The notes under the pieces: model-generated
The model's database searches: none
Seen by the model: the letters and a program-made list of their open reading frames with translations, nothing else
Told to the model about the DNA's origin: nothing
Program-made: the position numbers and the translations under genes
From: Lentinula raphanica
Taxonomy: Eukaryota; Basidiomycota; Agaricomycetes; Agaricales; Omphalotaceae
Direction: 5' to 3'
Assembly: GCA_027919835.1 (NCBI GenBank)
Contig: JANVFP010000004.1
Coordinates: 1,302,001-1,366,000, forward strand
Length of the DNA: 64,000 nt
Shown here: positions 1 through 64,000 of the stretch, in pieces
Layout: the number at the start of each line of letters is the position of its first letter
Numbering within the stretch: the stretch's first letter is position 1

Positions 1-701
1 ACCCTCATCATGCTCCGTTCTGTAGAGGGTTCAGAATCTACCGTGTACAGTATGCTTTGCAATCGTGCTGTCTTCAATCATGTTTGCAACCGAAATGTGA
101 CATCGTCAAAGTTGAATCATCTCGTGTGGAACCATCAATTTCTCTACGATTTTTGATGGTCGTCCTTCCAATTTCTCCAGGTCAAGGTACAAGTTTTCTT
201 GTCGTCAAATGCGGGGTGGTCCTGTGTAAACCAGTTTGTGACAATTGTGACCCTACACCCACCGACGCCCTTCTACTCAAGCCGACAAACGCCATGGACG
301 CAAGCTCGTCATGAGTGAGCAATCAATGGCTCACTGTCTTCCCGGCAATGTCCACCCTTGTCCATTACGAGTGGGTCACTTGTTCATCACCTACTGTTGC
401 ATTGCTGAATCCAATCCTATCCAATCCTGCTCTCCTATTTATGTATAGGTTTCCGCCGGGGCTGCCATCACTGGCAACCGATGGTGACGAGGCGAGTCGA
501 ATTTTTCCCCGATCTTCCCCGAACTCGGAAAAGCCAAAAAGCCTCAGGACACGTATTCCTTTCTTTGTTCCACCTTGACTACTGCCCACATCAGTCTACG
601 TCCAGCTTACAACTCTTCCAGACAGAATCAAGTCCACTTGTATGAGTCTCTCGACTGCTGACATTGTATGATACAGATTGTACACTTACACATCTTAAAC
701 T
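1..701. other. Left-edge stretch without a recognisable gene
   Basis: Only short overlapping open frames of under 90 codons lie here, on both strands, and none shows a domain or a splice-consistent extension. It probably holds the promoter and 5' leader of the secreted-protein gene that begins at 702, and possibly the end of a gene lying outside the window. Confidence 0.5.
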
Positions 702-1982
702 ATGCGACTTCGTTTCTTGCCTCCATGCTCTTTGCGCCCGTCCCTCGCCCTCTTTCTTGCGGCGTCCTTGCTCAGCAGCATTCCTGTAATTGGTCGTCCA
801 ATGGATTTGCATCTCCAGGATTCACCGAATATCCATCACTATGGTGAGCAGCTCTGAAAGGCCAACCTTCAGCATGCATTCATGGATTGAACTGCAGAGA
901 TCTCTCTATCGGAGGCTTTGATCGACACCGGCACAGAGGAAAAGCTGGGCACTGGAATAGTTTACCTTTCTATAAATGGTGAACGAATCATGCCTCGAAG
1001 CTTGAAGGACTACAAAGGTCACGATGCTCTGTTTGCATCTGAGAATAAGCGCGACACGATCATTGGTTATCTTGAAATCAATCTCAAAACAGGCTTGACG
1101 GAAGAGGAAATCTTCAGGCAGGCCACCGACCACGCGAAAGCAGTCAGGTCTCATGCAAAGGACTTGGGTTCCATCAATGATTGGAACTATCTCACCAGCT
1201 TTCTGGAAAAGTTCTCCTCATACGCTGAGAATATGTCCAAAGACTCTGTGATGAACTTGTGGAAAGAGGTGGTGGATCATGCACTTTTCGTAAAGGCTGG
1301 TGATGGTATGTACATAGAATTTAATGTTGTTCACTTACTCATTTGGGATTCAGAGATCGCCTGGATCGAGTACACTCGTCGTTACAAGGCTCCCCGCCTG
1401 CGTGCCCCCAGTGCAGCCATGGAAGCAGCGCTATCCGTTGCTGGCACTGTCATCTTCCATTCAAAACCTGTCAACCCCCAGAAACGCTTTGCACGAAAAC
1501 AAGTCATTGGTGAAATCAAGTCTGGGGTGTCCGCCCTCAAGCTCGAGGAGCTGTACGACCACGCTGTCGAGAATCACGATTTTCAGAGTGGAGATGATGA
1601 AAGTGAGAAGATCATGATTCAGGAGTGGCTGGCGGCGGAACAGGAATGGAAGGATGACTACTACCAGCGGGAGCGTGAACGCCCAAAAGAGAGACGGGCC
1701 TGGAAAGATTTGACAGATTGGCAGATTCCGGGGGAGGGCTGCGTGGATGAGCTGAACAAGAAAGGCTATCTCACTGATAGAGCGTTGACGAAATGGCGAA
1801 GGATACGTAACACAGACCTACCAGCATATATCAATACTGTCAGAAGGGACAAAGCTGTGGCCAATGCCAGAAAACCCAAAGAAGGCAGCGAACTGAACCA
1901 GGACGCGGGCTCTTCTACACAGGGGACAGGTGTCGGGGGTGACAGTAGACGTGGGCGTGGGAAGAAGCCGAGGGCAGCCTAA
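702..1982 (+). CDS. Secreted protein of unknown function, 3 exons
   Basis: The ATG at 702 opens a classical signal peptide: positively charged start (MRLRF), then a hydrophobic core (ALFLAASLLSSIPVIG), with likely cleavage before RPMDLH. Two GT-AG introns are visible, 844-897 (gtgagc...ctgcag) and 1306-1353 (gtatgt...ttcag, 48 nt and therefore frame-preserving). The mature protein of about 360 residues is helical and charged. It has WKEVVDHALF and TSFLEKFSSY segments in the middle and a very basic C-terminus (RRGRGKKPRAA) just before the stop at 1980-1982. I recognise no domain. A secreted effector-like or cell-wall protein is possible, but the basic tail could also be nucleolar in type. The start is chosen because it alone supplies the signal sequence and splices in frame. 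Family unknown. Confidence 0.7.
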
Positions 1983-3483
1983 ACTCGATGGCAGAGCCTG
2001 CTCCACGGTTTGGTTCTCCGATTTTTGTTCATCCTGTACACATTTGTCGTACCACACCCTACCACACCCTTTATTTATGTTCGCTTTTTTGTCCTCCTTT
2101 ATTACGGTTCACCTGTATCTCTCTGACCAACCGTACAGAATCATCTCACTCTTGCTCCACACTCTCCCTAACTCGTCCTCCCCACTCTCCCTTTCCCCAC
2201 TCTTCCTAACTCGTATTCCCCACTCTCCTTAACTCTATTCTCTTACTCTCCAACTCTCGCTAACTCTTACTCTCCCACTTGCCCTAACTCTTGCTCTCAA
2301 TCTCAATCCAACTCCATTCCATTGTCTCATCAGGTTGACTGTCAAAAGTTAAAACTGAAAGCCCAGTTTTATCTGCCTACTAGCCATACACCCTCTGATA
2401 TCTCACCTCTGCTGGTGGCACACCCAGTCATGCCCAATGTCTACACAACTACCTTTACTGGGCCTTTATGGTCTTGTTGTCACCCTTGCCAACTTGCTCA
2501 TCAAGTCTCTCATTGGCACTATCAAATTTGCCTACTGAGCAACCTTCATAGACCCACATCTTCACGCCTATGTGATTGACCCGCATCAAAGGAAGAGGGT
2601 TGCCCTATCCACCAATTTCTCCTTGCCTGAGAAGTGACCTTCCTTTACCGCTTTCTTCCTCTGATAGGACTACTCCGCTATATGCTAATTTTTTGATACC
2701 CTTCTTCAACCTTTATTCATACCTCATACTAGACATACCTATGTCACTGTCCCACTGTACCCGTAGCAGTCTAGTACCGTCTTCCTGAGAGATGATCAAT
2801 TGCTGCACGAAGGGCAGACTGGGCAGTGGGCCCGGCTCCCACCTTTTGGTGGAGCCGAGTATCAAGTTCCTTCCTTCCTTCCTTCCTTCAAAGTTATATC
2901 TATTATCCATCTTTATCCATGTTCCTTGAATGTCCTATGTGTTTTGTCTCTTTCTCCGTATCTTACATTTGGCCATGGTATTGTTTTCATCTAGACCACA
3001 GTATGTACATATTCCGTTGGATTTCACTGGCATTCGCTACAGTGACACCGCTCAAGCTTGGCAGAGGGAACATCATATCCGCAGTGTTGGGACTCGGGAG
3101 TTCGATGGAGACACGTCGCCAGGTATGACCATGTCGTGAAAATGTTGCTCAAAGTTGATTCTGTTTGATCGAAGCAACGGTCTTAGGGATCTAGTTTCTC
3201 TCCAGCCTCAACGCTCGTCCAAGATTTAGCACAACTGCCGACAACCGAGTCCGCTTCGCTCCTGTACTATTCTTACTACTTAGGCTTAGTATCTAGTCAC
3301 AAGGTCAGGCATACCATCTCACGGTAAGGACACAAAGAGTCTCAGCAATACTAGACGAATTCTTCCATATGTCCTTTCAACATGGTGGCGTTGGAATTCA
3401 TCGCTTGGCAGGATAATCATCTCCCTACTGGTATTCCGCGCATTCATAAAGTCATCCATTCTCATTGCATAGTTTTCTAAACC
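1983..3483. other. Intergenic region with CT-rich and TTCC simple repeats
   Basis: No gene is seen. About 2150-2313 is a pyrimidine-rich degenerate tandem repeat of ctctccctaact / ctctcactctaact units. 2867-2889 is a (TTCC)n microsatellite. At 2833-2857 there is a compact hairpin, CGGCTCC-c-ACC / tttt / GGT-GGAGCCG, ten pairs with one bulged C. The rest is likely the 3' flank of the upstream gene and the promoter of DPP3. Confidence 0.6.
2150..2313. repeat. CT-rich degenerate minisatellite
   Basis: Repeated ctctccctaact, ccccactctcc and ctctcgctaact words of about 12-17 nt in series, with almost no purines except within 'taact'. It lies about 170 nt downstream of the stop of the secreted-protein gene, so it may be part of that gene's 3' UTR or terminator. 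Confidence 0.65.
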
Positions 3484-6400
3484 ATGACTTCCACCGATGT
3501 CAATACCGAAAGATTCTTAGCTGATCGTTGTGCTCCTTTGTGCACTTTAGATGTATCGAAGACATTCGCGCAGCTGAGGTACGTTGTCGCTCAAGGCTCC
3601 CTTCCATATCAATATATATCGATATCGATTTCCATCCATATAGCCCCAAGGAGCAGAAATACGCCCACTACATTTCTGAAGCTTCCTGGGCCGGTGCGCG
3701 AATCATCCAGGCTCAATGGACTCCGGAGGCAAATGGTATGCTCAATGTTGCTGTGAAAAGTCTTCCATCGATGATCTGGGGCTCATACTACGATATCACC
3801 AGATCTGTTCGATCTTCTGATCTTGACTTTCAGCGACAATGGGAAGCTCGCCGATCTAGAATCGTTAAAATCCGCTTCTGGATTGAATCCCGATGACTGG
3901 GAGGATCTGCTCCAGTACACTGTTCAGTACGCCTACCTTTCGTTCTGCGTAACACATTCTCTTAATCTTAGGATCCTGGTGATATCAGAGTCTTCAGTAA
4001 CCTTGTGAACTATCGCTCATTCGGTTTCACCAAGTTCATTCCCCGGATTTCAGAGACTCAATTCGAAGCGGTCGTACGGAAGTCTGCCAATTCTGATCAG
4101 GCTCTTGTTCTTTGGTCCAAGGTTTCGTGACTACCTATTCTGAATCAATTTCGTATTTGCTGATGAATTCGATGCTTCGATATTGAAGTTGAAGCAGCAC
4201 ATATATAACATGCTACCTGAACCTTCTCTTTTTGTTGGCAAGCGTATTGAAGGCCACGTATCGAATTACTACCTGGGAGAAGTCATATCAGATCAGGAAG
4301 TAGGAGATGTGCAGAGCGCCGCAGACAAACTTGGAATCGATGTATTGAACACTCGGTAAGATTGGCGTATTTCATGATCCTACTAACCCTTCAACGAGGT
4401 TTCTCCATCGATGATTCTCTATACTTCAGTGTGAGGAAGAACTGCGATAGAGACTTCACGCTCCTCGTTGCATCTGCACAAACCAAACCTCCAACCACAC
4501 ACGATATCTCTACAGATTCCCACAAGTTTAAGCTCACTGTTGAGTATGGGGATCATGCAGAGGCACTGAAAAAGGTCGTTAGTGCACTTGAAGAGGTGTG
4601 TTTCGGAAATTGGAGTTTCTAATTTGAGGTCGTTAACTTTTCCTCGAGTAGGCCAAAAAATACACAGCAAATTCACATCAGACGAAGATGATTGAGAAAT
4701 ACATTGATTCGTATGTTTCAGCCTGCCCTTTGTTGTGCTTGGTAGCTCTGATCGTCCTCATGTGTACGCGATTAGGTTCAACACAGGATCAATACAAGAC
4801 CACAAAGATGCATCTGCAGAATGGGTCAAGGATATCGGTCCGATTGTTGAATCCTACATTGGAGTACGCATTCGATGATCTGAAGGTCTTTTGGGCGTCC
4901 TGCTAATCTGCCAACAATCTAGTTCGTAGAAACGTTCGTAGACCCGTATGGTGGGAGAGCTGAATGGGAAGGTGAATATCAATACCTGTTCGATGTCCTC
5001 CTTCAAGCAGGATATTAACAAACGCCTTTCCAGGATTTGCTGCAGTCGTGAATAAGGAACTCAGTGCCAAATACGGTGCTCTCGTAGATCAAGCACCAGA
5101 AATCATCAAGGATTTCCCATGGGGACCCGATTTCGAAGCGGAGACGTTTATAAAGCCTGATTTTACAGCACTTGAGGTGGTGTCATTTGCCACTGGCGGT
5201 GAGTCGATTATTTCTCTTTGTGATTGACTCAAAAGATGTCGATCTCTTGCTCGGATTGATAGGCAGTATGCCTGGGGGTATCAATGTGAGTTGTTCCTTC
5301 GAATATCCGGTAACGCCATGCTGAGCAAGATTGAAGATACCGGTAAGCTTCCTGAATAAGAGGACAGAACGAAGATGGCGCGTACTCACTTGCGTGATAG
5401 AACTACTATGATGTACGCGAGACCGCAGGGTCTAAGAGTGTATCATTGGTGGTATGTCTATCCTTTTTGTTATATATGGCTTTCGCATAACCGTGCCGCA
5501 TCCAGAACATACTCTCTGCGAAAGCACCAAGTTCGTGTTCTATTTCATCATGGTGGTACAAATCATCGAGCTAGCGGCCCTATCCAGACGAAGAATCAAC
5601 TTTCGTACATCCCGATGACATTGAGGTCTGCAAGGAATATCAAAGTCGAGCATTTGAGCTCCAGGTGGCTAATCATGAGCTTCTGGGACATGGATCGGGA
5701 AAACTCTTGAAGGAGAATGCGGACGGGTCGAAGAACTTTGACCCAAGTGTGAGTATTCTCATCTTGAACTTTCTTCGTGCTCTGAACTCTCGATCTGTGC
5801 AGACTATCAATCCGCTCACTGGAAAGCCGGTGTATGTGCTACTCAACGTATCCCCATTCCCCTTTCTCAATGGCATCTTGGTAGATCATCGTGGTATAAA
5901 CCGGGCCAAACACCAGATACCATTTTCAAAGAAATTTCTTCGTCGATGGAAGAATGCAGGGCTGAAACTGCTGTGATATACCGTGAGTCAATGTTGTGAA
6001 AGTTCTGGCAAAGATGAGAATGTCATACCCTTTCAGTGGTCGGGAACAGAGATATTCTGAAAATCTTCGGAGTGAGTGCGATTATCAATCGTAAACCCAA
6101 CTTCTCTAAAGGGACTCATTTCAGTACGTTCATCAACAAGAAATCGAGGACATGCAGTATGTCACCTTTTTGACGATGGTGCGCATGGGCCTGCAAGCAT
6201 TGGGGTTCTACGATCCTGCAACCCAAAAGCATGGACAAGCCCACATGCAAGCTCGGTGAGATTCAGCTCGTAGTACTTATTGCATGAAGAACTGACTGGT
6301 TCAACAATTCGTGCGATATGGAGGCTGGGCATCGCTCAGTTCCTTGTTCAAAATGGTATCGCTCGACTTGAAGAGGTTCGTAACTCATCCAACGAATTGG

Positions 6401-6827
6401 AGAATCTGTACGTCCGTGTGAGTCGAATGCGATCCGTAAGCTAGGCAGATCTTCATACCGTATGCCCTCCTTGCAGGTCGATCGAGAGCAAGTTCTCGCG
6501 CGTGGGAAGGAGGTAGCTGGAAAACTCCTGCTTCCATTGCAGATTTACAAAAGCACGGCTGACGCAGAAGGAGCACGCAAATTTTACACAGAATTAACAA
6601 CGCCCTTACCTGACTGGGCGGGAGAAATCAGAGATCTGGTTCTGAGAAAGAAACAGGTCAGCATCAGACGCATGTCGGCTGTAAACATACTCATTTTCGA
6701 GTTGATGTAGGCGCGCAGGGTGTATATTCAACCGACAACCTCGATAATCGATGGTGAAGTTCAGCTGAAAGTATATCCGGCTACAACTTCAGGTGCAATC
6801 GAGAGCCTGATTGACCGACGATTCTGA
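3484..6827 (+). CDS. DPP3: Dipeptidyl peptidase III (M49 zinc metallopeptidase)
   Basis: Cytosolic exopeptidase that removes dipeptides from the N-termini of short peptides. The two M49 zinc signatures are both present and both exonic: HELLGH at 5674-5691 and EECRAET at 5949-5969. Supporting stretches are NYRSFGFTKFIPR near the N-terminus, NYYLGEVISDQE, TFVDPYGGRAEWEGFAA, SFATGGMPGGINIPNYYD, and the C-terminal VDREQVLARGKEVAGKLL. The gene is broken by about a dozen short introns; the first is gtacgttg...atatag near 3580-3645. The final exon ends in a basic Arg-Arg-Phe before TGA at 6825-6827. The start ATG 3484 gives MTSTDVNTERFLAD, the usual acidic start of the family. Length after splicing is near the expected 700 residues. 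It is followed 278 bp later by PAN3 on the same strand; there is no functional link. Confidence 0.93.
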
Positions 6828-7105
6828 GCATGGTTAGGTTGATCATAAGAAGGAATTCAACTTCCGTAGAAAATGTACTCATAATGAGGCCGTGTATTCC
6901 TTGAATGTAATTTTGAGTGAGAGTTGTGTTGGAAGAATACCTTGCGTATGTAAGCAGTGCAAACCTCAACTGGTTTCGCCGAGGCCCGATTTCAACTTGT
7001 CTTCTTTTTTGACCTTGACCGGACTCGACTGTTCTTCAGTCTGCCTCTGCTGGACAACGAGGTGTCCAGTCTTCTCCAAATTCTCATTTGTCTGGGATTC
7101 CTGCT

Positions 7106-9913
7106 ATGGCCTTTTTCGCAAGACCTGCTTCTGCATCAGCCGCTGTAAGAATAGTAAATCCCAACACCCAGAATGAACTAGTACAACCTACGCGGAAAGG
7201 TAGTGCTTATCCTTTCGATTACAGACAGTCAATGATCGACTCAAACGCTCTTTCAGATTCTGGCCAACGTCGATGTAGAAATGTAATGATATATGGGTGT
7301 GTCGCATCCATGCTGCGAACGAAGATGTTGATTGATTCTCTTTCGCAGTTTTTGTAAATATGAGGACAAGGGTTGTGTATACTATCATCCACCGGTGCGC
7401 TACAGAACTCAAAAGATCGCCTTGATTCTAACTGCTGTAATCTTAGGCTGAAGAAGTCTTCTCTGCTCCGTATGTAGAGTCCCAAAATCGTTCCATCTCC
7501 TCGTTACAAACCTCATTCTAGATTGCGATCGGCTTCTCCGGCTGCAGCAGCTACTACCGGAACATCACCAATATCCGCACATGCTGTCAACGCACCTGTA
7601 TTTGTCCCTAAGGCATCCTCACTGTCTCTCGCTAGTTCTTCTCCAGCGCCCGTCAACCGTCAATCTCTGGCCTCGTTAGTGATCCCTGCTTCAGTGTTCT
7701 TTCCTTGTCTCATGCTCATTCTGCAACGTCAAGCCCTACTCCCTCGTCTCCTGCTCCGCCTGATTATCATCAATCTACTGAGCATTATTCGTATTCCGAC
7801 TCTAAACAAGTGGCTGATGTGAGCTCGATACCAATGTTCCTCCATCAATCTCTTATTATCTTCAACCCAGCTGGAACCGCAATACTACGACGATCCTCAA
7901 GCTCAATACACCGGTTATTCCTCTGCATACGCCCAGAACATGGAGGTGCCTTTTTACGCTGGTCCATCCCAAATGTATATGAGTGAACCAGTAAGATATT
8001 GTATTCTCCATAGCTTACCATATCTTATTGGTTCCCGAGCTCGACCATCATCTCTATACGCCCGCTATCCCTTCAACATTCATTTCTTCTTCAACTGGCA
8101 ATCATTTCGTAAACCCGTCTCTCGAACTTCGGCAAATATTGCAAGAACGCAGTCACACAAGTCGCAGTAGTGCGCTCCTAGGTGCGTCCACTTCCTGGCT
8201 GGATCACAAAGCGAACTGATCTTGACACACAACAATAACTAGGGCTCAACCTCCCGGAAGAGCTTCAAGGGTACCACACGTTCGTTCCGATCGACACTGT
8301 CAGCCCTCCTGACCGAAAGAAATTCTTCAACTTGAATTCCGTTGTCTATCGGGCAGTAAATTCGACCGATGGTATTTCGTACGTTTTAAGAAGGATTGAA
8401 AGTACGTTATGAGGTTTGTAATGAAAAATCTACGCGAAATTTACACGAGCATGTAGATTTCCGCTTGATGCAACAAGCAGCTTTCAATCCTATCGAAGCT
8501 TGGTCTCAGATCCGCCATCCGAACATTGTACCCGTTCACGAGGCATTCACAACACGAGCATTCAACGACAACTGTGCGTTCACTCAATCTGTTCATATAC
8601 TGTGATTTGACCTGCATATTTTAGCTTTAATCGTTGTCTATTCCTACTATGCTAACTCGCAAACGCTATTCGATGTCCACCTGAAACATGTCTCTCCTTC
8701 TGGCTACCCTCAGCATCAAAATGGCGGCGGGCGAATTACGCTAGGACACTCTCACTCTGTACCTTCGCTCACTCATTACGGGCAGCACCTTCCTTCGTCG
8801 TTCACGACCTCTCAATCTATGCGTCAATTGACGCCAAATGGGATACCCGAACGTATCCTCTGGTCGTATATAGTACAAATCGCCTCAGCTATTAAACGAG
8901 TACATGAAGCTGGCCTGGCCGTTCGAACGATCGATGCTACGAAGATCATTCTGACGGGAAAGAACCGAGTGCGAATTGGATCGTGTGCGGTTTGGGATGT
9001 CCTTACATACGATCAGCATCTCGATGTTGTTTCGTTACAACACGATGACCTCCAGCAGTTCGGGAGATTGATTTTCGCATTATGCTGCAATAATCCACAG
9101 GCTACGACAAATGGGAACTTTCAGAAGAGTTTGGAGATCATCAGTAAGACGTATAGTCATGATGTGAAGAGCATAGCCCTTTTTCTGATTAGCAAGAACC
9201 ATCCACACAAGGTGAGTTCGTCGCCATTTGCCACAGATATATCTACTGAGTGCTATCTGGTAGAACATTGGTACTGTTTTCGAAATGATCAATGGTAAAC
9301 TGCTTACGGAACTGGACGACGCGCTCGAGTAAGCATTTTCTTACTCGAAACATAGCGGCTTATATTCAATGTCAATCGCAGGGGCATGGATCTTCTGGAG
9401 AATGAGATGCTCAGTGAGCTTGAGAATGCTCGATTGGTTCGTCTCCTCTGCAAGTTTGGCTTCATTAACGAAAGACCTGAGTATGTATTGTCTCGCAAAA
9501 GGCTTGATCCTTCTCAATGTATGTCCTAGGTTTGCGCGAGATTCTCGTTGGTCGGAAACTGGCGATCGGTACATCATCAAGCTCTTCCGTGACTACGTTT
9601 TCCACCAGATTGACGAACATGGAAATCCGGTTACGAATATGTCGCATGTCCTCACTTGTCTAAACAAAGTGCGTTATTGTTTTCAAACTCCCTTATTGAA
9701 TGATTTGATCTCGATTATTTGTAGCTTGATGCTGGTACGGAAGAGAAGATCATGCTGATTGCGCGCGATGACCAAAGCTGTCTGGTTGTGAGCTACAAGG
9801 ACATCAAAACTTGCGTCGAAGCTGCCTTCAGGTTAGTTGTCCCCTCCAGGAGAAGCAAACATCAAGCTCAATCCTGTCCCAGTGACCTCTCTCGTGCTTC
9901 TTCAACAAGATGA
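7106..9913 (+). CDS. PAN3: PAN2-PAN3 deadenylase regulatory subunit PAN3
   Basis: Adaptor that brings the PAN2 exonuclease to poly(A)-binding protein for trimming of mRNA tails in the cytoplasm. N-terminus: [14 protein letters not shown], then a CCCH zinc finger ([16 protein letters not shown]) interrupted by introns near 7200-7370. A Ser/Pro/Ala-rich linker follows (7540-8200). Next is the pseudokinase with [42 protein letters not shown] and [11 protein letters not shown]. It keeps the fold but lacks DFG-type catalytic residues, as expected for PAN3. The C-terminal knob domain holds [23 protein letters not shown] and [15 protein letters not shown]. The last intron splits [16 protein letters not shown] before TGA 9911-9913. 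The start is taken at 7106 because an intron-free zinc-finger start follows directly. It converges on PRP2 with about 190 bp between stops. Confidence 0.93.
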
Positions 9914-10104
9914 CATCTAGCAACAGCTATGGTGAATGGGTTCATGTCGTCAGCCATACCAGGTCTTTCGTTCCTCTATGTGTCCATTTATCACTTCGTA
10001 AAATAGGTAGAATCAGAAAAAGACTCGCATAATGAAAAAAAAGTTGTGTTCCAATTCCTCCGACTAGTTACGCATATAAGATTTGAGTGCTAAGTACAGA
10101 TATG

Positions 10105-13940
<3,836 letters not shown>

Positions 13941-14027
13941 GCAGGTAGTGGATCAAGGAACAACTCTCAGCTCAAGGACCGTGAATTTCATTTACATAAG
14001 CAACTCTCTTTTTGTTCCTTCACCATC
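13941..14027. promoter_or_regulatory. 87-bp shared divergent promoter PRP2 / TFA2
   Basis: This is the whole space between the ATG of PRP2 (13940, minus) and the ATG of TFA2 (14028, plus). It contains no TATA box in either direction that I can see. Pyrimidine-rich 'caactctctttttgttccttcacc' just before the TFA2 start resembles a fungal initiator region. Both 5' UTRs must be very short or overlap the opposite gene. Confidence 0.6.
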
Positions 14028-15185
14028 ATGTCGAAGCTGGCCCAAGACGCTGCAGCCTTCAAATCTGTCCTTCAGCGACAAGACTACACTTCATGGCATT
14101 CTCAACCTCCATCACTTGACAAGTCCTCCGAGCAAGACGCCGCGCCTTCTGGCTCCAAGAAGAAACGACCGAAATCTAGTGTGTTTGGCTGTTGTTCTGC
14201 ACTACAGCGCCGTTCTTTTGCCCAAATCACTCGTTAGACATTGTATACTCCCAGCCTGCTGATACAGGGACGGGTACCAATGTGAATACACAGTTAGTGT
14301 ACGCTGTCAACCATCTCAAGGTGAATTTTCCGTCGTTTAATCACTCGAACGATGATGAATTCTTCTCAAGTCCACGCACAACCCCATGCGTCTACAAGAT
14401 TTGGCAATCTTGACCAGCACACCCTTGGATACGGATCATGTATTACTGGAGAAGTTCAAAGCACACGATCGTGTTATATGGGACCCGAAGACCGATCTCT
14501 ATTCATATAAGGCAAGCGCGTCAGTTCGTCGTAGCAGAACGTCATCTAATCTAACTCGATATCTCTCCATCGAATAGCACGAATTCAACTTCCGGAATAA
14601 AGCTGCACTTTTGACTGAAATACAACGGCAAACTCGGAAGGGAGGGGGTATTCCTGTAAGGGCGTTGAAGGAATCATGGAAAGAGGCTCCTGCTGCCATA
14701 GAAGAACTTGAGGCTGAGGGAGAGGTGCTCGTCACACGCACGACGAAGGATGGACAATTGAAAATGGTCTTCTGGAACGAGATCAAGCCTACTGAAGAAA
14801 GTGGTGGCATGATCGTCGAGAAAGGTGTGTACACAGCTTCTGTTCTTCGACTCCTTGCCCGGCCCAGTTCCAAGTGGTCATCTATCAGAGTTCCTGGACC
14901 TTTGGCATGAGCTCAAGGTGCCAAATGATGTAGACTTGCTAAAGCAGTTGAGTTCTGGTGAGTGAAAATAGACTTGTTGTCTGTCTGTTCTTTTGATGAA
15001 TTTTGCTATCAGAGGGATTACAAGCGACCACTGCTGCCGCCGGCCCAGCTCCAAAAGGCCCTTCTACGAAAAAGAAGGGCAAGAAGGGCACTGCTGCTCG
15101 AACTCGGCAGGTTCGCATCACGAACACACATTTGAAGGGGGATATAGATTTGTCGAAGGATTATGTGCCTACGAAGCCCACCTAG
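14028..15185 (+). CDS. TFA2: Transcription initiation factor TFIIE beta subunit
   Basis: Small subunit of TFIIE, which with TFA1 recruits TFIIH to the RNA polymerase II pre-initiation complex in the nucleus. Exon 1 encodes a basic N-terminus ending GSKKKRPKS. After two introns comes the tandem winged-helix core: NTQLVYAVNHLK, then MRLQDLAILTSTPLDTDHVL, KFKAHDRVIWDPKTDLYSYK, HEFNFRNKAALLTEIQRQ, KGGGIPVRALKESWKEA and KMVFWNEIKP. A lysine-rich tail (KGPSTKKKGKKG) leads to QVRITNTHLKGDIDLSKDY and TAG at 15183-15185. The HDRV-DPKTDLYSYK and KGGGI-V-LKESW blocks are diagnostic. Five or six exons are inferred. The start is the first ATG after the shared promoter. It converges on the aldo-keto reductase. 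Confidence 0.92.
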
Positions 15186-15494
15186 ATTTCACCGGACGTG
15201 CCTAGAAGACTTTTCTGTAGGTTCGAAAACTGCGTATCTCTTGTTTATACACTAATAACGCGTGTTACCACTGTACAACCGAATGAGAACTTCACCTTAC
15301 TGAAGTGTTCACCTCTATGTACTAGGCGGAGCAACGCTGTTCAAAAAGCACTGAGCAGCCTACTATATCAACTTGTAACCTGCCATGGTACATATTGCGC
15401 ATCGATACAATCGTAGTACGATATGAGTCTTCCAACCTCGTCCAGAAAATATTCTTACAATTCGAGATCATTCAGAGTAGAATCTATTCAGCCA
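15186..15494. other. Convergent 3' spacer, TFA2 / aldo-keto reductase
   Basis: 309 bp between two convergent stop codons. No gene is seen. It presumably holds both 3' UTRs and polyadenylation signals. Confidence 0.6.
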
Positions 15495-16933
15495 CTACCA
15501 CCCTAGCTGTTCCATCGTCCAGCCCCAAACCAAGCCATTCTGGTCCGGTTTGTTGCAAATGCGCTCCCCGTGATCAAGAGCATCGATCTGTTCAACGTCT
15601 TCTTTGCTCAGAACAGGCAGCTAACGTGCATGAGCTTCAGTGTTGGTTGTTATTGACTATGGACTTCGATCGACACTCACATTGAGGTTTTCCCGTTGTC
15701 GTTCTTCATTGGCGCTCTTGGGGACAATCACTGTCTCTTTGAAGAGATGCCAAGCGAGAATGACTTGATTAGGTGTTGCTTCCAATTTCTTCGCGATGTT
15801 CTGGATGACCGGGTCGCTTCTCACTTTGCTATAACCTGTCATCAAATCATCACGCATAGGCAAAAAAAACAAGAGGTAATATACATACCACTCGGGGTAT
15901 ATGCCTCGATGATTATGCCCTTGTCTTTGCAATACTGCTTTAGTTCGTTCTGTGCGAGATAAGGATGCAATCTGAATTAAAAAAGTTCAAATTTCAGAAC
16001 ATCACAGTAGAACGAATAATCTCACTCGACTTGATTGACAGCTGGTACAATTTTGGCCGACTTGAGTAGTATTTCTAGACTATAATTTGGACCACGATCA
16101 ATATCGAAAGTCGATCTTCCACGGAGTTTTCGACTGACTTCTTGATGGAAAAGTTACTAACACCAATCGCTTTTGCTTTTTTCCCTTCAAATATTTTTTC
16201 CATCTGAGCCCAAACCTCCACAAAAGTTATACTCGAAGCGAGTTTGAGCGTTCCGTCAGCGTCCTCGGAAGCGATACATTGGGGCCAATGAACTAGATAC
16301 TGTGGACTCGTCAGGAATAGTATATAAAACTCGCGCGTAATAAACGAAACGCTGAGGTTACCGATATCTTACCAAGTCGATATAGTCGACACCAAGATTG
16401 GTGAGACTTTCATTGAACGAGTCTTGCACACGGCTATGATCAGTGTAGCTGAACAGGAGCAAGTATGCATGTGAGCAACGAAAGAAAGTCTCTCGAATGA
16501 GGTATCATAAACTGAATCCACGCACGGAAGCTTCGTCGTGATGAACACATCCTCTCGCTTCAACCCAGATTCCTTGATAGCGAGCCCAACTGATTTCTCA
16601 GTTCCTTTACAATTATTTGAACGTCGATGTCACAGAAGCTAGTCACCAAGCCTTACCATAGCCCAAAGCAGTATCAATGTGTCGATAACCTGCCTATAGC
16701 ATAGTAGAACCAATAGACCTTTCGAAGAATTGGTAAACTCACTTTCAAAGCAGTCAGAGTCCAATCCCTGACTTCTGCTCTTGCATTCCCTGTAGGAGGA
16801 GCCCACGATCCATTGGCTGATGATAGAGCAATCAGTACAAAGCCTATCGGATGACTTGAATCCTGTTCTCACCAATGACTGGCATCTCAATACCAGACGA
16901 AAGCAGAACTTTATCCTTTACAGTGAAAGGCAT
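15495..16933 (-). CDS. Aldo-keto reductase, NAD(P)H-dependent
   Basis: Soluble (beta/alpha)8 oxidoreductase reducing aldehydes or ketones. After splicing, the N-terminus MPFTVKDKVLLSSGIEMPVIG is followed by ANGSWAPPTGNA. The catalytic tetrad is visible as D and Y in GYRHIDTALGYGTEKSVG, K in DVFITTKLP and H in LYLVHWPQ. Cofactor-loop elements are KAKAIGVSNFS, PAVNQVELHPYLAQNEL and VIVPKSANEERQREN. The C-terminus, WGWTMEQLGW, ends with TAG at 15495-15497. Seven or so introns of about 50 nt break the frame. The substrate cannot be told; fungal members range from glycerol/xylose dehydrogenases to 2-methylbutyraldehyde reductases. The start is the ATG at 16933-16931, which gives the normal short strand before the first beta strand. 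Confidence 0.88.
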
Positions 16934-17764
16934 TGCTGATGACTCTTCGTATATGGGGTTGATATGATATGACAGTGGAGAGAGAGAGGGCTTTATAAGA
17001 GATTCGCCAACAGAGGCCGGTGCTAAGTTTGTGCATCATACTTGCATCACATGCCACCAGTACTGGCCGGAGACTCGATATGATATGTACAAGAAAAGAT
17101 TTCATGGGAAGCGTGCCAGGGCAAACCAAGATTTCGGGAGGATGCTTCGGATCAGACGATTCACTGCTGAGCTTTGCCTGGATAGTGATGAACAGCAAAA
17201 GGATTATGCGTGTTCATCTGCCACTGGGCTTGCCAGCCCTGTGCAGGCTGAGGACGACTCAGAAGTCTTTATACTGATTCGAGGATAGAAGAGCATGATG
17301 CGGTTTTCGATCTTCACGCGCACGGTCGAACGCGACGATGAGAGTTGTTGGCAACGAGGTCAGATTAGGGCGCCTATAGTACTACAGTGACGCGAAACCG
17401 GCAAGCGCCCACTCCTCGCCATCTCAAGCCTAGTCAAAATGCCATCATCTCGATTCTGAATAATCTGCTGCATGTACTACTTCAATCTCGAGAAACATTC
17501 AGGTGTCGGTACAAGACCGTGAAACCAGTAGTAAGAGGAATACTCCAGACAGAAGTTGCGGGTAAGCACATTGAAGTTGGCGCATAACAAGACATCTAGT
17601 AGTACAATTTCTTTCAGTCAACACAGTCCTGGCGTAAGCTATACACGACATCGGGCCTAGTATGCACAAATTATCTGTTAGTACATAAAATTCATTGGAA
17701 ATGAGAATTAACAAGAGGACAATGGTCTGATTGGTCAGGTATCAAGCGTGAAACTGACATCATT
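16934..17764. other. Intergenic stretch between AKR and the HNH cluster
   Basis: About 830 bp with only short open frames. An 85-codon plus-strand frame at 17,031-17,288 has no homology I recognise and no gene-like start context. This is likely the AKR promoter and the 3' flank of the first HNH gene. Confidence 0.5.
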
Positions 17765-18912
17765 TCAACTGGATGCAATCCATTGAGCAACAGCATCCAT
17801 CCGTTCAGCTTCTAGTTGCGCCTCGGCATAGGCCATTCGTCCACGATCGAAGATAGCTGACGGCCAGTCCGCTTCACTATCGGTACCTTCATCCTCCGAA
17901 TCTCCCTTCATTGGAACCGACTTTTCGTACAAAGCTATGTGCGCTATGTTCTGATAGTCAGTGGTACTGAATTTACGGATGACACATTGTAGATAGTGCC
18001 ATCGAAAGAGACCAGGAGGAGGATTGATGGGAGAAGCTGGGTTTGGCGTTTTAATCACTTTCCCGTGAAGGTCTTCCCAACCTCCGTGTTCTGCGAGGAC
18101 GTCCGAGTAGGTGGTACCGAATGTACCAACTGTCTCCTTATAGAAGTTATGTACCGCGTAACTTTCCTAGTAATCAAGAGTCAAGGCTCATGAGTTTGAC
18201 GTATTTCATAGCTCATCTAAGTAACGAAACTTACATTCCCAATGTATCTGAACCCAATCCAATAGTCATCAAACCAATATTCCATGTTCAAGTCCAGCAG
18301 AATACCAAATTCAGGGTACAGAGCGGTCATTCCAGCAGGTGCAGGTCTGTCAGTGAAACTTTCGTATATCAAGCGAGTCTGGGCATCACCCGTCCGCTTT
18401 GGTACAATATGACCAGTAGTAATTGGTACAGTGGCGGTTGTTATCCAGCATCGACCTTCCCGTTCTCGGAGGGCTTCAAGCATGTTCTTGGCATCGCTCC
18501 AAGACTGTGACCTCGATTTGCCCTCACGATTACTTTTTTTCGTGAGATGAATGATAACAGAAGTTCGGTATTCATATGTCGATGGAGTCAAGGGATCTGT
18601 GGGGCCGACAGGATGGTCCTGACCATCGCTACTGTATACCCATAGAGAACCTCGTTTGAAACGAGGATCACAAAGGTCATGAGCGATGTCGATAAGCCAC
18701 TGAGTGTTTTCGTTGCCAGAAAGTTTGAGGAAGTCGGTGAGTTCACCTTCTAAAAGATAGGTATACTCATTCTGCAGGAGGGGGTCTGGCGGTGGGGTGA
18801 TAGTGTGAGGTTTGACAACCTGGATGCCATCGGCCTCAATGCTGGTTGATTCTTTGGGATTCAGACCTATATTTGCGGTAAGAATACGCAGAGTAAGTTT
18901 CGAAGAGGCCAT
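17765..18912 (-). CDS. HNH-nuclease-like protein, paralogue 1
   Basis: Two exons: 18,912 down to about 18,239, an intron of about 80 nt starting gtaagt, then to TGA at 17,765-17,767. The N-terminal half has SKLTLRILTANIG and NENTQWLIDIAHDLCDPRFK. The HNH-type core is RCWIT...TTGHIVPKRTGDAQ..IYESFT, then YPEFGILLDLNMEYWFDDYWIGF. Exon 2 carries the family signature TPNPASPINPPPGLFRWHYL followed by an acidic SEDEGTDSEADWP patch and an alpha-helical C-terminus. This resembles fungal proteins carrying the HNH_2 domain (established family); the biological role is unknown. The position expected to be the last HNH histidine is Tyr here (EYWFD). The start ATG 18,912 matches the start of paralogue 2. 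Confidence 0.82.
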
Positions 18913-19528
18913 CGTGATGGTGGTAAAGTTCGAAGGTTGCAATTCCTGAGTGGGCCCACGTTGGGCCCACGACAGGCCTACTGCGCCGAAACTCCGTCAC
19001 CATTCTTCCTCTACTGACAATATGGGCCGATAAGCAGCAGATTGGTCGATTCTGAACACCGTGTCTGATAGTGATGGTAATCATTTGCGTGAAAGGCTTG
19101 CCAAGGTTGGAAATGTGGGTCGTTCAACGAGTCATCTTCTGGTCTGGTTATGGAATTTCGGGCACCGCGGACATCTTCATATATTTCAGGTATATTAGGT
19201 TATATTCAAAGCTGGTAGGCGAATATCTTGGGCGCTGTGGGTCACAGGTGTTGAGAGTGAACGACTCACGATGACTCCGACAGATATAGAACAGGTTAAA
19301 GCTTTCCTCGTGGCAGCTTCTCACGCGCATGGCAGGAAGTTGAAGTTGAAGTTTGAACCTTCGATTGACCTCCCACTCCCGCATGTACAAGCATCTAAAT
19401 CTTGTCATCTAGGGTATGAAATGGATATGGACAATGATTGCATTGGGAGCATGGTAGATTGACCTCAATAGTATGTAATGTTTTCAGCTGCGACAAGTTG
19501 TCAAAACCATCCATTTGTTTCAAAATGA
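18913..19528. repeat. Duplicated upstream region of HNH paralogue 1
   Basis: 19,080-19,290 resembles 20,790-20,970 in the same order: a gcttgccaaggt-like word, tttcgggcaccgc / tttcgggcatcgc, ggcgctgtgggtc and gttgaga..gattcactcac words. The tandem HNH duplication therefore copied promoter-flank DNA together with the gene. No other gene is seen. Confidence 0.55.
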
Positions 19529-20663
19529 TCACGCAGATGCAATCCATCGAGCAACAGCATCCATCCTTTCTGCTTCCAGTTGCGCTTGGGCATAGGCAAA
19601 TCGTCCACGATCAAAGATAGCTGATGGCCAGTCTGCTTCACTATCAGTGGCTTCATCATCCGAATCTCCCTTCATTAGGACCGACTTTTCATACATTGCT
19701 ATGTTTTCAATGTTCTGATAGTCAGTGGTACTGAATTTACGAATGACACCTTGTAGATAATGCCATCGAAAGAGGCCAGGAGGAGGGTTGATGGGAGAAG
19801 CTGGGTTTGGGGGAGTGATTGCTTGGCCGTGAAGGTCTTTCCAACCTGATGCAACGCGGTCTGACCAGGTGCGGCCATGTTTACTAATTCTCTCTTCAGT
19901 GAAGTTGTGTACCATGTAGCCATTCTGGTTATCAAGATTCATGAGTTTCATAGAATCCAGATTCCAAAGCTTAGTGTAGTAAGGAGCTTACATTCCCATT
20001 GAGTCTGAATCCAATCCAATAATCATCAAACCAGTATTCCATGTTCAAGTCCAGGAGAATACCGAATTCAGGGTGGAGAGCAGTCATTCCAGCGGGTGCA
20101 GAGTCGCCAGTGAATTCTTCGTATATCAATCGAGCCTCGGAATCACCTGTCCGCTTTGGCAAAATGTGCCCAGCGGCAAGCGGCTTACTGCGTTTTGTTA
20201 TCCAGCATCGATCTTCTCGTCCTCGAAGGGCCTCAAGCATGGTCTCGGCATTGACCCAAGACTTTGTCCTCGATTTTCCCTCACGGGCACTCTTCTTCGT
20301 GATATGAACAACCACAGAGGTCCGGTATTCATATATGGATGGAGTCAAAGGATCACTAGGGTTGACAGGTTGGTTCTGGCCATTGCTGCTGCATACACAT
20401 AGAGAACCCCGTTTAAAACGAGGATCACAGAGATCATGAGCAATATCAATCAACCACTGGGCATTTTCATGGCCAGAATACTTCAGAAAATCTGTGAGTT
20501 TGCCTTCCAGAAGACAAGTGTACTCGTTCTGAAGATGGGGGATTGGTGGAGTGACAGTGTAGGCTTGGATGACGTCATCATCGGTCTCGATGCTGGCTGG
20601 TTGTTTGGAGTATGTACCTATGTTTCCAGTAAGAATACGCAGGGAAAGTTTCGTAGAAGCCAT
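19529..20663 (-). CDS. HNH-nuclease-like protein, paralogue 2
   Basis: Exon 1 runs from ATG 20,663 (MASTKLSLRILTGNIG) through RCWITKRSKPLAAGHILPKR, DSEARLIYEEFT and HPEFGILLDLNMEYWFDDY. An intron starting gtaagctcctt and ending aaccag follows, then exon 2 NGYMVHNFTEERISKHGRTW, TPPNPASPINPPPGLFRWHY, the acidic SDDEATDSEADWP stretch and AQLEAERMDAVARWIASA with TGA at 19,529-19,531. Gene structure, intron phase and length match paralogues 1 and 3, so it is a recent tandem copy and looks intact. The conserved His of GHILPKR is kept, but the terminal HNH His is again Tyr. Nuclear nuclease or DNA-binding derivative are both possible; the function is not known. Confidence 0.83.
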
Positions 20664-21294
20664 GGTGGCAAAGTTTGAAGCTCGAACTTCCTGGGTGGGT
20701 GAGCTGCCCGCAACATGCCCACTAGCGGCACTGTGACGGCCCCGCGGATGGTTTGAGATTCAAATCTTACTTACTGAATTTTTGAGAGCCATTCACATTT
20801 TGAAAGACTTGCCGAGGTGGGTCATTCCAGTCAACATCATCCTAAAGTTATTGATTTTCGGGCATCGCAGCCATGTTCATTATACCTTTTGAGGTATAGC
20901 AGGGTGTATTCAAAACTGGCGGGCGCTGTGGGTCGCAGGGGTTGAGAAAGATTCACTCACACAGTGATCCCAGCAGATAATCCCTTATATAGATAAGTCA
21001 AACAGGAACTCCGAACTGGAAGGTCGAGTCAGAGTCGCAGCCTTAAGTTCTCATGCAAACTTACTGTACAGCTTGTAGGAGGCTTGTACTACTTCCTCAG
21101 TATGCTCCCCTGGAGCTTGCCATCCTCATGCAAGCCAACCTCTCATGAGTCAATTGGTACTCGACGGGCTGACAGCATCATCAATTCCAGCAGATACAAT
21201 CCAGAAGCTACAACCTAAAATAAAACAGTAGAACATGTCACTACTACTACTAGTCACTAGAATACTATGGAGGATGAGTAGCAGACACATTCTT
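20664..21294. repeat. Duplicated upstream region of HNH paralogue 2
   Basis: 631 bp without a gene. 20,790-20,970 is the diverged counterpart of 19,080-19,290. The remainder (21,000-21,290), with a ctactactac run, shows nothing recognisable. Confidence 0.5.
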
Positions 21295-22431
21295 TCATGC
21301 AGATGCAATCCATTGAGCAACAGCATCCATCCTTTCCGCTTCTAGTTGTGCTTGGGCATAGGCAAATCGTCCACGATCAAAGATAGCTGATGGCCAGTCC
21401 GCTTCACTATCAGTACCTTCATCATCCGAATCTCCCTTCATTGGAACCGACTTTTCATGCATTGCTATGTGTTCAATGTTCTGATAGTCAGTGGTACTGA
21501 ATTTACGAATGACACCTTGTAGATAATGCCATCGAAAGAGACCAGGAGGAGGGTTGATGGTAGAAGCTGGGTTTGGGGGAGTAATTGCTTGGCCATGAAG
21601 ATCTTTCCAACCTGGTGCAAGGCGGTTTGACCAGGTGTAGCCATGGTTACTAATCCTCTCTTCAGTGAAGTTGTGTACAATATAGCCATTCTAGTTATCA
21701 AGATTTATGAGTTTCATAGCATCCACAGCTTAGCATAAGGAGCTTACATTCCCATTGAGTCTAAATCCAATCCAATATTCATCAAACCAGTATTCCATGT
21801 TCAAGTCCAGGAGAATACCGAATTCAGGGTGGAGAGCAGTCATTCCAGCGGGTGCAGAGTTGCCAGTGAATTCTTCATATATCAATCGAGCCTCGGCATC
21901 ACCCGTCCGCTTTGGCAAAATATGGCCTGCGGCAAGCGGCTCACCACATTTTGTTATCCAGCATCGATCTTCTCGTCTTCGAAGGGCTTCAAGCATGGTC
22001 TCGGCATCGCCCCAAGACTTCGACCTCGATTTTCCCTCACGGGTACTTTTTTTCGTGATACGAACAACCGCAGAGGTCCGGTATTCATATGTGGATGGAG
22101 TCAAAGGATCGCTAGGGTTGACAGGTTGGTTCTGGCCATCGCTGCTGCATACCCATAAAGAACCCCGTTTAAAACGAGGATCACAGATATCATGAGCAAT
22201 GTCGATAAGCCACTGGGCGTTTTCGTGGCCAGATAGATTGAGGAAGTCCGTGAAATCACCTTCCAAAAGACTGGTGTACTCATTCTGTGGAAGCGGATTC
22301 AGAAGCGGTGGTGTGACAGTATAAGCTTCGACGGCGGCATCATTGGCCTCGACACTGGCTGGCCATTGAGGATACAGGCCTATGTTTGCGGTAAGTATCC
22401 GCAGATAAAGTTTCATAGAGGTAGAGGTCAT
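21295..22431 (-). CDS. HNH-nuclease-like protein, paralogue 3
   Basis: The reading frame is open from 22,506, but the ATG at 22,431 (MTSTSMKLYLRILTANIG) aligns best with the starts of paralogues 1 and 2. Exon 1 carries NENAQ-type WLIDIAHDICDPRFK, the HNH core RCWITKCGEPLAAGHILPKR and HPEFGILLDLNMEYWFDEYW. After an intron (gtaagctcc...aactag) exon 2 reads NGYIVHNFTEERISNHGYTW, TPPNPASTINPPPGLFRWHY, SDDEGTDSEADWP and ends IASA with TGA at 21,295-21,297. It is very close to paralogue 2, which implies a recent duplication. Intact. Same His-to-Tyr change as paralogues 1 and 2. Confidence 0.82.
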
Positions 22432-22815
22432 TGAAGGGAAGCCAAAATCACCAGTTGCAAGTTGGGGTTGAACGTTGAACTTGCGAAGTGGGCCATTGCT
22501 CTGCATGGCATGTACGAGTCCGAAAGAATGTATAGATCAAGACAAATATCTCTTATCTCTCCAGGGATATCCACATTTATTTGCGGACTTTGGCCAACGC
22601 TTGGAGGGCATATATAAACTCTCGTGGATCTACAGTACGCAATGACCAAGTATCACATTAACTACCATATCGAGGCTTGATATTCGGGCAACAAAGATCA
22701 TGTTTCGTGGTCACCTCATGAACGTCTTGTGCAATCTCAATGTTTGGACCGCATACTCATTGTGCGCATAGTAGGGACTGCAGGTTATCATCACATCAGG
22801 CAAAGGGGATCGTCG
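22432..22815. other. Spacer between HNH paralogue 3 and ATPase fragment
   Basis: 384 bp. It includes the alternative 25-codon N-terminal extension of paralogue 3 (to 22,506). No other gene is seen. Confidence 0.5.
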
Positions 22816-24895
22816 TTATACGGCCTCACACTTACACATCATGAGCCCTTTTATATCCTTCACCCTGGAGTTTTGAATACTCTTCCTCAACAATACCACA
22901 CAGATCGACGTCCAAACAAGGAGCAGACAACCAAAAGCGGCAGGGATAAGCCAATAGAGAGGCGACAGATGGAAGGAACCACCGAAAACGACGTGCAAAG
23001 GCGGAGTGTATACGATGAACATGCCCAGGCATGCTCCCCTAGAGCATTGAGTTTAGTATGAACTCTCGTTACGAATGCAGATCTCGATAGTCCGTACCCA
23101 AAGATGCCTGCAAAATTCCAAAGATTGCCCAGGATGCGCCTTCCGAATGGATAAGAGAATTTTGCTTTGACTGCGAAGACCTAGGACACAATGGAATTGA
23201 GATGGCTGTGATATGATTATACGAAGGAAAGGCTTGCATTGAAGCATTGTATAATGAAGATCGACAGGTATACTAGAGAAGAATAAGTTGGCATATTCAA
23301 AAGCATACAGAAGCATCTTCTCACCAATAGATTGTGCTTGCCCTAAAGCATCGATCTGCTGAGTGTCGTCGATTGACTGTCCTCGGTAATTTATGAACGC
23401 TGGAGCGCCTTTAGTGAAATATGGATTTGTGAGTCCGGTGCTTTGTTGAGCTCTTCGCAAGTCGCTAGGAGAGAAACCGTTCTTGAAGAACACAACAAAG
23501 TACGCTACCAGTCTTTTCATCCTGTCTTAGTTCGCTGCCCCGAACAGCATCAAAAACGAATCACTCACGCGCCGAGTGTTTCGATTAACCCAGCTTCTAG
23601 ATACGAATAACTCAGGAGCTTAAGATCAACCAAACTTTCATTCTCTGTGGGTTCCATGACATCCTCCCAGTATTCTCGTTTGAAAGGTCTCGTGAGTTTC
23701 ACAATGACCTTGGAAAGTTTGCTGACTGGAATGATGTTCTGGTTTTCATAGTCTCGACGAAGAGTTCTTGTGCGTCGAAGCGCTCGTCGTTTGAGCGAGG
23801 CGATGGTCCGGTCGTTAACTGAGAAAGACTATTTGAACAAAGTCAACATTCCAGAAGCAGTCAAAGAACACAGACCCAGTGGTTTATGAGGCGTCATATG
23901 CATCAAACCATCTACAGTTTCTGGTTTATCCCAAGCAGACGACAACTGAAAGCCAATTTAGACAAACACAAAATGCCGAACTAGATAAGCTTACAGCAAC
24001 AAATAACTCGAAACCAAGATCTAGATCAGACTCCTTCCCATCCACTCTTGCAGGCAAAAAAAATTTGAAAGAAAGAGAAGACTGGGATAACTCCCTATAT
24101 AGTATATCGTATATCTTATCATTATCTATATCTTATCTTATGCAAATTTTTTTTAGCCTGCAAGAGCGACTGGCATAATATGTCTAAGCGCCCGATGGCA
24201 TTGTTTGGTTTTAATTTTAGCGCCATTATTTCCCTGACTCAATAATCCTCCACTCGCCACAATGTAGTAAAGGAGTAGTATTGGATGTGATTCATGTAAA
24301 TAGAAGTAGGCTACCTACCTTGTTTCCAATACTAATGGACATTGATGAAATGGGCGCTACAAAATTTGAATGCTGGGACCAAACAATGCCATCGGGCGCT
24401 TAGACATATTATGCCAGTCGCTCTTGCAGGCTAAAAAAAATTTGCATCCACGTGATATAAGATAAGATATAGATAATGATAAGATATACGATATACTATA
24501 TAGGGAGTTATCCCAGTCTTCTCTTTCTTTCAAATTTTTTTTGCCTGCAAGAGTGGATGGGAAGGAGTCTGGATCTAGATATCATCGCTCAAGTCAAAAC
24601 AACGCATGAACCATGTCCTTGAAAGGACTCACCAATAACCAGGATCAAAATTGCTGACAAAGGAAGAGGGATAGGAATGATGACATCTAGGAGGATTATG
24701 TTCAATTCCTGAACCACAGCATACTGTGATTGAAGACCCACAGAGCAGTTGGGGAATGACCTCGGGTGTACTATGTGAAATAGTATACCTAGATATGGTG
24801 ACATTGAGTATCGAGCTGCCCTGAAGCGCGATGAACTACACCGACTGGATTGAACGCTTCAGATTGACAAATATCTGTCTTCCTTCAGCTACGCC
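22816..24895 (-). pseudogene. 5'-truncated P-type ATPase (Na/K-ATPase-like, IIC)
   Basis: Only the C-terminal membrane part of an ion-pumping P-type ATPase is present. In minus-strand order: GVAEGRQIFVNLKRSIQ (about 24,890), YTISHSTPEVIPQLL, IIPIPLPLSAILILVI (TM5-6), DLGFELFVA, SSAWDKPETVDGLMHMTPHK, the basic loop SLKRRALRRTRTLRRD, SLVDLKLLSYSYLEAGLIE, YFVVFFKNGFSPSDLRRAQ, QQIDALGQAQSI, VFAVKAKFSYPFGRR and the end VYTPPLHVVFGGS...FHLSPLYWLIPAAFG, with TAA at 22,816. Splice sites join in frame, so the fragment is little decayed. The catalytic DKTGT domain and TM1-4 are missing, and 24,900-25,400 shows no trace of them. An active pump is impossible. The remains suggest a recent deletion or a partial duplication. 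Confidence 0.78.
24018..24586. mobile_element. 570-bp inverted-repeat (MITE-like) element inside an intron
   Basis: Two long arms, 24,018-24,226 and 24,350-24,586, are near-perfect reverse complements around a 123-nt spacer. The edges read gatctagatc / gatctagatatc. Inside each arm is a shorter terminal-inverted-repeat unit (24,045-24,166 and 24,421-24,553) beginning CTCTTGCAGGC and ending with its reverse complement. The centre is AT-rich tatctta words. The element lies wholly inside the ATPase intron, donor GTGAGT at 24,632 and acceptor at 24,021, which yields an in-frame I-D-L-G-F junction. A third copy of the unit is at 38,789-38,996. Confidence 0.8.
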
Positions 24896-26097
24896 ATCGG
24901 ATGACGGAGTAAAGCGTCGGGATAGAATAGAAAAGGAACGAAAAGAATGGCAGTGTGACAAGTGACAGAAAAAGGAAGCAAGCAATGGTCACAATGGTAG
25001 AACAATGAAATCGTTAATTTTGTGACTTTTGCCCATATACGGTAAACAGAATTTCCTTTTTCGATGCAGGAAACCATCCATAGAGACGATTCCTCTTTAC
25101 ATTCGGACTCGTAACGTTGAAACTTGAAACGTTTTTACTACGTCCCCACGGTTATATGTATTCGGCATGACTGCCATGCCGTTCAACACACTTTCCTTCC
25201 CTCCTTCTTCAGTTCAAAATCATCGTATATCCCACCAAATACCAGCGCGCGAACTAAGAAATCTACAGGACACAACGATCACATTTGGCGTAGTTGTCTG
25301 CTCGCATATCTCACATAGCTTCATCGGACATACATAGTAAGGCTCTGGGGCGAACACTATCATAAGACGTTCACCACGCAACGGGTCAGTAGAAGTCAAA
25401 GAGCTAGCGAGGGTCTTGCAGGTCATTCACTGACTCTTCGATAGATTCATGAATCATGATGGAAGGTCTGTGGGCGCTGTGGGCGACCAAGGTACTAAAA
25501 GTTACATCTCATGACACTGGATTCAACATTTGAAGACGGTACATTCTCATTCCTCAAACTGGAACAGGCTGTCGTCCAAAAATCTACAGCATAGAGTCCC
25601 AATATAAGGTTTTCCGATTGGTTTCAGGCGTTGCGGGTAATGCATGGATATTCGATTACTACTATGTTTTCTCAGCCCCTCTAGGCTGCCCTACAGTGAT
25701 ACGCAACATGCGGGTCAAGCATGGGTCTCAACAGAGTCTTCTGAGTCAGATCTCAGAATTTCTAAAGCCAGATGCTGTTGAAGATCGTTGGTTGAAGATG
25801 GGCGCTGTGGGCGAGTGTTCTACGGACTAGTACAGTCATCTCCGGAGCAACATGTGGATAGTGGTACCGCAAGGGCACCCAATCTCAGGTTAACTACTTT
25901 GGGCAGGCTCTACAACAACTCAGTGAATCAAAGATTTAGCAAAATGACTCTTCTGTGGGTTTTCACAGAATCTCAAGGCTTCTGGGTCGGGACATAGTAA
26001 AACCAGTAATTTGTTGTGAGTCGGAACCGTGATACATGAAAAGGTATAAATTCTGTGTAAAGCTACTAAACACTCTTAGAACAGACTCGTACTCAGC
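24896..26097. other. Gene-free stretch upstream of HNH paralogue 4
   Basis: No coding frame above 70 codons looks real. gtgggcgctgtgggcga words (25,475; 25,805) echo the ggcgctgtgggtc word upstream of HNH paralogues 1 and 2. A short AT-rich leader (aaggtataaattctgtg near 26,040) could hold the TATA of paralogue 4. Confidence 0.45.
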
Positions 26098-27364
26098 ATG
26101 TATCACCAGCCACTCCGAAATCCCAACGAGCAATCATGGGCCCAACAAAGGCCACTAAAGCCTGGCCAATCTTTGAACAACCCTGACTGGCTCTACCTCA
26201 GAATCAGGACAGAGCATATAGGTTTATATCCCTCACCACCCTTGTATGGCTTCGAAGCCAATGCAGATCTGCAAGTGGCGCAGGCTTACACTGCTATTCC
26301 CCGAGACCCAAACACAACAGCTGATCTAGTAACCTATCTTCTACAAGGTGAACTCGAGGATTTCCTGTGTTTCTCTCGCTTGGAAAACGCCCAATGGCTA
26401 CTTAATATCGCACATGATCTTTGTGATCCTTTAGTCAGACGGGGCTCTCTCTGGATTATGGACGATCATTCTCGGACTATGCAGTATGTGCATCCCACAT
26501 CTCCTTTGCGTGCAGCGATATATGAATATCGAGTGGTTGATGGTCATGTCCTTCGAATCACGAAAAGATTACCTCCACGCGCCCGATCGATTTCGAGGAG
26601 CATTGGCTTTGGCAGAATGATGCGAGAATCATTGTTAAACCGGGATGGTAATACGTGTTGGATAACAGGTTCCCACCGCGTAGTCTCCAGTAGTCACATC
26701 TGTCCACAGCGGGTGGGAGATGCCCAGGCTCGGTATATTTACGAAACTTTTACCGCCATGAACGCTCCTCCTGAACGTACAATCTACAATCCCCAATTTG
26801 GAATCCTCTTGAGCAGCAGGATTAATCACTGGTTTGACAAACATCACATAGGATTCAAATATGTTGGAAATGTAAGCTGTTTCAACTTACTTTCAGTCAT
26901 TCAAACAGAACTTCTCACTCCGTGTGCCTGTTCAGAATCAGTATCAAATACACAACTTCTATAATCCTAGAGTCCCTGCGCCACCTGGCCCCGTTGGCGC
27001 GTGGCCTACTGTTCGAGAATTGGAACCTCCGTTGATGAATGGTTGGATAATCTCACCGCCGAACCCAACGTCTCCCAATAACCCCCCTCCTGGTCTTTTC
27101 CGATGGCATTATCTGCAATGTGTCATCAAGAGATTCAGGGCAGCTGGCTATGATAGCATCGAGCATATCGCGATGTATGAGAATACACCTCTGCGGGAGG
27201 GGGATCCAGAGAATGACCGAGACGGTCCCGATAGTGATGAAGACAACAACCCGGGCCATTGGTCGTTGGTAGGTGGTCACGTCGGACGAGCAGTAGCGTC
27301 CACAGAACAACCAGAATTTGGGAGGTTCGCCATCACTGCTGGGCCTCAGTTGGTGACAGCCTGA
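26098..27364 (+). CDS. HNH-nuclease-like protein, paralogue 4 (divergent, HNH complete)
   Basis: Opposite in strand to the other copies and clearly more diverged. Exon 1 begins MYHQPLRNPNEQSWAQQRPL, contains ENAQWLLNIAHDLCDPLVR, the core TCWITGSHRVVSSSHICPQR, DAQARYIYETFT and NPQFGILLSSRINHWFDKHH. A GT-AG intron at about 26,872-26,934 is followed by NQYQIHNFYNPRVPAP, SPPNPTSPNNPPPGLFRWHY and an acidic DPENDRDGPDSDEDNN region, with TGA at 27,362-27,364. Unlike paralogues 1-3 it keeps His at the last HNH position (NHWFD). It is thus the best candidate for an active nuclease in the cluster. It ends with a Gly-rich tail rather than the EAERMDAVA helix. Confidence 0.83.
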
Positions 27365-27940
27365 GTTTGGGTCCTCGCGAGCCCAGCAGGTGCCTAATAG
27401 ACAGGTTGGTTTGATTGGAGAGGCTTTGTAGTCGCAGTGAGGGGGGATACAGAACCTCACTGAACTCGAAGTTCGACTTTCAGCCAACCGTCGGGCACGC
27501 AAACCGATAAATCCTGATTCTTCTTTGTTTTACTCTTCGGAAAAGGCTTACTATATGCGTATCTTTTCTTCAATATGTTCAGTTGCTTTGTACCATATCG
27601 TCGTGTCCAGTATTATGTGAAAAATTTTTTGTTTGTCGAAGAAGGGATCATAGGAATTTTTACCTCGCCTTGAAAACATCAAACGACAACTGAGACCGAA
27701 GTTCATTAGCGATTAGCGTTATCCTTATATCCGTACGGGGACAGGAAAGTGCGCCGAAAGAGCTGCTGCGAGCATGCCAGAGCACCGTACCGAGCAGCAA
27801 TATTCGTCTTGTTCATGAATCTATCAGAAGTCAATGTTCATTGCTACTGTTGAGTCGAACAGGTACACCATTGATTAATTCAAGTACAATTGATTCGTTG
27901 CCAGTTAGAGAATTCCGTTTCTACTCTTGCTTCAATCAGA
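27365..27940. other. Gene-free stretch between HNH paralogues 4 and 5
   Basis: 576 bp between the facing ends of two HNH copies. No gene, repeat or RNA is recognised. Confidence 0.5.
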
Positions 27941-29053
27941 TCAGCCTAAGCAGCTCATCCGTAAACGGAAATGAGCGACGGAGGGTGAAGGCCAATCCTC
28001 TTCGCTGGAATCATCGTCGTCCGGATCTTCCTTCATCTGAAGCGGCTTCTTGTACATAACAATATGGTTGATGTCCTGGTAGTCGCGAAATTTGCGGAGG
28101 ACGCATTGCAGATAGTGTCATCGGAAGAGACCAGGAGGGGGATTGACGGGAGAGTTTGGGTCTGGAGGTGCGATTATGATACCATGGAGATATTGTCATT
28201 GGTCCTGAAGGAGTTCCGAAAACCCACACCCATGGGTATTGATCCTGTACGGAGTAGAGTTGTGCACTGTGTACTCATTCTGGTAATGTAGTCCAATGAG
28301 ATTGACAGTTCGAACCTTAAGGCAAGGATACTTACGTTCCCGATATGTCTGAAACCAACCAAATAGTTGTCGAACCAATATTCCAAGTTGGGAGTCAGAA
28401 GAAAGCTGAATTCAGGGTGGAGAACCGACTATATAGCCCCGCATGAGCAGGCTTGTCAGTGAAATCGCCATATATGAATCGTGCTTGGGCATCGCCCGCC
28501 CGCTTTGGCAGGATATGGCTGGTCGTAGTCGGTCCACCGACCTTCGTCACCCATCTCGCCGACGGAGGTTTTGGAGCATGTCTTCGGCTTCGGCCCAGGA
28601 TTCTGACATCGATTTGCCCTCGCGAGTGTTTTCCTTCGTGAGGCGAACAACGACAGGGATTCGGTACTCGTATGTTGATGTAGTCAAAGGATCTGTGGGC
28701 TGAACAGGCTTGTGAGTCTGGCCATCGCTGCTCCAAGCTCAGAGTTCGTCCCGTTTGAAACGAGGGTCACAGAGGTCATGCGCGATGTCGATGAGCCACT
28801 GAGCGTTTTCGTTGGTCGAAAATTTCAGGATTTCTGTGATTTCACCTTCCAGAAGACAAGTGTATTCGTTTCGTGGAAGAGGAGGCGGTGGAGTGATTGT
28901 GTATGCTTGTACGACCTCGTTGTCGGTCTCGACGTTGGGTGGTCGTTCGGAATACACACCTAACTGCGAGGTTGAAATTCGGAGGGAGAGTTTCGTAGGT
29001 GTCAGAGAGGAGACACAATCTTGAATTAGGAGTTCCACTGGCTCGAAATACAT
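27941..29053 (-). pseudogene. HNH-nuclease-like paralogue 5, frameshifted
   Basis: The parts align with paralogues 1-3 but fall in different frames. About 29,053-28,740 encodes TKLSLRISTSQLGVYSERPP to WLIDIAHDLCDPRFKR, then a stop. 28,736-28,590 encodes the Ser/Lys linker (EGKSMSESWAEAEDML) in another frame. 28,560-28,395 encodes SHILPKRAGDAQARFIYGDF. 28,386-28,340 has EYWFDNYLVGFRHIGN. The exon-2 remnant holds PPDPNSPVNPPPGLFR with a stop directly after, then KFRDYQDINHIVMYKK and an acidic PDDDDSSEEDWP tail. The WIT of the core is lost or altered. The family MASxKL start is replaced. Several indels and at least two stops make it a clear dead copy. Confidence 0.82.
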
Positions 29054-29284
29054 TCGGTATGACGCAATCTAAATTTTGGTCACGTGTCCGAAGGTCTCCG
29101 ATGGGCTAGCCGCTACACATAGCCTATACACCTTACCTGGTCCATAGTACATTAGCAGAATAATCGTGCATTTACAAAGATCATTTCTGTGCAAAACTCG
29201 AACTTGATTCACTTTCCACATAATTGGGATAACGGCGATGCGTTTAAAAATCGAGCCATGATAAGCCTGTAGTGACTGATGCGT
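29054..29284. other. Spacer between HNH paralogue 5 and PCT1
   Basis: 231 bp. No gene is seen; it includes the PCT1 3' end region. Confidence 0.45.
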
Positions 29285-30762
29285 CTATGTCCGACCTCTT
29301 GTGAGATCACCTCTTCCCATTCCCTCCAATTTGCGATCCATTATTCCGTCCTTGTACATATCCACGATGCGCTCCAGAAGCGCGGATGTTGAGATTCCAG
29401 GTGTACGCCTCGTAGGCAGAAATTTCCCTTTGAAATCATGAACACGGTGTCTTCATTACGACTGGACAAAGTAAACAGACTCACCAGCTTTTTTCAGCCA
29501 GTCATAGACATCATCGTGTCCCAGTCCTTCCGCTTTGTACGGATCCTCATCATGTGCGACGTAGTCAATTTGATACTTCTCAATAAATTCGGGTGTTATA
29601 ACCCATGGCGCTTCAGGTACGACCTGGTCGACCCATCGGCAATGACGAACAGCTTCAAGTCTACAGAGTAAATCAAGAACTGCTCGTTAAATATCGTACA
29701 AATGAAACTTACCTCTCTGCGTGGGTCATGATGCTTCTCGCTTTATGCTCGATCATGAGCTCATCCGAGCACACTCCGACGAGGAGATATACAGAAAGGA
29801 AGGAAAGTTTAGCTTGTCGTAATTGAAGCGCGTGTCTACAAAGAGAGGATGTAAGCGTAATTTCAACACCAGTGAGTAGTTAGCTGACCCGAAGTGGAAA
29901 AGGTCGTATCCGCCTGAGGTTATGGGACCCGGGTCAAAAGAAAAGAGCATACATCGTCAGCACGTTCTAAGCGCAAGAAAGGGATGGTCTCACCGTCCGC
30001 ATAGATCCGGATGGGCCTGCCTTCTGGGGGTTTGTTGATTTTATATGCTCTTTGGACACCCGATCCTTCGACAGGTGCACCGTCGATGGCCCTCTGAACA
30101 AACAATTGAATGTCCTCCGCTCTCAACGCAGCTGGGTTGAATGACAATGCACCTGGAACTGCTGAAGGAACTGCAGGTTCTGTGATTACATTCTGCGAAT
30201 GCGGAAATGGATCAGACGGAGGAGTGATGAACACAGGATGAGATGGGGAATTCGACGGCGATTCTGTCCTTGACTGTTCTGCCCCAGGAGTCTCGATATA
30301 ATCAGTGGTCGTTTCGCTTCCTGGATCAGCTGGTGTGTTCAAAGTCGATTGCGAGCTCATCGAATGATGATGACCGAGTCTCAATGATGAATGGGGATGG
30401 GGACTTTCTGGGCCTGCGGTTGTGGAGCTCTCTATGTCACCATCATAGGTAGGCGAGTCTACACCGTCTGAATCAGAAAGGAATGAGGAAGCAAGGTGAT
30501 GTTTTCTATGAGCAGTCGAATTATTGAAAGGCTTGAGGAGACTAGCAGCGGCCAGTGGCCTCGATCTGGAGGACGAAGAGGGACCAGAAACGCTGATAGC
30601 ACTAGCAGCATCGTCGACATCGGTAGGATCGTTGTCTTCTTCAGATGCATCATAGGCGGGAGAATCAGTGACTTTGGAAGATGGATATTTGCCAAATGAC
30701 CGTTTTCGCGGTAGAGTCTTTCGTGCAGGTTCTTTGTGGTCCACGGAAGCTGCTGAATCCAT
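29285..30762 (-). CDS. PCT1: Choline-phosphate cytidylyltransferase
   Basis: Rate-limiting enzyme of the Kennedy pathway: CTP + phosphocholine to CDP-choline, at the nuclear and ER membrane surface. The long N-terminal exon is Ser/Asp/Pro-rich and unstructured (EEDNDPTDVDDAASAISVSG). The catalytic domain starts at RPIRIYADG, then GYDLFHFGHA across an intron, which gives the nucleotide-binding HxGH motif. After it come SVYLLVGVCSDELMIEHKAR, MTHAERLEAVRHCRWVDQV, DYVAHDEDPYKAEGLGHDD and the RTPGISTS signature, where RTEGISTS is the usual form. The end is DLTRGRT with TAG at 29,285-29,287. Four introns are clear. The region after the catalytic domain is short, so the lipid-binding amphipathic helix is reduced. 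The start is the ATG at 30,762; the upstream in-frame codon is GTG. Confidence 0.9.
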
Positions 30763-31322
30763 TGCCACTGCGTCTTTGGTGATAGTTGAATGGATCCGAA
30801 AAATCGCTCTCCAAATGACTCATCGATAGCAATTGATAAGTCACGTGCTGAACTTCTTATCGCGAACGGAACAGCAAAAGCTTGAAGTTGAAAGCGTTCA
30901 GCTTCACGAAAACGTAGCATATTTATGCAGGCAATGGTAAGAGACAATGATAGGACGATAAAATATATGTGAGCAAGAGAAATGCAGAAAGAGAGAAAGA
31001 GATCCGATGATAGAGCCCAGAATTGCAAGTTGAAAGACCAAATGAGAGTCGATAAAGATATGAAAGCAAAGCCAGAGTCCTAAATACAATCGAAGACGCT
31101 GAAACGGGAGTAGAACCACAGTCTACACGTTATAAAGTACAACGGGCCTGGCGAGCTATATGTGCGTGCTAGATGCATTCGATTTGCGTGCGGCGCTGCC
31201 AATGGGCCGGTGCTGGTATCTGACGAAGGAATCAGTTCCCAACCAAAGAAGCACATATGGTACAGGATTACCTTGCTGAGAGTCAGCCAGAGGTATAAGA
31301 TCGGTTGCACATCCTCTCATCA
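30763..31322. other. Spacer between PCT1 and the phosphatase gene
   Basis: 560 bp between a start (PCT1) and a stop (phosphatase) on the same strand. Pyrimidine-rich ctctttctctctttctgc on the minus strand near 30,990 fits a fungal promoter and leader. No gene is seen. Confidence 0.5.
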
Positions 31323-34300
31323 TCACTCCTGTTCATTTTTGTAGGCACCTTCGACAGCTTCTTCCTCATCCTCACCCCACGTCATCTTCCCTTCACCACG
31401 ATAAAACTCCCCACTCTCTAGTCCGGCTTTACTAACCCTTCTCATCGGCTGCAGAGTCGTTTCATTCACTGGTGCCCGCCGCGCATGTCTATACCTCCCG
31501 TTTGCGTCCCTTACTTCTAGCTCTTGAGCAGCATCCCCTAGTGCCAGGATACCACCTGCAGACAGAGGAGGGAAGGACGGCCCTTGCCCAGCTCCAGTGC
31601 CGCCTCCGTTACCAGCCATACTGCTCCCAAACAACGCTCCAGCTCGATATTCTCCGTTGATTTCTGGGCTTGCGGTAGCAGACGAAGAAGCACTGTTACT
31701 GCCACTACTGCTTCCACTCCCAGAACCATTATTATCATCGGACAGGAGACGGGACGTCGTGCTAGGTTCGTTGACTGAGTACGAGTAACCATGATGAGCA
31801 TATGTGGTGGACGGAGGCATGCTTTCTCTTGCATGGCCAGATTTCCTCATCGAAGCGACCATCCCGAAACCTTCTGGATTATTGCTGGTCGAACCACTGG
31901 GAGCATTTCCGCCTTGCTCTTCTCGTGTTGCCGCTGGAGCACTGGGCTGCGGAGGAGCCCCCGCACCTGGGCCTCCGCCTTGACGATGATGATGTTTAGC
32001 ATATCCCTTGCCTGCACCCCAAGCAGCTCCGCTGACACCACCGCTCTTGCCACCAAGTTCTTCTTCCTCGAAGCCCATAAGCTCTGAGACGAATCCGATG
32101 TTGGGTGAAATGCCCTTTCGCCGTTCGAGAACGAAGGAGTAAGCTTTGGACAAAGGCCAATGGTTCGCACGAATGAGGTATGCGATGACTGCCGTCACTG
32201 AACGTGATTTTCCAGCTTTACAGTGAACGTAAACAGGAGCAGAGAGCAAGCGTGCGTGATCTATGTGAACAAAACAATCAACCTTCGTCACGCAAGAGGC
32301 AACGGAGGGGACCACAAACCTAACATCTCGCAAACGATACGAACACCGCGTCCTATACCATCTTCTTCCACAGTATCCCTCATCGCGATCTTGTAGTACT
32401 TCTCAAAGCCACTCCCTTGCGGACTAGCGCTACCCTCCTGTTTCCCTTCCTTCTCCTTTTCACCAGGCTTATCTAACCCCAATCCCCAATCGTCAGGTCC
32501 GCACTCCGCTGCAAGGTTAACAATCCGTCTGACACCCAACTCTTTCAACTGCTTCACATGGTCCCAGCTTGTGGGTTCCGGACCCAGGAATAGGAAGCCA
32601 GGTAGGATCGTCGAGACAGTGAAACCCATCGGATCCTCTCCTTCGCCTTCCGAATCAACTGAGTCTGTTGATGGTGGAGGGTACAGGGATGAAAACGAAG
32701 ACGACCGCTCTCGATCACCGTAGGGGTGAGGTCCATGTGGTGGGTAGCCAAAAGAGCCACCGAAGGACGGTTCTTCATACGAAGCAGGATACGCCGAATA
32801 GGAATATCTCTGAGAGAAACTTTCATCGTCGTTGTAATCTTGCCCGTAGAAACCAATAGCAGATAACTGAGGAGGAAGCGCAGGACCAGATCCATCTACG
32901 GCCTTCTGGAATCCTAATCCTGGCCCACTCTCATCCTCAGGCCGTGCAGTACGAGGAGTAGGGGGACGATCGTACTCGTCGTCTGGGATGTTCAATTCTG
33001 GTGGGCGTCCGTTTCCACGCATACCGCCTCCTCCACTGCCTTCGTTATATCCGAAGAAAGACGAATGCGACTTTGGAGCATGCGTCGGTTGAGCGGAGAG
33101 TAGAGAACTATTTGATTCGAACTGTGTAGGTGTATGCGGGGGAGTGAAATAGGCGGTCTTTGGCCCGTTGGAGCTATTACTGTTGACGCTGCTGACACTG
33201 TCGCTCCTTGCATGTCTTTCCGCTGATGTTGGTGCATACGGCTCGTTCTTATCGGAAGTCTTTGACGAGGAGGAATTGGTAGAGGTATATGACGAGAGAG
33301 AAAGCTGGCTGTCGTCCTCGCTTCCGATGCTACTCAATTCGCTTCTGTCACTAGATGATGGAGAAGATGGCTCGGGCTCCTCTGGATGATTATCGAGTCC
33401 TTTCAGTGAGCCCTTCATCAGGCCGCTCGGAGTGGAATTCTTGCCAGGTAGATGATCATATGAAGAGAGGTTCTTGTCGAGTGAGGGCTTGGAGGTTATG
33501 CCTTTCTTGCTTGCTGGCCCCGATGGAAACCCTATGCTAGAAAAACTGGTTTTGCCAAAGCCTGGACTGGGAGGAGGCTTGCTATCACCAATGAACGACC
33601 CGTAGAGTCGAGCGGAACCTGGCGGACTTGGCGTCACACGATGGTTGGAATGGGTGAGATTGAGATGTGAAGGCGAAGGAGGATGAAGAGTGGTTGCATG
33701 GGTCCCATTCAATGGTGGCAAAGGAAGAGTGAGAGACTGAAAAATATTTCTGCTATTGGAGGTAGGGGATAAGGCGAGCAGCTCTGGCTCAGAAGTTATT
33801 TTTGACGTTGTGAATTGAGATGTGTTGCCAGGATTGTTGTAAAGGTGTGACTCTCGATCTTTACGGATTACATATAATGTGTCACAACGTGTTGATATGG
33901 TTCAGCAGACAATGACTTACCTCCCCAATGTCCTCCAGGCCCTGGTCCACCACCTACTGTGGCACTCCTGAGTTTGGTCCCTGCTCGCCTACCTAAGCTT
34001 CCGCCGGCGCCGCCACCGAATCCTGTACCCCGTTCACCACCGACGCCGAGACCGCCCACTCCACCTGTGTTCAGACTTAATTTGGGAAGGCGCTTCCCTG
34101 GTTGAGGAACAGGAGGAATGGACGTCGCAGGAACTGCGAATGTGACATGTCAAGAGGGTATCTGAAAATACGAAGGACCAACTTACCTGAAGTTCCTATG
34201 CGGAGGTTAGGCGCGGATGGTCTCCTATTAACCTGTCCCGGTGGTGGCGGTCGCTTGAAACCATTTGCAGTAGGCCCCGCCCCACCTAATGAGAAGTTAA

Positions 34301-36281
34301 TCTTACTAGGCGGCGGAGACGGAGTAGGATCAGCGAGGGAGGTGAACGGTGTCTTCAATGTCGAATCAGAGCCGGAATTAGCTGCGGGTGAAGTGATCGA
34401 GGGATGGGCAGAAGGAAAGAGATGGCTACTGGACGGCGGAGCAGAAGGACGAGCTAGTGAAGACGCAGAGAAAGTGGGCATCATTGGTAGAGGAGAAGGG
34501 TTGATTGCTTCTGCGTTTGCGGGAACAGAAGAAAGGACATGAGTGTCAGAATCTGACAGGGATGACAAAAGGCTTGATTGTAGGGGTTTGGTCGAATTTA
34601 GAGGCCTTTCCGTTCGATCACTATGACCACTATCCAGAGCCGCACTTGCTGCGTTACTTGTCGACGCACTTGAGGCACTGTTCAGACTTTGATCGATCTG
34701 AACTTCCCCGCGAGTTTTATAGCTGGCTTGATGAGTATCGAGTTGGAACAAGCCTCCAACGCCACCTAATCCAAGCGACGGTGGAGGAGCTTTGCGATGC
34801 TTGGGAGCTGCAATGGGTGTTGGCTTTTCGGACGTTGTCGTTTTCTCGATTGGAGCAGTACGTGTTGTGTTGTTGGGCGTAGAAGATGTGATAGGGAACT
34901 CGCCATCCTCTCCACTGCCCACGATCAGTGTCTGCAACTGTGGATCATGACCAGCGAGACCTATGCCCCCTTCCAGATAGTCAACCTTTCCAATCCTAGC
35001 CTCTTCCGGTGCCGTCCTAAGATCTTTCTGAACCTCAAGCGTGGCTACAGCCAGAGGGGGTCGAGCAGAAGCAGCGGCATCAAGTAGGCTTTGGACCACA
35101 CCAATCAAAGACCATGGTGTTGAACTCGGGTTCGTCCTGTCCTTCACATCCATATCCTCGTCATAGACTACAACATCACCATTCCACAATCGGTCTACGC
35201 GATCATCATCAGTCGTCGCCTGTTGTTCATCCATTCCCACGAGTGCATCGAAAACGTCTCTTCCATGATCGGTCGTGACGAATTGCCTCAAGGAAAAGAT
35301 ACTGGTGAACTGAGTGCCCTTTCCTCCAGGCCCAAGACCAGGCTTTCTCGACCGTTTGAGGATCAACGAAGGGATGGCAATCGGCACGGAATGTCGGATA
35401 TGGAAGGATGTATGGCTGGCAAGTGGTCGGGTGTCTATGACGAGAGGCAAAGAACATGGCTTATGTGAGTTTGAGTTGAAGATCGGAGAATCAGAGAGGA
35501 TGGAGTACAGTTCGCCCGCGGATATTGCTTGTGGCGTGTGCAGCACAGAAGTGTAGATTGGTGGCGTGTAAGGGGTATGCGGCGTACTGCCTAGTCCTGC
35601 GGTCCCTGGGGTGAAAGGTGTACGAGGAGTGAAAGGAGTCCGAGGTGGGTTAGGATGCAGGCTAGAAGATCCTGGAGGACTGGGAACAGCAAGAAGAGAG
35701 GCAGATTTCGACTCTGAAAGCGATAAGCGTTTGAATTTGGGACTCAGGGGATTGCCTCCCGAAGGTTGCTCGTCCATAGGTGTGAAATAAGCAGAGGTCG
35801 TACTACTCGGTGATGTTGGACTTTGGATGCCCGATTCCTGCAATCGACTAGAGTTTCGCAGCGTGCTGGAGGAGTTGATTGGTCGTAGTTTTAGGTTCTG
35901 CTTCACGTTCTTCCGAAGCTTATCGAGCCGCGCGAAATTTTCTTCGAGGTCGATTGAAGAATCGGACGAGTCACTGCGAGGAGGTTCGATAGTATGGTCG
36001 AGTGCTTTGGGACGTAGCCGAGCCACCTGAACCTCGTCCTGCTCTTCACCCGAAGTACTCCCACTTTCATCATCCTCAGCACCGTCCTGAAGTTGTATAG
36101 TTTTGGCGTACACGGCATCAGTTGCTTGTTTTGCTTTGGAAAGGTTGAGCGAAGGCGGAAGACGTTTATTCTGAGGATATCAGAGTCTGGAACGGGAGAT
36201 AATCAATGTAGACCTCACTTTATCTAGGTGGATATCACTGCCTGTTGTCATCGTCTCTGATGGCTCCGGGGCGGAAACCAT
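31323..36281 (-). CDS. Large rhodanese plus dual-specificity (MAP kinase-type) phosphatase
   Basis: Predicted single gene of about 1,500 residues joined by in-frame GT-AG introns near 36,215, 34,180, 33,920 (61 nt) and 32,310. From the N-terminus: MVSAPEPSETMTTGSDIHLD; a Ser/Thr/Pro-rich region with TPFTPRTPFTPGT; a rhodanese/Cdc25-like fold (SLPLVIDTRPLASHTSFHI...WNGDVVVYDEDMDV), as in MAP kinase phosphatases where it docks the kinase; a long disordered region; then the phosphatase GFLFLGPEPTSWDHVKQLKEL, VRRIVNLAAECGPDDW, PVYVHCKAGKSRSVTAVIAY. The Cys and Arg of HCKAGKSRS are the catalytic pair. The end is EGAYKNEQE. The role in MAP kinase pathways is inference from domain order. It could be two genes if the 33.9-34.2 kb introns are wrong, but frame and phase agree across them. 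Confidence 0.8.
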
Positions 36282-36876
36282 GATATGCTGACCCAATATA
36301 TGGTCACACTTGCTATGTTGCTGTAGGTAGCGCTGCCTGTGTTCCTACAACTATCGGTGGGTTCAGAATAGCCTTTGCTCGATGTGATGACCTCTCGCCC
36401 TCTGTCCTAAGCCCAGGATTCGTTCCAAACTGTATTGCAAGATTGATGTCAGAGTTGAGAGGTTCAGAATAAGCCTTGACAACTAATGCTCATTGCCTTC
36501 GGCCGGAGTCAGTTGAGTCGTCTGGGGTTCCCAAGCTGAGAGGAATATGTTGAAGAGCTGAGTAGATACCGAGAGAATCCGTGCGATGTGATATGGATTA
36601 GAGCGGTATATGAGATTGGGTGAGTCTGAAAGGAGAGTTTTGTTACGTTTATCGAGTTATGTATGGCCAGCCAGAGAGAAGCGCGGCACAGCGTACAGCT
36701 ATGAACGCCAATATAATGAAGTAGAGATGGTGCCAGTCGACCAAATTGACACTACCCCACCAGTTTCCCACGTACAAGCCTCTCGCACAGGTCACGCCAT
36801 TGCCATACAAATAAGTTACTGACTCGACAATGGACATGAGGATAGTAGGATTGGTAGTCGAATACGGAGTAGAAAA
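36282..36876. other. Spacer upstream of the phosphatase gene
   Basis: 595 bp. It presumably holds the phosphatase promoter and the 3' end of the secreted-protein gene. No coding frame above 70 codons is convincing. Confidence 0.5.
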
Positions 36877-37711
36877 TCAAGAATCGTGGCTTTGAGACAA
36901 AAGGGGGTTCTCGTACGCCAATGGGTCAAAGAATTTGTCACTATACGATTCCTCAAATATCTCTTTCTTTCCATCTTTTCCTTCGACAACCCGGGACAAA
37001 GTTCCATCGCAATATCCTTGGGTACTCCGATTGCAGATTACCTTGGCTAAATAGCGTCCTTCTCCCAACCCTGGTGCTTTGGGGATCATAGCACTGACAC
37101 CATTCTTCCGCAATCCTTCAATCCCATAGGGAAAGTGATCCTCTGTAACCATATTCACTTTGATCCTTCTATCCTTCACCTCAGGCATCTTTTCGTAGAC
37201 TGTTGACATCCACTTCTGAACAAGATGCTCGGATGCCTGTCCAGCGCCCACATCTCGAACTTCTGTGGAACCTTCCCTCGACTCCTCGCGGTAATATGAA
37301 TATCCAACATCTTCAGGAACTTGATGATTTTGGTGAGCAGGATTTGGGGTTGTCCCGTGTTGCGGGTAGGAAAGTAGGTGTAGCTTATAGGGTCGATGCG
37401 GTGGATCTGCGGGAGAGGGGTGAGGTCCGCGTTGAAAAGGGCGCGAATGGCAGGACGAATCGGTATCGGATTCCCCGCAGCCACAGCAGCCAACACAACA
37501 GCAACAGTCTCCTCTGGGATACAGACGCGGCAGCACCTCGGGATAGTCGCCTTTTGAACGTGAGATACGATTAGAGCTTGATTGTACCTACGAGAAAAGA
37601 TGAAGATTGGGTCAAATCGATATAGATATACTAGCAACTCACGTTCTCTAACGGAAGCGCACATGCAGTAGATGCGATGACAGAAACGACGAACATCGTA
37701 GAGAGATGCAT
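36877..37711 (-). CDS. Secreted protein with a Cys-cluster motif, unknown function
   Basis: Exon 1 (37,711-37,643) encodes a signal peptide, MHLSTMFVVSVIASTACALP, with cleavage likely at ACA-LP. A GT-AG intron (gtgagttgc...ctcgtag) leads to exon 2 in phase 0, beginning VQSSSNRISRSKGDYPEVLP. Exon 2 carries a striking cysteine cluster, GDCCCCVGCCGCGESD, then a Pro/His-rich linker. A folded-looking second half has YEKMPEVKDRRIKVNMVTED, YGIEGLRKNGVSAMIPKAPG and CNRSTQGYCDGTLSRVV, ending SQSHDS with TGA at 36,877-36,879. It is about 240 residues long. Metal binding by the CCCC-x2-CC-x-C run is plausible. No family is recognised; a small secreted protein or effector-like role is only a guess. Confidence 0.68.
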
Positions 37712-38788
37712 CCTAAATGTATGTAACAGAATCGATATAATGGGTTATTCAAAACGAACACTTTCCAAGCCTACTTGGACTTGCCTGTAGTGACGAACGG
37801 TAGCGTAACTGTAGAGTAGATATAAGTACGAGGCTGTCAACGAACAAGACCCATAGTGACGTACAGATTGTATGAGAGCGTATATGATAACTAGAAATGT
37901 CTTCAGATAACCAGACAACGGAACGTTGTAAATCAGACTGGAGAATATCATCGTCAGCGGCGGTCAAGAGAGACAAGGCAGAAGCAGGGCAGAACTGACA
38001 GTGGGGGTAACCGACCAGCAGTAACTGAGAAAATTCTGGTTCACCCCTGCCTCTGTATATACTCAATCTTTCGACTCACATAATTTTTACTAATACACAG
38101 AGGCTGTCCCAACCTGTGTACACCATCAACGGCCTCCTCTACTAGACCGTTTTGAAACCATTCATTTGTGGTGTGGGTTATCATTAATGGAGTTAATATA
38201 CCTTCGTATATAGCTCAGCGTGAGTTTTCGCAATACTCGGCAGTATTCGTGGAGGTATAGCATAGTAGGTCGCATTATCAGTTCGTCAGCGCCAAGGGAG
38301 TAGATCAGAAGTGAAGTACGGCGAAAGGCATGGATGAAGGCAGCTGGGGAGGCTTTTGAGAGGAGAGACGAACGAGGATTAGGTGGACGAGTTCTTGAGT
38401 TGTGATGTGTATCATTGAGGGACTAGCCAAGTTTGGATCTCTTACACCCACAAGGTTCCAGAGGCCTCCGAGTCGCTTTGTTGCCTGTGGGCCGTCGCAG
38501 ACGACTGTTGGAGTAGAAGTAGCAATAGCAAAGTTCAGGGTCCAGACTATACCGGAATATACTCGCTTGAACAATGAACTTGTCAGCCTATAATAACGAT
38601 GGGAGGCTATGAAAAGTACTAGCTTTTTCATAGCCTCCCATCGTTATTATGTTATCTTCGCCAGAAAGTAGGATGCAGCCATTGATTGTTTGGCTGGCCG
38701 TCTTGTGGCTCGACGAAGTTGGAGAAGAAAAATTTGTTTGTCGAATGTCCTGGAGGCTGAGGAAGAGACTGGAGGAAGATAGGAGAAT
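37712..38788. other. Gene-free stretch with a long hairpin
   Basis: About 1.1 kb. A 105-codon minus-strand frame at 37,749-38,066 has no recognisable feature. 'tctgtatatactcaatc' near 38,052 could be the TATA region of an unseen short transcript. The notable item is the hairpin at 38,590-38,650. Confidence 0.5.
38590..38650. repeat. Perfect 26-bp inverted repeat with 9-nt loop
   Basis: The arm at 38,590-38,615 (ataataacgatggga...) is the exact reverse complement of 38,625-38,650. The loop is 38,616-38,624. No homopolymer or simple repeat explains it. It could be a fold-back scar, a tiny MITE or a small-RNA hairpin. Confidence 0.85.
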
Positions 38789-38996
38789 ATCAGACTCCTT
38801 CCCATCCGCTCTTGCGGGTTAAAAAATGAGGATATTACTATATATGGCATATCTTTATCTTATCCTTATCTATATCTTATCTTGTCATATGATAATTTGC
38901 ATTTTTTAACCACGCAAGAGCGACTGGCATAATATGTCTAAGCGCCGGATGGTCTTGTTTGGTTCCAGTATTCAAATTTATAGCGCCCATGTCTTC
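38789..38996 (+). repeat. Third copy of the CTCTTGC inverted-repeat unit, cut by the Ngaro element
   Basis: It matches one arm of the 24-kb element: agactccttcccatcc, then a TIR unit 38,809-38,920 (CTCTTGCGGGTTAAAAAATG and its reverse complement), then cgactggcataatatgtcta, gtttggttccag and tagcgcccat. Homology stops about where the Ngaro element begins (38,997), so the Ngaro insertion probably truncated it. Confidence 0.75.
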
Positions 38997-39501
38997 GTTG
39001 TAAAGGTGAACTAGGTGAGCGTTTTCAGAGGCCTCCGCTGACGAGCGCCTTCACTTCATTCACGTGTCCTCCTCAGACTTAGTCTGGGCCTCATACTAGC
39101 TGTGTGCCTCACATCTGCATCCGTTGGTTCAACAAGAAGGATGTGAGACAAGGATCCACAGCTGGTTTCTTCCTCACTTCCACCATCACTGGCATAGTGA
39201 GCCTCATCTGCGAATGTTACACGTTCTCTGACTGAACTAACATTCGTTTCTCGCAGGTATTAACGACCCTTCTTTTGTCACTGCGCTGCTTCTACACATC
39301 GTCGTTAATACCCAAGGTAAGCGAAGATTGCTCTCGAATCTTCGCGCGTTCACATCCTTGAGCTGGTTTCTTCCTCACTTCCACCATCACTGGCATAGTA
39401 TTAACGACCCTTCTTTTGTCACTGCGCTGCTTCTACACATCGTCGTTAATACCCAAGTTGGCTCTCTTCAGTCGTTTCCACACGACTCCTCTTTCGCGTC
39501 A
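38997..39501 (+). repeat. A1 repeat: intron-containing leader fused to its own spliced copy
   Basis: 38,997-39,360 matches A2 colinearly, including intron 1 (39,197-39,256, gtgagcc...tcgcag) and intron 2 from 39,317 (gtaagcg...). It breaks three bases before intron 2's AG. 39,361-39,501 then restarts in exon 1 (agctggtttc) and continues with intron 1 removed (junction 39,397/39,398) and intron 2 removed (junction 39,457/39,458), both exactly at the GT-AG borders seen in A2. Confidence 0.92.
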
Positions 39502-39529
39502 ATTTCTTGCTTCGCCATCTTGAACTCAA

Positions 39530-40861
39530 ATGACCGGTGGAGAGAATGTTGGACAATTATCGACACGCTGTCAAAAAGTGGTCGACGATGCTAATGCGGG
39601 GCGAATCACTCTGCAGGACGCTCAAGAGAAACTCCGAGCTGAAGGGATATCTGGTTCTGTCTTACAATCATTCCTCGTTCAACTTCAGAAGCCTCCAGGA
39701 GAAGCGGGTGAAAGATCCTTGTCAGATGTTGATCGAGGAAAAACTCCAGAAGGTCTTGATGAAAATCAGAGAGAAGAGTTTAGGAAGCGCAGAGCAGAGA
39801 TCCTCGAAGGAGGTGGAACTGGATCTAGTGGGTCTGGTGGTACCGGAGGTCAAGGAGGAAGCGAGGGTGGAGAAAACAGAGCCGATGGCACTAATTCCTC
39901 GCCCGGAATGCCTGATTCTAGTTCCAGTGCAGAAGCTCGAGCACTCGAATCCAATGCTCTTGCTCAACAACTCAAAGTTTTTCAACGCCTCGTTGGCTTC
40001 GACAACGGAGGCATTTCTCCATCCACGCTGGATAGTCTCCCTCACTTGCGAGAGAAGGTTGGGTCAACTGGAGATCAGCATATTGACGAAACCCTCCGAA
40101 CCAGAAAAGTCTATCTCAAAGAGCAGAATCTTGATGCTCTTGTTGATCTGTTCCAGAGTCAATCCCTCCCGGAACCGCTTCCTCGGACCATCTGGAAGCT
40201 TATCCTCAAAGACGAATACGTCTCTTTTGAGAAGCTTTTCGCCGGTATCGATCCGAGCTACGATCATCAGGATGAAGGAAAAGATTTCGGAGCAGGCTAC
40301 ACCTTGGTCAAGACAGACCATCTTTCTGCAAAGAAGCCGGTCGTTAGTGAATCAGACTGGAATCGGGCCTTTGACGCTTGGAGGAATGGAGTCATTCAAG
40401 CTTATCCTCACCGCAGAGATGAACTTGTCAATTATGGCCAGGGAATCTCGCATCTCTTTCGAAATTTTGCTCACGATCCTTCCATCCCTATTCGCGCTGA
40501 TCATGAAGTTCGAGAGCGATATCACAAGAGTCCTTTCCGTCTCGACGATGGGAATCGTACCCAGGCCGCAGTTATGGCACTCGTTCATCGAACATCGGTG
40601 GGTGTTCGGTCGAAGCGCCCGTCGGATGCGGGCCCTTCGAGTCGTTCTTCTAAACGCTCTAGTGGTGCTATCTGCCTCAATTGGAATGGTGCGCGGTGCG
40701 ATGATCCCTGTGTCAATGGTCGAAGACACGGAACCTGCTCAGTTTGTTCAGGGAAACATCGAGCATTCGATTCAGCCGATTGCAAATTTGAGTTCCTCGC
40801 CAGGAGATCTCGAAACGCTGCAGACAAGCAACCGGGTGCAGGAAGCTCTTCAAGGACCTAG
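39530..40861 (+). CDS. Ngaro ORF1, Gag-like protein
   Basis: 443 codons from the first ATG after the spliced leader. N-terminal helical region: CQKVVDDANAGRITLQDAQE and LRAEGISGSVLQSFL. A Gly/Ser-rich stretch (GGTGSSGSGGTGGQGGSEGG) follows, then a conserved middle (LPRTIWKLILKDEYVSFEKL). A Cys/His-rich C-terminus has ICLNWNGARCDDPCVNGRRH followed by TCSVCSGKHRAFDSADCK, the zinc-binding block expected in DIRS/Ngaro ORF1 proteins. It presumably packages the RNA. It overlaps the RT frame at its 3' end in the +1 frame. Intact. Confidence 0.82.
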   Translation: MTGGENVGQLSTRCQKVVDDANAGRITLQDAQEKLRAEGISGSVLQSFLVQLQKPPGEAGERSLSDVDRGKTPEGLDENQREEFRKRRAEILEGGGTGSSGSGGTGGQGGSEGGENRADGTNSSPGMPDSSSSAEARALESNALAQQLKVFQRLVGFDNGGISPSTLDSLPHLREKVGSTGDQHIDETLRTRKVYLKEQNLDALVDLFQSQSLPEPLPRTIWKLILKDEYVSFEKLFAGIDPSYDHQDEGKDFGAGYTLVKTDHLSAKKPVVSESDWNRAFDAWRNGVIQAYPHRRDELVNYGQGISHLFRNFAHDPSIPIRADHEVRERYHKSPFRLDDGNRTQAAVMALVHRTSVGVRSKRPSDAGPSSRSSKRSSGAICLNWNGARCDDPCVNGRRHGTCSVCSGKHRAFDSADCKFEFLARRSRNAADKQPGAGSSSRT

Positions 40862-42710
40862 GACTCTGAGGGGTGAGAAACGTAAGGCTGCCGAGTCGAG
40901 TGCCGCTAGCGGTCCCCGCTTCAAGCGAGGCTTTGTCTGGGAAGACAGTGACGAAGACATTGTCTCCCCCTCTGTTCTATCTTCTGAGACCGCTGCTCCT
41001 CTTCCCGGTCCACCTTCTCATGTCACAAACGATCCTGTGATTGTCAGGGCCTTATCTGAACACAATGATCTTTTGAAAGTCCAAACTCCCTACGACATAG
41101 ACAAGCTCTCTTCTTTCTTGTCTTTCCATCCTAACCGACCTTTCGTTGAATCTGTCCTCGAAGGTTTAAAATCCGGTTTCTGGCCTTGTCACACTGGGGA
41201 CTGGGAATTGAACGATTCTATCTTTGAGGACAACTATAACATGGAAGATCTTGATCTCGATGCCGTCAGGACTTACCGAAACAAGGAAGTGGGAGCTGGT
41301 CGGTGGTCAAATTCGTTTTCTTCATTCCATCATCCTATGAAACTCTCGCCTATGTTTGTTGTCTGGCAGGGGGAATCTCACAAGGCGAGAGTGATCACCG
41401 ATCAGACCGCTTCAGGTCTGAACGCTGGAGTTCACAGGGAAGACGCGCATGTACGTTACGACGATATGCGGTCCTTTGGAGCGGCACTCCGTCAAGCAAA
41501 GAAGAGGAATCCCGGAAAGAATCTTGTTCTTTTCAAAGATGATGTGAAAGGAGCTTTCCCAACGCTTCCAGCTCATCCAATCTGGCAGCTCAAGCAGGTC
41601 GTGAAAGTCGACGATTCATTTCATATCGTACGACAATTGATTTTCGGAGGACGACCCATTCCCCGGATCTGGTGTGCCTTTGCTTCATTGATTCTTTGGA
41701 TTCTCGTTCGCAAATTTGACATTGTCGGACTCCATGTCTATATGGACGACTTTTTCGGATGGGATTTTGCAGAGAATCTTGTCATGTTTCATGGTCGCCT
41801 ACGACCAAGACGCCAAGTCCTCCTCCTGATATTCTGGGATTACATCCATTGCCCTTACGAAGATGAGAAACAAGACGCTGGTCCTTGTTTGAAGATCATC
41901 GGATTCTTCGTCAACATCTGCGCGGGTACTATCTCAATCACGGATGACTCCATCAAAGAGTTGATCGTCCAAATTCAAACTTTCTTGAACCACTCCTCTC
42001 GTAAACCTCCTCTTCGTCAATGGATGCGGCTCTGCGGACATATCAATTGGGCTCTCAATGTCCTTCCTTGGGCTCGTCCGGCTCTGACAGAACTGTATTC
42101 AAAAATCGATAACAAAACTGGCATGGGATCAGGAGTTCCGCTCAACGTTGCTGTTAGAGAGAGTCTGACGTGGCTAGTGGAGACTCTCCCTCGATCTATT
42201 GGGGTCCGTCTTCTCGATGACGGGCTGTGGCCTGACTCTGATGCTGATATGGTCTTCTGGTCGGATGCAAGCAAACTCGGTCTTAGTTTTGTTTTTGCAG
42301 GAAACGGGTTCTACTATGAGATTCACGCAGATCCTGAAGCTCCTCCAGTCGACATCTTTTTCAAGGAGTTGGTCGCTATCCTGTCAGCCACTGCGTTTGC
42401 CGCTGAACTGAAACATCCTCCTAGACGGATTCTTCTTTTCACCGACAGTCTTGATTCCGTGGATGCTTTCAATTCTCTAGCAGTCCACAATGTTTCTCAC
42501 AATGCACCTCTCTTTGCTGTGTCGGCAGTTGTGCTTCGTACAGGTTTTGATGTCAGGGTCAGACACATTCCAGGCCGTGATAACATCCGAGCTGATCTTC
42601 TGTCGCGTTTACTGCTTGATGACTTTTGTCTTCAATTCCCTTCTTACCACGTCCGCCCCTTTGTTCCTCCTCGAGACCTTCTGCCGGCGCGATGGAGACT
42701 GTGCTTTTGA
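40686..42710 (+). CDS. Ngaro reverse transcriptase / RNase H
   Basis: The open frame extends back to 39,537, but the part before about 40,690 is only a shadow of ORF1. The ATG at 40,686 gives 674 codons and overlaps the ORF1 end by 176 bp in the +1 frame. RT motifs: LVLFKDDVKGAFPTLPAHP, RQLIFGGRPIPRIWC and the catalytic box HVYMDDFFGWD, then KIIGFFVNI. RNase H follows: VFWSDASKLGLSFVF, FKELVAILSATAFAAEL, LLFTDSLDSVDAFNSL and HIPGRDNIRADLLSR. Acidic residues D-E-D-D are kept. It probably synthesises cDNA that is integrated by the neighbouring recombinase. No stop or frameshift is seen in the RT or RNase H core. It may be translated by re-initiation or +1 shifting after ORF1. Confidence 0.87.
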   Translation: MVRGAMIPVSMVEDTEPAQFVQGNIEHSIQPIANLSSSPGDLETLQTSNRVQEALQGPRTLRGEKRKAAESSAASGPRFKRGFVWEDSDEDIVSPSVLSSETAAPLPGPPSHVTNDPVIVRALSEHNDLLKVQTPYDIDKLSSFLSFHPNRPFVESVLEGLKSGFWPCHTGDWELNDSIFEDNYNMEDLDLDAVRTYRNKEVGAGRWSNSFSSFHHPMKLSPMFVVWQGESHKARVITDQTASGLNAGVHREDAHVRYDDMRSFGAALRQAKKRNPGKNLVLFKDDVKGAFPTLPAHPIWQLKQVVKVDDSFHIVRQLIFGGRPIPRIWCAFASLILWILVRKFDIVGLHVYMDDFFGWDFAENLVMFHGRLRPRRQVLLLIFWDYIHCPYEDEKQDAGPCLKIIGFFVNICAGTISITDDSIKELIVQIQTFLNHSSRKPPLRQWMRLCGHINWALNVLPWARPALTELYSKIDNKTGMGSGVPLNVAVRESLTWLVETLPRSIGVRLLDDGLWPDSDADMVFWSDASKLGLSFVFAGNGFYYEIHADPEAPPVDIFFKELVAILSATAFAAELKHPPRRILLFTDSLDSVDAFNSLAVHNVSHNAPLFAVSAVVLRTGFDVRVRHIPGRDNIRADLLSRLLLDDFCLQFPSYHVRPFVPPRDLLPARWRLCF

Positions 42711-43690
42711 GCTTGCTGGGTGGGTCACAAGTGACTCGCCCTGTGTCATCGCTTTCTCACTTGGACGAGAGGGTGTCTTTCTTACAAGCTCATTCAATCG
42801 AAAAGTCTACTGTCAGCAACTATAGAACTGGTGCTCGAGATTACATTTCATTCTGCCTCTCCCATCGTCTGCCTTTGGATCCGACTCCGCTAACACTTTC
42901 TCGCTATATTGCCTACACTTCGCAATTCATTGCCTCGGCCCCGAAATATTTGACTGGTGCCCAACACTTCCTCAAACACCTTTATCCAGATTTTGTCGAG
43001 AATCGCGGCTCACCTCTTGTTCAGGCAACCATCAACGGATCTCGTAAGTTCAGAGCGGATTCAGTCAAACGCAAACTTCCAATTCGTCTTGAACATCTGC
43101 GGGTCTTCGAATATCATTTCTTCGACAACCCATCTTACGACAATCTCCTCTTTGTCACTATCCTTTCATGCATGTTCTACGGATGCCACCGCTCAGGCGA
43201 GCTCATTCACAAAGGTTCCACAGCCACAATCAATTACCGAAAGATTATCAAGCGCAGTTCTCTCCATTTCGATGGCGACCATGCTGGTTACTGCCTACCC
43301 TATCACAAAGCTGACCGCTTTTACCGCGGTTCTGATATCCTCTTATCGCACCACGAGATTGCAGATCCAGTCTTCTTTCTCTCCCTTTATTCGTCTCTTC
43401 GAGACTCCCGACATGGCGCCAGAGCTGAGTTATTTCTTCGAGAAGACGGTTCTCTTCCATCTCGCCGGTGGTTCGACAATCATTTCTTCTCAGTCTTGAG
43501 TTGAGACTATGGAGGACACTCAGTAAGAGCCGGTTCCGCAACTTACTTCGCTAGTCTCGGAGTATCCGAAACAATCATTCAAGCACTCGGTCGCTGGTCA
43601 TCTGAAGCTTGGAGAATCTATGTTCGTGACCACCCTACCATACGGGCTGAGTTGCAACTTGCATCCCTTCGCACATCTCTTCGGAGTTGA
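42692..43690 (+). pseudogene. Ngaro tyrosine recombinase, interrupted by an in-frame TGA
   Basis: From ATG 42,692 (METVLLSLLGGSQV) the frame encodes a SAM-like core-binding part (KSTVSNYRTGARDYISFCLS, TPLTLSRYIAYTSQFIA) and the first catalytic box YGCHRSGELI. TGA at 43,502-43,504 stops it. The same frame then continues with the remaining catalytic residues: GGHSVRAGSATYFASLGVSE (HxxR), ALGRWSSEAW and the nucleophile Tyr in RIYVRDHP, ending at TGA 43,688-43,690. A single transition would explain the stop. Everything else is intact, so the loss is recent. The enzyme would normally integrate a circular cDNA without target duplication. It overlaps the RT end by 19 bp. Confidence 0.85.
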
Positions 43691-43785
43691 CCTCTGAGTC
43701 CTCCTCCCTCTGCTCTCCACCTCATATCATCCTTTTTCACCTCCGGCCACCCCCACACACATCATCAATAGCTCAATCATTAGCC

Positions 43786-43866
43786 CTTTTCATCCAATAT
43801 ACACGATTTGGAGGGGAGTGAGTTCCGCTTCCCCGAGACGGCTAATGTGCGATATAAGTGGAGGTC
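43786..43866 (+). repeat. B1 repeat
   Basis: 81 bp beginning cttttcatccaatatacacg and ending gtggaggtc, directly followed by A2. One mismatch to B2 (gagtgag versus gagcgag). Confidence 0.92.
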
Positions 43867-44277
43867 GTTGTAAAGGTGAACTAGGTGAGCGTTTTCAGAG
43901 GCCTCCGCTGACGAGCGCCTTCACTTCATTCACGTGTCCTCCTCAGACTTAGTCTGGGCCTCATACTAGCTGTGTGCCTCACATCTGCATCCGTTGGTTC
44001 AACAAGAAGGATGTGAGACAAGGATCCACAGCTGGTTTCTTCCTCACTTCCACCATCACTGGCATAGTGAGCCTCATCTGCGAATGTTACACGTTCTCTG
44101 ACTGAACTAACATTCGTTTCTCGCAGGTATTAACGACCCTTCTTTTGTCACTGCGCTGCTTCTACACATCGTCGTTAATACCCAAGGTAAGCGAAGATTG
44201 CTCTCGAATCTTCGCGCGTTCACATCCTTGCAGTTGGCTCTCTTCAGTCGTTTCCACACGACTCCTCTTTCGCGTCA
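43867..44277 (+). repeat. A2 repeat (unspliced leader copy)
   Basis: Full unspliced copy of the leader with intron 1 at 44,067-44,126 (60 nt, ctaac branch-like word upstream of tcgcag) and intron 2 at 44,187-44,233 (47 nt). It shares sequence with A1 until gcgtca, then diverges. Confidence 0.9.
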
Positions 44278-44495
44278 CCCACCCTCCACTCCCACTGCAA
44301 TGCCTCGCATCCATGTTTCATTTATCTCTTTTAATCCTTTCATTTGTTTCGTTGAGGTCATTTTTGATGATTTTATTCTCTATGTAGACGATGTAGTCTG
44401 GTTTCAACACCACATGTATTACTATTGTGATTTCAGCTCTCTTCTGATAACTCCTCCTGTATGACATCTATGCTGCCTCATTTCGTTCCTGTACT

Positions 44496-44576
44496 CTTTT
44501 CATCCAATATACACGATTTGGAGGGGAGCGAGTTCCGCTTCCCCGAGACGGCTAATGTGCGATATAAGTGGAGGTC
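44496..44576 (+). repeat. B2 repeat (right terminus of the Ngaro element)
   Basis: 81 bp, same as B1 with one substitution. The sequence after 44,576 (aatgctcatt) has no relation to A repeats, so this is the outer end. Confidence 0.92.
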
Positions 44577-44981
44577 AATGCTCATTATCATAATTTTTGG
44601 CTTGTTTCGTACGTCTGTGGATACCTGAGTCCCGATCTGGACTCAGGTCATGTACAGCCACCGGGTCCGGTTATACTATCTGTCCGAGTGCCGATTACAT
44701 CTTCGGCCATTTGACTGCTTCGACTCGGCAGATGTACCCATTCAAAATGCGCGATGTTTTCTTTTCTCTCTCTCTTGAGTCGCGCGGCACAGATTAGCTA
44801 TCTTGAGGCTTGTTGAGCTCTCATTCCTTTGTACATGCTACTATGCCTTACTACTACCTTGATATATGCTATTTGATTCCTCAATCATGGTCTGTACCTA
44901 GGATAAGCAAAAGTAAGCACACTTGTTTCAGTACGCCGTCCATTGCAATGAAGTCATCCAACCTCTGTGCTCAATGAGAAG
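44577..44981. other. Spacer right of the Ngaro element
   Basis: About 400 bp. ccgggtccggttatac near 44,660 and short frames only. No gene is seen. Confidence 0.45.
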
Positions 44982-45428
44982 ATGAGCCACCCTTCATCTT
45001 CTAAACTCAATCCAAACTGGGGTGGAAAGCGTGCTGGTGCAGGCCGCCGGAAGAACTATCCCTCATCGTCATCTCAAGGACCCAGTAATTCCAATCTGCA
45101 GGAACCTTCAACGAGTCGTACTGCTGTCAAGAGTGGATTCTGGCGGCCATGGATGACAACTGAACAACCTACCGTTGGATTTTTCGCGCCGCCGCTGCCC
45201 GAGACGGTTGTTCCACCTGGCGCCTCCGACTACTCCTACAACAAAGACGGAAAGCTCACATATAGATGTCAGAGAATCTGTACTCACCTCGTTTCTCCAG
45301 ATTTCTATCAAATTGACACACCCACTTCAATGGATGCTCCCGAAACATTGTTCACTACGTCGGGGGTAGCTTCTAACATCTCTCAGGCCACCACCGATAT
45401 GATTGTCGACGACAAAACCCCCCGATGA
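44982..45428 (+). CDS. Short ORF with GGKRAGAGR motif, probable mobile-gene fragment
   Basis: 148 codons from ATG 44,982: MSHPSSSKLNPNWGGKRAGA, GRRKNYPSSSSQG, then TSRTAVKSGFWRPWM, VGFFAPPLPETVVPPG and RCQRICTHLVSPDFYQ, stop TGA 45,426-45,428. The WGGKRAGAGRRKN start is the kind of basic N-terminal motif seen at the head of multicopy basidiomycete transposon-related proteins, but I cannot assign a family. Directly downstream the DNA becomes AT-rich and non-coding, so the ORF looks like the truncated N-terminus of something longer. Confidence 0.4.
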   Translation: MSHPSSSKLNPNWGGKRAGAGRRKNYPSSSSQGPSNSNLQEPSTSRTAVKSGFWRPWMTTEQPTVGFFAPPLPETVVPPGASDYSYNKDGKLTYRCQRICTHLVSPDFYQIDTPTSMDAPETLFTTSGVASNISQATTDMIVDDKTPR

Positions 45429-46301
45429 CGATCCACAGGATACTGTGAAGCTTTTGTAAAAAGACCTGATGAGTTATCCAGGAGCTTTTGAAAATAGTTG
45501 TGACGACACAGAGGGGGCTCCGGAAATGGCTCCGGGGGGTGGGCATGCCTGTCACCACCTGTCACATCTGACCTATATTTACTGTTTTGGGTAATTAATA
45601 ATTATCCAGATATTAAATAAGCGGTACATTTGTAAAAAATCCTGATAAACTATAAAAATTCAGAAAAACCCAAAAAACCTAATTAGGTCAAATTGGGGTA
45701 TGTAAACAAAATAGCCTTATATGGTAAAAAATGCTGTAGGATCTATCTAGGTGCTAAAAATAGCCAAAAAAAATCACTAAAAATGCTAAAAATATGTAGG
45801 AATGGTATATAGCCTATTGCAGATCGAGGCATCCAAAAATTACCAAAAAGGAAATTTTTGATGATGATGTCATCTTGTAGCAAAAAATCTGAAAAAAATC
45901 CTAAAAATAGTCAAAAAATTCAGGGGTGCCTTGTTGGCCCTGGAAATGCAAAATAAAAAAAAACACACGACAAGTGTAAAAATTTTTGTCACTCCAAATG
46001 ATACCAAATCCACTATATAGTCAGTATATATAATGTATATGCTATATTTAGCATCCTAGTACCCTCATTGGGCTAAAAATAGAACTTGATCTCATCTGGT
46101 AGCAAAAAATCTGAAAAAATCATTAAAAATACTCAAAAAATTCAGGGGTGCCTCATTGGCCCTGAAAATGCAAAATAAAAAAATTTACACGACACAATTG
46201 AAAAACAACATCATTCCAAATCTTATCAAATTTACTATATAGTTAGTATATATCATGTATATACTATTTATAGCATCCCTAGTACCCTCAATCACTTATA
46301 T
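45429..46301. repeat. AT-rich degenerate tandem repeat (insertion site of the gypsy element)
   Basis: Very AT-rich. An approximately 210-bp unit occurs at least twice (about 45,870-46,080 and 46,093-46,295), with shared words aaaaaatctgaaaaa, aaaaaattcaggggtgcc, ttggccctg, aaatgcaaaataaaaaa, ctatatag and agcatc..agtaccctca. The same agtaccct word returns after the gypsy element (about 53,975), which shows that the element landed inside this repeat. Confidence 0.75.
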
Positions 46302-46437
46302 CACTCTGTCACAGATTTCCTTATACTCCTATCCTTGATCATTTATCTTATCTTTTTCCTATTTTATCATTTGATTATCAGTAGTAGTTTATTAGCTAAG
46401 CATCTCTGTGCCATCATCTTCTCATATGTACAATCAC

Positions 46438-46629
46438 ACAGTAATATCAGGTTACTTGGCTACAGTAACATCAGGGTACCTGACTACAGTAATATCAGGT
46501 TACCTGGCTACAGTAATATCAGGTCACTTAGTTACACTGATTTTAAGTTACCTAGCTACATTAATATCAGGTCACTTAGATACACTGATATTAAGTTACC
46601 TAGCTACATGGATATTAGATTACCCACTG
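46438..46629 (+). repeat. Eight-unit 24-bp tandem repeat in U3
   Basis: Eight consecutive 24-nt units starting at 46,438; the same array occurs in the 3' LTR. Units alternate between a cagtaatatcagg type and a cactgatattaag type in the second half. The position just upstream of the TATA box suggests an enhancer array. Confidence 0.85.
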
Positions 46630-46640
46630 TTCCAGAGTAG

Positions 46641-46648
46641 TATAAATA
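46641..46648 (+). promoter_or_regulatory. TATA box of gypsy element 1
   Basis: TATAAATA 33 nt upstream of the sequence that pairs with the primer-binding site. Confidence 0.75.
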
Positions 46649-46780
46649 CCCCTCTGTATTCCTGGGTATCCCCCAGATTCAAGAACATCTTTTATCCTCT
46701 TGTGATCAACTTGTGCTCATACTCTGTCACTATCCCCAACCTTTGCAACTACAACTAGGTGAGTTCTAAGTTGTGATAGT

Positions 46781-46792
46781 TTCTTGAATCTG
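46781..46792 (+). promoter_or_regulatory. Predicted self-primer binding site
   Basis: TTCTTGAATCTG, two nt after the 5' LTR, is an exact 12-nt reverse complement of CAGATTCAAGAA at 46,674-46,685, the predicted 5' end of the transcript. It has no TGG start and so does not look tRNA-primed. Confidence 0.75.
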
Positions 46793-46800
46793 CTTCTTGT

Positions 46801-46878
46801 GTGTCTGTTGTTGCTGTCAAGGACAACAGACACTTCTTTTTCTTTCTTGCCTGTTGCTGCTGTCAAGGGCAACAGGCA
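46801..46878 (+). ncRNA. Twin covarying hairpins in the gypsy leader
   Basis: Hairpin 1: stem GTGTCTGTTGT (46,801-46,811) with ACAACAGACAC (46,823-46,833). Hairpin 2: stem TGCCTGTTGC (46,848-46,857) with GCAACAGGCA (46,869-46,878). Both have the same 11-nt loop TGCTGTCAAGG. Stem changes between them are compensated on both sides. A structured cis-acting RNA, not a separate transcript. Confidence 0.7.
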
Positions 46879-47288
46879 GGGACCTTTTGCAGGTTGTGCA
46901 GTCTGACTTCTTGTCATGGCTGTGGGGGCATCAACACCTTTTTTGGTCCTGCTGGACTTTGAACACTGTTGCTGAAAGGGACAGTTGTTCTTGATTTGCC
47001 GGACCCTAGGCGTAAGGGGACTTGCTGTATCTTATTACAACAAGACTGGTACCTTTGGGTAGGCCATGATCTGGTTCTTTTGAACTGGAGAAGACGGCAA
47101 GCCAGTTCTTGGGCAAGCACCAGGGAATGTGTAACACATTCTCATTTGCTACATGAGGACATGTAGAGATCCCCCACCCATTTGACATCAAGATCATCAA
47201 GACTTGCACACTGCAACTGGTTGCCTTTGTTTCTTTGTACTTGTCTGCTGAAAAGGGACAATGTACTTATGCCATTTTTTGCCAGACA

Positions 47289-48137
47289 ATGCCTTGCAAA
47301 ATTATTCCCACTTTTCCCATGAAATATACTCCTTCCAATCGTCGTAACCATGTGTCTGTAATGGCTATGGATAAATTGACAGGTCTTTGGGAACGGATCA
47401 CTATTCCCAAGGACAAACGAAAGAAGTATAATCATGTTGGACGTCCCTCCTACACTGAAATCCCTGTTTATGCACCTGTGCGTAATCGCAAACTCACTCT
47501 CCTCCAACGCCTCCAAATCTCGATCTCTCACAAAAAATACCTCGCTAAGCTCCATAAACGTCATCTTAAATACGTCGAGCGAGAGCGCCTGATGAACAGG
47601 CTCCATGATCTTCCCTCTGAGGATTATAATACCTCTCCAACCCATAAATTCTTTCCTGATCCTGTCTATGTTCCTCCTCCTCCTATTCCCTCTGATCTTC
47701 ACTTCCAACAAATTCCCCTTGCTCAACACCTTAAAGAACCCTCTCAACCCATATCTCCTGATACTTATCCTAAAGAGGATGCTGTCTTTAAGCGTATCAA
47801 GGAGTTTGAAGGTGTTCTGCAGGCTACCAAGATTCGTCTTGAGCCAGTCTTCAGGGAGTTGAATGCAGAGGAGTGCAAGGAATTCAATGGACAGGTCTTT
47901 AGGATTTCCAATGAGGATCGAAATTCTCTTTGGGGATGGTACAATGATTTAGAGGATTTATATCAGGATCTAGACAGAAGAGGACACCAATTAAGTAACA
48001 AAAATTGGAGAGAGATAAAAGGGATATGTACCAAAATTGGGAAAGTCAATTTTCAGAGTCTGTATACTAGGCTTCCTGAAATTTGCAAGGAGCTATTAGA
48101 CCTGAATATTGTACTTCCTGATGCAGCCAAAGCATAA
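47289..48137 (+). CDS. Extra ORF upstream of gag in gypsy element 1
   Basis: 282 codons from the first ATG (MPCKIIPTFPMKYTPSNRRN); the open frame continues upstream to 47,235 without another ATG. Basic middle region: KLHKRHLKYVERERLMNRLH. Then a Pro-rich stretch (DPVYVPPPPIPSDLHF) and a helical C-terminal part with LNAEECKEFNGQVFRISNED and SLWGWYNDLEDLYQDLDRRG, stop TAA 48,135-48,137. It lies between the leader and gag, 97 bp before the gag ATG, in another frame. Sushi/Tf1-type elements normally start with gag. I do not recognise the protein. A nucleic-acid-binding or accessory role is only inference from its charge. Intact in this very young copy. Confidence 0.7.
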   Translation: MPCKIIPTFPMKYTPSNRRNHVSVMAMDKLTGLWERITIPKDKRKKYNHVGRPSYTEIPVYAPVRNRKLTLLQRLQISISHKKYLAKLHKRHLKYVERERLMNRLHDLPSEDYNTSPTHKFFPDPVYVPPPPIPSDLHFQQIPLAQHLKEPSQPISPDTYPKEDAVFKRIKEFEGVLQATKIRLEPVFRELNAEECKEFNGQVFRISNEDRNSLWGWYNDLEDLYQDLDRRGHQLSNKNWREIKGICTKIGKVNFQSLYTRLPEICKELLDLNIVLPDAAKA

Positions 48138-48234
48138 TAGTCTTATATAATCTGGCAAACATTTGTGTTTTTTCATATATTCATTTTTTCATATTATGTC
48201 TGAATAATAATCTGACTTCACTACAACTAGAAAA

Positions 48235-49701
48235 ATGTCTTATACACCTTTCACTCCTGTCGTTGAATTAGTCGATGACGGACAAGTTTGGTCCAATGCT
48301 GTCTCTCAAGGAATTGATATGGCAGCAATTGGATTTCAAACTGATGAACAAAAAAATCAGATTGGACGACTCCTTCGCAATGCTCACGAGGCTACTACCA
48401 ATATTTCCATTGGATATATCAACAGAAATATCAATGGACTTGCTGATTGGATGAATCAGGCTTTTACTACAGCCTTCACCAATCAAGAGAACCTAACAAA
48501 TGAAGTTCGTAGCCTTCGACAGATTGTTGAAACTCAGGCAGAACTTTTACGAGCTTATAAGGCACAGCTTGATAAGCTTCCTGCTGATGCTGGAGCTGGC
48601 CCATTCAGGGGTCCCAAAGTACCTGACCCACCAACCTTCTCTGGAACAGAGAACAAGATGACCTTAGAAGATTGGATGAATCAAGTCGCATTGTACTGCT
48701 CATCTCTAGGCATTGTGACAGATCATCAAAGAATTGTGACCGCTCTTACCAGGTTGCGTTCTCCTGCCACAAACTATATGAGAAAATACTTTGATGACAC
48801 ACGTTTGGGAAATGATCTGGGATCCTGGGACAACTTTGCTAATGAGCTCAATGCCATTTATGGTCGCCGTGATAATAAAGAAGGTGCTAAAAATGAAATC
48901 ACACATCTTTGGACAAACAAGTCACTGGCTAGTAAGGACTTTATCAAATATGCTGAGCAATATCGCACTCTTGCACGTATTGTGGACTACCAAGATAGTA
49001 TTCACATTGACAAGCTTCGTGACGTTATTTCACAAGAGTTGCGTAATGCACTTGTTGTGTTGGAAATTTCCGGAAAAACTCCTACTAAATGGGAAGATTA
49101 TCTGGAACTTCTCCTTTTATCATATAAAGCCTTACATCCAGAAAAGACTAAAAGTGTAATATTTGGCACAGGCAATAATGCTAAAGGCAATGGCAGTCAT
49201 GAACCAGATGCAATGGAGATAGATGCGGCAAAAAAGAGTAAAGGCAAAACCCCAGAAAAAGTTAATTCCCAGGAGCAAAAACAACGATATTGCCAAATAT
49301 GCGCCGGAAAGGGCTTAAAGGCAAAATCGAAGACTCACAATACAGTGGATTGCTGGGATAAGCCTGGAAATGAAGGCAAAAGGCCAAATTTTAATAAAAA
49401 CTCTTCATCATCTGCATCTGCATCTGGTCAAGGAAACAAAGGGAAACAACCACCACCGAGTGATAAGAAATCATTCAAAGCGCGGTTGATGGAATTATTT
49501 GATGAAATAGACAGCCAAGAGCCAGCGCCCCCAGCTGTTGCTCTCAATGTCAATTCCACGAGCACCCCTGATATTAGTTTACCTGAGCTCGCTGCAAAAG
49601 GAGCAACTGCACATGTCAATGAAGTGCAGGCAGGACCTTCTAAGCCATCGCGATGGGCTAGAAGTCAACAATACAAGGCGGATTTTCCAGAGGGACTGTA
49701 G
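48235..49701 (+). CDS. Gag of gypsy element 1
   Basis: 488 codons. MSYTPFTPVVELVDDGQVWS at the start, then the retrotransposon gag/capsid region (FSGTENKMTLEDWMNQVALY, LWTNKSLASKDFIKYAEQYR, LRDVISQELRNALVV). A variant zinc knuckle CQIC-x11-H-x4-C (RYCQICAGKG...THNTVDCW) lies near residue 350. A Ser/Gly-rich basic tail follows. It forms the virus-like particle and binds the genomic RNA. Stop TAG at 49,699-49,701 lies just after a GGATTTT heptamer and forms part of a hairpin stem, so a fraction of ribosomes may shift into the protease frame. Intact. Confidence 0.88.
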   Translation: MSYTPFTPVVELVDDGQVWSNAVSQGIDMAAIGFQTDEQKNQIGRLLRNAHEATTNISIGYINRNINGLADWMNQAFTTAFTNQENLTNEVRSLRQIVETQAELLRAYKAQLDKLPADAGAGPFRGPKVPDPPTFSGTENKMTLEDWMNQVALYCSSLGIVTDHQRIVTALTRLRSPATNYMRKYFDDTRLGNDLGSWDNFANELNAIYGRRDNKEGAKNEITHLWTNKSLASKDFIKYAEQYRTLARIVDYQDSIHIDKLRDVISQELRNALVVLEISGKTPTKWEDYLELLLLSYKALHPEKTKSVIFGTGNNAKGNGSHEPDAMEIDAAKKSKGKTPEKVNSQEQKQRYCQICAGKGLKAKSKTHNTVDCWDKPGNEGKRPNFNKNSSSSASASGQGNKGKQPPPSDKKSFKARLMELFDEIDSQEPAPPAVALNVNSTSTPDISLPELAAKGATAHVNEVQAGPSKPSRWARSQQYKADFPEGL

Positions 49702-50393
49702 AGGATAATGTCTGCGATCTACAGTCAGGAAGTAGTATACCTAGTATCAGCACTGATAAAAAATCAGATAGAGTAGTTATGGAAGCTTGTTTAAATAATG
49801 TTGCTCGTAACAAGAAATCATCTTTCAGACTTTCAGTAACACTTTGGGTATACGGTTTTAAAGTGCAGGCCGAGGCTCTTGTTGACTCTGGAGCAACAAC
49901 AAATTTCATTGACAAAAGATATGTTGAAAGAAACCACCTGGTAACAAATAAGATAGCACAGCCATACCGAGTTTTAAATGCGGATGGAACGCCAAATGTT
50001 GCGGGAGAAATCAAAGAGTATGTCCGAGCATATGTCCAAATTGGTTCACATAAAACCATTCAGTATCTATATGTCACTCAGCTAGGCGACAAGGACATGA
50101 TGATTGGATACTCTTATCTCTACAAGCACAATCCAGAAATAGATTGGCATTCAGGGGAATGGGCGTTCACCAGGTGTTCAGAGACATGTGCATCTAGAGC
50201 CCGTAAAATACAAGTTGATGAAGCTGGAGCTGATGAGCTTCACCTCGAACCAGATTTACCATGGGAATCTTCACTGGACAATTTAGGAGAAGAGGACATG
50301 GATAATCCTTACATTAACTGGATTGACATGCACAATCCAGATGAGCAAAAACAAGCAGCAACTATTGCCGCTATGTTTGATGAAAACATCTAG
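49662..50393 (+). CDS. Aspartic protease domain of gypsy element 1
   Basis: The frame opens at 49,662 inside gag (first ATG 49,779, MEACLNNVARNKKSSFRLSV). Retropepsin active site: ALVDSGATTNFIDKRYV. Then VLNADGTPNVAG, IQYLYVTQLGDKDMMIGYSY and EIDWHSGEWAF, the usual flap and second-half motifs of chromoviral proteases. The frame stops at TAG 50,391-50,393, immediately before the RT region, which continues in the -1 frame from 50,384. The Asp of DSGA is present, so the enzyme itself looks functional. Confidence 0.82.
   Translation, partial: KSTIQGGFSRGTVEDNVCDLQSGSSIPSISTDKKSDRVVMEACLNNVARNKKSSFRLSVTLWVYGFKVQAEALVDSGATTNFIDKRYVERNHLVTNKIAQPYRVLNADGTPNVAGEIKEYVRAYVQIGSHKTIQYLYVTQLGDKDMMIGYSYLYKHNPEIDWHSGEWAFTRCSETCASRARKIQVDEAGADELHLEPDLPWESSLDNLGEEDMDNPYINWIDMHNPDEQKQAATIAAMFDENI
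49680..49726 (+). promoter_or_regulatory. Candidate -1 ribosomal frameshift signal, gag to protease
   Basis: Slippery GGATTTT (49,680-49,686) is in the correct register (gcG GAT TTT). A 7-nt spacer follows, then stem GACTGTAG (49,694-49,701) pairing perfectly with CTACAGTC (49,719-49,726). The new frame leads straight into the protease. Confidence 0.72.
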
Positions 50394-51943
50394 AAGAAGA
50401 ATTTGTTGAGGAAGACGAGGATACCACTAAGTGGAAATCTCTTATACCACCATGGTTATATGATTATGGTGACGTCTTCTCAAAGAAAAGATCAGAGCGG
50501 ATGCCAGAACGTAAACCATACGACCATCCAATTGATTTTGAGGAAGGGTCTACTCTTCCCAAACCATCAAAGATCTATCCACTGTCTTTAAAAGAAAGGA
50601 ATTCTTTGGATGAATGGATTGATGAGGAACTTAAGAAAGGCTATATTAGACCATCTCAAAGTCCTATTGCTGCTCCATTCTTCTTTGTCAAGAAACATGA
50701 TGGTTCTTTACGACCAGTCATGGATTATCGAGCTCTCAATGATATCACTGTTAAGAATCGCTATCCAATCCCTCGAATATCAGACTTAATAGACTCTCTC
50801 AGCCAGGCTTCAATCTTTACGAAGATTGACTTACGCTGGGGATACAACAATGTTCGAATTCGTGAAGGGGATGAATGGAAAACAGCATTCATTACAAAGC
50901 GAGGTTTATTTGAAGCAACAGTCATGTATTTTGGATTCTCCAATGCACCAGCTACCTTTCAGGCAATGATGAATGATATTCTCGGAGACTTGATACGTAA
51001 AGGAAAAGTAATGGTGTACTTGGATGATATCCTTATATTTGGCAATGACAAAGAAGAACACAGGGAGATTGTTCGAGAAGTGCTGCAAAGACTTCGAGAC
51101 AATGATCTCTATGCAAAAGCTGAAAAATGCTTTTTTGAGCAGGACAGTATAGACTACCTTGGAATGATTATTTCTAAAGGTTATGTGAAGATGGATCCAA
51201 AGAAGCTTGCTGGAGTTCTTGAGTGGCCTGTACCAACAAAAGTAAAACATGTTCAAGCATTCTTGGGCTTTGCAAATTTCTACAGAAGATTTATTAAAGA
51301 TTTTGCCAAGATTGCAAGGCCACTCACCAATCTCACTAAAAAGGATCAACCTTGGCTCTGGGATGACATAGCACAGGAAGCATTTGAAGCGCTGAAAAAG
51401 GCTTTCACAACTGCTCCTATTTTGAGAATACCGGATGACACTAATCCTTTCCGACTAGGCACAGATGCCAGTGATTTTGCAGTCGGAGCTGTATTGTATC
51501 AACTGGACCCAGATGGCAATCTGTGGCATCCAGTTGCCTTCTATTCCAAGTCACTCAGTGTTCATGAACGTAACTATGAGATATATGACAAGGAATTGCT
51601 TGCAATTATACGAGCATTGGAAGAATATCGACATTACTTGGAAGGTCATCCAGAAAAATTTGAAATATGGTCAGATCATCAGAATTTGACTTATTTCCGG
51701 TCTGCCCAGAAGCTAACACGAAGACAAGCGAGATGGGCTTTGTATCTTACTCGCTTTGATTATTCTCTACGGCATAAGCCAGGAAAAACAATGCAGGCTG
51801 AAGACCCTCTGTCCAGGAGGCCAGATCATGAGGAGGGGGTACACCTCGACAATCGAGATCAGATTTTATTAAAACCTGAATTTTTGCCATTCAGGCTATT
51901 GAGGCTGCTCATGAATCGCCTATCAATGATGAACAAATCCTAA
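50384..51943 (+). pseudogene. Reverse transcriptase / RNase H of gypsy element 1 (frame separated)
   Basis: The frame begins at 50,384 with no early start; the first ATG is 50,501. RT motifs: GYIRPSQSPIAAPFFFVKKH, GSLRPVMDYRALNDITVKN, IFTKIDLRWGYNNVRI, FGFSNAPATFQAMMNDIL and the catalytic VYLDDILIFG, then FLGFANFYRRFIKDFA. RNase H: FRLGTDASDFAVGAVLYQ, YDKELLAIIRALEEYRHYLE and IWSDHQNLTYF. All catalytic Asp are present. After ILLKPEF the frame runs off into LPFRLLRLLMNR and stops at 51,941-51,943. The natural continuation (the A-I-Q-A-I-E-A-A-type linker) is in the -1 frame after a TTTTT run at 51,881-51,885, so a one-base loss is likely. Confidence 0.82.
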
Positions 51944-53466
51944 GGGAGGTCAAGGAAGCCTTGCTAACTGATGAAGTTACAAAGGATTATAAATCACTTC
52001 TGTCATCAGGACCACGAGAATTCAAGAAATCACTTGAAGAGTGGAACTACGAAAATGGGTTACTACTCTATCGTAGCAAAATATATATACCAAAGAGCAC
52101 GGACGATCATTTACGAAGACGAATAGTCCAGATGCATCATGATTTACCATCAGCAGGACATCCTGGGAGATGGAAAACCTATGAACTCGTATCCCGAAAC
52201 TATTGGTGGCCAGGGATGTCAGTCTTTGTTAAAACCTATGTTTCAGGCTGTGACACTTGTCAGCGGATGAAAAATCGCTCACAACAGCCCTTTGGACCCT
52301 TACAACCAAATAAAGTACCAAATGGACCTTGGGAGATCATTTCCATAGATCTTATCACCCAGTTACCACCATCTGGAGAATACAATGCTATCTGTGTTGT
52401 GGTAGACCGTCTTACCAAGCGAGCACACTTCTTTGCAATTACAAACAACTTTACAGCTAAAGACTTAGCAAGGTTACTCTATGACAGAATCTATCCTCTG
52501 CATGGATTACCATTGCAAATCATATCTGATAGAGGAACACAGTTTGCAGCTGAAGTGTTTCAAGAATGGTGTAGACTACTCGGAATAGAATCCTCTATGT
52601 CAACTGCCTATCATCCACAAACAGATGGACAAACAGAACGTGTCAACCAGATTTTGGAACAATATCTTCGGTGCTATGTTGATTATAACCTCAATAACTG
52701 GGCCAACCTATTAGGCACAGCAGAGTTTGCATACAGCAATCAAGCACATGAAGGCACTAAGGAGAGTCCATTCTTTTTGGAATATGGTCGACATCCTCGT
52801 GCAGGTCCTATTCTTATTAAAAACCATGGGTCCATTGACTTCAATGACATAATGCAACAAAGATTTGAAGCACAAGAGCAGGCAAAATCTGCACTCAAGT
52901 TGGCAGCTGAACGGATGAAATGGTATTATGATAAAGGAGTTCAAAATATACCATTCAAAGTTGGAGACAAAGTTCTGTTGAATCTTAAAGACTACCAAAC
53001 TACAGAACGTGCTTTACAACCAAGATATGAAGGACCATTCAAAATTGTCAGAAAATTATCTGATGTAACTTTTGAATTGAAATTACCTCCAAAATATCGC
53101 AGTATACATCCAGTCTTTCATGCTAGCAAACTTGCCACCTATACGGAATCTACTATTCCAGGACAAAAACCACCTACTCCTGAGACTATTATAGTCAATG
53201 GAAAGGAAGAATGGATAGTGGAGAAAATCTTACAACACCGAATTCGGGGAAAGAAGTTACAATATCTGGTTAGATGGAAAGGTTTCACTAGAGAGGATGA
53301 CACCTGGGAACCTGTTGCAAATCTAAAAAATGCACCAGAAAAAATCAAAGAATATAAAAAAGAAAATAATAATGCAGCTCAAAGTATGGAACTGGATCTC
53401 TTCTCAACGGAGCTCGAATCTGAAGAGGGGGTAATGTCACAGATTTCCTTATACTCCTATCCTTGA
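51886..53466 (+). CDS. Integrase with chromodomain, gypsy element 1
   Basis: The frame is open from about 51,886; the first ATG 51,961 (TTG-type in context) is not the natural start. The HHCC zinc domain is seen as HHDLPSAGHPGRWKTYELVS and CDTCQRMKNRSQQPFG. DDE core: ISIDLITQLPPSGEYNAICV, LPLQIISDRGTQFAAEVFQE, then TAYHPQTDGQTERVNQILEQ with the catalytic Glu. A GPF/Y-like LQPRYEGPFKIVRKLSDVTF module precedes a C-terminal chromodomain: EEWIVEKILQHRI, LQYLVRWKGFTREDDTWEPV. Chromodomains of this group bind methylated H3 and target heterochromatin (established). The stop lies inside the 3' LTR. Without restoration of frame it cannot be made as part of Gag-Pol. Confidence 0.85.
   Translation, partial: AIQAIEAAHESPINDEQILREVKEALLTDEVTKDYKSLLSSGPREFKKSLEEWNYENGLLLYRSKIYIPKSTDDHLRRRIVQMHHDLPSAGHPGRWKTYELVSRNYWWPGMSVFVKTYVSGCDTCQRMKNRSQQPFGPLQPNKVPNGPWEIISIDLITQLPPSGEYNAICVVVDRLTKRAHFFAITNNFTAKDLARLLYDRIYPLHGLPLQIISDRGTQFAAEVFQEWCRLLGIESSMSTAYHPQTDGQTERVNQILEQYLRCYVDYNLNNWANLLGTAEFAYSNQAHEGTKESPFFLEYGRHPRAGPILIKNHGSIDFNDIMQQRFEAQEQAKSALKLAAERMKWYYDKGVQNIPFKVGDKVLLNLKDYQTTERALQPRYEGPFKIVRKLSDVTFELKLPPKYRSIHPVFHASKLATYTESTIPGQKPPTPETIIVNGKEEWIVEKILQHRIRGKKLQYLVRWKGFTREDDTWEPVANLKNAPEKIKEYKKENNNAAQSMELDLFSTELESEEGVMSQISLYSYP
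53421..53434 (+). promoter_or_regulatory. Polypurine tract of gypsy element 1
   Basis: tgaagagggggtaa directly before the 3' LTR TGTCACA. A similar gggagggtaa precedes the LTR of element 2. Confidence 0.75.
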
Positions 53467-53907
53467 TCATTTATCTTATCTTTTTCCTATTTTATCATTT
53501 GATTATCAGTAGTAGTTTATTAGCTAAGCATCTCTGTGCCATCATCTTCTCATATGTACAATCACACAGTAATATCAGGTTACTTGGCTACAGTAACATC
53601 AGGGTACCTGACTACAGTAATATCAGGTTACCTGGCTACAGTAATATCAGGTCACTTAGTTACACTGATTTTAAGTTACCTAGCTACATTAATATCAGGT
53701 CACTTAGATACACTGATATTAAGTTACCTAGCTACATGGATATTAGATTACCCACTGTTCCAGAGTAGTATAAATACCCCTCTGTATTCCTGGGTATCCC
53801 CCCAGATTCAAGAACATCTTTTATCCTCTTGTGATCAACTTGTGCTCATACTCTGTCACTATCCCCAACCTTTGCAACTACAACTAGGTGAGTTCTAAGT
53901 TGTGATA
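53435..53907 (+). repeat. 3' LTR of gypsy element 1
   Basis: 473 bp, identical to the 5' LTR except for one extra C (tatcccccc). The integrase reading frame runs 32 bp into it and stops at 53,464-53,466. Confidence 0.93.
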
Positions 53908-53912
53908 CACTC

Positions 53913-54760
53913 AAGAATCCTACCAAACTGACAACATTGAGTAAATGTAATGTACATAGTATTTTTAGCACACCTAGTACCCTTAAAAACTCAGAACAAT
54001 TTATATCACTCAATATGTTCAGTATACTTAGTACTCATCACATTTAACACACTAAAACTCAGAACAGTACTTATATGTATCATACTTAACACAGTTGGCA
54101 ATGAAAATACTCAAAACAGTGTTATCAGTCACTATACTTAACACACTTAACAGTCAAAAAGTCGGAATAATGTTACTTGATATACATAACACACTCATTG
54201 TTATACTACAACACACTTATAACAACGAGTTTTGGGCGCTTATGGGCGCTTATTTGGTATTTTTGAGTCGAAATTCTTTAATAGCACACTCAATAATTTT
54301 TGTGTGGGGTTTATACTGTGTAAGGATGTTGTTTATATCATACTACACTTGATACAATTTGGAGAACTCAAGATTACAGCCTGTGGGGCTGGCTATATTG
54401 TGATCTTTTGTGATATAACAGTGTTTTATGTAAATGTCAATGCATACACCCATGTTATGAAGTCAAACTGCTACTGGGTCATGGAAAGAGTCATCCTACA
54501 ACCTATTCCATGCTAACTCTATGTGATACAGCCAAGAGATCTGTAATGGGGGTCATTGAATATGACATCTATTGTTACATGTAGGTGTAGACATCTATAG
54601 TGTACATGAAACATGTACATATATATCACAGAGTCCAATAGTCATAGTGAGTATCTGAACCATGTCCAGACACTTCTAGTAGACTGTAGGAGTGATTCCC
54701 TCATGAACCACCATCAGTATACTTGCATTACATGGACATATGCATCGACATTTACATAAA
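53913..54760. repeat. AT-rich degenerate repeat, right side of the insertion
   Basis: Continuation of the AT-rich repeat: three or four ctcagaaca / ctcaaaaca ... acttaacacac units of about 55-70 bp between 53,980 and 54,170. After that, AT-rich DNA without features. No gene. Confidence 0.6.
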
Positions 54761-56370
54761 TGTTAGGTGACCGTACACTCTAACCTTCGAATACACCTGA
54801 GTTCGACGGCTACGAGTTAGTCGTCCTGAGAAACGGTGCAAGATCTGCTAAGCAGAATGTCTTACGTCGTGAATCGGGACTTGGAAGGACTTGGATGATC
54901 CTTAGTATGAGACTTGGTCAGACAAGAGAGAGAAAAGAGGTTCAACAAAGTTAGAGGAAACAGTGGTCAAATAGCTAGAATAACCGATCTAGGGAATACA
55001 TGCAAGTACTTGGGATTTTTATAGGTAATTTGTAGGTAAGATATAAAAGGTAAGTAATATAAAAGAATGTCGGTCGCGAGTCGAGTCAACAGGAGTAGGG
55101 AGGACTCGAGTTGACTCGATGAGCGCCGGGACTTCAAGTCCTTATTGAATGGAAGTGAACATGACTCGAATCGACGTGAACAGCGTCGATCCGGTCGTAA
55201 AGTACAATGATCAGAGTAAGCGAAGAAATGTAACCGTACGATATCCACCGTTCCTCGTAGCGGATGCAAGTAAGTGCAACAGAAAGGAGCGACCCGACCA
55301 GAATCTGCAGAGAGAGTCAGCGAGAGCGACAGGAATACATACAATATGCGAGAGGGATCCAGGCGACGAGGCGGGGATCTTGTGAGGAGGAAGCAAGCAG
55401 GTAAAATTGAAGATGGAGGATCTTCGGTTCCGGTTGTCTGGGGACTGAGGTGTCGTTGGGAGTATACGAAAGTGGTAAGAGCAATAGAGGTCATTAGGAG
55501 TGTCCAGAGCCGAGGTTGAAGGGATAGCAGCGAGTCATTCGCAGAGGCGATGACTCGCTGAGTTTGGTTAGACATAGGGAACACGGAATCTGTAGAGAAA
55601 AGCGGGCCCAACATGTTCCTTATCTTCTAGAGCGTGTCAGGGAATGTGGAAACCCCGACGTTCGTACACGGAACTTGACTGGTTCCATTGAGTTGAGAGA
55701 CCAAAGGAAAGGCAGAACCGGCCTTCCACTGGAAGCAGCAGAGTCTTCTCGTCACGCCGCTTACGCGTTGAAGGCTTCGTTAAACGAGTCATGGTTCTAT
55801 GGTATAGCGGAGCCGAGGTTTTGGGAACCAGGATAAATGGACCAAGCAGGAAAAAGCCAGGGTGTGTCAGGAGGAAAGGGACCGAGGGTTTCTGGAAGGA
55901 AGAGATGGGCGGCCAAAGAAGGAAGGTTCAAGGAAGATGAGAGGAAAGGGCCCGAGGTGTCAGCGGACGACGTCTACTGGCACTTCCCTATAGCCTAGTC
56001 AGTACTTGTAATCCGTTCTGTCGAACGGATTACGCACAAAAAGGTATCTTGAATGGCCGACCGTTTCCTTGCGGTCTCCATTCCTCAGGTGTTCCCTAGA
56101 TCTCCTTGTCCTTCCCTAGATCATGAGTTGGCGTTCCGTTGGCGTCCATAATGAGCGAGGGCGAGTAAATGGTGTCGAAAGAGCGAAGGTGACGGTGATG
56201 ATGGTGGAGGTTGAGAGACGAGAAGCGAAAATGTGTTTAGCGCCGAATAAACGCCAGTTCGGCGACGGTTCGGCCATCGGCTACAACGCTGAAAACTTGT
56301 TAGGAAAATCCGCGAAAAATGGAAGAAAATCAGGAAAAATTGGGGGTGGGCCTTGTTATGATTCATAACA
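54761..56370 (-). repeat. Presumed 3' LTR of gypsy element 2 (about 1.6 kb)
   Basis: On the minus strand it starts TGTTATG right after the purine tract ggaagggagggtaa and ends CCTAACA, giving TG...CA ends with a 5-nt inverted match (TGTTA). A minus-strand TATAAAAA at 55,015-55,023 lies about 260 nt before its end, as expected for U3-R. The left border is the weaker call because the partner LTR is not in the window. Minus-strand frames inside it (such as 54,967-55,614) look non-coding. Confidence 0.6.
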
Positions 56371-56384
56371 TTACCCTCCCTTCC
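56371..56384 (-). promoter_or_regulatory. Polypurine tract of gypsy element 2
   Basis: Minus-strand ggaagggagggtaa followed by TGTTATG, the same gggtaa|TGT arrangement as in element 1. Confidence 0.65.
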
Positions 56385-56560
56385 AGGTACATTCCTCCCT
56401 CCCGGATGTTTTTCAGACGTTGTGAGCTGCCGATATTAGTGGCGTTGGCAGTCGCAATGATTGATAGTATGCTTTTTGTTTTCGGGTTAGCCTCTCATGA
56501 TCATCTGGATAGCGACTCCTCCTTCTACTTTCCTTCTTCTGCCACTACTCGTGCCTCGTC

Positions 56561-56567
56561 TATAAAA
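56561..56567 (+). promoter_or_regulatory. TATA box of the antisense gene
   Basis: TATAAAA 33 nt before the ATG at 56,600, on the plus strand, with a pyrimidine-rich catttctcgtctcttttcag leader between. The transcript leader would be very short. Confidence 0.6.
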
Positions 56568-56599
56568 CCACATTTCTCGTCTCTTTTCAGTATCCTCAA

Positions 56600-57834
56600 A
56601 TGGATTCTTCTTCACCCACTGTCACTTTTGATTCCACCCTTAACGCTGCGATTGCGCCTCCCGAATATGACGAAGCAGTGGGGCGTCCTCTTCGGAGTGA
56701 ACGCGAGATGTCTTTAGAGAGACATGTTGCAAGGTGTGTGCCCACCTTTCCTTCTTCTCAACCACGCTAACCATTCTTTGTTCAGTCTGATTAGCGAGGT
56801 ATCGGATGAACGCGAAACCGCTGTTCTCCAAAGCCAACGTGCCAAGTTCTATATGGATCAGAGGGACGAGGCCTTGAAGAGACACAGGCGTGCTGAAAAA
56901 GCGGCACTGCAAAGGTTAATAGGTACGCTCTGCACCTCTTTTCTTTTTTGCACTGAGACTTATCGAGGCTTTTTCTTCAGCTCTGAGGACTGCCCAAGCC
57001 AAGGTCGGCTTTCATATTAGTCGCTCCGTACGTCTTGCAGAATACAGCCATTGCTTGTCCCAAGCCGACGCGTCTCCTCTTTACTCCAACCTTATCCATA
57101 ACAATCTTCGTTTTCTCGTCGCGGAAATCCAGCGTATCCATCACGTTGGAGTTCACACCAATAATCACAACATGATTTCGGCTTCACTCCGTATTGAGGA
57201 GATTGTGTATGCGATGGAGTTGCAACGATTCCGCCTCGATTCCGCGCGACTTTCAGTAATTGGGGTAGGGGAGACAACAAGAGATGACAAGGAACTTGTC
57301 GAGGGTTTAATCAGTCAACGTTTCCCTTCCGTTACTGATTTGTTGGAGCAATCTTCTTTCCAGTGCGTGTTCTTTTCTATATTTTCTTGATTCCATACTC
57401 ACTAACTGCCTTGTAGAGTCGTTCCGTCTACTCGAGTAATTCCTCTTCCTACCAGTGGTGTTTCTTCCGATCCAGCTACACAATACCAAGTTCCTGGTAT
57501 GGTACCTGTTACACCTTTCCCTGCTCATGAACCGGCAAGCCCAGTTTTGTCTTCCCCCGCATCTTCGACATCGTCCTCTTCTTCCGCCATTGCTGGTCCG
57601 GTTGCTCCTCGTCGACGCCAATTTGGATACCGAGGCCGAGGCCGTACCCTTAATCGTCGCAGGATTCCCACTCCCGACTCTTCCAGTAGTGCTTGGTCTA
57701 ACTCTACTGATGACCTCGTTTATCCTCATCAGGGTCCTCGTTCCCCTTCTCCTATGGAACTGGAGGGAAATTCTAGAAACTCCACTCCTGGGGGTTACTC
57801 GGAACAAGGTTCTGCAGGTATTAGGTCTCCTTGA
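56600..57834 (+). CDS. Four-exon coiled-coil gene antisense inside gypsy element 2
   Basis: Exons 56,600-56,733, 56,786-56,922, 56,981-57,362 and 57,417-57,834. All three introns are GT-AG and 52-58 nt, and the exons sum to 1,071 nt, exactly 357 codons with the stop. The protein starts MDSSSPTVTFDSTLNAAIAP. A long charged helix follows (REMSLERHVASLISEVSDER, FYMDQRDEALKRHRRAEKAA), then IHNNLRFLVAEIQRIHHVGV and a Ser/Pro-rich tail with an RG-rich patch (RRRQFGYRGRGRTLNRRR), end AGIRSP. No known domain. It lies between the pol stop (57,973, other strand) and the LTR, so either the element carries a passenger gene or the LTR call is wrong. Its intact frame and splicing argue against decay. Confidence 0.75.
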
Positions 57835-57972
57835 GTGTTGATCCTGCTCCAATGTAATGGCAACTGTACTTGTATTTCTTCATCAAAGCCAGACTCCTTC
57901 CGAAAATAGTAGAAAATCCCTAAAAATATCTTTGTACTTGTATCCCTTGAATCAAATGTATTCCTGTATTTA
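57835..57972. other. Spacer between antisense gene stop and pol stop
   Basis: 138 bp between two convergent stops, AT-rich (aaaatagtagaaaatccct). It presumably serves as the shared 3' region of the antisense gene and pol. Confidence 0.5.
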
Positions 57973-60900
57973 TTATTGATCTTCTAGTAGTAAGTTTCCT
58001 TGGGATTCCACAAGTTCCTGAGTTTCTTGCTCCAATTTGTTCATGGCAGCCTCGGATGCCTGTGGTTTTCGAGGATGAGTTCGGCGGTACTCCTGAACTG
58101 CATCATAGGCTCCGATTAGGTTCGATAGGGGCTCCCATGTATCATCCTCGGGACCATAGCCTTTCCACCGTACCAAATACTTGACAGCTCGTCCTACTTT
58201 TCGAGAGTCAATTATTTGTGCTACTTCAAAGCGTTGTTGATCATTTTCGATTTCAACAGGTGGTGGTGGGGGAGGCTTTCGGCCTGGGAATGGATCAGGA
58301 ATATCGAGCTTTAACAAGGATACATGAAAGACATCATGAATTCCTTGTAAGGCTAGGGGTAACTTGAGCTTGTAGGCATGGGAGGAGACTTTGGCTAGAA
58401 TCTCAAAGGGACCTAAGCGTTTCCAATCTAGTTTCTTTAGAGGTCGTTTCATTCGTAAATTCTCTGTGCTTAACCAGACTTTCTGTCCTGGTTGCCAATT
58501 TGGTGTTTCGCGATGGTGTGTGTTATAGTGTTGTTCAGAAGATGAGTTTGCATGAGAGATCTCTTCTTTGAGATATTCATGAAGTTGTGATAGATCTTTA
58601 GCAATTTGGTGAGCTGCATGATTTGGTACACTATCAAGTGATATTGATAGTCGGGGATGATATCCCTTGTTAGCAAAGAATGGTGATACACCTGTTGCCA
58701 TGCTCGGTGTGTTGTTGTAGACAAACTCGGCTAATGGCAGCATATCATACCAATCATCTTGGTCATAATTGACAAAGAGACGTAGATATTGCTCCAAGGT
58801 TTGATTTGTGCGTTCAGTTTGTCCATCTGTTTCTGGATGATAAGCTGTGGATAAATTTGACTTTATATCCAGAAGTGAGCATAGTGCTTGCCAAAAAGCA
58901 GAGATGAATGTACTTCCCCGATCCGATATTATGTCAGCAGGCAGCCCATGTTTTGAAAACACATGACGGATAAAGTGCTTTGCCAAATCTAAAGCAGTGT
59001 CCGTTGTTTGACATGGGATGAAAATACCCTGTTTAGAAAGCCGGCAGACTACAACCAGGATGGCATCACAACCAGAGGACATGGGAAGACCCACAATGTG
59101 ATCCATAGAGATGGAACTCCAAGGGCGTTGTCCAATGGGTAACGGCTTTAAATACCCAAATGGTCGATTCCTGACTGATTTGGTTCGATTGCACTCATGA
59201 CATGATCGAATATACCGAATCACATCTCGGTGAATGCCTGGCCAGAAATAAGTCCGAGAAATCAATTGGATGGTCTTGTGAACACCTGGATGACCCCTGA
59301 GTTTGTGGTCATGGTGATCACGGAGTATTTGGAGCCGTAAGTCATTGTCCTTTGGCACGTAAATCTTGCCATCACGTAATAGGAGATCGCCGTCTAGTGT
59401 GAAGGGCCCTGGGTCATCAGACCTAGCTTTTTCCCCCATCTTTAGGCAATACTCATCCTTCGAGGCTGCACGGATCTGGTTTAACTGTAACTCCTCATCA
59501 AGGAGTAAGTTTGCAAGCAGTTGTTCGGGACGGATGAGAATTCGCTCATTATGCTGATTAGCTGCATTTTGGAAGGATTTCTTGGGGTAAACATCAGGAC
59601 GTCGGGTAAGAGCATCGGGTTTAGCACCCAACCTGCCTGGTCGGTAATTGATGGTGAAATCAAATCCTGACAGAAACTCCGACCACCTTGCTTGTCTTCT
59701 ACTAAGCTGTTTTGTCGTTGTGAAGAACTGCAAGTTGTTATGATCTGAGTATACTTCTATCTTGTAGCGAGCACCTTCAAGGTAATTCCGCCATTGCTTG
59801 AATGCTTCCACAATTGCCAATAGCTCCTTATCATAGATGTCGTAATTCAATTCTGCAGGCATCATGGAACGTGCAAAGAAGGCAATAGGGTGCAGCTCCT
59901 GAGTGACAGGATTCATTTGGGAGATGATTGCAGCAATTGCATAATCTGATGCATCCGATTCTACCACAATAGGAAGTTCAGGATCAAAGTGCTGAAGAAT
60001 AGGTGCTTCTTGGAATGCCTGTTTCAATAGATCAAACACCTTCTGGCATTCTTCTGACCATATCCATGGAACATTCTTCCCCAGTAGTCGAGTCAGAGGT
60101 TTCACGATTCCTGAATAGTTGTCTATGAACCGTCGGTAGAAATTTGCAAATCCTAGAAAGGATTGTAGTTGTTTAATGGCTTGCGGTTCGGGCCAGTCTC
60201 TGATCACCTGAACTTTGGTAGGGTCCATCCGGATTCCTCCTGGAGTGATGATGACACCGAGATATTCTGTGGATGTGGTATGAAATTCGCACTTTTCAGG
60301 CTTGGCATGAAGATTATTTTCTTCTAACCGCTGAAGTACTTTAGCCACGTGAACTCGGTGTTCTTCTTCATTCTTGGAGAAGATCAGAATATCATCCAGA
60401 TAGATGATTACACTGATGTCAACCATATCATGGAACAGATCATTCATGAAGTGCTGGAATGTGGCTGGTGCATTGGTTAAACCAAATGGCATCACCATGT
60501 ACTCAAAGGATCCATAGCGCGTGCGAAAAGCTGTTTTCCACTCGTGACCTTCAGCAACTCGGATGTTATAGTAACCATCCCGGAGGTCAATTTTGGAATA
60601 GATTTTGGCATTGCGCAGCTGATCAATTAAGTTTCCAATCAGAGGCAGAGGATATCGATCCTTTCGAGTCAAACGGTTTAATGCTCGATAGTCCACACAC
60701 AAGCGTAGGCTTCCGTCCTTCTTCTTTGCAAAGAGTACTGGTGCTCCAATAGGAGAATTGGATGATCGGATGAATCCCTTCCCAAGCATGTCATCAATAT
60801 ATGTCTTTAGAGCTTTCAACTCTGTTTCAGACATGTTGTAGAGTTTACCGATTGGTGGTAATTTATTATCTTCTGTCTCGATTTTGATATCGTAGGGTCG

Positions 60901-62019
60901 ATGCTCAGCTAACTTCTGAGCTTCACCTGCAGAGAAGACTTTGACAAATCGGTGGTACTCTTCAGGAACATGCTTCTTCATGGCTTCATTGGTTTCATCC
61001 CGCACACCAACACCAGATACTCGAGGCTCTGAAGGAGTGCTTCCTGTTGATGCTGCTAATCCAACAACCTCAGATTCCTCGCGGGATGGGTAGATATGTA
61101 AGACATAGGCTTCACATCCTTGGCGGATTAGGGTTTGGAATGGAGCAGCACCAATTAAGCTAATATATGGCGCTTTAAGCTTTGGTGTTTCAGGGGAGGT
61201 ATCCTCTGTGCATGGGATGTCTGAGGTATGTTCACCATTTGGAGGATAGGAAGAATTAATTGAAGCCTCGGGTGGAGAGGAGTCATTATGGCCCATGGGT
61301 TCCGTATCAGGGACAGGATCTTGATGTGGTTTCTCCTGCCCTTTATTTGTTCCCAAGGTGAGTAGAGTTTTTTGATACAAATATTCCGCCATTTCACTTT
61401 CAAGGAGTAAAAGTGGGTCATCTGACCCAAGAGTAAGTCTGGGTTTCTGAAATTCTTCATCCATGACTTCCTCGAGTTCTACTTTATTGAAACAAGGATT
61501 TCGCTTTTTGGAATCTGGGATGATAGTTGCACCAAGGCATGAGTGCCCTTCGAAGGCCAAGGTCATGCTTTTCCAATCTATGGTGGGATTGTACTTCCGT
61601 AACCATGGTAGGCCCAAAACAATTCGGGCAGATGGATGTAGGCGAGTGACAAGTAGCAGTTCAGTATGAACTGTACCATCATCAAATTTGATGACAGCAT
61701 CCATTTGATGGGTAATATGCCCAGCGGATGTATCATTGCCATCAAACAGAGTGAGCGGAATGGGTTTAGGAAGTGACGTTACTTTTTGAGGAAATTTATT
61801 TGCAATTGTTTGATCAACAAAGTTGCGGGAAGCTCCGGAATCAATCAGAGTGGGATTAGAACTATTTGGGAAATCATAGAGCTGAGTTTTGACAATAAAT
61901 GAGTGTGTTTTCCGGGAATTGATTACCGCAGCACCACTCCCAGAGTCTGTGACAACTCCTTGGAGTGCTTCCGAGGCCTCTGTAAGCTGACTCAGTCCTC
62001 GGCCTGAGTCGCTTAATCT
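57973..62019 (-). CDS. Pol of gypsy element 2 (protease, RT, RNase H, integrase, chromodomain)
   Basis: About 1,350 codons open from the frameshift site; the first ATG is 61,704. Protease active site LIDSGASRNFVDQ, then LGLPWLRKYNPTIDWKS. RT: GFIRSSNSPIGAPVLFAKKK, GSLRLCVDYRALNRLTRKDR, PFGLTNAPATFQHFMNDLFH and the catalytic IYLDDILIFSKN. RNase H: IVVESDASDYAIAAIISQ and YDKELLAIVEAFKQWRNYLE. Integrase: DHKLRGHPGVHKTIQLISRT, CHECNRTKS, SISMDHIVGLP, ISDRGSTFISAFWQ, TAYHPETDGQTERTNQTLEQ. Chromodomain near the end: FEVAQIIDSRKV...VKYLVRWKGYGPEDDTWEPL. Tail LLLEDQ then TAA. All catalytic residues I can check are present. It is expressed as Gag-Pol by a -1 shift. Confidence 0.93.
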   Translation of the reverse strand, partial: RLSDSGRGLSQLTEASEALQGVVTDSGSGAAVINSRKTHSFIVKTQLYDFPNSSNPTLIDSGASRNFVDQTIANKFPQKVTSLPKPIPLTLFDGNDTSAGHITHQMDAVIKFDDGTVHTELLLVTRLHPSARIVLGLPWLRKYNPTIDWKSMTLAFEGHSCLGATIIPDSKKRNPCFNKVELEEVMDEEFQKPRLTLGSDDPLLLLESEMAEYLYQKTLLTLGTNKGQEKPHQDPVPDTEPMGHNDSSPPEASINSSYPPNGEHTSDIPCTEDTSPETPKLKAPYISLIGAAPFQTLIRQGCEAYVLHIYPSREESEVVGLAASTGSTPSEPRVSGVGVRDETNEAMKKHVPEEYHRFVKVFSAGEAQKLAEHRPYDIKIETEDNKLPPIGKLYNMSETELKALKTYIDDMLGKGFIRSSNSPIGAPVLFAKKKDGSLRLCVDYRALNRLTRKDRYPLPLIGNLIDQLRNAKIYSKIDLRDGYYNIRVAEGHEWKTAFRTRYGSFEYMVMPFGLTNAPATFQHFMNDLFHDMVDISVIIYLDDILIFSKNEEEHRVHVAKVLQRLEENNLHAKPEKCEFHTTSTEYLGVIITPGGIRMDPTKVQVIRDWPEPQAIKQLQSFLGFANFYRRFIDNYSGIVKPLTRLLGKNVPWIWSEECQKVFDLLKQAFQEAPILQHFDPELPIVVESDASDYAIAAIISQMNPVTQELHPIAFFARSMMPAELNYDIYDKELLAIVEAFKQWRNYLEGARYKIEVYSDHNNLQFFTTTKQLSRRQARWSEFLSGFDFTINYRPGRLGAKPDALTRRPDVYPKKSFQNAANQHNERILIRPEQLLANLLLDEELQLNQIRAASKDEYCLKMGEKARSDDPGPFTLDGDLLLRDGKIYVPKDNDLRLQILRDHHDHKLRGHPGVHKTIQLISRTYFWPGIHRDVIRYIRSCHECNRTKSVRNRPFGYLKPLPIGQRPWSSISMDHIVGLPMSSGCDAILVVVCRLSKQGIFIPCQTTDTALDLAKHFIRHVFSKHGLPADIISDRGSTFISAFWQALCSLLDIKSNLSTAYHPETDGQTERTNQTLEQYLRLFVNYDQDDWYDMLPLAEFVYNNTPSMATGVSPFFANKGYHPRLSISLDSVPNHAAHQIAKDLSQLHEYLKEEISHANSSSEQHYNTHHRETPNWQPGQKVWLSTENLRMKRPLKKLDWKRLGPFEILAKVSSHAYKLKLPLALQGIHDVFHVSLLKLDIPDPFPGRKPPPPPPVEIENDQQRFEVAQIIDSRKVGRAVKYLVRWKGYGPEDDTWEPLSNLIGAYDAVQEYRRTHPRKPQASEAAMNKLEQETQELVESQGNLLLEDQ

Positions 62020-62025
62020 TTTCCC
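61983..62025 (-). promoter_or_regulatory. -1 ribosomal frameshift signal, gag to pol, element 2
   Basis: Canonical slippery G GGA AAA (62,025-62,019) sits two codons before the gag stop. A stem GACTCAG / CTGAGTC follows (62,010-62,004 with 61,995-61,989, 8-nt loop), extended by TAAGC / GCTTA with one bulged base. The spacer to the core stem is 8 nt. After the shift the frame runs open into the protease. Confidence 0.88.
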
Positions 62026-64000
62026 GAGTTCTCTACTAGATTCCAGGAATCACCAGTTGGATCAATTTGATACAGCAACTGCATTTCCTGATCTCCCTGA
62101 TCTTCCACAGTGAAGGCAGCATGGGCGGTGCAGTCCCCATCTATTACAACTTCTGCAGTGGATTCCTCTTCAGTAGTCGTGGTAGGATCTGTCCCTAAGA
62201 ATTCCTCTTCTAGTTGGCAGTCATCACAGCATTGACATCCGACACATGCTGCACGGATAACTTCAGTTGCATTTCTATGTTCAGGGCAGTTTCGACCAAA
62301 GTGACCCTTCTTCCCACAACGAATGCATAGACGGTTAGCCATTCGATAGTCTCGTTCCTCCTTAGAGATCTGATTGGGAGGAGAGGGTTGATTGGGTTCC
62401 TCAGTCACTGCCGCTTTACCCACCACTGGTTTGGTAGTCATAGTATTCGTATTAGCACCAGGTTTCTTTTGCTGGGCAGGAACAGTAGTGGATGGATTAT
62501 TGTTGGCATTTCGGTTTGCAAAGTTATTCTGGTAACCTCCGGGTCGGTTTCCTTTAAAAGGATAGTTGGGATTGTTATACTGAGTTCCTGTATTCCGCAA
62601 CACCTCCCGGGCACCATCTAACTCCAACAAACGATCCACAACTGCACTGAAGGAATCTGGGATACGGCCAAACAATGTCAAGCGGCTTCTCAGATCATAG
62701 CGAATCTGATCAACAAGGTGCCAACGCAGGGCTTCCTCATTGTATCCCGTCCGAAGTGCCTGGTCCTCAAAACGGACAATGAAGTCAGCAAAGGACTCAT
62801 CCGATTTCTGGAGAGCATTGCTAAGGTTCGATTGTGCTTGTAGTTTCTCGTCATATAGACCAAAGAGTCTTCCAAATACTTGCACGAATGCACTCCATTC
62901 ATGTAATGCAGGGTTGTAGTTCCCAGCCAATTCGGATTCTCTTTCAACCAAGGTCTGGAAATAACGAGCTGCTGCACCACTAAACCAGGAAGCTGCATAT
63001 TGCACGCGAGATTCCGAGCTAGAATATAGAGTTGGTTTTGCTGTGAACATCCGGAAGCAACCACTAAGGAAAGGACGCCATGCTTCACGGTTAGTTCCAT
63101 CAAAGACATCAGGTTTCCGAATTTCTAGCTTGGATTCCCTTGCAATAGCATCTCGTTCTGCTCTACCTGGATCAACAGGATGGGGAGCAAAATTAGCACC
63201 TTGGTTTCCAAATCTTCCTTGAGCTCCCGGTGTACCCCTAGACCTATTGGAACCCTGATTCGATGGAGGTGGTGGTGGTGGGAAATTATTATTACCATTA
63301 CCATTATTTCCTGGTGGAGGAGGATCATTCGGAGGATCTCCAAAAGGGGGTTCCGGAGGTGGAGGAGGTGGCGGTGGAGGCCCAGCTGGATTTTCAGAAG
63401 GTCTCCTGGGAGGCTCGTTTGGAGGAAGCGGTGGTCCAAAGGGAGGATTTGGTGGTGGTGGCGGAGGTGGTCCCCATGGATTATTTGGTGGAGGTGGACC
63501 CATCGGTGGAGGTGGACCCATCGGTGGAGGTGGACCCATCGGTGGAGGTGGACCCATAGGTGGAGGACCATATGAATTCCATTGTACCGTATTTGGATTA
63601 ATGAAATTTTGATCTGTCATATTATTCCAGGGCGTAGAGGGGTACGGTGTAGGCTGATTATATAAGCCTGTAGGCTGATGACCCCAAGAATTGGTATACG
63701 GAGTACTCTGGAATGGCATTTGGGGTGCCATCATCATTTCTGGGGTAACAAAGGGATTGACTGAAGTTCCTAAAGTTGGCAAGATCCTGGGAGGAGATGG
63801 AGGTCTAGGACCCACTGGTCGCATTGGCCTCTTTCCCTTTTCTTCCGCGGAAATTCTTCCTGCAAAACTTCCTTCAACCGAAATGGGCGATATCGGTGAT
63901 TGTTGACGAGTTGTACTGGAGGGTCCAGGGTCCTGAGGGATTCCTTCCACAATACGATCTATTGTTTCTTGTCCCTCAATGGTAGTGGTATGCAGGAAAC
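62013..64000 (-). CDS. Gag of gypsy element 2 (N-terminus beyond the window)
   Basis: Open from the right edge (…TIEGQETIDRIVEG) to TAA 62,013-62,015; no ATG is seen near the apparent frame start, so the true start lies outside. The N-terminal third is an extreme proline-rich tract with repeated PPPPMG units (63,498-63,570) and PPPPPPPPPEPPFGDPPNDP. The capsid part follows: KPDVFDGTNREAWRPFLSGC, YAASWFSGAAARYFQTLVER, SFADFIVRFEDQALRTGYNE. A standard CCHC knuckle is at RLCIRCGKKGHFGRNCPEHR, with a second Cys cluster CVGCQCCDDC nearby. It forms particles and binds RNA. The sequence ends at the frameshift site. Confidence 0.9.
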   Translation of the reverse strand, partial: FLHTTTIEGQETIDRIVEGIPQDPGPSSTTRQQSPISPISVEGSFAGRISAEEKGKRPMRPVGPRPPSPPRILPTLGTSVNPFVTPEMMMAPQMPFQSTPYTNSWGHQPTGLYNQPTPYPSTPWNNMTDQNFINPNTVQWNSYGPPPMGPPPPMGPPPPMGPPPPMGPPPPNNPWGPPPPPPPNPPFGPPLPPNEPPRRPSENPAGPPPPPPPPPEPPFGDPPNDPPPPGNNGNGNNNFPPPPPPSNQGSNRSRGTPGAQGRFGNQGANFAPHPVDPGRAERDAIARESKLEIRKPDVFDGTNREAWRPFLSGCFRMFTAKPTLYSSSESRVQYAASWFSGAAARYFQTLVERESELAGNYNPALHEWSAFVQVFGRLFGLYDEKLQAQSNLSNALQKSDESFADFIVRFEDQALRTGYNEEALRWHLVDQIRYDLRSRLTLFGRIPDSFSAVVDRLLELDGAREVLRNTGTQYNNPNYPFKGNRPGGYQNNFANRNANNNPSTTVPAQQKKPGANTNTMTTKPVVGKAAVTEEPNQPSPPNQISKEERDYRMANRLCIRCGKKGHFGRNCPEHRNATEVIRAACVGCQCCDDCQLEEEFLGTDPTTTTEEESTAEVVIDGDCTAHAAFTVEDQGDQEMQLLYQIDPTGDSWNLVENSGKD

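Follow-up and report, generated by a model that had tools for sequence, protein, structure and literature searches.

LINE-1 SpIREs have been described as integrated copies of spliced LINE-1 RNA (PMC5860796). Ngaro elements are presented in the published accounts with the repeat order A1-[ORFs]-B1A2B2 (PMC8547959, PMC9210276). For DIRS-1, the account consulted describes an RNA that is incomplete at the left repeat; cDNA synthesis is proposed to restore the missing part with an internal copy as template, in a scheme that its own reviewers call not fully proven (PMC5633606). As described there, DIRS-1 bears inverted repeats and a complementary region, and the scheme covers correct copying, not errors (PMC5633606). 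The restoration of ends in tyrosine-recombinase retrotransposons is known mainly as a model. In the open-licence literature, surveyed mostly at listing level, we met no Ngaro or DIRS element described with a spliced or a doubled left end. An unspliced and a spliced leader meeting at a defined base, as in the element described here, indicate that reverse transcription met a spliced RNA and point to the start of that RNA; the chimera also suggests the site of strand transfer to the internal repeat A2, and it raises a possible division in these elements between unspliced genome RNA and spliced mRNA. Only one copy shows it, and LINE-1 has already provided spliced insertions; here one is met in another retrotransposon order. 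We regard the junction as informative rather than shocking for the specialist, the chimera being real, exact and well explained as RNA-templated.

The window, meaning the whole analysed stretch of 64,000 nucleotides (C4:1302001-1366000), belongs to a 49-Mb genome of 75 contigs. By its sequence, the element within it is a Ngaro-type tyrosine-recombinase retrotransposon, lying on the plus strand with split direct repeats in the order A1-[ORFs]-B1A2B2 (A starting at 38995 and 43865, B at 43786 and 44496). The left repeat A1 (38995-39501) matches A2 (43865-44277) exactly, piece by piece, and A2 retains both leader introns. Repeats B1 (43786-43866) and B2 (44496-44576), the latter forming the right end of the element, differ in 1 of 81 nt (99% identity). 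A gag-like open reading frame of 443 amino acids (39530-40861) is assigned to gag by position only, its single Pfam match falling below the cut-off (E 0.078). The reverse transcriptase part of an open frame spans 40890-42710; it contains a YMDD in frame, which we take to be the reverse transcriptase motif, and its closest proteins are two from Lentinula (69% and 76% identity), with a record named "Reverse transcriptase domain-contai..." among the closest. These matches make an agaric basidiomycete the probable host. The Pfam search of the window frames gave no reverse transcriptase match at E<=1, the comparison with solved structures likewise none at E<=1, and the reverse transcriptase of a sister family reached RVT_thumb below the cut-off (E 0.037). 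The tyrosine recombinase frame (42626-43504) is interrupted by a stop at 43502-43504 and has no Pfam match of its own. The open recombinase frame of the sister family matches the phage integrase family phrog_1 (E 5.2e-8), presumably a tyrosine-type integrase; against Pfam it gives Phage_int_SAM_4 (E 0.045) and Phage_integrase (E 0.24), both below the cut-off, and against solved structures no match at E<=1. A methyltransferase, the feature separating Ngaro from DIRS, is absent from the Pfam matches of a search that also missed the reverse transcriptase.

With described Ngaro elements the window element has in common the repeat order, a reverse transcriptase followed by a tyrosine recombinase, and occurrence in fungi (PMC8547959, PMC9210276, PMC3783388). 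Unlike them, its A1 is chimeric and not an equal copy of A2, and its A repeat holds two leader introns; the texts searched for the word "intron", among them PMC8547959, PMC9210276 and PMC3783388, make no mention of leader introns in Ngaro in the portions covered. We read the unequal A1 as a defect of this copy and not as the mark of a different family. Like SpIREs, as far as these are described (PMC5860796), it has its own 5' leader integrated in the genome in spliced form. In the window, too, spliceosomal introns of the element's own RNA have been lost exactly. The two differ in that the window element carries an unspliced and a spliced leader in tandem, which we attribute to a refill of the promoter side from the second repeat, and in that its origin is a split-repeat element with a recombinase and not LINE-1. 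LINE-1 has no split repeats and is target-primed. The window element works like a SpIRE but is not one.

Exact matching resolves A1 into four segments of A2. The first, 38995-39360, equals A2 43865-44230 over 366 nt with 0 mismatches. It comprises the promoter side, upstream of the putative RNA start (38995-39159, identical to A2 43865-44029), and a first, unspliced leader with exon 1 (39160-39196), intron 1 (39197-39256, 60 nt, GTGAGC...CTAAC...CAG), exon 2 (39257-39316), whose ends form a predicted hairpin conserved in the alignment, and intron 2 (39317-39360) up to, and without, its last three bases, CAG. At 39360/39361 the acceptor ...CCTTG meets the donor AGCTGG..., and the sequence restarts inside exon 1 at the base equivalent to 39160. 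The second leader then runs through exon 1 (39361-39397), exon 2 (39398-39457) and exon 3 (39458-39501), the final stretch common to A1 and A2, with both introns gone. Its segments are A1 39361-39399, equal to A2 44030-44068 (exon 1 and two ambiguous bases), 39398-39457, equal to 44127-44186 (exon 2), and 39456-39501, equal to 44232-44277 (exon 3 and two ambiguous bases). No shared segment of A1 and A2 contains a difference, nor do the two leaders of A1 differ from one another. The earlier note had described just this arrangement, with an unspliced leader ending 3 nt short of the end of intron 2, a return into exon 1, and intron-free junctions at 39397/39398 and 39457/39458 that coincide with the GT-AG borders of A2; the alignment of A1 to A2 gives piecewise exact identity and upholds the description to the base.

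The introns themselves, written as GT-AG, occupy A2 44067-44126 (60 nt) and 44187-44233 (47 nt). Eight leader rows of this genome were aligned, two of which (A1 and the second unit of A2 in the C8 copy) are identical and so not independent; intron 1 has its GTGAG and CAG borders and a CTAAC in 6/6 of the rows covering it. Intron 2 has GT in 8/8 rows and CAG in 7/8, the exception being a decayed copy that lost its acceptor. A branch-like CTAAC and a short length are what is expected of fungal introns. Judged by conserved GT-AG borders, the CTAAC in intron 1 and their short length, the leader introns are real. The borders are of spliceosomal type, so self-splicing or another origin of the two gaps need not be invoked. 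Known structured RNAs or ribozymes were likewise set aside for the A repeat, as Rfam gave 10 matches at E<=1 in 38500-45000, none of them at gathering score and none in A1 or A2. Among the possible deletions of 30-119 nt in the leader, 68 of 15,705 (0.43%) are GT-AG compatible, and this rarity, together with the borders kept in relatives, speaks for the argument made at first sight that two exact losses are hard to explain without the copying of a spliced RNA. We consider it close to certain, from these alignments, that the second leader derives from reverse-transcribed spliced RNA. Intron 1 also contains an ATG at 39214, upstream of gag, and in the spliced leader the gag ATG is the first one met (both located by script). 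The upstream ATG recurs in C8 (by script) and C39 (by eye) and is missing in C25, so that it is present in 3 of the 4 full leaders aligned; splicing would help gag translation in these three by removing it.

The spliced junctions are rare in the genome. Pattern searches of the element's own 49-Mb genome allowed up to 3 mismatches, and the reversed-pattern controls gave 0 in all three cases. The exon 1/exon 2 and exon 2/exon 3 spliced patterns each occur at 1 place genome-wide, the A1 of the window, and the unspliced exon 2/intron 2 pattern at 8 places. The exon 1/exon 2 pattern is the window's own, and because relatives differ at the end of exon 1 it would miss a spliced relative; the claim of uniqueness rests for this reason on the exon 2/exon 3 pattern, a better test that could miss a copy as diverged as C25, and on the aligned copies. 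These comprise the window A2, A1 and A2 of C8, C39, A1 of C25, a decayed copy (C3), a fragment (C47) and a truncated copy (C3b), with the first unit of C8 A2 stopping before intron 2, C47 and C3b covering part of exon 2 and intron 2, and C25 A2 carrying no leader. None of them shares the junction or, in the parts it covers, lacks an intron at these borders. The chimera as a fixed feature of the family, descended from one rearrangement in the manner that the earlier note had allowed for, is thereby rejected within the genome as searched, since the other left ends and leaders of the family do not carry it.

Two relatives, C8 and C25, have the same A1-[ORFs]-B1A2B2 order, each with an ordinary, unspliced A1. 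In C8 (L013) it is A2 (7616-8564) that is altered: exon 1, intron 1 and exon 2 are doubled, unspliced, as 7865-8019 and 8020-8174 (97.4% alike). The second unit is identical to A1 (8020-8270 equals 4326-4576), and between the first unit and A1 there are 4 differences, of which intron 1 holds three and exon 2 one. The repeat restarts there at ATCCAC (L013 8019/8020), 6 nt upstream of the restart in the window, and the junction, unspliced, shows no microhomology by eye. In C25 (L015/L016), A2 (in L015 2273-2740, minus strand) is only 161 bp long, identical to A1 over that length; it breaks off at GTGAG, 12 nt before the putative RNA start, and holds the promoter side only and no leader. Since this A2 has no introns to give back, the unspliced A1 of C25 suggests that an intron-containing RNA can serve as template, a sequence-based reading conditional on the short A2 having been present in the parent already. 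All three full-length members found thus have an A-repeat anomaly breaking within 12 nt of one conserved block, GTGAGACAAGGATCCACAG, a clustering noticed post hoc in three cases only. For the doubling in C8 a duplication at the DNA level is possible, and its mechanism may differ from that in the window; the same applies to the short A2 of C25.

Other relatives are fragmentary. C39 consists of a lone A-B unit and a 5'-truncated copy (L012 4566-5104), which is truncated inside intron 2, carries about 48 bp from the 3' flank of the lone element next to it, and sits between two 68-bp copies of local sequence (97% alike), an arrangement such as the insertion of a read-through transcript with a long target duplication would leave. 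The exon 2 and intron 2 fragment of C47 (L014 4949-5060) directly adjoins the end of a 1.2-kb stretch that has a second copy nearby, 93% identical.

A sister family, whose reverse transcriptase is 56% identical (at least 84 matches, pieces included, among the best 81 of 272 candidates), offers a view of the usual left end. In the one repeat pair read (L061, L062), A1 equals A2 in 1046 of 1047 positions, with one gap, to the end of the fetched stretch, and on the strength of that pair an equal A1 would be the usual outcome. Among the best 40 of 226 candidate A copies, 40 of the 41 matches listed reach the end of the 299-nt query, the other being a 29-nt piece. Three further left ends (L063-L065) were read and none was accepted as spliced: no GT follows the point where L063 leaves L061, L065 contains an inserted stretch of about 1,144 nt, and the 67 nt missing from L064, with GC at their start and AG at their end, do not make a convincing intron. 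The gap in L064 (at 503/504; C13:38620-40620) lies in the leader. The 67-nt stretch, within a 241-nt query, is carried by 40/40 scored among the best 40 of 237 candidates, the L064 copy not being among these; the gap is possibly a rare intron loss and more likely a deletion.

The junction of the window A1 is further marked by microhomology. When CAGCTGG is compared with all 407 seven-base windows of A2, 7/7 positions match at the true site, 44029, and the sole other window with at least 6/7 is CAGTTGG at 44231, which coincides exactly with the chimera junction, at the border of intron 2 and exon 3. Mononucleotide shuffles reach a 6/7 match at this fixed place in 2 of 2,000 cases. The same border is the point at which a spliced cDNA paired through exon 3 with an unspliced A2 loses colinearity. 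The restart base A39160 (equivalent to A44030) is, judging from the sequence, probably the 5' end of the RNA. This base is an A after a C, and C44231 is absent from the chimeric product; an RNA with that A as its first base would be consistent with the C missing from the CAG at the junction. The arrangement fits a cDNA end that corresponded to A39160, with or without a cap-derived G, and paired at the intron 2/exon 3 border.

These features are brought together if the A1 of the window arose by a mis-registered strand transfer while the left end was rebuilt from a spliced transcript with A2 as template, which we consider the probable explanation. It carries the DIRS-1 scheme over to split direct repeats by analogy, both having an RNA that would lack part of the left end and an internal template that would restore it (PMC5633606, as far as the scheme is set out there). 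Transcription would start inside A1 at about A39160, giving an RNA without the first 165 nt of A1, and the missing left end would be restored from the internal copy, here taken to be A2. The template RNA of the window copy would have had both leader introns already spliced out. At the 5' end of the RNA, the cDNA should continue on A2 at the identical exon 1, and with a spliced RNA such a correct transfer would yield an A1 made of the promoter and a spliced leader. Instead, the cDNA end (the complement of AGCTGG) would have paired at CAGTTGG, the intron 2/exon 3 border of the unspliced A2, and its extension would have run back through intron 2, exon 2, intron 1 and exon 1 into the promoter side of A2 before a tyrosine recombinase inserted the product.

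The earlier note had proposed a template switch from an unspliced A2 onto a spliced A1 cDNA. Its spliced-RNA origin for the second leader stands, and the source in A2 and the timing are plausible. The direction is better reversed for minus-strand synthesis, with the cDNA reaching the 5' end of the spliced RNA and then being extended on the unspliced A2. A2 is a plausible but not the sole conceivable source of the unspliced half: over that part the two repeats do not differ, and an earlier A1 may have supplied it. It counts against a mis-registered transfer that the copying would have to pass over one base of the template (C44231), unless a G derived from the cap is assumed, and that the spliced chimera is seen in one element only.

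The main rival is a later repair, in which an ordinary A1 was inserted and a spliced cDNA of the family recombined with it afterwards, homologously on the exon 3/gag side and by end joining at the end of intron 2. It would give the same final sequence with the junction at the same border of colinearity, end joining also uses short matches, and the difference between B1 and B2 means that some time since insertion may have passed. We think it unlikely, as it needs a second event at one insertion and as A1 and A2 show no differences in their shared segments, as if one cycle had made both, an appearance that a recent repair would share. Such a repair also requires the reverse transcription of a spliced RNA, but not in the element's own replication. 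The chimera could instead predate the insertion, the doubled leader having been inherited from a parent through one or more cycles. A doubled A1 could in principle be transcribed and copied, and the gag-like and reverse transcriptase frames are open; with no second copy found in the genome and two leaders without sequence differences, this origin is improbable. An origin without RNA, by tandem duplication of the leader in the DNA and a later, separate and exact deletion of each intron, is highly improbable: C8 shows that unspliced tandem duplication of the leader occurs (L013 7865-8019 and 8020-8174), but two GT-AG-compatible deletions would arise by chance about 2 times in 100,000 if independent, a figure that does not yet count the borders conserved in relatives. 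An assembly or library artefact, for which we found no supporting point, is equally remote, since genomic reads should not contain spliced RNA and the site is single and lies on a 1.88-Mb contig.

Beyond the mis-registered transfer proposed for the window, the A-repeat anomalies of the family may be frozen intermediates of left-end regrowth, an idea that we put forward tentatively and would sooner doubt than adopt. Here cDNA would run off the capped 5' end of the RNA and move to A2, unspliced RNA would be the normal genome and spliced RNA the mRNA, A2 would act as the intron-keeping master, and errors would join the start of the RNA, on one side, to the base of conserved leader hairpins. Were this true, split repeats would exist to restore the promoter, and the products of failure would map both the start site and the transfer site. 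A stem CAAGG/CCTTG is predicted whose 3' base coincides with the junction in the window, and in C8 the junction lies at most 1 nt from the 3' base of the exon 2 stem. A rule placing junctions at hairpin bases was not relied on and is kept as a lead, having been noticed post hoc with a stem probability that depends on where folding starts (0.40-0.51 in the whole A2, and 0.91-0.93 only if folded from the start site).

The A repeat (window 43866-44277 and relatives) has many predicted hairpins common to four copies, among whose conserved predicted stems are GTATTAACGAC/GTCGTTAATAC in exon 2 and GCGAAGATT/AATCTTCGC in intron 2. A compensatory change in at least 1 of the 4 sequences is seen at 14 of the 101 predicted pairs of these hairpins. 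Just left of the element, window 38583-38654 gives several microRNA-precursor matches on both strands, far below gathering scores, which suggests a palindromic hairpin. To the right of the element, two direct repeats of 192 bp, 82% alike and 222 bp apart from start to start, lie at 45865-46278, and identical direct repeats of at least 300 bp at 46307-46606 and 53435-53734, 7.1 kb apart, are possibly the ends of another element.
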